A DNA stretch of 47,846 nucleotides, from the IMG/VR virus record IMGVR_UViG_3300037961_002446, positions 1-47,846 of that record; one strand, written 5' to 3'. Position numbers and translations under genes: made by a program. Below are positions 1 to 47,846 of the stretch, piece by piece. This DNA is from a virus. Numbering within the stretch: position 1 is the stretch's first letter; every line of letters begins with the position of its first letter. A model generated the notes under the pieces. It was not told the DNA's origin. It made no database searches and was given only the letters and a program-made list of their open reading frames with translations.

Positions 1-986
1 ATGGATTCCTTTTTGTTTCCATCACCGTCTAAATCTATGTAGTCGGGTTTAGCCCCTTCTGTTTTTTCAAATTGTTCTTTTTGACAAGAAGGACAATCAG
101 TGCAACCGCCTTTTTCTGTTGAGCCACAATGGGCTTTCAATACCTCTTTCCAATTTACTCCAATATCTCTTTTAGTCAAATCTGTTGGTAAATCATCTTT
201 CAAGTATTTCTCAGCAAACCTCTTAATGGCTTGACTTACCTTTCCTTTCTTTATTGAATCTCTCCAAGAAGCATTCTTACTATCATCAAACTTGTATTTA
301 CTTCTCATCATTTCAGCAATATCTCTTAGTTGTGCTTCATGGATTTGTGAAAAGAATGGCTTTCCTTTTAGTTTAGCCATAAGTTGTCCGAATGCAGTAA
401 TATCATCTTGTGTATATGACTCATCAGTTTCAATTACTTCCTTAAGTTCTTGAATGTCTTTATCCAAAATTAGTCTTCTTTCAGAATATCTTTTATCATC
501 GGAAAGTCTTTCACTAAAGGTAAGAACCATTCTATCCAATACTTGTTTCAAATTACTGTCTTTAGTTGTGGCGGCTACTTCTTCCGCTATCTCTTCTGCA
601 AAATTTTCATCAATATCAGAAAGATTTTCTTTAACTGTTTTTCTTTTCAAAGCCTTAGCCCTTGAAATTTCTCCCGCCTTATTTGCTTCAGCAACTCTTT
701 TTTCCGCTTCCGCTTCTGTAAGATAGCCTAGTTTAGGAGAAGGGTGAATCAAAGAATATTCTTTTCCTGTCTTTGGGCTGATTTCTCCTTTTATTCTAGT
801 ATTCCTAGCAATCCACCTTCTATCAATATGTTCTTCCAAAGCCATCTTTGTCATGTTTTTATATTTAGCAGGAACTTTCTGCAATATAATTCCAATCGTT
901 TTATCTCTATACAGATACACTTCATCTCTTGCGTCTTCGTCTAAATCAGCAACCGTTGATTTAACTGCCATTTTTGCTATATTCAT
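1..986 (-). CDS. Hypothetical protein, C-terminus beyond the window (partial)
   Basis: The reading frame is open from the ATG at 986 down to base 1, giving about 328 residues with the C-terminus missing. The start overlaps the stop of the upstream gene by ATGA, so the two are translationally coupled. The protein is charged and mostly helical. Near the visible end it has a cysteine cluster (CGSTEKGGCTDCPSC) that could bind zinc, followed by an acidic DLDGDGN motif resembling a calcium-binding EF-hand or dockerin loop. I do not recognise the family. Its place in a minus-strand group away from the replication genes suggests a late or virion function, which is inference. Confidence 0.75.
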   Translation of the reverse strand, partial: MNIAKMAVKSTVADLDEDARDEVYLYRDKTIGIILQKVPAKYKNMTKMALEEHIDRRWIARNTRIKGEISPKTGKEYSLIHPSPKLGYLTEAEAEKRVAEANKAGEISRAKALKRKTVKENLSDIDENFAEEIAEEVAATTKDSNLKQVLDRMVLTFSERLSDDKRYSERRLILDKDIQELKEVIETDESYTQDDITAFGQLMAKLKGKPFFSQIHEAQLRDIAEMMRSKYKFDDSKNASWRDSIKKGKVSQAIKRFAEKYLKDDLPTDLTKRDIGVNWKEVLKAHCGSTEKGGCTDCPSCQKEQFEKTEGAKPDYIDLDGDGNKKES

Positions 987-1390
987 TTTCTTCCACTCCC
1001 CATTCTTGGGTGTTTTCTGTTCATTTCTTTTGCCCTATCAATAAGGCTAGTAGTTTTTCTAGGAGAATCTCCATACATTTTTTCTAAATCCATTAGGTAT
1101 TTTTCAACCATTTCTTTGTTTGACTTTATTGCTTCAGGAGTAGTGCTTCTAATTAAACGAGGAGGATTAGGGAAATCTCTTATCAAAGAAACAATAGCAT
1201 CTCTAAATTTACTAGCATCATCTCCTTGTGTCATTTCATACATCTCTAGAGTCTTTTCAATAGCGGGTTTTATCTTAGTAAAAAACGCCTTTAGTTTATC
1301 ACTTCTAGCCTGTTCCATATCTTCGGGAGCATATCTTTCTCCCAATCTACGGGCTTCTTCCATGTCTATCTTGAGTATATCTTTCCACAT
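983..1390 (-). CDS. Hypothetical helical protein with N-terminal W-x-x-I motif
   Basis: This is a 135-residue charged, helical protein starting MWKDILKID. The W-K-x-I-(L/V) start resembles the starts of the two genes upstream (1395-1556 and 1601-1864), so the three may share an N-terminal recognition motif. The C-terminus is basic (KHPRMGSGRK). It overlaps the next gene by 4 nt. Family and function are unknown; a virion or assembly role is only suggested by position. Confidence 0.7.
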   Translation of the reverse strand: MWKDILKIDMEEARRLGERYAPEDMEQARSDKLKAFFTKIKPAIEKTLEMYEMTQGDDASKFRDAIVSLIRDFPNPPRLIRSTTPEAIKSNKEMVEKYLMDLEKMYGDSPRKTTSLIDRAKEMNRKHPRMGSGRK

Positions 1391-1394
1391 AATA

Positions 1395-1556
1395 TCACAT
1401 ACTATCTAGTAAATCTTGAACTAAATCTTCAAACTTATTTGGGCCATTTGGCCAACCTAGTTGTCTTTCAAGAACAGAATATGCTCTAACAATTAATTTT
1501 CTTGCTTCTTTAATTGCAGCATCATCATCGTTTTTGACTATCTTTTCCCATGTCAT
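1395..1556 (-). CDS. Small hypothetical protein, MTWEKIV start
   Basis: A 53-residue frame opens at the ATG at 1556 after a GGTGA Shine-Dalgarno-like stretch and ends in TGA at 1395-1397. The protein starts MTWEKIVKND, close to the MTWKNIVRK start of the upstream gene, and continues as a probable amphipathic helix (KEARKLIVRAYSVLERQ). It sits between two co-directional genes with short spacers. Function is unknown. Confidence 0.65.
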   Translation of the reverse strand: MTWEKIVKNDDDAAIKEARKLIVRAYSVLERQLGWPNGPNKFEDLVQDLLDSM

Positions 1557-1600
1557 CTTATCACCTAAAATTTCTCAAAAAATTTTGTGGCGAATTTTTT

Positions 1601-1864
1601 TCAAGCATTTGTTCTAGCCCATCGGGTAAAATCATCAGAAGGCCCTGAAGACATTGTTATCTGAGTAAGGCGGTCAATTTTATTTCCCGTTGCTTGCTCA
1701 TATCTATCCAATACTTCTCCAAGTTGGCTTTTAGGAATAGTGACATTTTTGGACTTATCCATAAATCCTCCAAATTCAACACTATCTCCTAAATCCTTAG
1801 CATAATTAGTGCTTCCTACTTCCATATTCCTTTCTTGCTTTCTTACTATGTTCTTCCATGTCAT
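1601..1864 (-). CDS. Small hypothetical protein, MTWKNIV start
   Basis: An 87-residue protein that is the first gene of the leftmost minus-strand group. A strong Shine-Dalgarno (AAAAAAGGAGATGA) precedes the ATG at 1864, and a TATA-like box lies 75-84 bp upstream. It shares the MTWKxIV start with the next gene. The rest (DSVEFGGFMDKSK..., RLTQITMSSGPSDDF) matches no family I know. Confidence 0.7.
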   Translation of the reverse strand: MTWKNIVRKQERNMEVGSTNYAKDLGDSVEFGGFMDKSKNVTIPKSQLGEVLDRYEQATGNKIDRLTQITMSSGPSDDFTRWARTNA

Positions 1865-1938
1865 CGTATCATCTCCTTTTTTCTCAAAAAATGTGGCGGA
1901 ATTTATTTGGGACTTGCGTTTTTATTTAGGTTATATGG

Positions 1939-1948
1939 TTTATATAAA
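1939..1948 (-). promoter_or_regulatory. TATA-like box for the 1864 gene group
   Basis: TTTATATAAA, a perfect palindrome, lies 75-84 bp upstream of the 1864 start. An archaeal TATA box here would give a leader of about 50 nt, consistent with the Shine-Dalgarno present. Direction is inferred from the only gene nearby. Confidence 0.4.
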
Positions 1949-2283
1949 CAGAATAAAAAGTTGTTCCTTTAAATCTCCTCCTTTAAATGTTATAAGTTGC
2001 GCCCGTTTTAATTCCTGTTTGTTTAATATGCAAAGTAGTATATCTTTTAACGGTAGTATATTCTCTTTTATCCTTACTGTTGTGTAATAAGGCAAACTAG
2101 AATAAGTCTGCTGTTATCGTTTAAAGAGGCAAATTCAGAACGCATCAATACAACCTAGTTAATGCGATAATGGTCAAGGATATAATGGTATGGGCTTTGA
2201 AGGTTAAAATATTAATCAAAAAGCGCAAACTAAGAGATTTAAAGCCACTCATTTAAACGAATAGAAAAATAAAATTTTTGAAA

Positions 2284-2334
2284 CAAAGCCATATGGTTGG
2301 GTAAAAAATTATACAAGCATATGGTATCGCTTTG
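2284..2334. promoter_or_regulatory. CAAAG/CATATGG/CTTTG element, double core
   Basis: CAAAG at 2284-2288 directly abuts CCATATGG at 2289-2296. A second core (GCATATGG) lies near 2317-2324, followed by CTTTG at 2330-2334. It is the most irregular member of the family of palindromic elements in 2280-7230 and has no gene immediately downstream. Confidence 0.55.
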
Positions 2335-2372
2335 CACTACCCTGCCTTTAATAGGACTTACGGGTTGTTCGG

Positions 2373-2522
2373 TTAAAAACCACAAGCCTCATTGAGCAAA
2401 CGCCAATATTCCTCCTGTTCATCATCTGTGAGCATTTCAATGATAGCCGTCCAATCTACGACCTTTAAGTATTCTTCAATTGCTGTATCTTCTAATTCTC
2501 TTATTCTCTTGTGGTTATTCAT
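2373..2522 (-). CDS. Small acidic hypothetical protein
   Basis: A 49-residue frame starts at the ATG at 2522 behind a strong AAAGGAGGA Shine-Dalgarno, 14 bp downstream of the stop of the 2537-3247 gene, so the two form an operon. It is acidic and helical (MNNHKRIRELEDTAIEEYLK...). No family recognised. Confidence 0.7.
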   Translation of the reverse strand: MNNHKRIRELEDTAIEEYLKVVDWTAIIEMLTDDEQEEYWRLLNEACGF

Positions 2523-2536
2523 GTTTATTCCTCCTT

Positions 2537-3247
2537 TCATGAGTGTGCTTTCTTAGCCTCTTTGACACGGTTAATAATGTCGGGAGCGCATTCGCTACGG
2601 CTTTCAGTCTTAGCATCAAAATGGCAATCAATAGATGCATTTTCAACATCATAGCCATACTTCTTAAGTTTCAAACGGCTCTCAACAGTGCCTTGAATCT
2701 TAGCCATGTCGTTCAATACTTGATTGACCATAACTTCCTCAATAGTATCTTTACGCTGAATACCGTTAGGCCTCCATGTAGTTGTGAATTTAAGAATAAC
2801 CCCACTGCTTGAATTACTTAGCCTAACAGTCATCTCCTGTTCGTTATCATAATTGATTTCATAGTCATACCATTTGTATTGCTTTCCTTCAATGTCAAAA
2901 TCAATTTCAACTACGCTACCTTCTACTTCAGTCCACTCTTTAGAGGTTTTTTCTACTTCAGCATCAACAGATTCTAGAGTCAAAAATGGGCTAAACGCAT
3001 CAAAGGCCTCATTTCTATCACTAACATATTTGGTTTCAAATACAACCTTACCGTCCATAACGATTTGATAGGTCTTCTTAGTTTCAGTTTTCTCATTGAA
3101 TCCATATGTAGGTTTGCTACCAAAATGGGTGCGTATGGTGATACCTTTCTTTTGTAGGTCATTGGCAAATTTAGCAAATTGCAGGTCGCCCATCTTCTTA
3201 CCGTAGTTAATCTTCATTGTTCTTACATAGGTTATATCGCTTGACAT
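2537..3247 (-). CDS. Hypothetical 236-residue protein
   Basis: The N-terminal part (about 1-90) is mixed, and the middle is beta-rich with alternating charged and aromatic residues (KQYKWYDYEINYDNEQEM). The C-terminal part is helical with two cysteines. A TATA-like CCTATAG lies about 22-28 bp upstream of the ATG at 3247, which would give leaderless mRNA. The palindromic element at 3286-3317 lies just beyond. An in-frame ATG ten codons downstream is possible, but the TATA spacing favours 3247. Function unknown. Confidence 0.75.
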   Translation of the reverse strand: MSSDITYVRTMKINYGKKMGDLQFAKFANDLQKKGITIRTHFGSKPTYGFNEKTETKKTYQIVMDGKVVFETKYVSDRNEAFDAFSPFLTLESVDAEVEKTSKEWTEVEGSVVEIDFDIEGKQYKWYDYEINYDNEQEMTVRLSNSSSGVILKFTTTWRPNGIQRKDTIEEVMVNQVLNDMAKIQGTVESRLKLKKYGYDVENASIDCHFDAKTESRSECAPDIINRVKEAKKAHS

Positions 3248-3285
3248 GGAAGGCTATTCAATTGACACTATAGGGTTGTAATATA

Positions 3286-3317
3286 CAAAGTAATTACAAC
3301 CATATGGTATCGCTTTG
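3286..3317. promoter_or_regulatory. Palindromic promoter element upstream of 3247 gene
   Basis: CAAAG (3286-3290), CCATATGG (3300-3307) and CTTTG (3313-3317) form a spaced dyad. It lies between the hairpin of the preceding unit (3323-3335) and the TATA-like box of the 3247 gene. Confidence 0.65.
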
Positions 3318-3322
3318 TTAAA

Positions 3323-3335
3323 CCCCACTAAGGGG
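3323..3335 (-). terminator. CCCC-loop-GGGG hairpin after the 3892-3365 gene
   Basis: CCCCACTAAGGGG lies about 30 bp past the stop at 3365 (minus-strand reading). On the minus strand it is preceded by CCGTAG, a context shared with the hairpins at 4835-4846 and 5497-5508. A role in 3'-end formation is inferred from position. Confidence 0.45.
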
Positions 3336-3364
3336 CTACGGTAGGCATTCCGCAGTCTTTAGAT

Positions 3365-3892
3365 TCAAACTTCTTCAGATTCCTCCTCGTTTGCATCTCT
3401 CTCGGCCTTAGTAGGTCGAGGGGTGATTTGAGGCACACCAGCCTTATTCAGTTTACCGTCAAACCTACCGTCTTTGATAGATTGAACCATATATCCATGA
3501 GCCGCACTAACAAAGTGTGCAGTCATTTCTTCCATTGAATCGTAGACTCCGCCTGTGCGCCCGTGTGGAACAATAACGGCTAATAGAGTGTCATGGTATT
3601 CAGTAGGGATTGAAGCAAAAGCAGTTGCTACGGTTTCCTCCACAGTCGCCAATGCAATCTGTTGTTCCTCGTTTAGAGTTGATTCTCGGCCTTTGCGGGC
3701 TGATGGAAAACCTTCCATTGTAGAACCAATTGAACGAATTGCAGTCCAATATGTGCTTCTTAGTTCATCGCTAGCAGCGTTATCTCCCAATGTTAGGGAT
3801 AGCATAACTGCTTGCAGGTTATCGCTTGGGTCTTGCTTTTCAGCCCATGCTCTTACTTTTGCTGTATTTACATTCCAATTTGCTTGTTTCAT
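3365..3892 (-). CDS. Paralog A of a three-member virus protein family
   Basis: A 175-residue protein clearly related to 4872-5369. Shared stretches are LRSTYWTAIRSIGST, ARKGRES, and PHGRTGG(V/A)Y followed by a WDG/FDG-like site. A more distant third copy is at 8143-8601. The C-terminus is acidic and proline-containing. Unlike the leaderless genes around it, it has a Shine-Dalgarno (GGAGG) and a leader containing an 8-bp hairpin. Three copies in one genome suggest an abundant or dosage-sensitive product, but no known domain is recognisable. Confidence 0.8.
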   Translation of the reverse strand: MKQANWNVNTAKVRAWAEKQDPSDNLQAVMLSLTLGDNAASDELRSTYWTAIRSIGSTMEGFPSARKGRESTLNEEQQIALATVEETVATAFASIPTEYHDTLLAVIVPHGRTGGVYDSMEEMTAHFVSAAHGYMVQSIKDGRFDGKLNKAGVPQITPRPTKAERDANEEESEEV

Positions 3893-3916
3893 ATTTAATT
3901 CCTCCTTATTTCTAAG

Positions 3917-3941
3917 ATTGCTTCATGCCTACCGAAGCAAT
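3917..3941 (-). promoter_or_regulatory. Leader hairpin upstream of paralog A
   Basis: ATTGCTTC (3917-3924) and GAAGCAAT (3934-3941) form a perfect 8-bp stem with a 9-nt loop in the leader between the putative TATA and the Shine-Dalgarno. The paralogous gene at 5369 has the equivalent TGCTTC/GAAGCA stem, so the hairpin is conserved between copies. Confidence 0.55.
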
Positions 3942-3977
3942 AAGGATATTATGAGGAGGTATTTGTAGGGTTGAAAA

Positions 3978-4005
3978 CAAAGCCCAACCATATGGTATTA
4001 CTTTG
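3978..4005. promoter_or_regulatory. Palindromic promoter element upstream of paralog A
   Basis: CAAAG (3978-3982), CCATATGG (3988-3995), CTTTG (4001-4005). The half-sites are almost symmetric around the core. CCC-loop-GGG (4013-4023), the likely end of the preceding unit, follows on the far side. Confidence 0.65.
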
Positions 4006-4112
4006 GTCTAAACCCAATGCGGGGATTGTTTTTTATTTCGGCTATTTGCACATTTACCCTATGCGTGGCTCTCTTACCTGAGCGAAAACAATCAAAAACG
4101 CTCTCCACAGTA

Positions 4113-4412
4113 TCAATGAACTCGTATGAAGCCCCCGTTCCAAGCCTCACCGTTCAAATACCATTGGAAATTTCTTTGGACGATATTAACCCCACTCAAA
4201 CCGTTTAAGCGTTCTTTTGTGGTGTTAGATTGCCACCCGCCATCTTGAATGAATACACCGTTTGAAGTTCTTTCAGCGATTAAGTTCCCATGTAGTAAAA
4301 GACGAACTGAATACTCCTCACCGTCATGACCAACGATTACACGGGTATTACCTCGCTTGAAATTATATCCATTTTCAAAGGCTCTTATTGCATCATATGT
4401 TATTTGTCGCAT
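4113..4412 (-). CDS. Small hypothetical protein, leaderless
   Basis: A 99-residue protein starting MRQITYDAIRAF. An upstream in-frame ATG at 4469 would place the palindromic element inside the gene. The ATG at 4412 lies 22-28 bp from the TATA box CTATATA (4434-4440), the leaderless spacing seen in neighbouring units, so 4412 is chosen. It is predicted mostly beta (TRVIVGHDGEEYSVRLLLHG, NFQWYLNGEAWNGG). Function unknown. Confidence 0.7.
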   Translation of the reverse strand: MRQITYDAIRAFENGYNFKRGNTRVIVGHDGEEYSVRLLLHGNLIAERTSNGVFIQDGGWQSNTTKERLNGLSGVNIVQRNFQWYLNGEAWNGGFIRVH

Positions 4413-4433
4413 GGTAAGAGGTTTTTGAGTCAA

Positions 4434-4440
4434 TATATAG
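4434..4440 (-). promoter_or_regulatory. TATA box of the 4412 gene
   Basis: On the minus strand the sequence reads CAACCCTATATATTGAC, with the TATA centred about 25 bp from the ATG. The preceding CAACCC joins it to the palindromic element at 4452-4484. Confidence 0.55.
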
Positions 4441-4451
4441 GGTTGTAGCAA

Positions 4452-4484
4452 CAAAGCCCTTACAACCATATGGTCATAACTTTG
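4452..4484. promoter_or_regulatory. Palindromic promoter element upstream of 4412 gene
   Basis: CAAAG (4452-4456), CCATATGG (4466-4473), CTTTG (4480-4484). A GGCC-ATAC-GGCC hairpin (4492-4503) at the end of the preceding gene lies immediately upstream in the minus-strand sense. Confidence 0.65.
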
Positions 4485-4502
4485 TGAAAGTGGCCATACG
4501 GC

Positions 4503-4760
4503 CTATTCTTCTCCCTCCTCATCTTTCTTATATTCTTCTTCGCAAGTGCATCTATAGCCTTCCCAATGAACCACATTTTCCATGACATAAATATCATATT
4601 CAGCAATATAGACTTCATCTTCAAACTCAATTTTATCCTTAACTTTTTCAGTTATATGATTACATCTAGGGTGGTGGTCTAGTCCATGTTCATCGGTATA
4701 TGCTTCTGCTCCTTCTGCGTAAAACGCATTAAGACAATCTTGACAACTACAAAACGCCAT
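4503..4760 (-). CDS. Small acidic cysteine-rich protein
   Basis: An 85-residue protein with CSCQDC near the N-terminus, HHPRCNH in the middle and CTC near the C-terminus, then an acidic tail. The cysteines and histidines suggest one or two zinc sites. A TATA-like CCATATCTA (4782-4790) lies 22-30 bp upstream of the ATG, so the mRNA is probably leaderless. Function unknown. Confidence 0.7.
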   Translation of the reverse strand: MAFCSCQDCLNAFYAEGAEAYTDEHGLDHHPRCNHITEKVKDKIEFEDEVYIAEYDIYVMENVVHWEGYRCTCEEEYKKDEEGEE

Positions 4761-4798
4761 ATTAGTCCTTTTTGCTTAGGTTAGATATGGCCGCTAAC

Positions 4799-4828
4799 CA
4801 AAGTATGCAACCATATGGTCATGCTTTG
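4799..4828. promoter_or_regulatory. Palindromic promoter element, best copy
   Basis: CAAAG (4799-4803), CCATATGG (4811-4818), CTTTG (4824-4828). Here the spacer also matches, with ATGC on the left and CATG on the right of the core, making nearly a 30-bp dyad. It lies upstream of the 4760 gene. Confidence 0.7.
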
Positions 4829-4834
4829 CACTGA

Positions 4835-4846
4835 CCCCAAAAGGGG
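4835..4846 (-). terminator. CCCC-AAAA-GGGG hairpin after paralog B
   Basis: A 4-bp G/C stem in the same CCGTAG context as the hairpin at 3323-3335. It lies about 25 bp beyond the 4872 stop and just before the next palindromic element. Confidence 0.45.
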
Positions 4847-4871
4847 CTACGGGGGATTATCCGCATTAGAC

Positions 4872-5369
4872 TTACTTAGTAGCCTCCTTTTCTTTTACAG
4901 GCGGTGGAGTCATTTGAGGGATATTACCCTCCATGCTACCGTCCCAACGGTTTTCCTTGTAGCCCTGTGTTAGAGCGTTAAAGGCCTTTTGACCGAATGC
5001 TTCCGCCAAATCTTCAATAGATTCGTATGCGCCACCTGTGCGACCATGCGGAAGAATTACCTTAAGCATAATATCTGCATCAGTAATACCCACAAAGGCA
5101 TCGTAGACCGCATTCCTTACAGAAGTCGCAGACAGCAACACTTCTTCCGGTAATGCTGATTCTCTTCCTTTGCGAGCCATTGGGAAATCTTCAAATGTAG
5201 ACCCAATGCTTCGGATTGCAGTCCAATAAGTAGACCGCAAATCATCGTTATCACAATTGTTTCCTAGAGTAATAGACAATGTAATTGCTTGACCATTATC
5301 GCCTCTATCTTCTTTATCCAACCAAGTTTGGACTTTTGCTATGTTTATATTCCAATTTTCTGCTTTCAT
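4872..5369 (-). CDS. Paralog B of a three-member virus protein family
   Basis: A 165-residue protein collinear with 3365-3892: NWN(I/V)N at the start, LGNN...LRSTYWTAIRSIGST, ARKGRES, LPHGRTGGAY, RWDG, and a proline-rich basic tail. It has a Shine-Dalgarno (TTAGGAGGT) and a leader hairpin like paralog A. The two adjacent copies, separated by two small leaderless genes, look like an old tandem duplication. No known domain recognised. Confidence 0.8.
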   Translation of the reverse strand: MKAENWNINIAKVQTWLDKEDRGDNGQAITLSITLGNNCDNDDLRSTYWTAIRSIGSTFEDFPMARKGRESALPEEVLLSATSVRNAVYDAFVGITDADIMLKVILPHGRTGGAYESIEDLAEAFGQKAFNALTQGYKENRWDGSMEGNIPQMTPPPVKEKEATK

Positions 5370-5401
5370 GTTTTTTACCTCCTAAACTATTTCAGTCAGT
5401 A

Positions 5402-5421
5402 TGCTTCAATCCCCCGAAGCA
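5402..5421 (-). promoter_or_regulatory. Leader hairpin upstream of paralog B
   Basis: TGCTTC (5402-5407) and GAAGCA (5416-5421) form a 6-bp stem in the same position as the hairpin before paralog A. A TATA-like CCATATAC lies upstream at about 5441-5449 on the minus strand. Confidence 0.5.
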
Positions 5422-5458
5422 ATAAGTCAAGTCTGAAATCGTATATGGTCGTTGTATG

Positions 5459-5490
5459 CAAAGCAACCCCAACCATATGGTTGTCCTTTG
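5459..5490. promoter_or_regulatory. Palindromic promoter element upstream of paralog B
   Basis: CAAAG (5459-5463), CCATATGG (5473-5480), CTTTG (5486-5490). The core is flanked by AAC/GTT, extending the palindrome to AACCATATGGTT. Confidence 0.7.
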
Positions 5491-5496
5491 GCATAA

Positions 5497-5508
5497 CCCC
5501 AAATGGGG
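5497..5508 (-). terminator. CCCC-AAAT-GGGG hairpin after a gene-free unit
   Basis: This is the same hairpin and GTAG context as after paralogs A and B, but no coding gene precedes it on the minus strand. It marks the 3' end of the putative RNA unit 5513-6058. Confidence 0.45.
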
Positions 5509-5512
5509 GCTA

Positions 5513-6058
5513 CTTGGCAGGGAAAAATCTGCATTGTAATTACTATTGTTATTAATATACCAAGTGCCTTATTTGCTATGCCTCTATCATCGCTTTCTCT
5601 TCGCTTAAGGGCATGAGAATGTAAAAGAAACTCGGCCTACTCCATTCATCTCCGTCTAACTGCTATTTCTTGTTTCCCTGCAATTCGGTATACCTCCTTG
5701 CATTGTTTCCCCATTCCCGTCTTACTGCGTGGTGTTTCGGCTTTGTTTCTCTATGGTTTTATGGCCACTAATAGCCATAGGAATTTGAAAAGGTGGGATA
5801 GTGAATTGGGTATCACTAATGATGATGCGGATTCCGCCCGCATTCGGTTAGGTCGCTCCTTTTATCTAGAAGCCATCACGCCAAGTATATCCAAGTTGAT
5901 AGTTAGACAACTCCCCTTTTGAGGTTCAAGGACTTTCATAGAGCCAATTACCTCACGCTTTTACGCACTAGTAATTGGATATGTCGCACTACACGAATAC
6001 CTGCACATTACCCCCGACCAAGAGGGTATTCTGTCAATCCCTGTCGGCTCATGACTTC
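5513..6058 (-). ncRNA. Candidate long structured non-coding RNA
   Basis: About 550 bp without a credible gene, visibly richer in G+C than its surroundings. On the minus strand it is bracketed by a TATA-like ACCATATACT (about 6081-6092) next to a palindromic element and by the unit-end hairpin at 5497-5508. Stems seen: CCAATTAC (from 5943) with GTAATTGG (to 5979), ATGCGG/CCGCAT around a 7-nt loop near 5825-5845, and CTTCC/GGAAG near 6054-6072. The minus strand is purine-rich in the probable loops, as in many functional RNAs. It matches no class I know; it could instead be decayed coding sequence. Confidence 0.4.
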
Positions 6059-6099
6059 CGACATATAGGAAGGTGAAAATCAGTATATGGTTCTCTCCT

Positions 6100-6132
6100 C
6101 CAAAGTTATTCCAACCATATGGTGTTGCTTTG
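6100..6132. promoter_or_regulatory. Palindromic element in a divergent promoter
   Basis: CAAAG (6100-6104), CCATATGG (6115-6122), CTTTG (6128-6132). To the right is the TATA of the plus-strand 6172 gene, and to the left a minus-strand TATA-like ACCATATACT. This copy shows the element is used upstream of genes on either strand. Confidence 0.7.
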
Positions 6133-6140
6133 TTTTACAC

Positions 6141-6154
6141 CCTAATAATATATT
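6141..6154 (+). promoter_or_regulatory. TATA box of the 6172 gene
   Basis: CCTAATAATATATT is centred about 24 bp upstream of the ATG at 6172, the spacing for a leaderless archaeal mRNA. No Shine-Dalgarno is present. Confidence 0.5.
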
Positions 6155-6171
6155 CTCATTTACCGTTTACC

Positions 6172-6405
6172 ATGTCAAAGAATGCAGTAAGAAGAGTATC
6201 AAGTATTAGCCCATCAATGAAGAAAGAGGTTGAAGAAACCGTTGCTAGTGCAATTTTCACAGATTTGCACATTATGAAAGATGAACCTGATGCTATGATT
6301 GCCCTTATTACTATGGAAGCCATTTATGGTGGCGTTGATGCTGCTATCAAAGAGATTCTTATTGACCGAATGGTTGAAGATATGATGGAGGTCTTATTTA
6401 GTTAA
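6172..6405 (+). CDS. Small helical protein, only plus-strand gene of the left arm
   Basis: A 77-residue acidic, helical protein (MSKNAVRRVSSISPSMKKEV...). The ATG at 6172 is preferred over an upstream in-frame start at 6073 because it sits at leaderless spacing from the TATA box and excludes the palindromic element from the gene. The N-terminal RRVSSISPSMKKEVEE could form a DNA-binding helix, but no family is recognised. Confidence 0.65.
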   Translation: MSKNAVRRVSSISPSMKKEVEETVASAIFTDLHIMKDEPDAMIALITMEAIYGGVDAAIKEILIDRMVEDMMEVLFS

Positions 6406-6592
6406 ATCACCTCGTCGGGTCTTATGGCCTCAATAACTGAAAGTTGTGAATGCATTAAACAATCTCAATGCCACAGTGCCGAGATGCGGTTGAGATACCG
6501 TATTTTCTATTATTGAAGTCATATATGTTTGAGGTGGGAGGACGCTCCCTTTACAAGGCAGAAAACCTTGACTACCGACACGGGGTTTTAAA
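6406..6592. other. Intergenic region with small hairpins
   Basis: No gene. GGGAG/CTCCC (about 6537-6550) and AAGG/CCTT (about 6556-6569) form two adjacent short hairpins. A CAATAA/TTATTG pair spans about 6430-6517. Together with the element at 6593-6621 this may be another short untranslated minus-strand unit. Confidence 0.3.
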
Positions 6593-6621
6593 CAAAGACG
6601 CAACCATATGGTATTGCTTTG
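6593..6621. promoter_or_regulatory. Palindromic element downstream of 6638 gene
   Basis: CAAAG (6593-6597), CCATATGG (6604-6611), CTTTG (6617-6621), close to symmetric. A GGGCT-AA-AGCCC hairpin (6642-6653) at the end of the 6638-6928 gene precedes it on the minus strand. Confidence 0.65.
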
Positions 6622-6637
6622 TATTTACCACATAGGC

Positions 6638-6928
6638 TTAGGGGCTAAAGCCCTGAGAGATAACCAACAACTGCTCAAGTTTGTGATTTTCAAGTAATAT
6701 CTCTTTGATATATTCCTCTATTTCCTCCCATCTCCAAACTTGCATCTCATAGCCGTTTTGAGTTTGACAACACCATTCAATATAATTGAATATATTATCA
6801 AAGTCATTAATGTCTTTTGGGACGAATTGTTCGCCCTTTTCGTCCCAATAGTCAGGGTTATCACCACAATAACAGTTGAGAGTATTGCACTTAGGGCAAT
6901 CCGTCTTAATTCCAAAGTTGATACTCAT
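6638..6928 (-). CDS. Small zinc-ribbon-like acidic protein
   Basis: A 96-residue protein with an N-terminal CPKCNTLNCYCG cluster that probably binds zinc, then an acidic, tryptophan-containing helical part (YEMQVWRWEEIEEYIKEI). The start overlaps the stop of the 6925-7110 gene by 4 nt. A G+C-rich hairpin sits at its stop codon. Function unknown. Confidence 0.75.
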   Translation of the reverse strand: MSINFGIKTDCPKCNTLNCYCGDNPDYWDEKGEQFVPKDINDFDNIFNYIEWCCQTQNGYEMQVWRWEEIEEYIKEILLENHKLEQLLVISQGFSP

Positions 6929-7110
6929 TCTTCATCTCCTCCAAATATAGCGGGCTTAACATCTGAAACAGGGTGAGCCTTTACCTTGAAACCACCCAAC
7001 GCTAAACTAACCAACTGCATATTGAGCATGGTCTTCATGTCTTCTTTATTGTCAGCCCAAAAATGAGCAACATTGTCCTTAATCATAAAATCAGTTCTTC
7101 CTTTCGGCAT
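6925..7110 (-). CDS. Small hypothetical protein
   Basis: A 61-residue protein starting MPKGRTDFMIKDN. The frame is open upstream to an ATG at 7173, but a strong AAAAGGAGGAAA Shine-Dalgarno lies directly before 7110, which is therefore chosen. It is first in a two-gene unit with 6638-6928. No family recognised. Confidence 0.65.
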   Translation of the reverse strand: MPKGRTDFMIKDNVAHFWADNKEDMKTMLNMQLVSLALGGFKVKAHPVSDVKPAIFGGDEE

Positions 7111-7212
7111 ATTTTTTCCTCCTTTTTTCCTTAATACTGCATCTTTCACCAAATTCGGATATTTTTCTCGCAATTACTGATTATTTTCAGAATGGGTCTA
7201 GTAAGGTCAAGA

Positions 7213-7230
7213 CAAAGCACGACCATATGG
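7213..7230. promoter_or_regulatory. Rightmost CCATATGG element (half)
   Basis: CAAAG (7213-7217) and CCATATGG (7223-7230) are present, but the CTTTG arm is missing. It lies upstream of the 7110 gene unit and is the last copy before the repeat-rich region. Confidence 0.55.
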
Positions 7231-7260
7231 TAGGATAGGTCAAAAGAAAGCGAGCATTCG

Positions 7261-7760
7261 TTAGACCATATATAAAACGGTGACAACTTTTAGTCTAAGA
7301 TATTACACCCCGTTTCTCATACTTCTCATTTGGGTATCATTCAATTGGGCTTATATGAATAAATATACCATGTTATATCTTATATTATTATATTAATATA
7401 TTATAATGTCCGATGTTTCTCATCAAAAATTCCAAGTGAGAAGAGAATAATCTCCCAAAAAATGACCTAGTTATAGGAATAAGTAATACATTTTTACTAT
7501 TATTCTCATATTTCTCATTTCTCTTCTTCTTCTTCTTCTTTTTACTCTCTCTCCCTATGCCTTAATTATAACTAGGTCAATTTTACCCTACTTATATGGG
7601 AGAGAGGATAATATATATTGATAAGAGTCATGAGAAATGAGAATAATGAGAAAGGTTTGGCTAACTAGGGCAAAATCGTATGAGTTGTCGGGATAACTAG
7701 GTCAAAATTACTTCTCATGCAAAAACGAGAACTATTATGAGAACTATTAGACAACATTTT
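7261..7760. other. Candidate replication origin
   Basis: A gene-free switch point between the minus-strand and plus-strand arms. ATGAGAA or its complement starts at 7314, 7323, 7417, 7503, 7512, 7630, 7637, 7646, 7712 and 7737, with a GTGAGAA near 7436. TAACTAGGTCAA-like repeats lie at 7463-7475 (inverted), 7567-7580, 7662-7676 and 7694-7709. The region also holds an AT-rich block and a CTT-repeat pyrimidine tract (about 7511-7556). Repeats, an unwinding region and divergent transcription are typical of virus origins; the function is inferred. Confidence 0.5.
7346..7410. other. AT-rich block, possible DNA-unwinding element
   Basis: Almost pure A+T, including alternating TA and ATTAATAT stretches, next to the repeat clusters of the candidate origin. 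The low melting stability suggests an unwinding element; several TATA-like boxes overlap it. Confidence 0.4.
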
Positions 7761-7851
7761 CATCACCAAACCCCATTAATTGCTAATAACTAAGGGTAGG
7801 CTTATTAATTCTTTGAGTGAAAATACGGCTTAGTGCCTCTTTTCTGAACCC

Positions 7852-7864
7852 ATTTATATAGTGT
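7852..7864 (+). promoter_or_regulatory. Promoter of the first plus-strand operon
   Basis: CCCATTTATATAG lies 29-41 bp upstream of the ATG at 7893. It is related to the CCCxTTTATATA boxes at 15449 and elsewhere. Confidence 0.5.
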
Positions 7865-7892
7865 TAAAGATTGTCAAAGATGGTGGAAACAC

Positions 7893-8138
7893 ATGGATAA
7901 CGATGACCCTACAATTAAGGCACTCCAAGAAGGAGCATATTTGTTGTTTGATAAGGAACAGGAATGGTTCACTCATCATTACAATATGGTCGCATTGGCG
8001 AGAGCATTAGTTAATTCAGGACACCTACCCGATATGGACGCACTTCTATATTACATAGAAAAACCATACAAGTGGACTGCTGAATGGGAACATTATGCTG
8101 AATATGGTTACACCCACAACTATGATGAAGGAGAATGA
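7893..8138 (+). CDS. Small acidic hypothetical protein
   Basis: An 81-residue acidic, aromatic-rich protein (EQEWFTHHYNMVALARAL, KWTAEWEHYAEYGYTH). First gene of the plus-strand arm, a few bases ahead of paralog C. The residues around 25-45 could form a short helix-turn-helix, but this is weak. Function unknown. Confidence 0.7.
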   Translation: MDNDDPTIKALQEGAYLLFDKEQEWFTHHYNMVALARALVNSGHLPDMDALLYYIEKPYKWTAEWEHYAEYGYTHNYDEGE

Positions 8139-8142
8139 TAAA

Positions 8143-8601
8143 ATGAATGATACAGAATGGAATAGCCTCAAGATTGAGGTAAACGAATACCTAGAAGCCG
8201 ATACAAGTTTAGATGCAGGTCTAAAACAGATTTGTGAATTGAATCTAACCATCGGTGATTCTAACCCAAGTGAAAGAGAAGCGGCAAAAGGAGCATTGAA
8301 GGCTCTATTGAAAGGAAGAGATGGAACACCTTTTAGAAAGGGGCAAAAGTCTTCTATCCCTGCTTCGGTAAGAGTTGTAATTGACCAAATAGTTGCAGTA
8401 GTTGAAGAAGCATCAACTGTTTACTTTAACCAAGACCCAATTATCGGTGCTATTACTAAGAAACAAAACAGAAGTGGCGGTGGCTTTTATGCTGATGCAG
8501 AAGAATATGCAAAGGCCGAAGGAAACCGAGCAAGAAACCGTCTAGCCAAGTGGTATAAAGACAAGGAATGGGACGGCAATAAAGATTCACTTCTTTCTTG
8601 A
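8143..8601 (+). CDS. Paralog C of the three-member virus family
   Basis: A 152-residue protein starting MNDTEWNSLK after GAAGGAGAA. It aligns by eye with the genes at 3365-3892 and 4872-5369: LNLTIGDSN versus LSLTLGDN, a basic FRKGQKSS versus SARKGREST, GGGFYADAEEY versus GGVYDSMEE, and KDKEWDG versus KDGRFDG. It is more diverged, lacks the proline-rich tail and has a different promoter. Members therefore lie on both sides of the candidate origin. Function unknown. Confidence 0.75.
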   Translation: MNDTEWNSLKIEVNEYLEADTSLDAGLKQICELNLTIGDSNPSEREAAKGALKALLKGRDGTPFRKGQKSSIPASVRVVIDQIVAVVEEASTVYFNQDPIIGAITKKQNRSGGGFYADAEEYAKAEGNRARNRLAKWYKDKEWDGNKDSLLS

Positions 8602-8739
8602 TGCCTCAGTTCAAGAAAGATATGAAAGAGGTTTGCGAGTAATAAAGATAAAGACATCATGATTAACCTGCAAGGGGGTTTCTCTTTCATAGCCTCCTTT
8701 CTTTTCCTCTTTTATATGATGACCTTGTGAGATGATACC

Positions 8740-8904
8740 ATGAAGATAATTAAGTGTGGCAAGTGTGGTTGTGATTTATACAATGAACACTTCAACACCA
8801 ATGAAGAAACTAACTTAGTGGTTGATGCTGACGATAATGGTAAAATAACCAATATTGAGTTTTGGTGTGCTTCCTGTTTTAGTGGGGAGGGATTAGGCCA
8901 ATGA
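8740..8904 (+). CDS. Small zinc-ribbon protein
   Basis: A 54-residue protein with CGKCGC near the N-terminus and CASC near the C-terminus, a two-knuckle zinc ribbon. It overlaps the next gene by ATGA. The 138-bp spacer upstream holds imperfect repeats (GAAAGAG...CTCTTTC) and no gene. Function unknown. Confidence 0.65.
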   Translation: MKIIKCGKCGCDLYNEHFNTNEETNLVVDADDNGKITNIEFWCASCFSGEGLGQ

Positions 8905-9149
8905 GGTTAGTAGAAGAAGTCTATATCAAGGCTGACAAAGATGAAGTTTGTCAGAAATGTGGGGTGGATATACCCAAAGGAAGTAATCACTTACTTGAAA
9001 CCTATATCCATAAGGGAACATTGTTAGTCAATACTTACTGTTTGAGTAAGAAGTGCAACCCCATCAACAATGTCCGACTAAGATTATTTTGGGGTGCAAT
9101 TATTCTCTCGCTCGCTTCATGGGCGGCCTATGGCATATGGTTTAGATGA
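8901..9149 (+). CDS. Small membrane-anchored zinc-binding protein
   Basis: An 82-residue protein with CQKCG near residue 17 and a second pair CLSKKC near residue 47, followed by one C-terminal membrane helix (LFWGAIILSLASWAAYGIWF). It is likely a zinc-ribbon domain anchored in the membrane by its C-terminus. Function unknown. Confidence 0.65.
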   Translation: MRLVEEVYIKADKDEVCQKCGVDIPKGSNHLLETYIHKGTLLVNTYCLSKKCNPINNVRLRLFWGAIILSLASWAAYGIWFR

Positions 9150-9177
9150 GCAGGTTATCGGTCTATAGACTAGGGCA

Positions 9178-9204
9178 ACCCTGTGGCGGCCACCTATATA
9201 GGGT
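9178..9204 (+). promoter_or_regulatory. Repeated 27-bp promoter module, copy 1
   Basis: It matches 12818-12844 at 23 of 27 positions: ACCCT, a variable base, TGGCGG, three variable bases, CCTATATAGGGT. The module contains a TATA box and terminal ACCCT/AGGGT arms. The nearest gene is 350 bp away, so the transcript would begin with a long untranslated region. Confidence 0.55.
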
Positions 9205-9287
9205 CGGGCGACCTCCCTATTGCTTGAGTAAGTGATAGGTTCTCAATACCTCCATAAATAATAATTGAGAAAATCCTTCAAGTGTTC

Positions 9288-9351
9288 GGAAAGGGTTGAG
9301 TCAAGGGGCTACTATGAAGTAATGCAACGAAAGTTGCTGACTCCCCTTTCC
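9288..9351 (+). ncRNA. Strong RNA fold in a 400-bp gene-free region
   Basis: GGAAAGGG-TT-GAGTCA (9288-9303) pairs with TGACTC-CCCTTTCC (9338-9351), giving a 14-bp helix with a 2-nt bulge. Inside it, GCAAC-GAAA-GTTGC (9324-9337) is a 5-bp hairpin capped by a GNRA tetraloop. This is unlikely by chance in so AT-rich a genome. It lies about 60 bp downstream of the predicted start of transcription from the 9178 promoter. It could be a small RNA or a processed or regulatory leader; no known class is recognised. Confidence 0.5.
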
Positions 9352-9437
9352 ATCTGTTCACAAAAGTTTTGCAGGAAATTCTGAAAGTTTTCTTAAATGT
9401 GAAGAAAATTTTCTCTCCTGCTGCTTTTTCACACGCA

Positions 9438-9483
9438 TTACCGTTCAGGTAAATAGCGTTTTATTCTTACCGTTAATAGGTAA
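9438..9483 (+). promoter_or_regulatory. Tandem TTACC..GGTAA dyads
   Basis: TTACCGTTCAGGTAA (9438-9452) and TTACCGTTAATAGGTAA (9467-9483) are two inverted repeats in tandem, each followed by CGTTTT (9455-9461 and 9488-9493). The pattern resembles paired operator sites or two small RNA hairpins. Confidence 0.45.
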
Positions 9484-9493
9484 AACCCGTTTT

Positions 9494-9540
9494 GATGAGT
9501 CCGGGCTGTCTACAGTATTTAAACCGACAGAAATTTCATC
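9494..9540 (+). promoter_or_regulatory. Leader stem-loop before the 9557 gene
   Basis: GATGA (9494-9498) pairs with TCATC (9536-9540) and CTGTC (9506-9510) with GACAG (9526-9530), ending just before the AAGGAGAG Shine-Dalgarno. Such a structure could control ribosome access. It resembles a hammerhead core only superficially. Confidence 0.35.
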
Positions 9541-9556
9541 GCAAGGAGAGAGAAAA

Positions 9557-9802
9557 ATGGAAGAAATGCTGAACTACTGCGGATTCAATTCCGCATTTGA
9601 TATGATTAAGACCCACTTTACACAAGATGAACTAATGGATTTGTTGAGTGAATTACTACATGAGAACAAAGACATAGCGCAAGAAATCTGTGAAGAGATA
9701 GCATATGATAGTTATGAATGGGTAGATATGGATAAGGTAAGGGCTGATGCTGAAGATATGGCTTATCAGGCTTACAAAGATAGTTTGTTAGGAGATGATT
9801 GA
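9557..9802 (+). CDS. Small acidic helical protein
   Basis: An 81-residue strongly acidic, helical protein (FTQDELMDLLSELLHENK) preceded by a good Shine-Dalgarno and a structured leader of about 330 nt. The following gene starts directly after its stop. No family recognised. Confidence 0.7.
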   Translation: MEEMLNYCGFNSAFDMIKTHFTQDELMDLLSELLHENKDIAQEICEEIAYDSYEWVDMDKVRADAEDMAYQAYKDSLLGDD

Positions 9803-9997
9803 ATGAGTTGTGAACATAAAGAATATGAAGCGTATGGTGAAGACTACTATGTTAATGATAACGAAGAAATGGTTGAAGTGACAAAAGTAGTTTGCTTAGA
9901 CTGTGGTTTAACAGGAGTAATAGAAATCGTAAGACCTAATGCTCCAACATGGTCTGACCCTTACCAAACTAAACTTCCTCTTATTGTAGAGGAGTAA
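9803..9997 (+). CDS. Small zinc-finger-like acidic protein
   Basis: A 64-residue protein with C-x-H near the start (MSCEHKEY) and CLDCG in the middle, a likely single zinc knuckle in an acidic protein. It begins immediately after the 9802 stop. A perfect 15-bp dyad follows its own stop. Confidence 0.65.
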   Translation: MSCEHKEYEAYGEDYYVNDNEEMVEVTKVVCLDCGLTGVIEIVRPNAPTWSDPYQTKLPLIVEE

Positions 9998-10006
9998 TAC
10001 TCAAGA

Positions 10007-10021
10007 CCTAGAATTTCTAGG
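10007..10021 (+). terminator. Perfect dyad after the 9997 stop
   Basis: CCTAGAATTTCTAGG, 10 bp after the stop codon. It has no U-tract, so it may be a 3'-end hairpin or a protein-binding site rather than a terminator. Confidence 0.3.
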
Positions 10022-10032
10022 CATAAATGGGT

Positions 10033-10111
10033 TTGACAGTAATAACGGAAAAATACCTCTTGTGGGCTTCGGCTTTTGTCAAGGGAGTTTTGTCATGCAC
10101 TTCCTTCCGTT
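10033..10111 (+). promoter_or_regulatory. Leader with two interleaved complementary pairs
   Basis: TTGACA (10033-10038) can pair with TGTCAA (10077-10082), and AACGGAA (10044-10050) with TTCCGTT (10105-10111). The two pairings interleave, so they make either a pseudoknot or alternative folds, upstream of the 10151 gene. Confidence 0.3.
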
Positions 10112-10150
10112 CCCCATTCTTTTTGGAAGATAGAAAGTTGGTGAAAGAAC

Positions 10151-10387
10151 ATGATAAATTGGATTAAAGAAATAATAGGTAATGTCCCGTTCAGGGCTAA
10201 ACCTGTTATTAGATGTAGATTATGTTATCTAAAGGGTAATTATGAGATTACTCTTACGGAAACAGAATTAGATTCTAATAACGAAAGAACACACACCATG
10301 ATAATGTGTCGTGGGTGTCTGGACGAAATAAAAATAAAAATGCAGTTGATTAAAAATGAAGATGAAAGATATAGTGAAAGAAACTAG
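10151..10387 (+). CDS. Small zinc-ribbon protein
   Basis: A 78-residue protein with CRLC near residue 22 and CRGC near residue 54, a four-cysteine zinc ribbon followed by a basic helical tail. It overlaps the next gene by about 26 bp in another frame. Function unknown. Confidence 0.65.
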   Translation: MINWIKEIIGNVPFRAKPVIRCRLCYLKGNYEITLTETELDSNNERTHTMIMCRGCLDEIKIKMQLIKNEDERYSERN

Positions 10388-10523
10388 AATTTGGAAGAGC
10401 GACTATCTAGACTTAGATGTAGAAGTTGCTGAGAAGAGAAAAGAATATTGTCTTGAGCAACATAGGCTAGGACGCACAGATGGTTATGCCATCTACCAAG
10501 AATCAAGGAGGAAATATAAATGA
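10362..10523 (+). CDS. Small charged hypothetical protein
   Basis: A 53-residue frame (MKDIVKETRIWKSDYLDLD...) that overlaps both neighbours, the downstream one by ATGA. The charged composition and coupling pattern match other small genes of this operon. No family recognised. Confidence 0.55.
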   Translation: MKDIVKETRIWKSDYLDLDVEVAEKRKEYCLEQHRLGRTDGYAIYQESRRKYK

Positions 10524-10780
10524 AAATAGAATTAGAGAAAGGTAAGCCCAAGATTGTAGAAGCAAGTTATTCTACACACTTGGAATTTGATGTTAGCGAT
10601 TTAGATATTGATTGGTCAAAGGTCAAGGCCATGTGGTGTAAGTATGGGACATTAGAAATAGAAATGGAAGACGGTGATATTCACCAAGTTTCCTACTCTT
10701 TTGAAGGAGAAACAGACTACAAGTGGCCAATTGATTTGAAGTTGTTGAATGACAACTATGACATACTATGGGAGGAATAA
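10520..10780 (+). CDS. Small acidic beta-rich protein
   Basis: An 86-residue protein with AAGGAGG before the start. Alternating hydrophobic and charged residues (TLEIEMEDGDIHQVSYSF) suggest a small beta-barrel or sandwich. No family recognised. Confidence 0.65.
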   Translation: MKIELEKGKPKIVEASYSTHLEFDVSDLDIDWSKVKAMWCKYGTLEIEMEDGDIHQVSYSFEGETDYKWPIDLKLLNDNYDILWEE

Positions 10781-10782
10781 AA

Positions 10783-11019
10783 ATGGAAGTAAAAATAGAA
10801 TATGGAAATATAATCCATGATGATGGAACGATTACAATGAGGCAAAACCATGTGTTTGAAGATGCAAAAGAAATGATGCACTTTTTCAAAAACACTGTTC
10901 CTCATTTGAGAAACATTGGTGATAATTGGGAAGTAAATAGAATGACTTTGACAATTACACGCACCACTTGGGTAAAAGCCCTTGAGCATTATGATGCAAT
11001 AGTAGGTGAGGAAGAATGA
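10783..11019 (+). CDS. Small hypothetical protein
   Basis: A 78-residue protein starting MEVKIEYGN. An in-frame ATG at 10768 would have the Shine-Dalgarno (GGGAGGAA) inside the gene, so 10783 is chosen. It overlaps the next gene by ATGA. Function unknown. Confidence 0.6.
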   Translation: MEVKIEYGNIIHDDGTITMRQNHVFEDAKEMMHFFKNTVPHLRNIGDNWEVNRMTLTITRTTWVKALEHYDAIVGEEE

Positions 11020-11138
11020 AGGAACTATTCTTAGGAATTATGGGTATGGTAGTTTTGTATGTCTTGGGTAAATTCCTTTATCCTGACATTCAACAAAGAC
11101 CTATCCAACAAGAACTAATTAAATGGGAGGAAGAATGA
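11016..11138 (+). CDS. Tiny single-span membrane protein
   Basis: A 40-residue protein with an N-terminal membrane helix (LFLGIMGMVVLYVLGKFLY) and a short polar tail. It overlaps both neighbours by 4 nt. Probably in the membrane; function unknown. Confidence 0.55.
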   Translation: MKELFLGIMGMVVLYVLGKFLYPDIQQRPIQQELIKWEEE

Positions 11139-11341
11139 TGGACGACTTGAAAAAAGAAATAAACGATATGCTAAGAGGCATTCAAAATGATTTGATGCAA
11201 AGTCAAAAGTTGATGATTCAATCAATTATAGGACTTTGTTCAGTCATATTAGCACGACTGCATGAAGGTGATATAGAGGGAGCAAAGAATTCTGTAGTAT
11301 CACTAATTACTCAATTAGAAGCAAGGAGTGAAGACGCATGA
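11135..11341 (+). CDS. Small helical protein, possible coiled coil
   Basis: A 68-residue protein (MMDDLKKEINDMLRG...), predicted to be almost entirely helical with a hydrophobic middle (IIGLCSVILA). It could be a coiled coil or a weakly membrane-associated helix. ATGA overlaps at both ends. Confidence 0.6.
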   Translation: MMDDLKKEINDMLRGIQNDLMQSQKLMIQSIIGLCSVILARLHEGDIEGAKNSVVSLITQLEARSEDA

Positions 11342-11442
11342 GATGTGAAATATGTCAAGAACCTTATCATGATACTTGTCCTTTAGTAGAGGACTGTGTG
11401 TGTTGTGAGAATACTAAAACGCTTATGGAGGAAGAACTATGA
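11338..11442 (+). CDS. Tiny cysteine-rich protein
   Basis: A 34-residue protein with six cysteines (CEIC, C, C-VCC) and one histidine, likely a mini zinc-binding peptide. Its start and stop both overlap neighbouring genes by 4 nt, which supports a real gene. Confidence 0.5.
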   Translation: MRCEICQEPYHDTCPLVEDCVCCENTKTLMEEEL

Positions 11443-12086
11443 ATATATTTGCATTATCAAAAGACCCAAGAGAAGCGGCACAAATGATGATAGACAAGCA
11501 CATAATCAAAATGCCAACAGAAAGTTGTCAGATGTTGCATACCAATGCTCTCTATTTCATGTATGTAGACCATTACAACCAAATCCCATCACTAAAAGAA
11601 CTGAAACAGTTTCACACAGATATTGCATCTAACTTGATGAAACCCGCTATGCTTAATCACCCTAGCACTATTTGGGCTAGAGAAACAAAAGGCAATTGGG
11701 ATTACTTGTATGAACACGCTCTTTCGCTTTGTGAGGAATATACTCTACGATATGGTAGAGAACATGGTAGTTATCAGCGTATCTTAGATACTCCTGATTA
11801 TCCATACAAGAACGATACAAGTGCCTTGACTCCTGTATCTATTGCTATGGCTGACCAATACAGAATTGAAAATACATTTGATGATGAGTGGGATTTTGTC
11901 ATAGCCTCTTATCGCCATTATTATCTTGAAGGTAAGTGGCGTTTTGCTGAATGGAGAAATGACCGTAGGCCTGAATGGTGGCCTGTAAACCATATCAATA
12001 TCAGATGGAATGAAGTGTTTACTCGTATGAATGAGCAAAACAACTTCTCTATTCCATTGAAGATGTTGCCTTTGGAGGAAGAATAA
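11439..12086 (+). CDS. Conserved phage-type protein, MNIF-x-L-x-x-DP family
   Basis: A 215-residue protein. The N-terminal pattern MNIFALSKDPREAAQMMIDK followed by HIIKMPTESCQML resembles a widespread phage protein whose members start MNIFVLD..P...A...CDKH-V-K. It is usually unannotated or given weak DNA-glycosylase-like labels that I cannot confirm. The C-terminal half is rich in tryptophan, with WRFAEWRNDRRPEWW. Overlaps neighbours at both ends. A nucleic-acid-related role is only a guess. Confidence 0.7.
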   Translation: MNIFALSKDPREAAQMMIDKHIIKMPTESCQMLHTNALYFMYVDHYNQIPSLKELKQFHTDIASNLMKPAMLNHPSTIWARETKGNWDYLYEHALSLCEEYTLRYGREHGSYQRILDTPDYPYKNDTSALTPVSIAMADQYRIENTFDDEWDFVIASYRHYYLEGKWRFAEWRNDRRPEWWPVNHINIRWNEVFTRMNEQNNFSIPLKMLPLEEE

Positions 12087-12229
12087 TGAACAACACAGAT
12101 GAAGCATGGGAAGAAGAACAAATGTCTAATTTAGGTTGTGAAAGTGTAAGCGATTTAATAACAGAAATCAAGCGGTTGCGTAAAAGACTCAAGCAAATAG
12201 AGAATATAGCAAAAGGGGCGATTGAATGA
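12086..12229 (+). CDS. Small acidic/basic helical protein
   Basis: A 47-residue protein with an acidic N-terminus and a basic amphipathic helix (ITEIKRLRKRLKQIENIAKG), probably a short coiled coil. The TAATG overlap with the preceding gene indicates coupling. Confidence 0.55.
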   Translation: MNNTDEAWEEEQMSNLGCESVSDLITEIKRLRKRLKQIENIAKGAIE

Positions 12230-12315
12230 TTGAAACAAGGCATGGAATAGCAATACCTCTCGTCTATGTAGAGAAAGACGGGCAAATAGAAATTATACTT
12301 GAGTTGATTGAATGA
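12226..12315 (+). CDS. Tiny hypothetical peptide
   Basis: A 29-residue frame (MIETRHGIAIPLVYVEKDGQ...) with 4-nt overlaps on both sides, which is the main support. It is predicted to be a beta-hairpin. Confidence 0.4.
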   Translation: MIETRHGIAIPLVYVEKDGQIEIILELIE

Positions 12316-12425
12316 AGAAACAACACAGATGTATGGCTTGTAATAAAGTCATATCTAAGAATAGATATTATTGCTACAGTTGTTTTAATGTAGCGGAAGA
12401 AAAGGTGAATAAAAATGAATTGTAA
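12312..12425 (+). CDS. Tiny zinc-ribbon protein
   Basis: A 37-residue protein with CMAC and CYSC pairs separated by a basic stretch, a minimal zinc ribbon. Overlaps both neighbours. Confidence 0.5.
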   Translation: MKKQHRCMACNKVISKNRYYCYSCFNVAEEKVNKNEL

Positions 12426-12711
12426 AGAATGTAATGGAGCAGGTTGGGTAGAAGTGCCTAACTATCATTTAGACTGCATGGAATGGCAACAATGTCATTC
12501 TTGTTTAGCAGAAGAACATTATCATAAAGAACTTGAAGAAGGGCTAACTAAGTTGTTAGTCAATGCGAGTCATGAAAGGTTAGCGCAAATAGTTGCTACC
12601 TTGTTAGTGAGGAATGTATCACGCAATCCTCAAGATAGTCTGGATAGGTTAGAAACTATCATACAGACAAAAAACACACTTGAAGCGATACAAATTGCTT
12701 CATTTATCTAG
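12415..12711 (+). CDS. Protein with DnaJ-like zinc motif
   Basis: A 98-residue protein. CKECNGAGWVEV near the N-terminus is a DnaJ-type CxxCxGxG repeat, with CHSC as the second half. The rest is helical (ERLAQIVATLLVRNV). The stop codon TAG overlaps the first base of the tRNA gene. It probably binds zinc; partner unknown. Confidence 0.65.
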   Translation: MNCKECNGAGWVEVPNYHLDCMEWQQCHSCLAEEHYHKELEEGLTKLLVNASHERLAQIVATLLVRNVSRNPQDSLDRLETIIQTKNTLEAIQIASFI

Positions 12712-12782
12712 GGCGTATGGTGTAATGGATAGCATTTCGGCCTTCTAAGCCGAAGATGGGGGTTCAATTCCCTCTACGCCTG
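12711..12782 (+). tRNA. tRNA-Arg (UCU)
   Basis: Cloverleaf: acceptor GGGCGTA/TACGCCT, anticodon stem TCGGC/GCCGA with loop CTTCTAA (anticodon TCT), and a T arm with the GGTTCAATTCC core. No CCA is encoded. It reads AGA/AGG, which appear to be the commonest arginine codons in this window, so it probably supplements the host supply. It overlaps the upstream stop by one base, so release must involve tRNA processing. Confidence 0.93.
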
Positions 12783-12802
12783 TAGATTTTCAATTAAATC
12801 TA
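12783..12802 (+). terminator. Hairpin after the tRNA
   Basis: TAGATTT-TCAATT-AAATCTA, a perfect 7-bp stem directly after the tRNA 3' end. It may end transcription or guide 3' processing. Confidence 0.35.
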
Positions 12803-12817
12803 TAGAGAAATGCCTTG

Positions 12818-12844
12818 ACCCTATGGCGGTTGCCTATATAGGGT
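12818..12844 (+). promoter_or_regulatory. Repeated 27-bp promoter module, copy 2
   Basis: Matches 9178-9204 at 23 of 27 positions and includes CTATATAG (12834-12841). The ATG at 12888 lies 44 bp downstream with an AGGAAAGGAG Shine-Dalgarno between. Confidence 0.6.
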
Positions 12845-12887
12845 TGAGGATAGATTAACCAAAACAAGAGGAAAGGAGTATGAAAAT

Positions 12888-13223
12888 ATGTTAAGTGAAG
12901 AAGAATTAATAGAAACTATAGTGCTAAATCATTTGATTAAGTATAATACAATTGAGGAGGATATTCTCCTTAAACAATTAATTGATAATGGTTTAGCCAA
13001 GCCTTACGCTAACAGTGGGGCTTATATGCATTCCATCTACAATTTAGTCTTGAAGTTCAAACGAAAAGGTGTTCGTTTACTAGAAAAAGTGAACCCCTTT
13101 ATATTGTCTGAAGAAGCAATTACATTTAGTAAGAAATTGCTTACAAGCCTGTATGATGAGAATGGCAATAAAATCGGAGATATGTTTCTCCACCCAAGAT
13201 TACATAGGAGTGAATTAATATGA
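12888..13223 (+). CDS. Hypothetical protein, possible winged-helix
   Basis: A 111-residue protein, first gene after the 12818 promoter. Helices in the N-terminal half (EEELIETIVLNHLIKYNTI, then LLKQLIDNGLAK) followed by FKRKGVRLLEKVNPF would suit a small winged-helix domain, but no family is certain. Overlaps the next gene by ATGA-type coupling. Confidence 0.6.
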   Translation: MLSEEELIETIVLNHLIKYNTIEEDILLKQLIDNGLAKPYANSGAYMHSIYNLVLKFKRKGVRLLEKVNPFILSEEAITFSKKLLTSLYDENGNKIGDMFLHPRLHRSELI

Positions 13224-13480
13224 ATACAGAAGTAGAATTTAGAGTAGTGCATGACAATACGATGCCACCGATTATTATATCGTATAATGAAGAAGATAAA
13301 CCAAAGGTAGTGCTAAACACTTACCACAAGATTTGGATTAGTCTTAATCGTAGGGTAATTGCAGGAATTATTGAGAACCTTCAAGAAAAGATGGATATGA
13401 TTCTAACGGGCTTTTTGTCAGAACAAAGAACCTTTGAAAAGCAAGACCAAGAAGATATGATGTATCTAGGTGATGAGTAA
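13220..13480 (+). CDS. Small hypothetical protein
   Basis: An 86-residue protein, beta-rich in the N-terminal half and helical at the C-terminus (IAGIIENLQEKMDMILTGFL). Coupled to both neighbours. Function unknown. Confidence 0.6.
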   Translation: MNTEVEFRVVHDNTMPPIIISYNEEDKPKVVLNTYHKIWISLNRRVIAGIIENLQEKMDMILTGFLSEQRTFEKQDQEDMMYLGDE

Positions 13481-13911
13481 TGGTCGGTGTAGCAAAAGAA
13501 TGTAAGGTTTGTAAGGCACAGTTTCTAACTTGGTCTACTAAGACAAATAATGTTAGTATGTGCGACAAATGTTATCTAAATAAAAAGACCGCATCAGCAG
13601 TTGTTACCGCTAATGCTAGAAATCAGGCTGAATTAGTTAGTCTTGAAGATAGAATTGAGCGCATTGAAAAGATGGATATTGATTTCTTAATACAAATGCA
13701 AGTCAATGCTAGCCTTGCAGATTTCTCTTCTATAGATATAGTCAATAGAATTGAGAAAGAGGCTAACAAAAGAGTTGAAGAAACAATTGCTAAGTTGAAT
13801 AGGCAATTCAAAACAATGAGAGAGAAACTACAGAAACAAAATGTAGTGCTAAGTAATAGAATACTTGAATTAGAAAAGGAAGTGAAAGGGTTATGGTCAG
13901 AAGAGAACTAG
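13480..13911 (+). CDS. Zinc-ribbon plus coiled-coil protein
   Basis: A 143-residue protein. CKVCKAQF...CDKC near the N-terminus forms a zinc ribbon, followed by a long predicted coiled coil (about residues 50-140, RIERIEKMDID to LEKEVKGLW). It overlaps the start of the next gene by 19 bp. Probably a DNA- or protein-binding oligomer; function unknown. Confidence 0.65.
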   Translation: MVGVAKECKVCKAQFLTWSTKTNNVSMCDKCYLNKKTASAVVTANARNQAELVSLEDRIERIEKMDIDFLIQMQVNASLADFSSIDIVNRIEKEANKRVEETIAKLNRQFKTMREKLQKQNVVLSNRILELEKEVKGLWSEEN

Positions 13912-15164
13912 GCGAAGGTCGTTGGGATAAAGTCCTAATGCGTAGAATGGTAAACTTGTCCGTTGCTGATAACTATGATGAGGCTAAAGAAGAATGGTTA
14001 GCAACAGGTAGTGTTTGGTGGCGTGGTAATGGTGAAATTCCTGAGTGGGTTTCTAATTCACAGCAAGGAGAAGGTAGTTGTCTTTGTGGTCATAGGATTA
14101 CTTATCATTTTGAGATTCTTAATACTGAAAATGGTATTAGGGAATGTGTTGGTTCAGACCACATTAACTCATATCTAATTATGCGACAGATTGCTCAAGA
14201 GAAGGGACAATCTATAGAAACTATTACTGAGGAACAAATCAAAGAATGGATTAATGTCCGTGTAGGTTCTATGAAAGCCGAAGCATGGTGGGCTGAAAAT
14301 GGAGAATCGTTTGAGATGATGTTTAACAAAATCAAAGAGATTGATGTTAGATATAATACAAGGGCGGGAAACAGAAACAACTACTACTATGATAGAGAAA
14401 TAAATGAGTATGTTTATCCTAGAAAACTAAGAAAGAAGTCAGAAGGAGAGTTTGGGACTCGTCATTACAAAATGGCATCTATTGTTTGGAGATGGAATCA
14501 CCCTGATAATCCTAAGAACCAACAAACCACTAGAGGCTATCCTAATGAAAGACTCATGCGTGATTTGGCTCTTTACTTTGTTCAGTCTGAACCTCTTATC
14601 AAGAAAATGAAAGAAGAGAAAGAAAGGCGAGAAATAAAGAAAGCCGAAGTTGCTGAAAAAAGGAGAATAGAAGAAGAAAGACGCAGACTCCGTAATCTAA
14701 GAAGCGGGCTGAATCAGCGTTTTAGACAGATGCAGAATATTCTAAATGTTCCTTTCCAAAAACTCAATAGTGTTGAGCAACAAAGAGAGCGAGCAATTAG
14801 AGATGCAGAAAGAAAGGTAATCGCACAAAGAAGGGCGGCTGAAAAAGAAATTGCTGATAATGAAATGCTAGCAGGGACTAGTGAATCATTTGAAGATATG
14901 TGCGGCTTTTACGGTATTCCTGTATTTGATGAAACATTCGCTAATAACGAATGGGAAAGAGAATTCTTGGTATCAATCAAATATCAATTGACTGACCAAA
15001 AAGAATTGACCTCTAGGCAATTGAATACTTGTAAACAAATATTTGACGAATCACCTGCAACTGAAAAGCAAATCAAATACTTGAAGGCTTTAGGTTATGA
15101 TGGTGAAGTTCCTAGCAAGCGTTGGGCTAGTAAAAAAATAAGCGAATTAAAAGGAGATGAATAA
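13893..15164 (+). CDS. 423-residue zinc-binding coiled-coil protein
   Basis: The N-terminal domain has the pattern CLCGHRITYHFEI, then CVGSDHI, a zinc-site arrangement seen in phage proteins that start with a CxCGH knuckle. A long charged coiled coil follows (about 235-330, rich in E, K and R). The C-terminus ATEKQIKYLKALGYDG resembles a helical repeat common at the ends of phage and plasmid proteins. Possibly a nucleic-acid-binding scaffold; no enzyme motif seen. Confidence 0.7.
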   Translation: MVRRELGEGRWDKVLMRRMVNLSVADNYDEAKEEWLATGSVWWRGNGEIPEWVSNSQQGEGSCLCGHRITYHFEILNTENGIRECVGSDHINSYLIMRQIAQEKGQSIETITEEQIKEWINVRVGSMKAEAWWAENGESFEMMFNKIKEIDVRYNTRAGNRNNYYYDREINEYVYPRKLRKKSEGEFGTRHYKMASIVWRWNHPDNPKNQQTTRGYPNERLMRDLALYFVQSEPLIKKMKEEKERREIKKAEVAEKRRIEEERRRLRNLRSGLNQRFRQMQNILNVPFQKLNSVEQQRERAIRDAERKVIAQRRAAEKEIADNEMLAGTSESFEDMCGFYGIPVFDETFANNEWEREFLVSIKYQLTDQKELTSRQLNTCKQIFDESPATEKQIKYLKALGYDGEVPSKRWASKKISELKGDE

Positions 15165-15165
15165 A

Positions 15166-15330
15166 ATGAATTGGAAGAAAATAGGACTAGGTGCTAGTTT
15201 AGCATCTATTATTGGTAGCATAGCAATATACGCAACATATGACACCGACTTGGGTATCTTTGTCGGTCTTTGGGCTTCGGCTCTTTTGTTGCTAACAGAC
15301 CGTGTAGAAGAAGTAATGGGGAATGCTTGA
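15166..15330 (+). CDS. Small two-helix membrane protein
   Basis: A 54-residue protein with two hydrophobic segments (IGLGASLASIIGSIAIYA and LGIFVGLWASALLLL), the second followed by a charged tail. Start at 15166 after AAGGAGATGA. Overlaps the next membrane gene by one base. It could be a holin-like or membrane-remodelling protein, but this is only composition. Confidence 0.55.
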   Translation: MNWKKIGLGASLASIIGSIAIYATYDTDLGIFVGLWASALLLLTDRVEEVMGNA

Positions 15331-15443
15331 TGTTGGGAAAGATAATCAATGTTGTAGTTATGACACTACTTTATGCGACAATTATCCTGTCAGGGGTCGG
15401 GTTTTTGGCATGGTTAAGCGGGGAGGATTTTCCCCTAGAATGA
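15330..15443 (+). CDS. Tiny membrane protein
   Basis: A 37-residue protein with one membrane helix (VVVMTLLYATIILSGVGFLA). Pairs with the preceding membrane gene. A GGGGA/TCCCC hairpin overlaps its end. Confidence 0.5.
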   Translation: MLGKIINVVVMTLLYATIILSGVGFLAWLSGEDFPLE

Positions 15444-15448
15444 ACCCC

Positions 15449-15457
15449 TTTATATAT
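15449..15457 (+). promoter_or_regulatory. TATA box of the ubiquitin-like gene
   Basis: CCCC followed by TTTATATAT lies 36-44 bp upstream of the ATG at 15493, with AGGAAG between. The ubiquitin-like gene thus has its own promoter. Confidence 0.5.
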
Positions 15458-15492
15458 GAATGGAGTATAGGAAAAAATAGGAAGTGAGAATT

Positions 15493-15699
15493 ATGATTAA
15501 GTTGAGAATTTTGAATGAAACAGGACACACAGAACTAACTATGGAAAGTAGTGAAGTTATTGAGCAAATTATTACGCACCCAACCCATTGGTGTTTTATT
15601 GATGGGGAAATGGTAGCGAGAGAAGATATTACTAACATTAATTGGGACGAGGTTCAGTCAGTAGACTTGACCCCTGCAATTGTTGGGGGAAGCCTCTAA
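15493..15699 (+). CDS. Ubiquitin/MoaD-like beta-grasp protein with Gly-Gly tail
   Basis: A 68-residue protein. The pattern fits a beta-grasp fold: strand pair MIKLRILNE / TELTME (2-17), helix EVIEQIITH (21-29), strand WCFIDGEMVA (33-42), and a last strand DEVQSVDLTPAIVGG (52-66). That ending closely resembles MoaD/ThiS tails (DEV...P.I.GG). Gly65-Gly66 is followed by Ser-Leu, so the conjugation-competent tail would need trimming by a protease such as the JAMM enzyme at 23158. An E1-like enzyme is at 20849. A GTG nine bases upstream is an alternative start; the ATG gives the cleaner first strand. It could be a protein modifier or a sulfur carrier. Confidence 0.65.
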   Translation: MIKLRILNETGHTELTMESSEVIEQIITHPTHWCFIDGEMVAREDITNINWDEVQSVDLTPAIVGGSL

Positions 15700-15712
15700 G
15701 TTAGACAATAAC

Positions 15713-15804
15713 TTTCCTAACTCCCTTTTTGGAGGGGTAGTTTCTGAACTCTTAAGCCTTTAGAGCAAGGCTTAGGACACTAGGAAATTGCCCCTCCTTT
15801 TTTT
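15713..15804 (+). ncRNA. Pseudoknot or switch-like leader before ribonucleotide reductase
   Basis: Three complementary pairs: TTTCCTA (15713-15719) with TAGGAAA (15781-15787), GGAGGGG (15731-15737) with CCCCTCC (15791-15797), and TAAGCCT (15753-15759) with AGGCTTA (15768-15774). The first two interleave, giving a pseudoknot or two exclusive folds. A local CTCC...GGAG alternative also exists. The CCCCTCC arm runs into seven Ts, a terminator-like end. The unit lies between the ubiquitin-like gene and the reductase, so it may attenuate the latter or terminate the former. Confidence 0.5.
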
Positions 15805-15881
15805 ATTTTAATTATGCGGGTTATCTTTATCCCCTAAACTTGTTTAGGATAAAATACGCCCAAAATACAGGAGGACAGAAC

Positions 15882-17735
15882 ATGAATAAGAAGATATTAT
15901 CAGACATTATTGTGCATATGAAGTATGCCAAATTTATACCGGAAAAAGAAAGAAGAGAAACTTGGGAAGAGTTGATTGAGAGAAATATGCAAATGCATAT
16001 TAAGAAATATCCTCAACTAGAAAAAGACATTAGAGATGTATATGCTCATTTTGTTTTGCCTAAGAAAGTATTACCCTCTATGCGCTCATTACAATTTGGT
16101 GGAAAGCCTATTGAGATGAGTCCTAACAGGGTTTACAATTGTGCTTATATGCCAATTGATTCATATTTTGCATTTAACGAGGCTATGTTCCTATTACTAG
16201 GTGGAACAGGTGTAGGTTATTCTGTTCAACGACACCATGTTGAACAATTACCTGAAATTCAAAAGCCAAACAAAGATAGAACCCGTAGATATTTAATCGC
16301 TGATTCTATTGAAGGTTGGGCTGATGCAGTTAAGATTCTAATGGAATGTTATATGGGAGTTAGGAAATCTACTCCTATCTTTGATTATTCCGATATACGA
16401 GAAAAGGGTGCATTATTGATTACATCAGGAGGAAAAGCACCCGGCCCACAACCATTAAGAGAATGTTTAGTTGTTATTGAGGGAATACTACAGAATATTC
16501 CTAACGGTAGCAAATTAAGACCTATTGATGCACATGATATTATGTGTCATATCGCTGATGCAGTTCTTAGTGGTGGGATTAGACGAGCCGCTATGATTAG
16601 TTTGTTTTCAGCAGATGATAATGAAATGATTTCTTGTAAATCTGGGAAATGGTGGGAACTAAATCCTCAAAGAGGTAGAGCAAACAATTCAGCAGTATTG
16701 CTTAGACATAGAATTACTAAAGAATATTTCATGGATTTGTGGGCTAGAATTAAAGCATCAGGAAGCGGAGAACCCGGAATTTATTTCAATAATGACAAAG
16801 ATTGGGGAACTAATCCTTGTTGTGAAATTGCTTTGCGTCCTTATCAGTTTTGTAATCTTACAGAAGTCAATGCTTCTGATGTAAAAGACCAAGCGGATTT
16901 AGAAGCAAGAGTTAGTGCGGCTTCGTTCTTAGGAACGCTACAAGCGGGCTATACTGATTTCCACTATCTAAGAGAAGTATGGCAAAGAACAACTGAAAAG
17001 GATTCTTTGTTGGGAGTATCTATGACAGGTATTGCTTCTAATATTGTAGAGAAACTAGATTTAGAAATGGCCGCTTTAGAAGTAAAGAAAGAGAATGAAA
17101 AGACTGCTAAGTTGATAGGAATTAATCCTGCGGCTAGAACTACTTGTGTTAAACCTGCGGGAACAACTTCACTTGTTTTAGGAACAAGTAGTGGTATTCA
17201 TGCTTGGCATAATGACTTCTATATCCGAAGAGTAAGAGTAGGAAAGAATGAAGCGATTTATGGCTACCTTTCAAGAGAACACCCTGAATTGGTAGAAGAT
17301 GAAATCTTTAGTCCACATGATACGGCAGTAATTTCTGTTCCTCAGAAAGCACCTGTTAATGCTATTACACGACATGAATCTGTATTTGATTTACTAGAGC
17401 GTGTAAAGAATTTCAGCATTAGATGGGTTAGAACAGGCCACAATGACGGTCTAAACACTCACAATGTTTCAGCAACTATTTCCATTAAGAATAATGAATG
17501 GGAAGAAGTAGCAGAATGGTTTTGGCTAAACCGTCATTATTATAATGGGTTGTCTGTATTGCCTTATGATGGAGGCACATACGACCAAGCACCCTTTGAA
17601 GACTGTAAAGAAGAAGTCTTTGAAGAACTTTCTAATTCCCTAACAAGCGTAGACCTAACTAAGGTAGTAGAAACTACAGATGAAACTAACCTTAGTGGTG
17701 AATTGGCTTGTGCGGGAGGACAATGTGAAATTTAA
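15882..17735 (+). CDS. nrdJ: Class II (adenosylcobalamin-dependent) ribonucleotide reductase
   Basis: A 617-residue enzyme converting ribonucleotides to deoxyribonucleotides for virus DNA synthesis. Seen: MRSLQFGG and VYNCAYMPI near the N-terminus (first active-site Cys), LLLGGTGVGYSVQ, GTNPCCEI in the middle (radical-bearing Cys region), PAGTTSLVLGTSSGIH, and a C-terminal redox pair CAGGQC. The single-chain organisation resembles the monomeric triphosphate reductases. The start is set at 15882 because a strong CAGGAGGAC lies just before it. No small subunit or activase gene is visible, as expected for class II. It needs B12 from the host or the environment. Confidence 0.9.
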   Translation: MNKKILSDIIVHMKYAKFIPEKERRETWEELIERNMQMHIKKYPQLEKDIRDVYAHFVLPKKVLPSMRSLQFGGKPIEMSPNRVYNCAYMPIDSYFAFNEAMFLLLGGTGVGYSVQRHHVEQLPEIQKPNKDRTRRYLIADSIEGWADAVKILMECYMGVRKSTPIFDYSDIREKGALLITSGGKAPGPQPLRECLVVIEGILQNIPNGSKLRPIDAHDIMCHIADAVLSGGIRRAAMISLFSADDNEMISCKSGKWWELNPQRGRANNSAVLLRHRITKEYFMDLWARIKASGSGEPGIYFNNDKDWGTNPCCEIALRPYQFCNLTEVNASDVKDQADLEARVSAASFLGTLQAGYTDFHYLREVWQRTTEKDSLLGVSMTGIASNIVEKLDLEMAALEVKKENEKTAKLIGINPAARTTCVKPAGTTSLVLGTSSGIHAWHNDFYIRRVRVGKNEAIYGYLSREHPELVEDEIFSPHDTAVISVPQKAPVNAITRHESVFDLLERVKNFSIRWVRTGHNDGLNTHNVSATISIKNNEWEEVAEWFWLNRHYYNGLSVLPYDGGTYDQAPFEDCKEEVFEELSNSLTSVDLTKVVETTDETNLSGELACAGGQCEI

Positions 17736-17744
17736 GGTGATACT

Positions 17745-18104
17745 ATGCCAAGACTCTTCAAAGATTATGAAGAGTGTTTAAGCGTAATAATAACAATAAT
17801 GAAAGACTTTAATGTAAGTCATCAGAATAGAATAGGATTAGCAATAAATGTCTGTGATTCTTTAGTAGATGATACAGATAAAATATTCAGATTATACACT
17901 CCGTTTAAAGAAATGTTATGGAAGATACCCGAAGCGGTAGAAATGGGATTTGACCAATATATGAGGCGAGAAATACCTAGAATAGTAGATATGTTAGAAT
18001 ACCATGATGCGAATTGTAATGGAAATTGTAAGATTTGTGATGACAGAATAAGAGTAATTGATAATATGCATGAGGCGATTTACGGTGAAAGAGAAAGACC
18101 CTGA
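17745..18104 (+). CDS. Hypothetical protein with C-terminal cysteine cluster
   Basis: A 119-residue helical protein following the reductase by 9 bp. CNGNCKIC near residue 92 suggests a metal site. No family recognised; co-transcription with the reductase is likely. Confidence 0.65.
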   Translation: MPRLFKDYEECLSVIITIMKDFNVSHQNRIGLAINVCDSLVDDTDKIFRLYTPFKEMLWKIPEAVEMGFDQYMRREIPRIVDMLEYHDANCNGNCKICDDRIRVIDNMHEAIYGERERP

Positions 18105-18246
18105 ATATACTACCACAGGTAGAAGAAATACAAAGATAGCAACCCGTTGTAGGGTTTGTGGCGGGAAATTATATTCCGCACAAGAAATCAAAAAAGAAAT
18201 CCACGATGAATGCGATGTGGATAATACTAATATGTATATGATGTGA
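18070..18246 (+). CDS. Small zinc-binding protein
   Basis: About 58 residues with CRVCGGKLYSAQEI followed by HDEC, a one-site zinc knuckle. The start is uncertain: ATG 18070 overlaps the upstream gene by 35 bp, and a GTG at 18085 is possible. Function unknown. Confidence 0.5.
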   Translation: MRRFTVKEKDPEYTTTGRRNTKIATRCRVCGGKLYSAQEIKKEIHDECDVDNTNMYMM

Positions 18247-18250
18247 TAAA

Positions 18251-19411
18251 ATGGAAATAAGAATAAGAAAAGCAAACGATGGTGGAGGACACTATACTAC
18301 AACTATTAGTTGTAAAGACGCAGTAAGGTCTAGAGATACTACTATACCTATGTTAAGACAAGCAAAAGACCCTATTCATGCAGGTATTGTTCAGTTTTGG
18401 CAGAAGTCGTTATCTACTCGTAGTAATTACTATGCTGATTTTAGTATGCCTAGCAGATATAATACTGTAATTATGATAGGAACTTGTCCTGTTGCTATTG
18501 AGAAAACTAAGAACCGCTACTACATTAATGGTAAGCCTGAAAACCTTGCTTCTATTTGTCATGTATTGGCTAGACTAACATACAAGTCTTGTTTTGAAAA
18601 AGACCCTGCTAAACTAATGAAGAGTGTTTATGCGAGTCTTGCTATACCTGAAAATGTAAAGTATGTTTTGGAAAACAGATTCCCATATTTCTTCTATGAT
18701 AATTATGTCAAGTATGAAGTAAGGCTTCCTGTTATGATGATTGGTGATGATGAAGTCGCAATAGAAGTAGCAGATGGAGTTTGGGGAACATTAACCATCA
18801 AACAACTAGTCAAGTTATGTTCTTTCTATGTAGAAGGTAAAAAGAGAGGTAAACTAAAGTATCTTTCACCTTCTAAGTTGTATGAATTAACTATGGGTAG
18901 AAAGCCCCTAGATTCTGATTTGAAGGTGATGCTTGAGTTCCTTAAACAAAACCGAATGAAGGATATTGTAGATAAAAGAGCCATTGAATTAGTTAATGAC
19001 TTGTTGCTACAACACGGAGGTAGACTCAAAGCAGAATATGATGATAATGGTCAGCCTGAAACTATCTATGTTAGAGGTAAAGACTATGATTGGAAACTTA
19101 CTTCTAACTCATATAAATCAGACATACAGATGGTTTCTACATTCGTTTGGCAACCTGATTATGTTGATGAAACTGTATTAGATGAAAACGGAGAAGAAAC
19201 AGACCAAACTATTAGAGTTCAAAACGGTGCTTCATGGAAAGGGCCGATATGTATAGATAATATGGCTTCAGGTTCTCCATTGGGCGACCAATTTGCGGCT
19301 AGAGCATTAGCATTATTGAACGATTCCTTTACAATAACAATAGTAAATACAATAAAACGGTATTTGACCGAGAATAAGAATGAATGTAGGTTTGATATGA
19401 ATGAAGTGTAG
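18251..19411 (+). CDS. 386-residue hypothetical protein upstream of TFB
   Basis: A long mixed alpha/beta protein with no motif I recognise. The N-terminus is KANDGGGHYTTTI, the middle is aromatic and charged (NRFPYFFYDNYVKYEVRL), and there is an acidic insert near residue 310 (DETVLDENGEETDQ). It overlaps the TFB start by 11 bp, so the two are coupled and may act together in transcription, but nothing in the sequence proves that. Confidence 0.7.
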   Translation: MEIRIRKANDGGGHYTTTISCKDAVRSRDTTIPMLRQAKDPIHAGIVQFWQKSLSTRSNYYADFSMPSRYNTVIMIGTCPVAIEKTKNRYYINGKPENLASICHVLARLTYKSCFEKDPAKLMKSVYASLAIPENVKYVLENRFPYFFYDNYVKYEVRLPVMMIGDDEVAIEVADGVWGTLTIKQLVKLCSFYVEGKKRGKLKYLSPSKLYELTMGRKPLDSDLKVMLEFLKQNRMKDIVDKRAIELVNDLLLQHGGRLKAEYDDNGQPETIYVRGKDYDWKLTSNSYKSDIQMVSTFVWQPDYVDETVLDENGEETDQTIRVQNGASWKGPICIDNMASGSPLGDQFAARALALLNDSFTITIVNTIKRYLTENKNECRFDMNEV

Positions 19412-20255
19412 TGAATGTGGTTCAATTAAAATTACCTTTGACGAAAGGTTAGGAGAAAAGTGTTGTGCTGAATGTGGTTTAGTCCTCATTACAGGAATGT
19501 TTGAAGAAACAGTTTCACCTGTAGAAAGAGGCGAAGGCTACAATGTAAAACATAGTGCTGATAAAGGAAAGTTAGGTTCTATTATTACAGGTAGAGGTTC
19601 TAGTAAATTTGCTAGGTCTAACCAAAATAGGTCAAGACACATTGTTGCAGGTATAGCACATTGTAATATGGTAATGTCTAGTCTAAAACTACCGATGAAT
19701 CTTTCTGAAAGAATAGAAAAGGTGTATATGGAGTTGTATAGGCTTCATATGCTACGCTCGTTTACTCTTGAAGAAAGAGCAACTGCTATTGTGTTTTATG
19801 TTCTGAAAGAAAACGGAACACCACAACCAATGAAAGAAGTTGCTTCTGAATTCCAAGTAAATGTAAACAGGTCTATGAAACTAGTTAGGAAGATAAATCA
19901 GTTCTTTAGAAACTCAATCCACTATGCTCATGAAGATGGGACTTTCTTAATGCAACAAACTGCGAGAAAGATTACAGATGAACCTCAGTTTATCCATCAA
20001 TGTCATAAAGTCATGGAGCATTTTGAAGCGAAAGTAATTACTTCTGACTTTAACAAAGGCCGATGCTATTATGCGGCTATGTCTGTTATTGCTACAGAAG
20101 TGTTTGTGAGAGGATATTCTTGTAAGTATATTGCTGAAAAGACAGGATTCCACAGGACTAAGATTGGTAAAGAATGTAAGAAGATACTTGCTTTGATTGG
20201 AGTAGATTCAGTCAAAGAATTGAAAGGTCAAGAACTTAGTAAAATAGGTGAATAA
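19401..20255 (+). CDS. tfb: Transcription factor B (TFIIB-like)
   Basis: A 284-residue basal factor that recruits RNA polymerase to TATA-bound promoters. Seen: an N-terminal zinc ribbon (CSECGS...CCAECG, residues 3-25), a linker with KGKLGSIITGRG like the B-reader region, then two cyclin-like repeats (about 75-170 and 185-275), the second ending in YSCKYIAEKTGFHRTKIGKE as a helix-turn-helix. Length is close to cellular TFB. A virus-specific TFB could direct host polymerase to the distinctive promoters seen here. Confidence 0.88.
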   Translation: MKCSECGSIKITFDERLGEKCCAECGLVLITGMFEETVSPVERGEGYNVKHSADKGKLGSIITGRGSSKFARSNQNRSRHIVAGIAHCNMVMSSLKLPMNLSERIEKVYMELYRLHMLRSFTLEERATAIVFYVLKENGTPQPMKEVASEFQVNVNRSMKLVRKINQFFRNSIHYAHEDGTFLMQQTARKITDEPQFIHQCHKVMEHFEAKVITSDFNKGRCYYAAMSVIATEVFVRGYSCKYIAEKTGFHRTKIGKECKKILALIGVDSVKELKGQELSKIGE

Positions 20256-20256
20256 G

Positions 20257-20400
20257 ATGAAAGATAAAGAAAAGATATTGATGTGGCTTAGGAAGTTTAT
20301 TGATGATATTACTGATGTAGAGGTAGACGGTGAAATACTCCGTTTATCTGTGCATGGAAAAACTGTGGGGATAATTACCCATCAAAAAATATGGAAGTGA
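20257..20400 (+). CDS. Small hypothetical protein
   Basis: A 47-residue protein (MKDKEKILMWLRKFIDD...) between TFB and the 20405 gene, one base after the TFB stop. A helix and a beta-hairpin are suggested. Function unknown. Confidence 0.5.
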   Translation: MKDKEKILMWLRKFIDDITDVEVDGEILRLSVHGKTVGIITHQKIWK

Positions 20401-20404
20401 AAAT

Positions 20405-20668
20405 ATGTTAAAGAATAAAGATGGAAAATTGTATGTAGGAGATAAAGAAGTTATCAAAGGGTATGAATCGTTTAGCGGTTGGTATTGGTTTGTGACTGAA
20501 ATAGAAGAAGAAGATTATGGAGGACACCCTCTATACTTTGGTTATGTTCAAGGATTTGCAGATGAATGGGGAACATTTTGGCATGGAGAACTACAACCGC
20601 TAATTGAACAAGGTAGAGTTTGGGAGATTAATGAAGTAGATTTGCCTCATGCAGGAAGGAGAGATTAA
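20405..20668 (+). CDS. Small aromatic-rich protein, DUF2958-like pattern
   Basis: An 87-residue protein. The run W-Y-W-F-V-T-E-I-E followed by PLYFGYVQGFADEWG-F and EINEVDLPH recalls DUF2958 proteins (WxxTExD...FG...ELG...L), which occur in mobile elements. The match is by eye and the protein is shorter. It lies just upstream of the E1-like gene. Confidence 0.5.
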   Translation: MLKNKDGKLYVGDKEVIKGYESFSGWYWFVTEIEEEDYGGHPLYFGYVQGFADEWGTFWHGELQPLIEQGRVWEINEVDLPHAGRRD

Positions 20669-20669
20669 G

Positions 20670-20852
20670 TTGCTAAAGAAAGATTATGTAAATATGACTA
20701 ATTATTTAGTTGAATATATATTGAAATTTGAAGGTAGTTGCACAGGTTATGTGCCTACCCAAAAAGCGAAGGAAGAAGTAATTTACAGTATAAAACGAAT
20801 TATGGAAAATTGTGGAGTAGAATTTAAATCAAAAAGGAAGTGGTATGAATGA
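20670..20852 (+). CDS. Small helical protein, TTG start likely
   Basis: About 60 residues. The frame is open from an ATG at 20649 inside the previous gene, but AGGAAGGAGAG sits directly before the TTG at 20670, which begins right after the 20668 stop. Overlaps the E1-like gene by 4 nt. Function unknown. Confidence 0.55.
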   Translation: MLKKDYVNMTNYLVEYILKFEGSCTGYVPTQKAKEEVIYSIKRIMENCGVEFKSKRKWYE

Positions 20853-21412
20853 GAAAAGTATTAGTTATTGGAGCAGGTGGAATTGGAAGTTTTCTGATTC
20901 CTGTATTAGATAGAGTAGGTTTGTATGATATTACAGTAGCCGACCCTGATAAGGTAGAAACAAAGAACCTACCATATCAGAATTTTAAAATTGTTAGTGT
21001 TGGTCAAAACAAAGCCACCAACATGGCAGATAATTATAGCGGTTCAGTAAATAAGGCAATTCAATTCCCTATTCTTAGTGAAAAACAAATGCAAGGATAT
21101 GACTTGGTTATTTGTTGTGTAGATAATATTGGACTAAGACGAACCATGTATAATTGTAAAGATTTGAAATGGTTAGATTTGAGAGCGCAAGGTCGTAATG
21201 CGGCTATGGTATCTTATACTGCTGACCCTAAAATGTATGATACATTGTTAGCAGGTGAAGAACGGTCATTTAGTTGTCAAGGAGATTCTTGGGACGGTTC
21301 AAACAAAGGAGTTCATTTCATGCAAGTTGCTATTGCAGGAATGGGCGCACAATGGGTTCAGCGTTGGTTTAACGGTGAAGAGGTTTGTGATTTTAAGGTG
21401 GTGAATGTATGA
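20849..21412 (+). CDS. E1/ThiF/MoeB-like adenylating enzyme (compact)
   Basis: A 187-residue Rossmann-type protein. GAGGIGS (8-14) is the nucleotide loop, D32 with PDKVETKNLPYQ matches the D.D.V...NL.RQ signature, K55 is in the usual place, and VICCVDN (87-93) matches the C/D-T-D-N strand end. Cysteines at 103, 143 and 180 are possible catalytic or metal residues. It is shorter than typical E1 or ThiF proteins, and the Arg of the RQ motif is Tyr (NLPYQ). It would adenylate the Gly-Gly tail of a ubiquitin-like protein, fitting 15493-15699. Activity is inferred. Confidence 0.75.
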   Translation: MRKVLVIGAGGIGSFLIPVLDRVGLYDITVADPDKVETKNLPYQNFKIVSVGQNKATNMADNYSGSVNKAIQFPILSEKQMQGYDLVICCVDNIGLRRTMYNCKDLKWLDLRAQGRNAAMVSYTADPKMYDTLLAGEERSFSCQGDSWDGSNKGVHFMQVAIAGMGAQWVQRWFNGEEVCDFKVVNV

Positions 21413-21675
21413 AGCACATAGATGAGGAAGAACAAAAACAGATTAAGATTAACTCAATTAGAGAGAGTATTCCTACACTCGTTGCACAGATTACTATGGT
21501 ATCTACCACAGACTATTCAGATGTTATTACTGATGAGGAGAGGGCGGTTTTGAATCTACTTAACTTATCAATTGACGCATTAGGTAGTGATTATGATGAT
21601 GAAACTGCTCTTAATTGGTGGAACGGAACACTAAAGACACTAGAAACACTACCTAGATGGGGGTCATATTGGTGA
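21409..21675 (+). CDS. Small acidic helical protein
   Basis: An 88-residue protein coupled to the E1-like gene by an ATGA overlap. Helical, with NWWNGTLKTLETLPRWG at the C-terminus. It has no Cys, so it is not an E2-like enzyme. Function unknown. Confidence 0.6.
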   Translation: MKHIDEEEQKQIKINSIRESIPTLVAQITMVSTTDYSDVITDEERAVLNLLNLSIDALGSDYDDETALNWWNGTLKTLETLPRWGSYW

Positions 21676-21884
21676 AATACACCGAAGATGACATAGGAAG
21701 AACAATTGACATAGACGATAATAAAGGCTCAACATACGATGAAAGAATTGTTATGGTTTATTGTCAAATTTGTGGCTCAAAATATATTGGGCCAATTCAT
21801 GAAGCGGGAGGGTTTCTCGCTAGACATGATTTCTTTCACAAGTGGGAATTTACAATGGAAATGAGCGAACATTTGGAGGCATAA
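21672..21884 (+). CDS. Small zinc-finger-like protein, GTG start
   Basis: A 70-residue protein starting at a GTG that overlaps the preceding stop (GTGA). CQICGSKYIG with downstream HEAGGFLARHDFFH gives a C2H2-like zinc site. Function unknown. Confidence 0.6.
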   Translation: MKYTEDDIGRTIDIDDNKGSTYDERIVMVYCQICGSKYIGPIHEAGGFLARHDFFHKWEFTMEMSEHLEA

Positions 21885-21886
21885 AT

Positions 21887-23158
21887 ATGAATGGAAAAAA
21901 ATACACAGAAGAAGAAATAGCATATATGATTACAAGGCGACAAAAAGGGTGGACTTTTGCTAAGATAGCAAGAAGAATGTCTACTAAGTTTGGAACACCT
22001 AGAACTCAAGCAACCGTATATCAAAAATACAAGAGAGTTGTAGGAGATAGGGTTAATAGAAAACCTAAGCAAGTCGTCAAAGAAAAGAAAGAATACATGG
22101 CTTGGCCTGTTGAACAAGTGAATTTTATTCACCAATGTTATCATAATGGTTTTTCTATAGATAAGAGCAAGCAAGCATTTACTGAACAATTTAAGAAGAG
22201 TATTTCTACAAGACAATATAATTATCTCTTGTATAATAAAACCCCTTCTATCGGTAAAAAGGTAAGAGATGCTTCTAAGCCTAAGAAAGGAACGCCATAC
22301 ACTCAGCAAGAAATTAATTTAATCTTGAAGTGTAAAAGTGGTAAAGAAGCAGAAAAGTATTCTGAAACCTTTGGGCGAACAAAAGGAGCATTAAACAGAC
22401 AATGGTATGCTCTTAAAGAAAAACAAACTAACCGTCAAGGTTGGAATACTAAGAAAGTAGTTATTGATGCTGATTTGTTAGCCGCAGGTCTTTCTGATAG
22501 AAATGGCTATTCTAAGGCACAAAGAAAACTATTGCCTTTGAAGGTTGTTTGGCCACCTAAGAAAGGTGATGTTCAACGCCTAATAGGTAAGAAGATTTCA
22601 AAGAAGAACGCTGACAAGTTTGTTGAGTTGAAAAATAAGCATCTTAAGAGTGTAAAAACAAAAGTAAACGGTGATAAGCATAATACTGTAGAATATCATT
22701 TACCTGAGAAAAAGAATTGGATTAAGGATAGAGCGATTCATGCTACATATCCTCCTGAACCTCTTGAATCTCAACTAAGGAACAGTTCAGTTATTGATAT
22801 GCTTCAAAACATGATGAATGACAATAAAGGATTTTGGACGAATGAAAAGGATTTGGATTTACTAATCAATTTCTATGATTTGACTATTGATGAGGCTACA
22901 GAAAGATATGCCACAACTTACGGTAATATCGCTTCAAGACTAGAAACCTTGATTAACTCCAATAACCCCGACAAAATTGCCCTAGTTATGAAGGCCTCTA
23001 AAGCCGTCAAAAAGAATAGGGCAAAACAGGTCAAGGAATCAAAACCAAGCCGTAGAGAGCGAAGGAAACAAGCAAAAGAGGCAAGGAAAGCCAAGCGGGA
23101 GCAAAAGAGAATTGACAAACTTAAGAATAAAATTAAGAAATTGGAAGGTGATGAATAA
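21887..23158 (+). CDS. Basic DNA-binding-like protein with Myb/SANT-type repeats
   Basis: A 423-residue basic protein starting MNGKKYTEEEIAYM after TTGGAGGCA. Repeated three-helix units of Myb/SANT or homeodomain type seem present: YTEEEIAYMITRRQKGWTFA (about 5-45), a second near WPVEQVNFIHQCY (75-115), a third at YTQQEINLILKCKSGKEAEK (140-175), and a weaker one at WTNEKDLDLLINFYDLTIDE (320-360). The tail (365-423) is very rich in K and R. Probably binds DNA; target unknown. Confidence 0.6.
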   Translation: MNGKKYTEEEIAYMITRRQKGWTFAKIARRMSTKFGTPRTQATVYQKYKRVVGDRVNRKPKQVVKEKKEYMAWPVEQVNFIHQCYHNGFSIDKSKQAFTEQFKKSISTRQYNYLLYNKTPSIGKKVRDASKPKKGTPYTQQEINLILKCKSGKEAEKYSETFGRTKGALNRQWYALKEKQTNRQGWNTKKVVIDADLLAAGLSDRNGYSKAQRKLLPLKVVWPPKKGDVQRLIGKKISKKNADKFVELKNKHLKSVKTKVNGDKHNTVEYHLPEKKNWIKDRAIHATYPPEPLESQLRNSSVIDMLQNMMNDNKGFWTNEKDLDLLINFYDLTIDEATERYATTYGNIASRLETLINSNNPDKIALVMKASKAVKKNRAKQVKESKPSRRERRKQAKEARKAKREQKRIDKLKNKIKKLEGDE

Positions 23159-23814
23159 TGAGTAAGAGTAGTGATTGGGCTTTGAGAGAACAAGAGAAGA
23201 ATGGTGATGATGACGGGTATGATGCTTACCTTAATGAAATAGAAATTGCTAAAGCGGAAGCAGAATTTGAGGCTCTAGAAAAGGCTAGAGAAAAGGCTGA
23301 ACAACACATTTTAGAAAAATGGTTTCATAATGCGAATCTAGAATTAGAATCAGTCAATCATCATAATGATTGGGAATTGACTTGGGAAGACCGAGATAAA
23401 TTAGATTTTACATACTTTAGAAGTGAAGATTTCTTTAGTGCTATTTGGCATTCTTCTACAGAAATACTACCTAATCTTGAAGTGCAAGTAGTTATTGATG
23501 GTAAGAATAATTGTTATGTTTCTACAGGTTCATCAGGATATGTGGAGTTTGGAATGAAACCTCCTATTGGTATGACTTTACCGATTAAGTGTTGGATTCA
23601 TACCCACCCGTTTGGTAGTGCTTACTTTAGTGGTGTAGATATTAGAACAGTATCTAATTGGCAACCTCTAATGAAAGAAGCCTTTGTTTTAGGTGGTTGG
23701 GAATATGACCACTACGGTTATTGGCAACAATCTAATCCTAAGCAACTAGAGATTTATCGTAATGCGGAAGTAGAAAGAATACAGACATGGGGGAATGTAA
23801 ATGAGGAAGAATAG
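23158..23814 (+). CDS. JAMM/MPN+ metalloprotease (deubiquitinase-like)
   Basis: A 218-residue protein. Residues 1-80 are charged and helical. The rest carries a complete JAMM motif: His148-Thr-His150-Pro, then Ser158 and Asp161 (H-x-H-x7-S-x2-D). Glu102, 46 residues before the first His, is a good candidate for the catalytic Glu. JAMM enzymes cut after the Gly-Gly of ubiquitin-like proteins. Here the likely substrate is the Gly-Gly-Ser-Leu tail of 15493-15699 or its conjugates. Starts at the stop of the Myb-like gene (TAATG). Confidence 0.8.
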   Translation: MSKSSDWALREQEKNGDDDGYDAYLNEIEIAKAEAEFEALEKAREKAEQHILEKWFHNANLELESVNHHNDWELTWEDRDKLDFTYFRSEDFFSAIWHSSTEILPNLEVQVVIDGKNNCYVSTGSSGYVEFGMKPPIGMTLPIKCWIHTHPFGSAYFSGVDIRTVSNWQPLMKEAFVLGGWEYDHYGYWQQSNPKQLEIYRNAEVERIQTWGNVNEEE

Positions 23815-24055
23815 GAAGAAAGTAAAGTATGCTGAATTTAAGGAAGAGTTTGTTTCTTCAACATTAGTTGAAAAACAAAAGGCTCATCAGGAAAGACACC
23901 CTAATGATAAAAACATTAGAAAGGTCAAAGGCATTACTTGGTCTAAGAAAACTGAAAAGGATAAAGAATTGAAACAGTTTTACAAGACTCATGTATGGAC
24001 TTCTTTTGGAACTAATGGTTGGATAGCATTACCTGTGGAGGGAGAAGAGGAATGA
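23801..24055 (+). CDS. Small basic hypothetical protein
   Basis: An 84-residue protein, lysine-rich at the N-terminus and acidic at the C-terminus. It overlaps the JAMM gene by 14 bp. No family recognised. Confidence 0.55.
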   Translation: MRKNRKKVKYAEFKEEFVSSTLVEKQKAHQERHPNDKNIRKVKGITWSKKTEKDKELKQFYKTHVWTSFGTNGWIALPVEGEEE

Positions 24056-24318
24056 TTCAATGGACGCTTAAGAAACTAATTTACTTGATGGGAGTTATCT
24101 ATGTAGTGCTTGATAGTTTTGTTAAGCATGAAGATACAGATGTTATCTTAGGTGTTCCTATTGACGATGAATTCCAAAAAATGTCTAGAAAAGAACTTTG
24201 CCGATATGTAGAGTTTAAGTTTGGTTGGAATGACGATGAATTTTGGAATCTACAATCAACACAGAAAATTAGGGTCTGTTGTCAAATAGCAAGAAATAAC
24301 AAATTTAAGGTGAAATAA
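24052..24318 (+). CDS. Small hypothetical protein with N-terminal hydrophobic segment
   Basis: An 88-residue protein starting MIQWTLKKLIYLMGVIYVVL, a possible membrane anchor, then a soluble domain with C, CC and tryptophans. ATGA coupling supports this start over one at 24019. Function unknown. Confidence 0.55.
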   Translation: MIQWTLKKLIYLMGVIYVVLDSFVKHEDTDVILGVPIDDEFQKMSRKELCRYVEFKFGWNDDEFWNLQSTQKIRVCCQIARNNKFKVK

Positions 24319-24399
24319 ATGTGTGGAGCAATACCAATTCAATGTGAGATATGTGGGACATTCTATAGAATAGAAAAAGTATGTAGGTGTGAAAAATGA
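24319..24399 (+). CDS. Tiny cysteine-rich peptide
   Basis: A 26-residue frame with C, CEIC and CRC (five cysteines), overlapping the GroES-like start by 4 nt. Likely a mini zinc-binding peptide; weakly supported because of its size. Confidence 0.4.
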   Translation: MCGAIPIQCEICGTFYRIEKVCRCEK

Positions 24400-24611
24400 A
24401 AGCAGTAGGAGATTATGTAATAGTAGAACAAGAAGTTGCGTCTTCGGGCGGAATTATGATGAAAGAGAATAATATTGGGAAAGTTGTAGACTGTAAGGTT
24501 GATGCTTCTTTAATTGGTAAAACAGTTATATTCAGTGAAGCAAGAACTATTCAGGAATATGATGGATATAAATTCGTCCCAATTGCTCAAATTATGGCGG
24601 TGATGGAATGA
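24396..24611 (+). CDS. groES: GroES-like co-chaperonin (short)
   Basis: A 71-residue protein with the Cpn10 layout: GDYVIVEQE at the start, GGIMM in the mobile-loop region, IGKVVDCKVD, IGKTVIFSE, and IAQIMAVME at the end. Cellular GroES is about 95 residues, so this is a reduced version. It overlaps groEL by 4 nt, the classic order, and would cap the GroEL ring. Confidence 0.7.
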   Translation: MKAVGDYVIVEQEVASSGGIMMKENNIGKVVDCKVDASLIGKTVIFSEARTIQEYDGYKFVPIAQIMAVME

Positions 24612-26107
24612 TTATACACGGAAAAGAAGTAAAGGAAAAGTTGTTAGAAGGAATTAATTTGGTTGCTAATACAGTAAAACCTACACTTGGCCCACAAGCC
24701 AAAACCGTTATACTGCAAGGTAATCCTCCTGTTATTATTAATGACGGAGTAACCATTACAAGACATATTAGTAGCGAAGACCCTTATGTTCAGATGGGTA
24801 TTCAGATGGTTCAAAACCTAGCGCATAAAGCACAAGAAGGAAGCGGTGATGGAACTACTACTGCTTGTATCTTGGCTCAAGCACTTTGTAATAAGTTAGC
24901 CTTGTTAGATGATAGCCATACTACTCACCATGTAATGAGTGTTCTTGCTAGGTTCAAACATGATGTAATAGAGTTTCTAGAAGAAAGAGCCGAGCAAATA
25001 CAAGATGATGATATTATTGAAGTAGCAACTATCGCTGCTAATAACGATAGAAAACTTGGAAGACTCATTAGCAACGCTTTGAAGAAAGTAGGTAGAGATG
25101 GAATTGTCACTGTAGAAGAATCTAAAACACATAAGACGGACTTAGTGTATAGAGAAGGTATGGAAATTCCTGAAGGATTCATTAGTCATTTAATGGCTAA
25201 CAATTCAAGCGGTAAAACTGAATATACTAACCCTCTAATTTTTAGTTCTAATCTAGCGTTTAAGAATTTTAAGGATTTGATTCCTATGCTAGAGTTAGCG
25301 TCTTCTAACAGTAGGCCACTCGTTATCTTTTGTGCGGGTATGTCAGGTTCAGCACTTAACAATCTAATTATGAATCTAATGAATCAAACAGTAGAATGTT
25401 GTGTAGTGCTTGCTCCTAATTATGGAGATAAGCAACTAGATGAATTAGCAGACATACAGGCTATGGTAGGAGGAACAATCTATACTGCTGAGAGTAAAGA
25501 CGACCCTTCTACAGTTGTTCTAGGTGATTTTGGAACTTGTGCTACAATTACTATTACTAAAGAAACTACAACTATTGTTGGCGGAGAAGGAGATACCAAA
25601 CCACAAATTGAACAACTAAAAAGCCAATTAGAGGATATGAAAGGTCATGATAAGGCTAGAGTAAAGACTCGTATTTCAAGACTAATGGGCGGTGTAGCCA
25701 CAATTAAGATTGGTGCTTCTTCTTCTCTTGAACTAAGAGAAAAGAAAGAAAGACTAGATGATGCTCTTAATGCTACAAAAGCCGCATTATCAGAAGGTAT
25801 TATTCTAGGCGGTGGAGTGTCATTAGCCCATGCAGGTGATGAAGTAGAAACAGAATTTAATTGGCTAGCGACTGCTTTACACGCTCCTTACAATACATTA
25901 CTTATGAATAGCAATCGTAATAGCGATTGGCATGAAGATGATTTAGCAGACTCGTTAGGATTCAATGCCTTAACAGGAACATATTGTGATTTGAAAGAAG
26001 CAGGTGTGTTTGACCCTGTTAAGGTAACAAAAAATAGTTTCTTGGCGGCTATGTCTATCGCTCAACTGTTCTATACTACAGATGTAGCAGTTCTGTTGGA
26101 GGAATAA
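24608..26107 (+). CDS. groEL: GroEL-like group I chaperonin
   Basis: A 499-residue ATP-driven folding ring subunit. Seen: VKPTLGPQAKTVIL and NDGVTIT near the N-terminus, GSGDGTTTA (ATP site with the catalytic Asp region), a group I apical domain, LDDALNATKAALSEGIILGGG in the C-terminal equatorial part, and TTDVAVLLE at the end. It is about 45 residues shorter than GroEL and lacks the GGM tail. Archaea normally use group II thermosomes, so a group I pair in an archaeal virus implies acquisition from bacteria or from a host lineage with both types. Likely folds virion proteins. Confidence 0.85.
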   Translation: MIIHGKEVKEKLLEGINLVANTVKPTLGPQAKTVILQGNPPVIINDGVTITRHISSEDPYVQMGIQMVQNLAHKAQEGSGDGTTTACILAQALCNKLALLDDSHTTHHVMSVLARFKHDVIEFLEERAEQIQDDDIIEVATIAANNDRKLGRLISNALKKVGRDGIVTVEESKTHKTDLVYREGMEIPEGFISHLMANNSSGKTEYTNPLIFSSNLAFKNFKDLIPMLELASSNSRPLVIFCAGMSGSALNNLIMNLMNQTVECCVVLAPNYGDKQLDELADIQAMVGGTIYTAESKDDPSTVVLGDFGTCATITITKETTTIVGGEGDTKPQIEQLKSQLEDMKGHDKARVKTRISRLMGGVATIKIGASSSLELREKKERLDDALNATKAALSEGIILGGGVSLAHAGDEVETEFNWLATALHAPYNTLLMNSNRNSDWHEDDLADSLGFNALTGTYCDLKEAGVFDPVKVTKNSFLAAMSIAQLFYTTDVAVLLEE

Positions 26108-26109
26108 AA

Positions 26110-26310
26110 ATGGGATATAAACAAATGAAGAATTTAGCCTGTTATGTTGCTACCAATCTTTGTGATTGGGGTAAGCAAGACATAGAAGATATGGTAGAAC
26201 AGGTAGGTTGTGTTGAAACCGTAGTTGATTTTCTTATAGAATATGAACACAGATTTGGTCTTGAAATGCAAGATAAAATTGAATGGGCTGAAAATGCAGA
26301 AGAGGAATGA
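26110..26310 (+). CDS. Small acidic hypothetical protein
   Basis: A 66-residue helical acidic protein just after groEL. No family recognised. Confidence 0.55.
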   Translation: MGYKQMKNLACYVATNLCDWGKQDIEDMVEQVGCVETVVDFLIEYEHRFGLEMQDKIEWAENAEEE

Positions 26311-26312
26311 AT

Positions 26313-26426
26313 ATGTTTGACGACAAAGAAATAGTAAGAATGACAATTGTTTACAAGGACGGTTCTATGACTATTCTAACTAAAAACAAAGATGGAACTC
26401 TTAATGTAGATAGGAGGGAAAAATGA
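26313..26426 (+). CDS. Tiny hypothetical protein
   Basis: A 37-residue beta-rich peptide (MTIVYKDGSMTILTKNKDG), coupled to the next gene by a 4-nt overlap. Confidence 0.45.
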   Translation: MFDDKEIVRMTIVYKDGSMTILTKNKDGTLNVDRREK

Positions 26427-26533
26427 TGACAGAAGATTGTCCTAGATGCAAAAGGCGTATTAGAACGACAGATACTTATTATCTAAGACGCTACGGTGTA
26501 TGTGAGAAGTGCGTAAAGGTGATGAGAAAATGA
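26423..26533 (+). CDS. Tiny zinc-ribbon protein
   Basis: A 36-residue basic protein with CPRCKRR and CEKC, a minimal four-cysteine ribbon. Overlaps both neighbours by 4 nt. Confidence 0.5.
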   Translation: MMTEDCPRCKRRIRTTDTYYLRRYGVCEKCVKVMRK

Positions 26534-26928
26534 AAAAGAAAGCAGTTACAATAACATTACCCGCACCACATAAGGCTCAAATCAAATGTCCTATTTGTGA
26601 AGGAAACAAATGCCATGTCTGTAAAATGACAGGAGTATTGAAGATTGATGTTGCTCCTAAAATACCAATTCAACGCTCTCATATTGTAAAGTATGTAGTT
26701 GATAATATTCATGATATTGCAAGTGAGATAACTAGACAGTATGGCTTAGTTCCTGAAGTTAATACTCTAGAAGTTCTAGAAGCCAATGGAGGACAATACG
26801 AGGTTGTTCAAGTTTCTTCTCTTGGCGGTGCGTGTTGGGTTGTTAATCGTTTAGATGAATTAGATACTCCTAGATATTTCAAGTCAAGAGCCGAGTTAGA
26901 CAAATTCAAACAGGGGTGGTTTGCATGA
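26530..26928 (+). CDS. Protein with DnaJ-like zinc motif
   Basis: A 132-residue protein starting MKKKAVTITLP. CPICEGNKCHVCKMTG (about 19-34) is a compact DnaJ-type cysteine repeat, and the rest is alpha/beta. Function unknown. Confidence 0.65.
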   Translation: MKKKAVTITLPAPHKAQIKCPICEGNKCHVCKMTGVLKIDVAPKIPIQRSHIVKYVVDNIHDIASEITRQYGLVPEVNTLEVLEANGGQYEVVQVSSLGGACWVVNRLDELDTPRYFKSRAELDKFKQGWFA

Positions 26929-27122
26929 GTGAAATGCCTATTGTAGGGCGTGTTGTCCGTGATTCTACAACTGAATGCCTAATAAAGAAAGGAAAGTATT
27001 GGAATATTGAAGTAGTTGATATTAGGTGGTTTAAGAATGATAAGCCTACCAATAAAGGAATTAGATTGAATATAGAAGAAGCAAATTACTTGCTAGAAAT
27101 ATTAAGGAGAGAATTAGAATGA
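26925..27122 (+). CDS. Small hypothetical protein
   Basis: A 65-residue protein starting MSEMPIVGRVV at an ATGA overlap. Beta strands are followed by a helix (IEEANYLLEILRREL). Function unknown. Confidence 0.6.
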   Translation: MSEMPIVGRVVRDSTTECLIKKGKYWNIEVVDIRWFKNDKPTNKGIRLNIEEANYLLEILRRELE

Positions 27123-27394
27123 AACATAGTATTAGTATTAGAGAAGCAAATAGACTTCTTAGGAGTCCTAATCCAAAGCGTTCTTTTGGAGATGGAACAA
27201 CAGAAAAGTTTGCTAGATGTTCTTCTAGATTACTAGAGGAGTTTGCTAGCCTAATTGAAGTATATATGGATAAGCCGCCTAATAGCGGTGAAGGTTGTAG
27301 AGTTCAGCCTTTACATATTGAAAGAGCCTATGCCTTAGTGCATGGGTGTATTGAGAATTTGATTACACTAAAGGAGAGTATGGAAGATGAATAG
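27119..27394 (+). CDS. Possible histone-fold protein
   Basis: A 91-residue protein whose pattern fits a single histone fold: short helix SIREANRLLRS (6-16), loop, long helix TEKFARCSSRLLEEFASLIE (28-47), loop with GCRVQP, and helix LHIERAYALVHGC (64-76), where RVQPLHI..A corresponds to the L2 segment of archaeal histones (RKTVK..DI..A). It is longer than HMf-type histones and less basic, so it may have another partner. Confidence 0.45.
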   Translation: MKHSISIREANRLLRSPNPKRSFGDGTTEKFARCSSRLLEEFASLIEVYMDKPPNSGEGCRVQPLHIERAYALVHGCIENLITLKESMEDE

Positions 27395-27752
27395 TAAATT
27401 GTATATGGTAACTGTAAATGATAAGAAGTTTGATGAATGGTGTAAAGCCATGAAAAAGAAACTAAAGAAAATGAACCCAATAGCACTTGACCATTTTAAT
27501 CAAGGTTATAATGATGTAGCAAGAGGTAATTACTTAGCAAGAGCATCATTTATTTGTTATTGGGAGATATTCAGCAACGGTTCATTATCAAAACTTGCAC
27601 CTGCTATTACTCAAGCAACTATGATTCATTTGTTTCACAGATTTATTGAGCAAGAACAGACCCAAGAAGCGGAACTTGTGCAACACATGATGACTAACTT
27701 CTTACGCCTATTACAGGTTTTAGAGCAAGGTGCTAAGAATGAAGAAGAGTGA
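27387..27752 (+). CDS. Helical hypothetical protein
   Basis: A 121-residue, mostly helical protein (MKKKLKKMNPIALDHFNQGY..., IHLFHRFIEQEQTQEAELV). Overlaps both neighbours. Family unknown. Confidence 0.6.
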   Translation: MNSKLYMVTVNDKKFDEWCKAMKKKLKKMNPIALDHFNQGYNDVARGNYLARASFICYWEIFSNGSLSKLAPAITQATMIHLFHRFIEQEQTQEAELVQHMMTNFLRLLQVLEQGAKNEEE

Positions 27753-27969
27753 ATGGATTTACTTAGCGAATGCTATGTGGTCTTACGCTGAAAGAAACGA
27801 AGGTGAAATATCCCGCCTTCTAAAAGAATTGGTTATTAAACTGAATAAGAATATGGAGATGATTATAGATGACGAATTGGATAAACATGAGCCGAATGTT
27901 AGAATCAACAGACGGGATAACACCGACTCAGCAAATAAAACGAATATCAGACGACTTGACGAATTTTGA
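27739..27969 (+). CDS. Small helical protein overlapping the ligase gene
   Basis: A 76-residue protein starting MKKSEWIYLANAMWS at an ATG inside the end of the previous gene. Its last 101 bp overlap the ligase start in another frame, an unusually long overlap here. The C-terminal 30 residues are polar and low in structure. Confidence 0.5.
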   Translation: MKKSEWIYLANAMWSYAERNEGEISRLLKELVIKLNKNMEMIIDDELDKHEPNVRINRRDNTDSANKTNIRRLDEF

Positions 27970-29404
27970 TGATGTGCCTTTGGTGCTTTCTATTCTGTCA
28001 AAAGATGAATTAGAAGCAAATAATCTTGGTCTTGCTAAGGCTAAGAAATGGCTTGCTAAGGCTTTTGATATTTTTGAAGATGAACTAGAAGGGAGTTATG
28101 TAGCGCATAATGATTTAGGAGATGCAATATACTATCTAGATTCTTCTGCTGAAACACAAGGAAACCATTTCAGTATTGCTAATGTTAAGCGATTATTGGA
28201 AATGGATTATGGTAGTATTACTTCTACTAACTATGATACCTTTTATTTTGCTATTAGGGATATGTCAGCACTAGAGCGTAGATGGTTTATTCGCTACTTG
28301 CTAAGAACCCCTAGAAACGGAATTAACAAAGGAACAGTTGTTAAGATTATGGCTAAATACTACGATAAGAAAGTAAGTGAAGTAAAGAAGCATTTGAATG
28401 TAAACGATATTGAAAGAACTGCAACATACTATGAGATGGGTGAAAACCCTCCTACAGTTCTATCACACGGAACATTTGTTGCTCCTATGTTGGCTAAAGA
28501 TGTGCCTATGAATAAATGGCCTACTAACAAGATTGTAGACTACAAGTATGACGGAAACCGTTATCAGATTCATAAGCAAGGAGATAGCGTAATTATCTTT
28601 AATCGTAAAGGTAAGATTGCTACTCCACAGTTTCAAGATGTAGTTGAATTGGTTAGAGCATACGAAGTAGATTGTATTCTTGATGGAGAGATTTATCCTA
28701 TTAATGCTGATGGAACTCCTGCTGAACATAAACTAATGGGAACAAGAGTTCATTCTAAGAATCATGAAGAAGCAAGACAAAGAGTGCCTGTTGAATGGGT
28801 TGTCTTTGATTGTCTTAAGATTGGTAATGAAACAGTTATGGATTTACAATATACTGAAAGACTTGAGAAGATGAAAGATATTCCTAATCAAGCACATAGA
28901 ATGCCTGAAAATGGTGATGTATTGGGCTTCTATAATCAAGCAATCAATGATGGATTTGAAGGTATTATTGTCAAAGATGCTTCTTTGCCTTATGAAGCAG
29001 GTAAGAGAAGTATTGGTTGGGCTAAGTATAAACCTCCAAGAATTGAATTAGATGTTGCTATTCTTAATGCTAAATATGGTGAAGGTGCTAAGTCAAATGT
29101 ATTTGCTACATTTGGTATTGGTGTAAGAAATGAAGGAGAGTGGATTCCTGTAGGTTCTGTAGGAACAGGATTTAGTGATGAGGATTTACTTAGACTAACA
29201 AGAGAACTAAGACCTCTTGTTGAGAGATTTGAAACACCAACATATCATTTCCTTCCTAGAGTTGTTTTGGAAGTTAGTGCTGATTTAGTTACTAGAGATG
29301 CTTCTAACAATATTGGATTAAGATTCCCAAGATGTAAAAGAATTAGAGATGATAAGTTTGTTTCTGATTGTAATACTTTAGAAGATGTAGAGGCATTAGA
29401 ATGA
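27869..29404 (+). CDS. lig: ATP-dependent DNA ligase
   Basis: A 511-residue enzyme that seals nicks during replication. Seen: an N-terminal DNA-binding domain (to about 200), motif I YKYDGNR with the adenylated Lys at about 225, DGEIYP (motif III), VFDCLKI (motif IIIa), EGIIVKD (motif IV), WAKYKP (motif V), and an OB domain to the end. Length matches archaeal ligases. The start at 27869 has AGATGATTATAG just before it, but the overlap with 27739-27969 leaves the exact start uncertain. Confidence 0.92.
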   Translation: MTNWINMSRMLESTDGITPTQQIKRISDDLTNFDDVPLVLSILSKDELEANNLGLAKAKKWLAKAFDIFEDELEGSYVAHNDLGDAIYYLDSSAETQGNHFSIANVKRLLEMDYGSITSTNYDTFYFAIRDMSALERRWFIRYLLRTPRNGINKGTVVKIMAKYYDKKVSEVKKHLNVNDIERTATYYEMGENPPTVLSHGTFVAPMLAKDVPMNKWPTNKIVDYKYDGNRYQIHKQGDSVIIFNRKGKIATPQFQDVVELVRAYEVDCILDGEIYPINADGTPAEHKLMGTRVHSKNHEEARQRVPVEWVVFDCLKIGNETVMDLQYTERLEKMKDIPNQAHRMPENGDVLGFYNQAINDGFEGIIVKDASLPYEAGKRSIGWAKYKPPRIELDVAILNAKYGEGAKSNVFATFGIGVRNEGEWIPVGSVGTGFSDEDLLRLTRELRPLVERFETPTYHFLPRVVLEVSADLVTRDASNNIGLRFPRCKRIRDDKFVSDCNTLEDVEALE

Positions 29405-29859
29405 TAGAACAAGGCGGAATGACTATCATAAAAGATAAACAAGGACAACCTCAAACCTATCGTTGCGTTAGGTTAGAAAATGGTAATGCGGTTCTTAGAA
29501 ATGTATTGAATGATGGAGCAGGTGGTAAACCTCTTATTATTCCAATAGAAGAATGTCCGTATGTAGAAGATAATGTTTTGATTACACCAAAGAAAGAAGA
29601 ATATGTTAGAGAAAAACCAAAAACAACATTAAATCTTTCTAAACTAATTAAACAAAATACAGACTTAAGAGTTTCAAGGTCAGCAAGGTATTTCCTCGCT
29701 GAATGGCTAGAAACCGCATTATTGAATATCCTTGCTAATGCGGAGGAAAATGCTTTAAACAAAGGGTCTAAGACCATAAGTGCGGCTCATGTTTTTTGGT
29801 TAGAAACAAATACTGCACCTAATGGCTTTTGGCCTGAGCATGAAGAATACATGAAGTGA
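29401..29859 (+). CDS. Histone-fold protein with N-terminal beta domain
   Basis: A 152-residue protein coupled to the ligase by ATGA. Residues 1-60 are beta-rich (TYRCVRLENGNAVLRNVL). Residues 75-135 fit a histone fold: LNLSKLIKQNTDLRVSRSA, long helix ARYFLAEWLETALLNILANA, then the loop-strand KGSKTISAAHVFWLE, the usual K-T-I-x-x-x-H-V/I signature. Possibly packages or organises virus DNA or pairs with the 27119 protein. Confidence 0.6.
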   Translation: MIEQGGMTIIKDKQGQPQTYRCVRLENGNAVLRNVLNDGAGGKPLIIPIEECPYVEDNVLITPKKEEYVREKPKTTLNLSKLIKQNTDLRVSRSARYFLAEWLETALLNILANAEENALNKGSKTISAAHVFWLETNTAPNGFWPEHEEYMK

Positions 29860-30215
29860 ATGCTATGTTTAATGATGTTGAAATTCAGAAATGGATTGAG
29901 CGTCATGGCGTAGCCACAAGTTTCACTTTCATTGTCTATGCTGATATATCAGATGAAGAAGTTGAATTACTAATCAAAGGACTAGTAGTTCAAATAACTG
30001 AACACGCTAAATCAATGGCAGTTTTCTTTGACAAGATAAATGAAGAACAAGCAGTTGCTTGGAATGTATATAGAGGAACAAGTCTTACTTTTGTGTTTGC
30101 AGGTGATAAGGAAGAAATAGAACCTATCATTAAGCATATCATAGAAGATGGTTTAGAGTATCTAAAATACAAAGCCGAATATCTTTCAATGAATAGGAGC
30201 GTATCTCATGTATAG
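29856..30215 (+). CDS. Small alpha/beta hypothetical protein
   Basis: A 119-residue protein with a GTG start (GTGA overlap) or an ATG three codons on. Alternating strands and helices (TSFTFIVYADISDEEVELL, AVAWNVYRGTSLTFVFAG) suggest a ferredoxin-like fold. Function unknown. Confidence 0.6.
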   Translation: MNAMFNDVEIQKWIERHGVATSFTFIVYADISDEEVELLIKGLVVQITEHAKSMAVFFDKINEEQAVAWNVYRGTSLTFVFAGDKEEIEPIIKHIIEDGLEYLKYKAEYLSMNRSVSHV

Positions 30216-30603
30216 TAAGGATATGCTTATCGGTATTATTCTAGGAGTTGCTAAAATGGAACTCCATATAGAAAGAAATAATACTTCTAGTATAGGGTAT
30301 AACGCAAGACTGCGTTTGAATATTAGGGGAGAAGAAGCCTTCTTGAAAGGTATTCAAAGAAGCCTTGAACAACACCAAATCAAATCTACTTTCAAAGAAA
30401 AAGAACATAATTCAAGACCAAAACCAATACTGCGTATAGGTGGAATAAAGGAACTTTACAAGATAAGCAAGTTAGTTCCTAACCTACCTGATGCTAAAGG
30501 TGAATGGTCTGATTTTAGACAAGCGGTTCACATAATATCAAATGGCCATCATAGACAGGCAAAAGGAATAGAAATACTAATGAAAATAAAAGGGGTAATT
30601 TAA
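30208..30603 (+). CDS. LAGLIDADG-endonuclease-like fold, probably domesticated
   Basis: A 131-residue protein. LIGIILGVAKMELHIERNN (about 7-25) matches the position of a LAGLIDADG helix and first strand but lacks its acidic catalytic residues. It is followed by YNARLRLNIRGEEAFLKGIQ and the repeat-like PILRIGGIKELYKISKLV expected of a single-repeat LAGLIDADG domain. It may be a DNA-binding relic or a recruited replication accessory; it is embedded in the replication block without an intron or intein. Weak assignment. Confidence 0.4.
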   Translation: MYSKDMLIGIILGVAKMELHIERNNTSSIGYNARLRLNIRGEEAFLKGIQRSLEQHQIKSTFKEKEHNSRPKPILRIGGIKELYKISKLVPNLPDAKGEWSDFRQAVHIISNGHHRQAKGIEILMKIKGVI

Positions 30604-31451
30604 TGGGATTAACCACAATGAATAAGAATAGAGCAATTTTGATTACAGGAAAAACAGGAACAGGAAAGTCCACTAAGGCTAAGACTTTTGTTAATAATCC
30701 TAAGATAGTCTATGCAGATGATGTAGACTTTGATGTATTTTCTCACCCCATAGAAGATGGGATTATCATTGAAGATGTGCATTACAATGCTGATAAGCAA
30801 GGCATATTGACAATCTTAAGACTATACAAAGGACAAGTTGTATTGACTTCAATTAATGAGAAATCAGTTCCTAAAGAAATCAAAACTATGTGTCAGATTA
30901 AAAGAGCAGGTTCAGTAAATCACTTGAGAAATGAAATTGCTACTATGGCGATACATAGTGAAGAACCATCTTCCTATGAAAGAGATACATATTCCTTAGT
31001 GAATGAGTATCTAAGAGAGTCAGATAGAGATTTAATGGCTAAACTATTATTGTTCAATAAGCCATCAGATACACAGATTATTTCTTGGCTTGCTGAAAAT
31101 ATACACCCTAACAAGTTGATTTTTGTTGATGGTGTAGTAAAGAGAAGATGGAGTCAAAGATACTTCTATGAGATGTTAGCCTATGCTCATAGTGGTAAAT
31201 CATTTGGGAGGCTTTCAATGCCTCAAAGAAAAAAGTATTCGCAAATACCTAAGTTAGCAAGAAGACTTGGAGTAAAAAATCCAAAAGTCTTACGGCAACT
31301 TTGTATGGATAAGACCTTAGTTTCATCTTTTCAAAAGAAACTAAATAACGCTGAATGCCGAATACTAGGATTAGGCGAAAAGAAAAAGATGCGTAGAAAG
31401 GTGAGTAAAAGTCCAGAAGCGCAACAGAAAAAGTTGGAGGATTATATATGA
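30603..31451 (+). CDS. AAA+ ATPase, divergent clamp-loader large subunit-like
   Basis: A 282-residue protein. GKTGTGKST near residue 16 is a Walker A loop, GIIIEDVH a possible Walker B region, and VVLTSINE a sensor-1-like strand. The C-terminus QKKLEDYI fits a PCNA-interacting (PIP) box at the extreme end, as in archaeal RFC large subunits. Together with the RFC small subunit two genes downstream, it probably forms the clamp loader. Similarity to cellular RFC-L is low, so other ATPase roles remain open. Confidence 0.55.
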   Translation: MGLTTMNKNRAILITGKTGTGKSTKAKTFVNNPKIVYADDVDFDVFSHPIEDGIIIEDVHYNADKQGILTILRLYKGQVVLTSINEKSVPKEIKTMCQIKRAGSVNHLRNEIATMAIHSEEPSSYERDTYSLVNEYLRESDRDLMAKLLLFNKPSDTQIISWLAENIHPNKLIFVDGVVKRRWSQRYFYEMLAYAHSGKSFGRLSMPQRKKYSQIPKLARRLGVKNPKVLRQLCMDKTLVSSFQKKLNNAECRILGLGEKKKMRRKVSKSPEAQQKKLEDYI

Positions 31452-31657
31452 CAAAAGCATTTAAATTAAGACTGATAAAGGTAATGGGAGATAAAGAATT
31501 AACAACAAGAGAAATTGTCTATTTACTAAAAGAAACAGACACTTTCACTAATTCTTTTACCTCTTATCAAATAGGACAAGTTTTACGAGGCAAAGAATTT
31601 GAGAAAGTTCGCTACAGTAGAAAAGCAAAAGGCCACATTTGGAGGGTTAAACAATGA
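31448..31657 (+). CDS. Small winged-helix-like protein
   Basis: A 69-residue basic protein (ELTTREIVYLLKET..., SYQIGQVLRGKEFEKVRYSR, GHIWRVKQ), typical of a winged helix. It lies between the two clamp-loader genes. Probably DNA-binding. Confidence 0.6.
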   Translation: MTKAFKLRLIKVMGDKELTTREIVYLLKETDTFTNSFTSYQIGQVLRGKEFEKVRYSRKAKGHIWRVKQ

Positions 31658-31836
31658 GTAGAATTGAAGAAGAAGTTTGTAAGAAAATAATGATGAGAGC
31701 CGATATTGGAGAAATCAAATACGGTGTAACAATGGAGAAAGAACAACTGACAAGAAAAGAATGGTTAATCCATGCTCAAGAAGAGGCTATGGATTTGGCT
31801 ATTTACTTGCAGAAACTAATAGAAATGGAGGAATAA
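31654..31836 (+). CDS. MazG-like (all-alpha NTP pyrophosphatase) fragment or mini-protein
   Basis: A 60-residue protein with GEIKYGVTMEKEQLTRKEWL then HAQEEAMDLAIYLQKLI, the pattern of small phage MazG-like proteins (KYG...EW..HA.EE..D...Y). Such proteins hydrolyse nucleotides or bind them; this one is at the short end of the family. Confidence 0.55.
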   Translation: MSRIEEEVCKKIMMRADIGEIKYGVTMEKEQLTRKEWLIHAQEEAMDLAIYLQKLIEMEE

Positions 31837-31838
31837 TT

Positions 31839-32750
31839 ATGTTATGGACGGAGAAATACAGACCGAGTAAACTAGGAGATATTATCGGACAAGAACACTT
31901 TGTAATGGACGCTCATTCTTGGAAAGAAGAAGGCAATATGCCTAATATTCTTATCTACGGAAATCCGGGTAATGGGAAGACAAGTGCTTGTATTGTTTTA
32001 GGAAAGACAATGTTAGGAGATGCATTTACAGATAATTTCATTGAAATAAATGCATCAGATGATAGACGCTTAGAAACAGTAAGAACCAAAATTAAGAACT
32101 TTGCTCAAAGTGCTACTTATGGTGATGTTCCATTTAGAATGTGTTTACTAGATGAAATGGACGGTATGACTAATGATGCTCAAAATGCTTTGAAGCGTAT
32201 TATGGAAAGATATGCTAGCAACATTAGATTCATTATTACTTGTAATGATAGAAACAAGATTATCTTTGCATTACAAAGTAGATGTGCTAATTACCACTTC
32301 AAACCAATTACAGAAGAAAGTATGTTGAATGTTGTTGAGAATATCCTTGACAAAGAGAATATAACTCGCTTTTCTAGGGACGATTTGAACCCCTTTATAT
32401 ATGCCATGAACGGTGATATTCGTAGGGCAATAACCGAACTTCAAGCGGCCAAGTCAAGTGATTCAACACTACAGAAGCAGATAGAAGTCAGCCTAGAAGA
32501 CTACAAGAAAATAATAATGAAGATAATCAATAAAAATACCAATGTGCTAAACGATATTCATAACTTACTGTATGAAGGACAGACCGTAAGAGAGGTCTGT
32601 ATCGGATTACATGAAGCGATTATCAATGCAGAAGGGCTTGATAATAATGTTAAATTCAAATTTTTAAGAACAATAGGAGAAGCAGAATGGCGTTCCAATA
32701 CAATGACACCGAAACTATTGCTATCATGGCTAGTGGGGCAGTTATTGTGA
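31839..32750 (+). CDS. rfcS: Replication factor C small subunit
   Basis: A 303-residue clamp-loader ATPase. WTEKYRPSKLGDIIGQ at the start is the RFC signature, then GNPGNGKTSA (Walker A), FIEINASDDR, LLDEMDGMT (Walker B), RFIITCND (sensor 1), and a C-terminal collar helix bundle. It loads PCNA (35830) onto DNA. The start at 31839 is chosen over an upstream in-frame one because the family begins W-x-E-K-Y-R-P. Confidence 0.93.
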   Translation: MLWTEKYRPSKLGDIIGQEHFVMDAHSWKEEGNMPNILIYGNPGNGKTSACIVLGKTMLGDAFTDNFIEINASDDRRLETVRTKIKNFAQSATYGDVPFRMCLLDEMDGMTNDAQNALKRIMERYASNIRFIITCNDRNKIIFALQSRCANYHFKPITEESMLNVVENILDKENITRFSRDDLNPFIYAMNGDIRRAITELQAAKSSDSTLQKQIEVSLEDYKKIIMKIINKNTNVLNDIHNLLYEGQTVREVCIGLHEAIINAEGLDNNVKFKFLRTIGEAEWRSNTMTPKLLLSWLVGQLL

Positions 32751-32793
32751 GGATAACAAAAACGGAGAAAAACAGAAAAGGTAAGGTGAAAAT

Positions 32794-34017
32794 ATGATAC
32801 CAGAAGAAACGAGAAAAGAGATAGAAAAGAGCGCACAATACATCAATATGAGTGTAGAAGAGGCGTTAGCAAAGTTTGAGGAGATTTGTTCCGAGAACGG
32901 ACTAAGCGTAGATGACCCAATCGCAAAGGGTCTATGGCGTAATTTTGTTGCTAACGCACGAAGAAATGCAAATGCAAATAACGATAGTAATAACAGTAAT
33001 GATTCTTACTACAAAAATGCATTCGGTTTCTTCGTTTCCCTTGATGCACCTAGAGATATGATGAGTTGGAATAGAGCAAGAGCAAAAGAAGAATTCCTAA
33101 GAGATTCTGATAATGCTTTGGAGAACGGAATTGTAGCGGTGGCTAATGAAAACGCTTTGGGTAAGTGGACTGTTTCTAGATACCATAATAATGAGTATAG
33201 AGAAAAGGTCTTAGCAAGTTTGCCCGATGGTGCTGAAACACTTGAAGATGGAAGAGTGTTTATTCCACTAGATAATACTGTTACTTACATGAATGGTGGA
33301 AAGAACAATAACTACGGTAAACCACTACCAAAGGAACAAATGCGTAGAACAGGTGTGTTCTATGGTTCACTAGGTCAAGGTGAAATGAAGCCGTATTTCT
33401 TTTCATACAAGAATCAAGGCGGAGTAGATTTTGCACCTAACACATTTGAGTGGGTGCATTTCCTTTGTGTTGCTAGTGATGACGGGCTTAATTTGTATGG
33501 GGCTAAAGACTTGACTTCAAGCAGTCTTACTCTAAATGCAGATATGAACCCTGAAAACGAACTATACAGGGATATGTCAGACTTTGAGTTTGAGAAGGCT
33601 CTACAAGGCAACTTTGATAGTCATTTGACTCCACTAGTTGAGTTAGATAGAGCGCACCTTGAAAGACAAGGACTTCCTTCTAAAGAAAGATATATTATTA
33701 CAGACGGAACAGTGACAAACATGAATATGACTCCCGCTTCTAATGGAAACAGAATCATAAACATAAGTGATTTGAATACTGAAATGGACTTTGATAACGA
33801 TGGTTTGGGAATAACAACTTGTTGGATTCCTGAACATCTAACTCTAGACTTTGGTATTGGTTCTTCTGTAATTATTGTAGGAAGAACAAGTCAAAGAACC
33901 ACCGATGAAGGAGTAGAACCTGTGACAATAAATGTTTCAGGTCTTCTTTGTGTAGAAAGGAAAGGTTCAGCAGTAGAAGTTTCACAACCAATGGAGGAAG
34001 ACTTTGATTGGTTTTGA
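32794..34017 (+). CDS. RPA/SSB-like single-stranded DNA-binding protein
   Basis: A 407-residue protein in the replication block. The N-terminal 60 residues are helical, followed by an asparagine-rich linker (NANANNDSNNSNDS). The beta-rich body has probable OB folds (ERYIITDGTVTNMNM to SSVIIVGRTSQ; EPVTINVSGLLCVERK). The acidic aromatic tip MEEDFDWF resembles the protein-binding tails of single-strand binding proteins. Assignment rests on layout and context. Confidence 0.5.
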   Translation: MIPEETRKEIEKSAQYINMSVEEALAKFEEICSENGLSVDDPIAKGLWRNFVANARRNANANNDSNNSNDSYYKNAFGFFVSLDAPRDMMSWNRARAKEEFLRDSDNALENGIVAVANENALGKWTVSRYHNNEYREKVLASLPDGAETLEDGRVFIPLDNTVTYMNGGKNNNYGKPLPKEQMRRTGVFYGSLGQGEMKPYFFSYKNQGGVDFAPNTFEWVHFLCVASDDGLNLYGAKDLTSSSLTLNADMNPENELYRDMSDFEFEKALQGNFDSHLTPLVELDRAHLERQGLPSKERYIITDGTVTNMNMTPASNGNRIINISDLNTEMDFDNDGLGITTCWIPEHLTLDFGIGSSVIIVGRTSQRTTDEGVEPVTINVSGLLCVERKGSAVEVSQPMEEDFDWF

Positions 34018-34072
34018 GATTAAACTCTAATTAGTTTCCCCGTAGAAATGTCGTTAGGTGTGATGAGCCTAG

Positions 34073-34420
34073 ATGATGATGCGGTATGATGAGTTGGCGA
34101 CATTACAGAATTCATGTCGGAAACTAATGCGGATTAAGTGTAAATGTGAACTTAAAGGGGAAATTGACATTCAAATGGGTGCGAAGCCCTATGCTTTTGG
34201 AGAAATTAAGATGAAGATATATAGGAATGCAGTAATGACGGATAGAGCCTTTATCCACTATAAGAACATTCAACATATTTCATGGAATTATCATGGGGAT
34301 AGTGTTGAAGTTAAGATATATTCAGGTGTAGGCAACCCTATCATAAACCATATTAGTTCTAGTGAATTAGATAAACTAGTAAACCGATATGCTGAATTTA
34401 AAGGAGTTGAATTACAGTGA
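34073..34420 (+). CDS. Small hypothetical protein
   Basis: A 115-residue protein with N-terminal CRKLMRIKCKC and a beta-rich body. Three in-frame ATGs at the start leave the exact first residue uncertain. Coupled to the next gene by GTGA. Function unknown. Confidence 0.6.
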   Translation: MMMRYDELATLQNSCRKLMRIKCKCELKGEIDIQMGAKPYAFGEIKMKIYRNAVMTDRAFIHYKNIQHISWNYHGDSVEVKIYSGVGNPIINHISSSELDKLVNRYAEFKGVELQ

Positions 34421-34671
34421 ATGAGTTAAAGGAAAACAGATACTTAATCAAATCAAACAGTTATATGGTTGATTTGTTCAATGTGGATTTTATCACATGG
34501 AAAGAAAATGAGAGAGTTGAGGGAACTTATTGGGCTAAACTACACATTGGTAGTAAAGAAGCACGATTTGTTTGTCAAGACTTAGACGCTCTCAGGCATT
34601 TGCTAGAAGAATGGTCTAAAGTTAGAGGAAAAGAGATAACAATTGAAAACGAAGATATAATGGAATGGTGA
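34417..34671 (+). CDS. Small hypothetical protein, GTG start
   Basis: An 84-residue protein related in layout to its upstream neighbour (beta-rich, ending in a helix with L..LVNR.A/L..LLEEWSKVRG), so the two may be distant paralogs. GTG start within a GTGA overlap. Confidence 0.6.
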   Translation: MNELKENRYLIKSNSYMVDLFNVDFITWKENERVEGTYWAKLHIGSKEARFVCQDLDALRHLLEEWSKVRGKEITIENEDIMEW

Positions 34672-35498
34672 AAAATATGGGATTGACAAGCGGAAAGAAA
34701 GAAGTAGTGGTAGATAGCGAAATGTATAACAACGCTAGAGTTATTGCTTTTAAGGATAAATTGACGAGGCAAACAGAAGGAAGACTAGGACGAACAAACC
34801 GTCTAATTTGTGGTGTTTGGGGAGAACCAAAGACCGTAAAAAGCGGTATTGCTCTTGATTTTCCCGATAAACAAATTTATGTTTTGGATTGGGACGATGG
34901 TTGCGAGCCTACATGGAGGCAAAACCATGATTGCACAGATAGAATTACATTATGGAATCCCGAAGTAAGGAATCATAATGGTGAACTAGATATTCAAAGG
35001 TCAGAAGCAAATTCAGAAGATTTTGTTTTGTTTGTAAAGTCTAAGATTGAAGAAGGAGAGAATGTTCTCTTTGTATTTGATGGAGTAGATAAGTGGCTAG
35101 ATTGTTGCACACTTCATGTCACAGGTTCTTCTAAGATTGGAAAACCACAGAAGATGAAGTTTGAATGGGGTAAGAGAAATGCTCCGTTCTATTCTCTTTT
35201 GATGATGTGTAAGAATCTAAATTGCGACCAAATTTACATTACTCACGCTAAGGCTGATTATGGCGCAACAGGAGAAGTAGTAGGAACTAAACCTAATTGG
35301 CACAATTGGGGCGACTACCTACATCAAATTATTAACACAAAAAGAACCCTCAAGAAAGGAGATGTTGTTTACAAATCTACCTTACTTAGCAGTAAAACAA
35401 ATACTGCACTAGTCGGCAAAACATGGGAAACCCTTGAAGTCGGTGATGGTAAGGTAAATTGGAACGGTATTCCTGATATGAGGGAGGGAAATATTTGA
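34665..35498 (+). CDS. RecA/Sak4-like ATPase, putative recombinase
   Basis: A 277-residue protein. GVWGEPKTVKSGIAL (about 50-64) is a P-loop variant as in Sak4-type phage recombinases (GxPKxxKS/T), DKQIYVLDWDDG follows as in RecA-like folds, and NVLFVFDGVDKW (about 130-141) is the Walker B strand. Probably acts in recombination or repair with the nucleases nearby. GTG 34668 or ATG 34677 are alternative starts. Confidence 0.6.
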   Translation: MVKNMGLTSGKKEVVVDSEMYNNARVIAFKDKLTRQTEGRLGRTNRLICGVWGEPKTVKSGIALDFPDKQIYVLDWDDGCEPTWRQNHDCTDRITLWNPEVRNHNGELDIQRSEANSEDFVLFVKSKIEEGENVLFVFDGVDKWLDCCTLHVTGSSKIGKPQKMKFEWGKRNAPFYSLLMMCKNLNCDQIYITHAKADYGATGEVVGTKPNWHNWGDYLHQIINTKRTLKKGDVVYKSTLLSSKTNTALVGKTWETLEVGDGKVNWNGIPDMREGNI

Positions 35499-35833
35499 AG
35501 ACATTTTGCGGTATAGCAGATGCACATGGTTTAGAGTCTTTTATGGAATGCGAGGGCATGGGATATGCACCAATGACCATTACCATGAGAGCGCAACTAA
35601 ATAGACAAAGACACGCTATGGTCTATTGGGTTGAATTAAACGATGAACAAGTAGAACAAATGAATGAAGCAATAGAACAGGCTAAACAAGATAGCGATTG
35701 GCATAAGCCATTGTTGTTATTGAAAAACCCTGATTTTATTGATTCAGTAGCATTTGAGGATTCAATGAAAAACAGTTGGGATATGATACCTAATGATAGG
35801 CTAGACCCTTATTGGGGTGGTGATGAAGAATGA
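35495..35833 (+). CDS. Small hypothetical protein, TTG start
   Basis: A 112-residue protein beginning with TTG in a TTGA overlap (MKTFCGIADAHGLESFMECE). GIADAHGLE resembles the first loop of phosphoesterase-like proteins, but the required metal motifs are absent. Function unknown. Confidence 0.6.
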   Translation: MKTFCGIADAHGLESFMECEGMGYAPMTITMRAQLNRQRHAMVYWVELNDEQVEQMNEAIEQAKQDSDWHKPLLLLKNPDFIDSVAFEDSMKNSWDMIPNDRLDPYWGGDEE

Positions 35834-36597
35834 TGTTTACAGTAGATAGTAAGGAAATGCAAAACGCATTAGATAAGATACAGGTAAAAGGAAAGCACTT
35901 GACTACAGGTGGCTTTTCTAACTCTAGTATCGGTTCTTTGTTTTGGGCTGAATTGAAGGATAATAACTTGAGTATGTGGAATGGAGATACAACATTTATT
36001 GTTTGTATCAATATGGAAGTTGAAGGAACTAAAGATGGTAATTTTATTGCCGATGCAAAAGAAATGATACCGTTCTTGAAAACCTTTGATGGGAATGTTC
36101 AGTTTGACATAGGAGATATGATTAAACTAAGTCAGGAATCTAAAAATGCGAATTTGCAGAAAGTGGCTATTCATAGTGGTTTTGAAGCCATTACTAGAAT
36201 TAGGACTATGTTAGGCAACCATGTTGTTTACGAGCCTGTCCCACAGAAGTTGTTTGGTTTTAACAAAACTGCCTTTGAAGGGGCATTTACTCTTAATCAA
36301 GAACAGTTCAAGAATACGCTAAAAGCGTGTGAGTTGGCCAAATCGGGTATTTACAAGTTAGACTACAAAGAACAGAATGTTGAGTTCTCTAGTGGAAATA
36401 ACACTTCTAGTAAATATTCAGCCACTATTACACCTGCATATAACTTAGGAGAAGAAGCCACACTAGAGTTTAGTGGGCCGCTTTATTCATTCTTTGATAA
36501 AGACCAATTACTAAACTTCTATGTAAAAGATGAATTCCCTTTGCTTATTGTAGCAAATGATAGATTAATGGTCAAAGCCCCAACAGTAAACGGGTGA
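35830..36597 (+). CDS. pcn: PCNA, DNA polymerase sliding clamp
   Basis: A 255-residue protein of typical PCNA length, with two-domain alpha/beta repeats. DAKEMIPFLKTFDGNVQFDI (about 75-95), a basic interdomain region, YSATITPAYNLGE and the C-terminal FYVKDEFPLLIV...RLMVKAP (PCNA ends Y-x-x-D-x-P-L-x-L...Y-x-L-A-P) support it. It tethers the split PolB and probably the clamp-loader subunit through PIP boxes. Confidence 0.82.
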   Translation: MMFTVDSKEMQNALDKIQVKGKHLTTGGFSNSSIGSLFWAELKDNNLSMWNGDTTFIVCINMEVEGTKDGNFIADAKEMIPFLKTFDGNVQFDIGDMIKLSQESKNANLQKVAIHSGFEAITRIRTMLGNHVVYEPVPQKLFGFNKTAFEGAFTLNQEQFKNTLKACELAKSGIYKLDYKEQNVEFSSGNNTSSKYSATITPAYNLGEEATLEFSGPLYSFFDKDQLLNFYVKDEFPLLIVANDRLMVKAPTVNG

Positions 36598-36617
36598 AAT
36601 AATAATGAGGAATACCA

Positions 36618-38270
36618 ATGATAATTAGTAAAATGGAAGATGGAAAAACAATTTACAAAGCATGGAGAGAAAACGGAGAGAGGAGATTTGAGCAAGTCAA
36701 ATTCAGACCGTATTTCTTTGTTGAGCAGACTGAAACCGAGAAGCCTCAATACAGACCTAGTAAATATATTACTAGAGAGTTTGAGTATCTTCATGGTGAT
36801 TGGGTTAATATTGACGGCACACCACTAAAGAAAGTGTTTGTAGATAACTCCTACGATATTAGAAAGGCTAAAGATAAGTTTTCTAAAACATATGAGGCTG
36901 ATGTGCCTTATCACTTTAGATACTGTGTAGATGAACTACATGATATGCCTGAATATGATATGCGTAAGTGGTATTGGGATATGGAATGGCAACAAGGCGG
37001 AGAACATGATGGTAAGATTACTACTATTGTAGCGTATGATAATTATGATAAGCAGTATCATCATTGGGTTTGGTTTCCTAATAAATACAAACATGAAATT
37101 GACAAGACAAAACCAAAATATGTTTTTGGTTCTGAAAAAGAAATGATTGCACATTTCATGACAACTATGGTTGTAAAAGACCCTGATATGTTGATTGCTT
37201 GGTTTGGTAATTTTGCTGATGTTCCTAAACTTCTTGAAAGAGCGTGTGCAGTAGGACTTAATCCATTGATTATGTCGCCTATTGGTTCTATCAAAGGTAT
37301 TAGAAAAACTAAGAATGAAGGGTTCAAGTTTCTTTACTATGATAATGGGTTTTCACCAATTGAACAACCTATTGGAGGAAGAATTACTTTGAATCTTGAT
37401 ATGGCGTTTGAGCGTCAATGGAATGATTCACAAAGAGGAACGCTACCTTCGCTATCTTTGGATTATGTATCGGAAGAAGTATTGGGTAAGAACAAATTAG
37501 TATCTGAAAAGTTTCCTGACCCTAACGAGTTTTATCGTAGAGCGTGGCTAGAAGATACAGAAACTTATCTTGAATATGCTTTGTTAGATGTAGAACTAAT
37601 GGTAGAAATTGATGAATCAAACTATTGTAGTGAGGCTATTCTAGCACTTCAAAGGCTACTAAAAGCACCATTTGATGCTTGCTTTTTTGCTTCCCACATG
37701 GGTAGTATTTACTTCATGAGAAATGCTTGGTGGAAAGCACCAACAGGAAACAAGAAAGAAAAGAAACAAGCGTATCAAGGGGCTATGATATATGACCCAC
37801 TTAGCGAAGGAACAAACGGATTACATCTTAATGTAGCCGCTTTTGATTTCGCAGGTCTATATCCTAGTATGATGATTGCTAGAAATATTAGTTGGGAAAC
37901 TATTTCTGATGAGCCTACGGAGTTTGGTGTTAATATTCTAACTCCTAGAGATTTCAGCGAACCTGTAGGTGAGGATATGATTTACTTCAAAACAGACAAG
38001 TTGGGACTATTGCCTAGAGCAGTATTAGAACTTAAAGAACTAAGAAATGAATACAAAGCCAAAATGAAAGAGGCTAGAGGAAAACCAAACGGTGAGTATA
38101 TGAAATGGTATAATAATCAAATGGCAGTTAAGAGGCTATCTGCATCTTTCTACGGCATCATTGGATTTACAGGGTTTAGTTGGGCTAATCCAAAACTAGC
38201 CGCTAGTATTACTGCTAGTGCTAGAGAAGCAATTAGATTAGCCGCATTTAAAGCGAAGGAGATGGAATAA
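36618..38270 (+). CDS. polB-N: Family B DNA polymerase, N-terminal part (exonuclease and palm, without motif C)
   Basis: 550 residues. Exo I DMEW (about 121), Exo II GNFADVP, Exo III YALLD, polymerase motif A DFAGLYPS (about 410) and motif B KRLSASFYG (about 505) are present. The frame then stops after FKAKEME, exactly where motif C should follow. Motif C is in a separate gene at 39396, so the catalytic palm must be assembled from two chains. Motif B has Ala where Asn is usual. The exonuclease looks intact. Confidence 0.9.
   Translation: MIISKMEDGKTIYKAWRENGERRFEQVKFRPYFFVEQTETEKPQYRPSKYITREFEYLHGDWVNIDGTPLKKVFVDNSYDIRKAKDKFSKTYEADVPYHFRYCVDELHDMPEYDMRKWYWDMEWQQGGEHDGKITTIVAYDNYDKQYHHWVWFPNKYKHEIDKTKPKYVFGSEKEMIAHFMTTMVVKDPDMLIAWFGNFADVPKLLERACAVGLNPLIMSPIGSIKGIRKTKNEGFKFLYYDNGFSPIEQPIGGRITLNLDMAFERQWNDSQRGTLPSLSLDYVSEEVLGKNKLVSEKFPDPNEFYRRAWLEDTETYLEYALLDVELMVEIDESNYCSEAILALQRLLKAPFDACFFASHMGSIYFMRNAWWKAPTGNKKEKKQAYQGAMIYDPLSEGTNGLHLNVAAFDFAGLYPSMMIARNISWETISDEPTEFGVNILTPRDFSEPVGEDMIYFKTDKLGLLPRAVLELKELRNEYKAKMKEARGKPNGEYMKWYNNQMAVKRLSASFYGIIGFTGFSWANPKLAASITASAREAIRLAAFKAKEME
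38250..38267 (+). repeat. Direct repeat flanking the endonuclease gene, left copy
   Basis: AAAGCGAAGGAGATGGAA, at the very end of polB-N, matches 38835-38852 at 16 of 18 positions. Both copies encode KAKEM and contain the Shine-Dalgarno of the next gene. Confidence 0.4.
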
Positions 38271-38858
38271 ATGGGGTGTGTTTATTTTGTTAAACATAAG
38301 GGATTAGACCCTATTAAAATAGGAATGTCTACCTACAACAATCCTTTTCATAGGGTAGTAGATATGGAAGTTGCTAGTCCTTTTGGCATAGAATTATTAG
38401 GGTTTATTAAAACTGACAATCCCCTAAAATTAGAAAAAAAATATCATTCTAAATTTAGTTCTTCATGTATCAAAGGTGAATGGTTTTCTATACCAATAGA
38501 ACAAGTATATTCTATACTAGAATACCATAATGGTAAAAATGTAATGTCACAAATTGCTGCTTTAATTGAAGAACTAGAAATTTCTCCTAGAGAAGCACTT
38601 GAATTAATTGCGAAACAAAGAAAAGGTTTTCATGTTGATGTTGATGTTCACAATGCTTTTAGGAACATTTATTCTGATTTAGTAAAAACTACTAATTCAA
38701 GGTGGGTTTCCAAAAAAGAACTAATAGACCAATATTGTAAAAAGGTTAGGCGAAGTAAGGCGCAAGCATACAGACATTTTAAAAAAATAGAAAATACTTT
38801 TTTAACTCATAGTAAAAACAGAAAAACACTTATCAAAGCAAAGGAGATGAAAATATGA
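38271..38858 (+). CDS. T5orf172/GIY-YIG-type endonuclease with C-terminal HTH
   Basis: A 195-residue protein, zero bases after the polB-N stop. Residues 1-85 fit the T5orf172 GIY-YIG family: CVYFVKHKGLDPIKIGMS, later KLEKKYHSKF and GEWFSI. The C-terminal part (about 150-180), KKVRRSKAQAYRHFKKIE, is strikingly like the C-terminus of the helicase at 43893 (KKSQAQIYRHYEVIRHK). It may be a free-standing homing endonuclease lodged in the polymerase locus. Confidence 0.75.
   Translation: MGCVYFVKHKGLDPIKIGMSTYNNPFHRVVDMEVASPFGIELLGFIKTDNPLKLEKKYHSKFSSSCIKGEWFSIPIEQVYSILEYHNGKNVMSQIAALIEELEISPREALELIAKQRKGFHVDVDVHNAFRNIYSDLVKTTNSRWVSKKELIDQYCKKVRRSKAQAYRHFKKIENTFLTHSKNRKTLIKAKEMKI
38835..38852 (+). 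repeat. Direct repeat flanking the endonuclease gene, right copy
   Basis: AAAGCAAAGGAGATGAAA at the end of the endonuclease gene; see 38250-38267. Part of the similarity is a shared Shine-Dalgarno. Confidence 0.4.
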
Positions 38859-38992
38859 AGTGCTTAAATTGTGGTCATGGAGAAATGACTTTAAAATTCT
38901 ACCAACCCCGTAAAACGGGATATACACATCAAAAGGAGAAAGCAGTTTTTCTTTGTCCTGTATGTGGTCATAAGGAGTTGTTTGGATTATGA
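38855..38992 (+). CDS. Small zinc-ribbon protein
   Basis: A 45-residue protein with CLNCGHGEM and CPVCGHKE, a classic four-cysteine ribbon. 4-nt overlaps on both sides. It lies between the two polymerase halves. Confidence 0.55.
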   Translation: MKCLNCGHGEMTLKFYQPRKTGYTHQKEKAVFLCPVCGHKELFGL

Positions 38993-39159
38993 GAACTAAA
39001 ATAGTAACAGTAAAGGTATCATATGATACCGAAGAAACATGGGATATAACATTACAAGAAGTAAAAGAGATATTTCAGATGATGAATAATCTAAAGCGTA
39101 ATGCTATTATCTTAGACATTGAACAAGGTGTAAATCATGATGATGGACAAAACGAATGA
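38989..39159 (+). CDS. Small hypothetical protein
   Basis: A 56-residue protein (MRTKIVTVKVSYDTEETWDI...), beta-hairpin then helix. Coupled on its upstream side. Function unknown. Confidence 0.5.
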   Translation: MRTKIVTVKVSYDTEETWDITLQEVKEIFQMMNNLKRNAIILDIEQGVNHDDGQNE

Positions 39160-39268
39160 ATTACTTGAGGAGTTGTTGAATATGATAGCAAAATCAAATA
39201 GAATACTAATGATGGTTAATATTGTAAATATAGTGACCATAATAACAATAGTGACGGTGGTAGTATGA
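39137..39268 (+). CDS. Tiny membrane protein
   Basis: A 43-residue protein with a C-terminal membrane helix (MMVNIVNIVTIITIVTVVV). It overlaps the previous gene by 23 bp and the next by 4. Confidence 0.45.
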   Translation: MMMDKTNELLEELLNMIAKSNRILMMVNIVNIVTIITIVTVVV

Positions 39269-39399
39269 TATGTGCTATGGAAGGTTGTAATTGTAATGCA
39301 GTTAAAACACCTTTGTTTGAGAAATACTATTGTTTTGATTGCCGTTATACTTTTGAATTAATAATGGACGATATGAGAAATATGGAGTTGAGCGAATGA
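39265..39399 (+). CDS. Small cysteine-rich protein
   Basis: A 44-residue protein with C, CNC and CFDC, probably zinc-binding, with an acidic tail. It overlaps the start of polB-C by 4 nt. Confidence 0.5.
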   Translation: MICAMEGCNCNAVKTPLFEKYYCFDCRYTFELIMDDMRNMELSE

Positions 39400-40310
39400 A
39401 AGTAGTTTACGGACATACAGATTCAATCTATGTGCAAATAGATTCAGTAGAGAAGGCTCAAGAGGCTATCAAAGAGATAGAAGCAAGCGTTAGAGAACAC
39501 TTCCCTAATGTTCTAGGACTCAATGAACACCCTGTAGTATTGGAGTTTGAGAAGTATTACAATGCTCTAGGAGTCGGGACAGTAAAGAACCGAAACGCAG
39601 GTATGATTACTTGGGAAGATGGTAATTGGCTTGATGAACCTAAGTTCACAATGACAGGATTCATAGCAAAAAGAGTATCAGAAACAAAGATGGCCAAAGA
39701 AGTTCAAACAAAAACGCTTCAAATGTGGGCTAATCAACAACCGATGGAGAAAATAAACGCCTATTTGCATAGGACTTATGTTAGTGTCTTGAATGGAAAC
39801 TACGATTTCACGAAGTTAATCAAGAGAACACGCCTAAAAGAGGCTCGTTTCTCGGTTAAATGTCCTGATTGCGGTAGAAAATATGCCTTAAAAGACCTTC
39901 TAAATGTTAGAGTATGCGGTCAAAACGAAGGAAAAAATGGAATTCATAAGTGTGGTGAGAGAGTTTCTGTCTTTACTACTCTTGAAGATAAGAAGCCAAC
40001 CATAGGTTCAGGAGTTGCAGGGGTTATCAACGCATGGCAAAATACAGATATTGAGTTTGATGATAGTTATTTGTTCTTGAAGGTAAAGAATTCAGGTATG
40101 ACTTATGTTAATCCCTTGACTAAGGAAAAGAAACCTGCTGAATTTATCTCAGGAAGAGTCTTTGCTGATTTCAAAGATTACACTCCTGATTGGGAACACT
40201 ATGCTCAACAAGTCGTAGATAAAGCAAAGCCTGTGTATGAGGCTATGGGTTGGGATTTATCATCTATTAGAACAGGAAGAATACAGAAGAGTTTGGAGGA
40301 ATGGTTTTGA
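39396..40310 (+). CDS. polB-C: Family B DNA polymerase, C-terminal part (motif C and thumb)
   Basis: 304 residues starting MKVVYGHTDSIYVQ. This is motif C, usually YGDTDS, with the first Asp replaced by His; the second Asp is kept. The thumb follows, with an inserted zinc-like site (CPDCG ... CGQNEG ... CGE). The last residues IQKSLEEWF fit a PCNA-binding PIP box. It complements polB-N, 1.1 kb upstream. Methanothermobacter PolB is known to be split at a similar place. Confidence 0.88.
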   Translation: MKVVYGHTDSIYVQIDSVEKAQEAIKEIEASVREHFPNVLGLNEHPVVLEFEKYYNALGVGTVKNRNAGMITWEDGNWLDEPKFTMTGFIAKRVSETKMAKEVQTKTLQMWANQQPMEKINAYLHRTYVSVLNGNYDFTKLIKRTRLKEARFSVKCPDCGRKYALKDLLNVRVCGQNEGKNGIHKCGERVSVFTTLEDKKPTIGSGVAGVINAWQNTDIEFDDSYLFLKVKNSGMTYVNPLTKEKKPAEFISGRVFADFKDYTPDWEHYAQQVVDKAKPVYEAMGWDLSSIRTGRIQKSLEEWF

Positions 40311-40567
40311 CATTAGAAGAAATAAGAGCAAAATGGCATCAAGAATATCTTGATGGTAATAATGATGGATATACATTTGAAGAGTTTTTGTTGTTTTGGC
40401 TTGACCTTTTAGATTACGAATGCAAAGCACAAGCAAACAAAGAAAAATACGAAAATTGGGTTTTGGCAGGTGGCGAAAGACATAGAAGGCTCAATAGAAA
40501 CGGTAAACTAGTCAAGAGAACAAAGAAAGAAAATGACAAATTAAGAAGAAAATATGGAGGAATTTAA
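40301..40567 (+). CDS. Small hypothetical protein
   Basis: An 88-residue protein, acidic N-terminus and basic C-terminus (HRRLNRNGKLVKRTKKE). The TTG at 40307 sits at better distance from GGAGG than the ATG at 40301 and would give a TTGA overlap; the start is uncertain. Confidence 0.55.
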   Translation: MVLTLEEIRAKWHQEYLDGNNDGYTFEEFLLFWLDLLDYECKAQANKEKYENWVLAGGERHRRLNRNGKLVKRTKKENDKLRRKYGGI

Positions 40568-40568
40568 T

Positions 40569-41474
40569 ATGAATACAGATGAAAAATACAAAGCAAGAAT
40601 TGACTCAATGAAGGAGTTTACATACGATTGGTTGCCTGAAAATTATGATGACCCATCAAAACCTATCTTGAAGATTACTAAATCTTCTCTAGGTTCATAC
40701 GATTGGTGTCCTAAGAAATACGATTTCAGTTATATCCAACGACTGCCTCAAGACCAAACAGAAGCCATGCGAAAGGGAACTGTTCTACACAATCATAGAG
40801 AAAATTTCTTCAATGATTTTGACTTGAAGAAAGCAGAATCTATGAACAGTAGTGAAGTCTTAGAATACTGCACTAGTCTAATGCCTGTTGATGAATACTA
40901 TGATGAATCATTGACTATGGCGGCATTTGAAGCACAACGGTATCTTGAAGCAAGAGCCGAAGATAAGGTAGAGGAATTCTTACCTATTGTAAACGAAGGA
41001 AAGTTTGATGCAGAAATTACTATTCCTGCTGACTTCTCTAAGAAATATCCTCTTAGTAGAGATTATGTGATTCATATTCAAGGAATCATTGATAGAATCT
41101 TTATTGAGAATAACAAACTAATTCCATTTGAGTTTAAGACAGGACAATGGAAAGACTACAAGACTTCCTCAATGAGAAAAGAAATGGCTTTCTATCAACT
41201 ACTTATTGAGAATGCTCCTGATGAAGTTCTTGAAAACTGTGGGCTGAATAGAGATATGACTGTTTCACATTGGGGTTGGTATTATCCTGTTTCTAACTAT
41301 GTCTTTGTTGAGAAAGCCAAGACTCGTTCTATGACTTCTGTTAAGGATAGTATTGCTAAACTTATTCTTGCTTATGAGAATAAGGAATTCCCTACTAAAT
41401 TCTTTTACAAGACCTGTTCTCATTGTAGTTATTTTGGTCTTTGTGATGCGGCAAATATGGAAACATGGGTGTGA
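40569..41474 (+). CDS. Cas4/RecB-like PD-(D/E)XK nuclease with Fe-S cluster
   Basis: A 301-residue nuclease starting MNTDEKYKAR after TGGAGGAAT. Seen: DWCPKKYDFSY (first cluster Cys), MRKGTVLHNH (the GxxxH helix), IQGIIDRIF...PFEFKTG (the D...ExK core), QLLIEN, and CSHCSYFGLC near the C-terminus (three further Cys). This is the Cas4/AddB-type layout. With no CRISPR nearby it probably processes DNA ends in replication or recombination. Confidence 0.82.
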   Translation: MNTDEKYKARIDSMKEFTYDWLPENYDDPSKPILKITKSSLGSYDWCPKKYDFSYIQRLPQDQTEAMRKGTVLHNHRENFFNDFDLKKAESMNSSEVLEYCTSLMPVDEYYDESLTMAAFEAQRYLEARAEDKVEEFLPIVNEGKFDAEITIPADFSKKYPLSRDYVIHIQGIIDRIFIENNKLIPFEFKTGQWKDYKTSSMRKEMAFYQLLIENAPDEVLENCGLNRDMTVSHWGWYYPVSNYVFVEKAKTRSMTSVKDSIAKLILAYENKEFPTKFFYKTCSHCSYFGLCDAANMETWV

Positions 41475-41478
41475 TATT

Positions 41479-41574
41479 ATGAAGAGAGTAAAATGTAAAA
41501 CCCCATTAAGATGTAATCCTCAATTTGAAGGTAAATATCATTGTAAGACTTGTGCAAGGGAGGAATTAGAATGA
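41479..41574 (+). CDS. Tiny cysteine-rich protein
   Basis: A 31-residue basic peptide with C, C and CKTC, overlapping the next gene by 4 nt. Likely zinc-binding. Confidence 0.45.
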   Translation: MKRVKCKTPLRCNPQFEGKYHCKTCAREELE

Positions 41575-41939
41575 AAGAATTAATCAAGAAAAAGGTATTA
41601 GATAGGAATTGGAGTTTTAATGAAATATCAAATCTTAAGATAACAATAGATAGTTTGTCAAAAGAGATATATTCTGAAATGACTCTTCAAGAAAGATTTG
41701 ATTCCTTAAGAGAAATAAGAATTAACGAGCATTTTGTAGGTCATACATTTGAAGACTGTATTAGAGAAGCAGTTCAAATAACTCTACAAGGTGAAATAGC
41801 AGGGATAATTAAAGAGATGCTAAATACGGCAACAGTGAATTTTGGTGGTAATAATGAAATATCCGAGAGAAGTATGGGCGGGAAGTCAAATAAAAAACGC
41901 TCCACAGATGGCAAGAAAAATAGTTCTGACGAGGAATGA
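41571..41939 (+). CDS. Small helical protein with basic tail
   Basis: A 122-residue helical protein ending in a low-complexity basic stretch (MGGKSNKKRSTDGKKNSSDEE). The tail region overlaps the primase start by 86 bp in another frame, which may explain its odd composition. Confidence 0.5.
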   Translation: MKELIKKKVLDRNWSFNEISNLKITIDSLSKEIYSEMTLQERFDSLREIRINEHFVGHTFEDCIREAVQITLQGEIAGIIKEMLNTATVNFGGNNEISERSMGGKSNKKRSTDGKKNSSDEE

Positions 41940-42885
41940 ATATGCTAAGTTTGTTCATGCTCAGAATAATAAAACGAATGTCTATACTACAGTCTATGAC
42001 TTTAGGGAGTTTAGTGAAAAAGCAAAAGTAGATTCTTCCGTTATACGGGATAGAATATTCTTAGACTTTGATGCTCATGAAGATAATTTAGAAATGGCTT
42101 GGAGGGATTTGAAAGTGGTAATGGAATTAGTCCATAAAAGAGATTATGAACATACTTTCTTTTTTTCAGGTAGAGGATTTCATTTATTTTTATTCGGTGA
42201 AGAAACTCAAGATATGAGAAACATTCAGACTCTATTCAAAGAGATAAAAGATTATTTGATTTCTAAGGTCGGTAAAGATAATTCTCTTGATGATAGAGTT
42301 GGCCAACATACAAGATTAAGAAGAGTTCCTAATACTGTTAATATGGCTTCTTCTGATGAAGACGGAAATCCTTATTTTTGCATACCGTTGGTTAAAGAAG
42401 ACTTAAGCAACAACCTTACGGATATACTAACATTAGCGAAACGACAACGAATGATACCGTTCAAGAAGTGCGGAAATACGAAGGTAATTTTTCCAAAAGC
42501 ACCCCCTATTGAGGCCATGAAAGGCGAGGTTTCTGTGCCTTCTAGTGTTGGTAAGTTGCCTATGCTTCCATGTCTGTATAATGCGGTCATGGTTGAGAAT
42601 CCTTCGCATATTGCGAGAGCATACCTAGTATCTTGGTATCGGGATTTGATTTCAGGCTATCAGGATTTGGAAACTCTTGATGATAAGGAAAAGACTCTAA
42701 ACCTTGTAGTTGAGGAGTTGGAGAGAGTATTCGCTGAATCGGATTCTGTATGGCTAGATTGGGACAAACACACTACAAAGAAACACGCCAAGTTTACAGT
42801 CTTCAATAATTACAATGCTCCCCATTGTGATAAACTAATTAGCGAAGGATTCTGTGTCGGTAAATGTTGGAGGTTTCCTGAATGA
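41854..42885 (+). CDS. Archaeo-eukaryotic primase: PriS-like core joined to a PriL-like Fe-S domain
   Basis: A 343-residue primase. The core has RIFLDFDAH (metal-binding DxD) and FFFSGRGFHLFLFGE (the SxH-type motif), then RLRRVPNTVN. The C-terminal 110 residues carry four cysteines placed as in the PriL 4Fe-4S domain: LPCLYNAV, APHCDKL, SEGFC, VGKC. The large and small primase functions thus appear in one chain. The start at 41854 gives MKYPREVW; an ATG four codons upstream is possible. Confidence 0.8.
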   Translation: MKYPREVWAGSQIKNAPQMARKIVLTRNEYAKFVHAQNNKTNVYTTVYDFREFSEKAKVDSSVIRDRIFLDFDAHEDNLEMAWRDLKVVMELVHKRDYEHTFFFSGRGFHLFLFGEETQDMRNIQTLFKEIKDYLISKVGKDNSLDDRVGQHTRLRRVPNTVNMASSDEDGNPYFCIPLVKEDLSNNLTDILTLAKRQRMIPFKKCGNTKVIFPKAPPIEAMKGEVSVPSSVGKLPMLPCLYNAVMVENPSHIARAYLVSWYRDLISGYQDLETLDDKEKTLNLVVEELERVFAESDSVWLDWDKHTTKKHAKFTVFNNYNAPHCDKLISEGFCVGKCWRFPE

Positions 42886-43220
42886 GAAAGAAAGTAAATT
42901 TCCAACGACTGAGAAAAATAACTGTAAATAAGTTAAATTCTCTAGTAAAAAATGAAGTTTGGCTATCTGATTTGGTTGAAGAGATTGCTACCGAATATTC
43001 CTCTTCAGAAGTGTATAATTTAATAGCAATCGCTCACAGAAAAATAAAACAATCTGATACTATGGTTTGTAATATAGCCATAAACAATGGTTGGCGTAAA
43101 AAACGATGTGTTAGGCGATTAAGGCATTATGACTGTATTGTTGATGGCAAACCATTAACGCAAAAATTATCTGCGATTAAATTGTTTAAACTAAAGGAGG
43201 GAAATAATGTTAATAGTTGA
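42882..43220 (+). CDS. Basic helical protein, possible HTH
   Basis: A 112-residue basic protein coupled to the primase by ATGA. Residues 25-55 (VWLSDLVEEIATEYSSSEVY) may form a helix-turn-helix. A primase accessory role is only a guess. Confidence 0.55.
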   Translation: MRKKVNFQRLRKITVNKLNSLVKNEVWLSDLVEEIATEYSSSEVYNLIAIAHRKIKQSDTMVCNIAINNGWRKKRCVRRLRHYDCIVDGKPLTQKLSAIKLFKLKEGNNVNS

Positions 43221-43896
43221 TTCAAGAGAAAACTCCCGCCTATCTAAGTTGGTTATGCAAAAAGCAAAAGCCCTTAGAATACCATGTGAGAAAAAATGGA
43301 TTGAGATAGGCGACTATGTTTATGATGATGTTTGCTTTGAAGCAAAGTCCACTACTGATTTTTTGGGTTCAGTAATGACAAAGAGATTGTGGACTCAATT
43401 AGATAACATGGATAGACATTATCAAACCAACATTGTAATTATTTATGGTGAAATGGAAGAAGCCATACATAATGTAATTTCAAATTCTCCTAGTAAAATG
43501 CCAATAGGAACTAGAACTATTATGCTAAATAATAAGTTTCTTGGAGCAATAGGGAGAATAGTATTAGATACAGACATAAAGCCCTTTTGGGTTCAAACAG
43601 AAGAAGAAGCAGCATTAATTATAACAGCAGTAAGTAAGATGAAACCGATAACAAGAGATACCATAGCACCACAAGTATTCAAAAGATTAACAACAGATGA
43701 TTTAAGATTAGATTTACTAAGCAGTATTAAAGGCGTATCAATTAAAAAAGCAAAAGAACTAATAAAACAATTCGGCTCTATTATGGAAATAGGTGAATGT
43801 TCAGAATATGAATTACAAGCCATTGAGGGAATAGGAGAAACCTTAGCCAAAAGAATAATCTCCACATTAAACTCGGAAGAGAAGGTGAAAATATGA
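43207..43896 (+). CDS. ERCC4/XPF-family nuclease with helix-hairpin-helix
   Basis: A 229-residue structure-specific nuclease. VDSREN (4-9), IGDYVYDD and CFEAKSTTDFL form the ERCC4 catalytic core (usually ERKT; here EAKS). The C-terminus has two hairpins: LLSSIKGVSIKKAKELIKQF and LQAIEGIGETLAKRI. Like archaeal Hef/XPF nuclease parts, it would cut forks or flaps. No helicase domain is attached. Confidence 0.85.
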   Translation: MLIVDSRENSRLSKLVMQKAKALRIPCEKKWIEIGDYVYDDVCFEAKSTTDFLGSVMTKRLWTQLDNMDRHYQTNIVIIYGEMEEAIHNVISNSPSKMPIGTRTIMLNNKFLGAIGRIVLDTDIKPFWVQTEEEAALIITAVSKMKPITRDTIAPQVFKRLTTDDLRLDLLSSIKGVSIKKAKELIKQFGSIMEIGECSEYELQAIEGIGETLAKRIISTLNSEEKVKI

Positions 43897-45350
43897 ATAA
43901 GGAAGAAGAAGAATATTTGGAAACACTTGAAACTAACGCAGGTGTTTTCAAGGAGGCATTACCGAAAGTCGTTAGAGATTTTCAAAAGTCGGCAGTTGAA
44001 GTATCACACTACAATGACATACCCGCAGGAATTAGTTTCTTTACAATTCTAGGACAGATTGTAAAAGATTTCATTGTGATTCCAAATGGTAGAAATCATG
44101 AAGATACTAGAGTTCATTTCTGTTGGGTTCAAACAAGCGGAACGGGTAAATCAACACTATGGAATTTTGTTGGCCCTGTTGCTAATAGAACCTTTGAGAA
44201 GATTAACGCATTAAATCAACACCCTGCTTTTATGAACAAAGATGGAGTTCCTATGGCTAGGACTTTCAATACATTTGGAGTAACTGATTATACTGATTCA
44301 GTTCTAATTGGTAGATACGACAAAGATGAAGATGAAGATGGAGATGTTTGTTGGGAAAGAAAACCCGGCCTTTTGGAAGGTAGCGGATTAGCCCATTGGG
44401 ACGAATTTGAATATTCAGGTATTTTCAAGCAATCTCAACACAAAGAGAATTCAATTGTATATCTGAATACTTTGATGAACAGTCTATCAGGAGAGTCTTG
44501 GATTATTTCTAAAGCACTTACCTCTTATGATAATCAAGTTATGGAATGTTTTTGTGAGCGTTCAGTATTGGCTATGACTTATCCCCCAAACAATCTTAAT
44601 TCTGTTATGGCAGAAAAAGGCGTTCTACAAAGAATGCTTCTGTTTGTTTGGGAAGTTCCTGAGTTCTTACAACATAAGATGAGAACAGAACAGAATCAAA
44701 AAGCGGGAACAATTGAAGAAGTAAATCAGCCTATTGAGAAGTATGTCAAAGCATTTATGGAATTGTATAAAGTGACAAAGGAAAGATTTGATGAGGTTGG
44801 TGGCGACCCTATCAAGACAATGGTTTTCACAAGAGATTTCAATGATGTTCTCCAATTAGAATATGAGAACATGAGAGCATATCTACAGAATACAAGGCCT
44901 GATGTAGCGGCTATTGCTTCTAACTTTACAACTCGTTTGATGAAGATTCTGATTAAAATGTCCGTTCTTTGTAGCGTGGCTTCCGCCCCGTCTATTACCA
45001 ATAAAGAAGACCGCTTTAGGGTCGGAGGACATAATGTTAGACAGGCGGCTACTATCGTGCGACAATGTTATATGACATTGGTAGATTGGCTAGAACGAAG
45101 CCTAAGAGTGCGTAGGCAAAGCATCACAGAAAATTCTTTGGAAACTGTTTTTACAAATGTATATGATAAAATGGATAAAGACGATGAAGGTTTTGTGAAT
45201 AAGAGTCTTTTCTTGAAGCAAGTCAGAAACAAAGCAAAAAAATCTCAAGCACAAATATACCGACATTATGAGGTTATCAGACATAAATATGATGAAATGA
45301 GAGTCGGAAGAAGTGTGTATGTGAAGTATAATAGGAGTGATGAAGAATGA
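43893..45350 (+). CDS. AAA+ replicative helicase-like ATPase with C-terminal winged helix
   Basis: A 485-residue protein. VQTSGTGKST (79-88) is Walker A and GLAHWDEFEYS the probable Walker B. CERSVLAMTYPPNNLNSVM then QRMLLFVWEVPE resemble phage primase-helicase proteins of the DUF3987 type (an MCM-like role is also possible). Residues 430-475 form a winged helix (KKSQAQIYRHYEVIRHK). Position after primase and nuclease supports a replicative helicase. Confidence 0.65.
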   Translation: MNKEEEEYLETLETNAGVFKEALPKVVRDFQKSAVEVSHYNDIPAGISFFTILGQIVKDFIVIPNGRNHEDTRVHFCWVQTSGTGKSTLWNFVGPVANRTFEKINALNQHPAFMNKDGVPMARTFNTFGVTDYTDSVLIGRYDKDEDEDGDVCWERKPGLLEGSGLAHWDEFEYSGIFKQSQHKENSIVYLNTLMNSLSGESWIISKALTSYDNQVMECFCERSVLAMTYPPNNLNSVMAEKGVLQRMLLFVWEVPEFLQHKMRTEQNQKAGTIEEVNQPIEKYVKAFMELYKVTKERFDEVGGDPIKTMVFTRDFNDVLQLEYENMRAYLQNTRPDVAAIASNFTTRLMKILIKMSVLCSVASAPSITNKEDRFRVGGHNVRQAATIVRQCYMTLVDWLERSLRVRRQSITENSLETVFTNVYDKMDKDDEGFVNKSLFLKQVRNKAKKSQAQIYRHYEVIRHKYDEMRVGRSVYVKYNRSDEE

Positions 45351-45577
45351 AGTGGGAAAATACATATCTAGTATTTGAAGTAGCAAAAGGGCCGAAAGTA
45401 ATTATTGATACCTTAAACACCTATGGTAATGATGGTTGGGAATGTTGTTCTCAACTAATTGTTGCAGGTTCTCAAATCGTTTGTTTCCTAAAAAGGAGAA
45501 CAGATGTTGAAGAACCAAAGGTGGATAAAGAAGAGGCTAAGGTAGCAAAACTTTGGGCTAGTCCATCTAAGGAATGA
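45347..45577 (+). CDS. Small DUF4177-like protein
   Basis: A 76-residue protein; the first 50 residues (TYLVFEVAKG..IIDTLNTYGNDGWECCSQLI) fit the DUF4177 pattern (L-N-x-x-G-x-x-G-W-E). Charged tail. Function unknown. Confidence 0.55.
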   Translation: MKWENTYLVFEVAKGPKVIIDTLNTYGNDGWECCSQLIVAGSQIVCFLKRRTDVEEPKVDKEEAKVAKLWASPSKE

Positions 45578-45583
45578 TGCTAA

Positions 45584-46177
45584 ATGTCAATTTTAGCAAT
45601 TGACTTAGAAACCAAAAATATGTCTTATGACATAGGCGGTTTCAGTAATACGCATATGTTTCAAGTATCTACTGTTGCTACTTGGGACGGTAATACGGGA
45701 ACTGTCTATGTTGATGAGCCTGTAGATGGTTTTGCTAAATCAGGCCATGTCATTAAATCTCTTAGCGATTTAAAGTATGATTTAGACGAGCATTTTGAAA
45801 AAGGCGGATTGCTTTTAGGACATAATATAGCGGCTTTTGATTTACCTATTCTTAGGGACTCTATGGATATTTATTGCATTAATAAATATGTTAATGAGAA
45901 ACAATACATAGACACATCTAAGATTCTATTGAAGGAACATAAAGAGCGATTTCAACTAAAGAACCTAGTTAAATGCACTATGGACGACTTCAAACTAATG
46001 GATAGTGCTGATGCTCCTAAGTTATGGAAAATGGGTCAATATGATGAAGTTGTAGAATACTGTATGAAAGACACACAGTTAGTATATGACCTTTGGAAGT
46101 ATGGTCAGGATAATGGTTTTGTAAAGGCCTTTTCAATTGAAGAAGGCGAATTTAAGGAATTGGAGGTGAGTTGGTAA
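45584..46177 (+). CDS. DnaQ/RNase H-fold 3'-5' exonuclease
   Basis: A 197-residue protein with AIDLETK (Exo I), GHNIAAFDLPIL (Exo II) and EYCMKDTQLVYDL (Exo III, YxxxD). Because polB-N has its own exonuclease, this one may act in repair, recombination or RNA primer removal. Confidence 0.82.
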   Translation: MSILAIDLETKNMSYDIGGFSNTHMFQVSTVATWDGNTGTVYVDEPVDGFAKSGHVIKSLSDLKYDLDEHFEKGGLLLGHNIAAFDLPILRDSMDIYCINKYVNEKQYIDTSKILLKEHKERFQLKNLVKCTMDDFKLMDSADAPKLWKMGQYDEVVEYCMKDTQLVYDLWKYGQDNGFVKAFSIEEGEFKELEVSW

Positions 46178-46326
46178 TGACAGGTTGGGAATGGTTTGGT
46201 CTATTTGTTTTTGTCGTTATACTGATGCTTCTTTTCTTTGCCGCTTTTGGTGGAACTAATATCACCGATGAAAGCGTTGAAGAATATATGAAGCGTCTTA
46301 TGCGAGATGAAAAAGGCGGAAACTGA
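46177..46326 (+). CDS. Small single-span membrane protein
   Basis: A 49-residue protein with an N-terminal membrane helix (WFGLFVFVVILMLLFFAAF) and a charged tail. TAATG overlap upstream. Confidence 0.55.
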   Translation: MTGWEWFGLFVFVVILMLLFFAAFGGTNITDESVEEYMKRLMRDEKGGN

Positions 46327-46469
46327 TGAAATTAAAACAGGTTTGTCCTTATTGTAAGGAACTAACAGTTGCTAAGAGGTTGTTAGGATTTTATGTCGGT
46401 TCTCCCGAACAAGTAAAATTGTGGGAGTGTCGTGCTTGTAAGGGAATATGGTCTGAAAAAACAATTTGA
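46326..46469 (+). CDS. Small zinc-ribbon protein
   Basis: A 47-residue protein with CPYCKELT and CRACKG, a four-cysteine ribbon. Last gene of the plus-strand arm; its stop lies inside the terminator stem. Confidence 0.6.
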   Translation: MKLKQVCPYCKELTVAKRLLGFYVGSPEQVKLWECRACKGIWSEKTI

Positions 46470-46499
46470 GGGGGGCTTCGGCCTCCCTCATTTTTTTTT
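46468..46499 (+). terminator. Intrinsic terminator with UUCG loop
   Basis: GAGGGGGGC-TTCG-GCCTCCCTC, a 9-bp stem with one G-T pair, followed by ATTTTTTTTT. It closes the 38-kb plus-strand arm opposite the converging minus-strand genes. Confidence 0.8.
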
Positions 46500-46546
46500 G
46501 GCTTTTTAACTAGGAGCAATTTTTTGTTTGGCTAAATGAGAGGATT

Positions 46547-47458
46547 TTATGTTAGTGTGATAACAACTGTATGAAAAGCAGTTTCAGTTTGTCCCGCAGT
46601 ATTTACAATTTCTACTTTATATCGTATGGTGAATGTTTCTCCTGCGAGAGGATTACCAAAAATAAATCTTACATCTCTAAATAAAAGCATAGATATTGGT
46701 TGAGAATTAGAATTATTTGATGTGCCTGTGTTTAGAACACCTGTTCCACAAATACCCCAATCGCTATTTGCCCCTGTTCCTGAAAACCCAACATCAGGAT
46801 AGGTGGAGGATATTGCTAATGAATCCTGTAATGGATAATTAGCACCAACACATACTGTTGATGGTGGGAAACTTAAACCTACTACAGGCAAAGCCTGAAA
46901 TCCCGTCCAAGACATAATTACATTATCTACTTCATAACGATTTAATGTTTGAAGTCCATTTGGGCATTCTAAATAAGTAGCGGAATTGAAGAAAATTTGT
47001 TCAGGAACAAGGCTGAAACCACCACCGCCACCACCAATACCGCCACCAATAGGGTCTTCGGGTTCAATAATAATCCCTCCTTCGGGGTCTTCGGGGTCGC
47101 CTCCTCCTCCTGAAAAAGGATTTAATTGTCCTAATGCTGCCGAATCAGCAAACTGAATTAAATCATTAGCGGGAAGGCTTAAATCTGTTTTATATTCATT
47201 ACTTGAAATTTGAGAATGAACAGGTGCAGAATTAAATACCAAAAAAGTCCCATTACCACTTATTTGATTTCCTAAAATAGGATTATTCAGTAAAGCGTTT
47301 CTCCAAATATATGGTAAAACTGCTTGAGTTCCTCCTTGTCTTTCAGCGAAGAAAACACCTTGACCGCCTCCACCACCTTGACCGCCACCTTGTTGGCCAC
47401 CGCTTACTGACCCTTTGAGCAAAAGGCCATTATTAACAAGAAATAATGGGTTATCCAT
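46547..47458 (-). CDS. Glycine-rich probable virion protein
   Basis: A 303-residue protein with two poly-glycine segments (SGGQQGGGQGGGGGQG near 20-35 and GGGIGGGGGGFSL near 135-150) flanking beta-rich domains. The C-terminal FTIRYKVEIVNTAGQTETAF is like an immunoglobulin or fibre domain. Typical of tail fibres or spikes. It lies just after the minus-strand partial gene at the right edge. Confidence 0.65.
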   Translation of the reverse strand: MDNPLFLVNNGLLLKGSVSGGQQGGGQGGGGGQGVFFAERQGGTQAVLPYIWRNALLNNPILGNQISGNGTFLVFNSAPVHSQISSNEYKTDLSLPANDLIQFADSAALGQLNPFSGGGGDPEDPEGGIIIEPEDPIGGGIGGGGGGFSLVPEQIFFNSATYLECPNGLQTLNRYEVDNVIMSWTGFQALPVVGLSFPPSTVCVGANYPLQDSLAISSTYPDVGFSGTGANSDWGICGTGVLNTGTSNNSNSQPISMLLFRDVRFIFGNPLAGETFTIRYKVEIVNTAGQTETAFHTVVITLT

Positions 47459-47462
47459 TTAA

Positions 47463-47846
47463 TCACCCGATTATTTGCCATTCTCTATTTTCAGTATAAA
47501 TGAAAGTCTTTCCACTTCCTGCGCTTATTGCTATAGGGAAAGTAGAAATTGGGTTTTGAGATATTTCAAAGAAACTATCTTCTACGCTATTTCCTAAACC
47601 TTTAGCAGAAAACATATGTTTCTCTTGCACTGTAAACTCAGGTCTATCTATGTTAGTTGTTCCCTGTGTAACTAAAAAAGAATATTGAGTTCCGATAGGA
47701 GGCCTATTTGGTAGCATTATTTCATTAGCCCCTGAACAAATAAAAGTAGTTCCTGTTAAATGAACAGGAATATGTCTGTAAGCATCAGCAAGCCTAACAA
47801 TATTAGCATTACCATTATTGCCCGTTGAACTTGTAATAAACCATTG
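47463..47846 (-). CDS. Hypothetical protein, N-terminus beyond the window (partial)
   Basis: At least 127 residues: the frame stays open to the right edge (QWFITSSTGNNGNANIVRLA...), so the internal ATG at 47717 is not the start. It is beta-rich with small residues (FPIAISAGSGKTFIYTENRE), compatible with a virion or tail protein. Ends 4 bp before the glycine-rich gene. Confidence 0.65.
   Translation of the reverse strand, partial: QWFITSSTGNNGNANIVRLADAYRHIPVHLTGTTFICSGANEIMLPNRPPIGTQYSFLVTQGTTNIDRPEFTVQEKHMFSAKGLGNSVEDSFFEISQNPISTFPIAISAGSGKTFIYTENREWQIIG

Follow-up and report, generated by a model that had tools for sequence, protein, structure and literature searches.

The window, by which we mean the whole 47,846-nt stretch of IMGVR_UViG_3300037961_002446 that was analysed, is part of a magrovirus, one of the tailed viruses that infect Marine Group II archaea (Poseidoniales). 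Magroviruses count among the abundant tailed viruses in the ocean, where the group that they infect is one of the commonest of the archaea. The window contains, all on its + strand, genes for a ubiquitin-like protein (Ubl), an E1-like protein and a JAMM protein, together with two conserved neighbours:

15493..15699, +: Ubl, a 68-residue ubiquitin-like (beta-grasp) modifier with the C-terminus V-G-G-S-L (AlphaFold2, Foldseek, homologues, hhalign)
15685..15690, +: codons of Gly65-Gly66, the predicted adenylation/conjugation site, followed by the Ser-Leu tail (invariant in 63-68 distinct homologues)
18251..19411, +: 386-aa protein with an invariant Cys334 in GPICIDN (kept in 73/73 loci)
19401..20255, +: TFIIB-like transcription factor, outside the Ubl system (Zn_Ribbon_TF 5.3e-6, below cut-off; 73/73 loci)
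20849..21412, +: compact E1/ThiF-like adenylating enzyme of 187 aa, beginning at the Rossmann fold (Pfam ThiF, PDB profile matches)
21275..21277, +: E1 Cys143 (S-C-Q), candidate catalytic cysteine, the sole Cys that viral and host members alike conserve
23158..23814, +: JAMM/MPN+ metalloprotease of 218 aa, its N-terminal half helical (motif, homologues, fold model)
23479..23640, +: JAMM catalytic region, E108, H148, H150, S158 and D161 (invariant in 85-86/86 homologues)

Conservation and surroundings of the three genes

The translations agree with the earlier note, which had read three genes on one strand as a modifier, an E1-like enzyme and a JAMM protease. The trio occurs together, in identical order and on the same strand, in 73/73 distinct magrovirus loci. 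In a sample of 20 records picked by their DNA polymerase (PolB), 17 carry all three, the other three being contigs that apparently end before the region. Ubl, E1 and JAMM are core genes of magroviruses. The Ubl gene lies 2-8 kb away from the E1-JAMM region, and the trio sits in the replication/transcription half, beside genes for RNR, TFB, GroES/GroEL, ligase, clamp loader and PolB. The TFIIB-like gene in the conserved block marks an archaeal virus, in keeping with the source previously proposed, an archaeal tailed virus. A megablast search of 23 kb of the window against phage records returned no match.

No E2 or E3 was found, as the earlier note had anticipated for E2. The 386-aa protein, the sole conserved protein of unknown function with an invariant cysteine, was considered as an E2 and rejected, as it matches neither E2 nor any other profile.

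Predicted folds and active sites

The AlphaFold2 model of the Ubl (pLDDT 87.8) is a beta-grasp fold of the order bb-a-bb-a-b with a floppy Gly-Gly tail, which bears out the fold first suspected from the sequence. Its top PDB fold matches by Foldseek are almost all ubiquitin, SUMO, NEDD8, ISG15, MoaD and ThiS, those to the ubiquitin family reaching a probability of 0.99 with a modest best E-value of 3.6e-3 and TM-scores of 0.4-0.6. At the sequence level, the Ubl gave no match to curated Ubl, ThiS and MoaD profiles in Pfam, NCBIfam or PDB sequences, its own profile retrieved nothing from PDB sequences, and tblastn against phages yielded a single chance match (E=1). Identification with PinA (Inhibitor_I24) was not adopted: 29/49 Ubl members match this model (best 1.4e-4), the window's own Ubl falling below the cut-off, and the weak match spans residues 8-55 only, with the GG tail outside.

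A C-terminal Gly-Gly with zero to two further residues is present in 68/68 distinct viral homologues (63/63 in the first collection), the conservation in relatives on which the earlier reading depended. Among 53 non-redundant viral Ubls, no residue follows the Gly-Gly in 10, one in 7 and two in 36. The Gly-Gly codons vary (GGA/GGC/GGT/GGG), indicating that the constraint acts on the protein. Such an end is unique to the Ubl among 28 small-ORF families of these viruses, the next best family reaching 13%. Lysine accounts for 1.2% of the viral Ubl versus 5-8% of other viral proteins, a near-absence expected if self-tagging must be avoided.

The E1-like protein matches Pfam ThiF above the cut-off (E-value = 1.8e-16), as its description as a compact E1/ThiF-like protein would have it, and its PDB profile matches include UBA5, NEDD8 E1, MccB, Cap2, Uba4, MoeB and ThiF at 1e-9 to 1e-6. 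Eleven residues are invariant (G8, G10, G11, G13, D32, D34, N40, Q44, K55, D92 and C143), and the nucleotide-binding residues of the ThiF type (GxGGxGS, D, N, K, D) are among those conserved. In an alignment with UBA5, C143 pairs with a cysteine of unsettled role. The N-terminal Arg finger is missing because the protein begins at the Rossmann strand; the Arg of the ThiF/MoeB-type N-L-x-R-Q is replaced by Tyr43 in the viral E1 and mostly by His in host E1; and the zinc Cys pairs are absent. Canonical E1 catalysis is therefore not assured, and adenylation of the Ubl is a predicted activity.

The window's JAMM protein carries an exact HxHP-x6-SxxD motif, so that the perfect motif previously pointed out (H148, H150, S158, D161) stands. 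The catalytic Glu had been placed at E102, which varies among homologues; E108 is kept in 86/86 and must be the catalytic residue. Prok-JAB of Pfam matches 54/58 JAMM homologues weakly (best 4e-5), the window's protein lying below the cut-off (E-value = 0.0073, 16.6 bits against 25). Of the three families proposed for profile searches, ThiF was recovered above the cut-off, whereas the Ubl and JAMM of the window remained below. A PDB profile match is found to the AMSH-like protease (WIHTHP..A..S..D). The fold model (pLDDT 87.8) has nearly all its top matches in JAMM/MPN proteins (probability up to 0.99, E-value 5e-3), including the AF2198 JAMM, Caldiarchaeum Rpn11, AMSH and PfJAMM1, the last in its structure with SAMP2 (5lda). 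In both fold and motif, its nearest counterparts are enzymes that deconjugate, AMSH and Rpn11 among them. A tblastn search of the JAMM against phages found none. Its conserved EEE end was considered as a functional tail and rejected, since it probably reflects the RBS of the next gene (GAAGAAGAATGA in 53/73).

The earlier note had also suggested that the JAMM removes the Ser-Leu of the Ubl. Both the tail and an intact JAMM are indeed present, but the JAMM gene is equally intact in viruses whose Ubl already ends at Gly-Gly; with 10/53 Ubls tail-less, tail removal cannot be its whole role.

Homologous genes in Poseidoniales

In a sample of 194 Poseidoniales genomes, about half contain homologues of the Ubl and E1, both being present in 86 (Fisher p=6e-41); the distribution of the system is patchy (92/194 genomes), and its chromosomal surroundings are stable. 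The host JAMM adjoins the E1 or is fused to it, in the order E1-JAMM. Host Ubls are often tandem, with 2-4 units each ending in Gly-Gly, the only exception among the units examined being L390 (end VFG). Some are fused to the E1, and di-Ubl-E1 fusions adjoin the JAMM. In one Thalassarchaeaceae operon, where E1 and JAMM form a single protein, the matches to the viral proteins have E-values of 4e-13 for Ubl, 2e-21 for E1 and 2e-13 for JAMM; the viral and host Ubl profiles align with E-value = 6.6e-20 (hhalign). By these sequence comparisons, the viral and host sets are homologous. A search of viral contigs with single-protein patterns found neither a tandem Ubl nor an E1-JAMM fusion of the host type, and host gene 4 was not found in the viruses (best E-value 0.4). 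Many hosts possess an ordinary MoeB/UbaA-like E1 besides.

Possible roles and relation to known systems

The beta-grasp model, the Gly-Gly conservation and the co-occurrence all uphold the proposal of a ubiquitin-like pathway, and its suggested E2-less, SAMP-like flavour fits as well. The trio probably represents a ubiquitin-like modification system of the virus that operates without an E2 and is the viral branch of one shared with the Poseidoniales hosts. We infer the following course. The JAMM would trim the tail of one or two residues where the Ubl has one; the E1 would bind ATP and adenylate the C-terminal Gly66; the activated Ubl, possibly via Cys143 of the E1, would be passed directly to amino groups of target proteins, from which the JAMM would later cut it off again. 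The virus might thereby mark or shield early proteins of its own, or compete with host tagging. The tandem precursors of the hosts and the retention of the JAMM with tail-less viral Ubls speak for reversible conjugation to proteins, rather than sulfur carriage, as the predicted activity. More tentatively, and with rather less confidence, virus and host may each hold a complete homologous E2-free conjugation system, tandem in the host and reduced to a single-unit core in the virus, the viral copy re-directing or competing with host tagging.

Sulfur carriage of the ThiS/MoaD, QbsE or CysO type is unlikely by comparison. In such a scheme the JAMM would free the Gly-Gly or cut an amino-acid product off the carrier, the E1 would make the thiocarboxylate, and the sulfur would pass to a cofactor, a tRNA base or a small molecule. 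Size and strand order of the Ubl are ThiS/MoaD-like; MoaD, ThiS and a TtuB complex are among its fold matches, TtuB having the best TM-score among the matches listed (0.60); and ThiF models are the best matches of the E1. In QbsE, a dipeptide after the Gly-Gly is removed by a JAMM protease. ThiS/MoaD-like, JAB and E1 genes have been described together in sulfur gene clusters (PMC1779556). However, host precursors of up to four units would be superfluous for a catalytic carrier, the JAMM is retained where the Ubl has no tail, no rhodanese domain is seen on the E1, no sulfurtransferase or recipient enzyme is conserved in the block (73 loci), and the MoeB/UbaA-like E1 of many hosts comes in addition.

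Ubl/E1/JAB systems such as Bil of bacteria and CBASS Cap2/Cap3 serve in defence. The host system could likewise be antiviral, with the viral Ubl a decoy and the viral JAMM a de-conjugase; the patchy host distribution and the homology of the viral and host sets agree with this, and yet we hold it to be improbable. A blocker has no need of its own E1, the viral E1s fall into a single old clade whose sites are conserved, not a fast-changing one, the host genes have stable surroundings, and PADLOC has no model for Ubl or JAMM, while its E1-E2 models match the E1 in their adenylation part only. Counter-defence concerns the purpose of the system and overlaps with the other readings.

A part in virion or tail assembly is very improbable. 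Phages are known to pair Ubl and JAB (PMC1779556), as in the tail-assembly proteins gpI/gpK of lambda, and domains of the tip attachment protein J are among the viral fold matches; but the genes lie outside any tail cluster, the E1 is always present, and homologues reside on host chromosomes. Chance resemblance of an unrelated small protein, a Rossmann protein and a metalloprotease, to which the below-cut-off Pfam scores of the window's Ubl and JAMM and the PinA match might point, is for practical purposes refuted by the host homologues adjacent or fused in one locus and by the universal co-occurrence, and runs counter to the GG control over 28 small-ORF families and the predicted folds.

If E2-free conjugation is the correct explanation, virus and host may each operate a previously undescribed system of protein tagging, and the core genes of magroviruses would include a protein-modification pathway of the virus's own, beyond a single stolen ubiquitin. 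Ubl conjugation without E2, and the viral need for it, become testable in this system. ThiF, ubiquitin and JAB are not mentioned in the magrovirus and archaeal-virus literature covered, an incomplete body from which Philosof 2017 and Prabhu 2025 are absent. UCH and RING genes are described for one marine group II genome in the available part of Grau-Bove 2015, and that part contains no Ubl-E1-JAMM system. Prokaryotic Ubl-E1-JAMM systems as such are already known, and the viral/Poseidoniales set is a variant of these.

PRTRC ThiF (TIGR03736) is among the best named matches of the E1 family (5e-11 for viral, up to 3e-19 for host members), at 42-69 bits, under half of the cut-off of 144.75. In the tailed Crassvirales phage DAC15, and similarly in bajarodcaudo virus 1, an E1-like gene immediately follows a JAMM gene, with 27-29% identity to the magrovirus E1; in DAC15, however, the JAMM comes first, the E1 has an N-terminal extension and falls in a separate clade of the E1 tree, and a search for a Ubl found none. 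Lambda gpI/gpK sit in the tail gene cluster, unlike the trio among its replication genes. In QbsC/QbsD/QbsE and CysO/Mec+, a JAMM removes residues after the Gly-Gly and activation is E1-like; the viral set resembles them in both respects, but no biosynthetic partner genes were found here and the host Ubl is tandem. Bil (BilABCD, PMC11354881) and CBASS Cap2/Cap3 share the E1 adenylation domain and the JAB/JAMM peptidase, but need an E2 domain or gene, of which the virus shows none.

The archaeal SAMP system (SAMP1/2, UbaA, HvJAMM1) shares the C-terminal Gly-Gly of the Ubl, a single E1, a JAMM and the lack of an E2. Against the model of UbaA, the SAMP-activating E1, the viral E1 scores 30.6 bits (cut-off 450), N- and C-terminal parts of UbaA being missing; the present Ubl comes from a different sequence family, is carried by a virus, and has tandem and fused counterparts in the hosts. 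The bacterial polyUbl operons of class 6e (Iyer et al. 2006, PMC1779556) combine a tandem Ubl of 2-3 units with a JAB-E1 fusion, and further include a metal-binding protein and an E2-like domain that is inactive. Poseidoniales likewise have tandem Ubls and an E1/JAB fusion, in the order E1-JAMM, whereas the virus has a single Ubl and separate genes; an inactive E2 of the class 6e type was seen in neither hosts nor virus. The tandem host Ubls, with 2-4 Gly-Gly-ended units, recall polyubiquitin precursors. Together with the Ubl-E1 and E1-JAMM fusions they resemble a pared-down relative of the polyubiquitin arrangement that lacks an E2, and they occur in a lineage remote from the Asgard archaea and Aigarchaeota, whose systems are the ones usually considered.

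The three-gene set and its products

The virus record containing the window is 94,178 bases long. The window encodes a TFIIB-like transcription factor (TFB), a class II ribonucleotide reductase, a chaperonin, an ATP-dependent DNA ligase, a clamp loader, a B-family DNA polymerase split into two genes, and a GroES-like ORF recognised by eye. This gene content is that described for the Magrovirales, an order whose members are tailed and infect Marine Group II archaea (PMC10768690, PMC12999244). An earlier note proposed that three of the genes could form a ubiquitin-like pathway; their translations agree with its description. These genes, and a further conserved one, are:

15493-15699, + strand: ubiquitin-like protein (Ubl), 68 aa, C-terminus V-G-G-S-L
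18251-19411, + strand: 386-aa protein encoded next to TFB and E1, conserved in 73/73 loci of magroviruses; its GPICIDN motif holds the invariant Cys334
20849-21412, + strand: compact E1/ThiF-like protein (E1), 187 aa
23158-23814, + strand: JAMM/MPN+ protease (JAMM), 218 aa

AlphaFold2 models of Ubl and JAMM were built from family alignments. The Ubl model (pLDDT 87.8) exhibits strands at 2-8, 11-17, 32-36, 39-41 and 56-61, helices at 19-28 and 43-48, and a disordered tail. Its top PDB fold matches are almost without exception ubiquitin, SUMO, NEDD8, ISG15, MoaD, ThiS or the TtuB complex, in keeping with the proposed beta-grasp fold. The best E-value among them is a modest 3.6e-3, which is no surprise for a protein of 68 residues. 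No curated Ubl profile in the libraries searched matches the viral protein. The Gly-Gly is conserved: 68/68 family members end in Gly-Gly plus 0-3 residues, against 13% in the next best of 28 small-ORF families from the collected magrovirus loci, among which Ubl alone has such an ending. The codons of these glycines are variable. Among 53 non-redundant viral Ubls, Gly-Gly is followed by no residue in 10, one in 7 and two in 36.

The E1-like protein exceeds the Pfam ThiF cut-off (E = 1.8e-16), and falls under that of every named E1 family. Its profile matches ThiF-type proteins, UBA5, NEDD8 E1, MccB, Cap2, Uba4 and MoeB in the PDB at 1e-9 to 1e-6. The protein starts at the Rossmann strand and lacks the zinc Cys pairs; the Arg of N-L-x-R-Q is replaced by Tyr in viruses and by His in most hosts. 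Cys143 is the sole cysteine common to virus and host E1s.

The window's JAMM protein on its own scores below the Pfam cut-off, and 54/58 of its relatives match Prok-JAB (best 4e-5). The JAMM profile finds AMSH-like proteases across the W-I-H-T-H-P...A..S..D stretch, and the model (pLDDT 87.8) matches A. fulgidus JAMM, Caldiarchaeum Rpn11, AMSH and P. furiosus JAMM1. The gene is as first described, except for the catalytic glutamate: E102, the residue then chosen, varies, and E108 is invariant (86/86). JAMM genes close with GAAGAAGAATGA or a similar sequence (23803-23814 in the window), so that Glu-Glu-Glu is conserved at the C-terminus; this end likely also serves as the ribosome-binding site of the downstream gene.

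Co-occurrence in magroviruses

The order Ubl-E1-JAMM on one strand is found in 120 loci, and another order in none. All 73 loci with a distinct E1 contain the three genes together with TFB and the 386-aa protein, nearly all with GroES and GroEL downstream. Since this set had been retrieved via E1 or Ubl, a second sample of 20 records was drawn via DNA polymerase. All three genes are present in 17/20, upholding their proposed co-occurrence. The remaining three are contigs of 43-74 kb, which, judged from the usual distances, stop before the region; one has E1 and JAMM and stops short of Ubl.

No E2 was found; none had been apparent in the earlier note either. The 386-aa protein, the sole conserved uncharacterised protein with an invariant Cys, was considered and rejected as a candidate, exhibiting no E2 match and no match in Pfam, PHROG or the PDB.

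One record, IMGVR_UViG_3300021958_000021 (L027, L114, L131), is 184,733 bp long, twice the usual genome size, and carries two different Ubl/E1/JAMM sets about 93 kb apart; it is probably two magroviruses fused during assembly. Among L179, L180, L181 and L191 are magrovirus contigs that had been binned into the bacterial MAGs Maricaulis IN14 and Altibacter EAC109, as well as a Poseidoniales-like contig binned into a Verrucomicrobia MAG.

A homologous system in Poseidoniales

An E1-family scan of cellular genomes led to Poseidoniales chromosomes, among them the complete MG-II sequence CM001443.1 (2.06 Mb). In Thalassarchaeaceae, Ubl is followed by a single ORF encoding an E1-JAMM fusion, with pairwise BLASTP E-values of 4e-13 (Ubl), 2e-21 (E1) and 2e-13 (JAMM) against the window proteins; the viral and host Ubl families align at 6.6e-20 (hhalign). 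In Poseidoniaceae, E1 and JAMM are neighbours and Ubl lies elsewhere as a tandem array of two units in CM001443.1, three in several genomes and four in G101, every unit ending V/I-G-G with a short linker. In genomes G145, G115 and G050, two Ubl units and E1 form a single ORF, followed in G145 and G050 by JAMM and by a conserved gene for a small helical protein. Genome G122 (L390 3276-5756) encodes a Ubl whose last residues are VFG, not VGG, a JAMM that resembles those of viruses (43% identity to one of them) and, a few genes further along, E1.

Among 194 sampled Poseidoniales genomes, E1 is present in 92, Ubl in 91 and both in 86 (Fisher p = 6e-41, in which shared ancestry overstates the independent events). 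JAMM is present in 19/20 host genomes tested. The hit list also holds ordinary E1s of ~350-500 aa in many Poseidoniales genomes.

A fourth, helical-looking host gene of ~80 aa directly follows E1-JAMM in 20/20 loci (e.g. L187 11148-11390, L182 11106-11408, L391 4021-4281). Its versions in the two lineages align (hhalign E = 2.5e-6), and it was not found in viruses. A zinc-ribbon gene, TFB-like by eye, follows the operon in 9/10 Thalassarchaeaceae loci (L187 11470-12576).

Viral E1s form one clade (98/94) separate from host E1s, so that this tree is easier to reconcile with one ancient acquisition, or with common descent, than with repeated capture in recent times. The JAMM tree separates virus and host less cleanly.

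Function and comparison with known systems

E1s of the ThiF type act by adenylating a Ubl at its terminal Gly, and JAMM proteins cleave after Gly-Gly. By analogy with these families, the viral JAMM would cut after Gly-Gly and E1 would adenylate the terminal Gly, after which Ubl may be attached to proteins. The analysis itself shows the genes, motifs, predicted folds, co-occurrence and host fusions. We consider protein conjugation the probable function, on three grounds. First, the host tandem precursors yield many modifiers per gene, suiting a modifier that is consumed rather than a recycled sulfur carrier. Second, JAMM is retained even by viruses with a Ubl that has no residue after Gly-Gly; it must therefore have a task beyond trimming there, perhaps taking Ubl off its targets. 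Third, viral Ubl is nearly free of Lys (1.2% versus 5-8% in other viral proteins), a composition that would leave little scope for self-tagging or for chains linked through Lys. This last argument is weak, since some ThiS-type carriers are Lys-poor too. We regard sulfur carriage as rather unlikely. Counter-defence, a proposal about purpose that overlaps with both conjugation and sulfur carriage, is slightly more doubtful still.

As far as the literature examined goes, and without establishing priority, four points appear new: a Ubl family that no model in the searched libraries covers; the constant occurrence of this family in an order of archaeal viruses; a homologous system in the hosts, in which Ubl precursors are tandem and E1 carries fusions; and a matching JAMM-E1 pair in Crassvirales phages. 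In the latter, DAC15 (L177 4598-6654) and bajarodcaudo virus 1 (L178 4401-6660), JAMM lies immediately upstream of an E1-like gene, and no Ubl partner was found in DAC15; the E1-like gene is annotated as hypothetical or "E1 enzyme family", and as "thiamine biosynthesis protein" in crAss relatives. The system nevertheless belongs to an already known kind, since prokaryotic Ubl-E1-JAMM sets are on record, a Ubl and a JAB peptidase occur as a pair in lambdoid phages, and bacterial operons described in 2006 combine tandem Ubls with JAB-E1 fusions (PMC1779556; PMC11354881), much as Poseidoniales combine tandem Ubls with fusions on E1.
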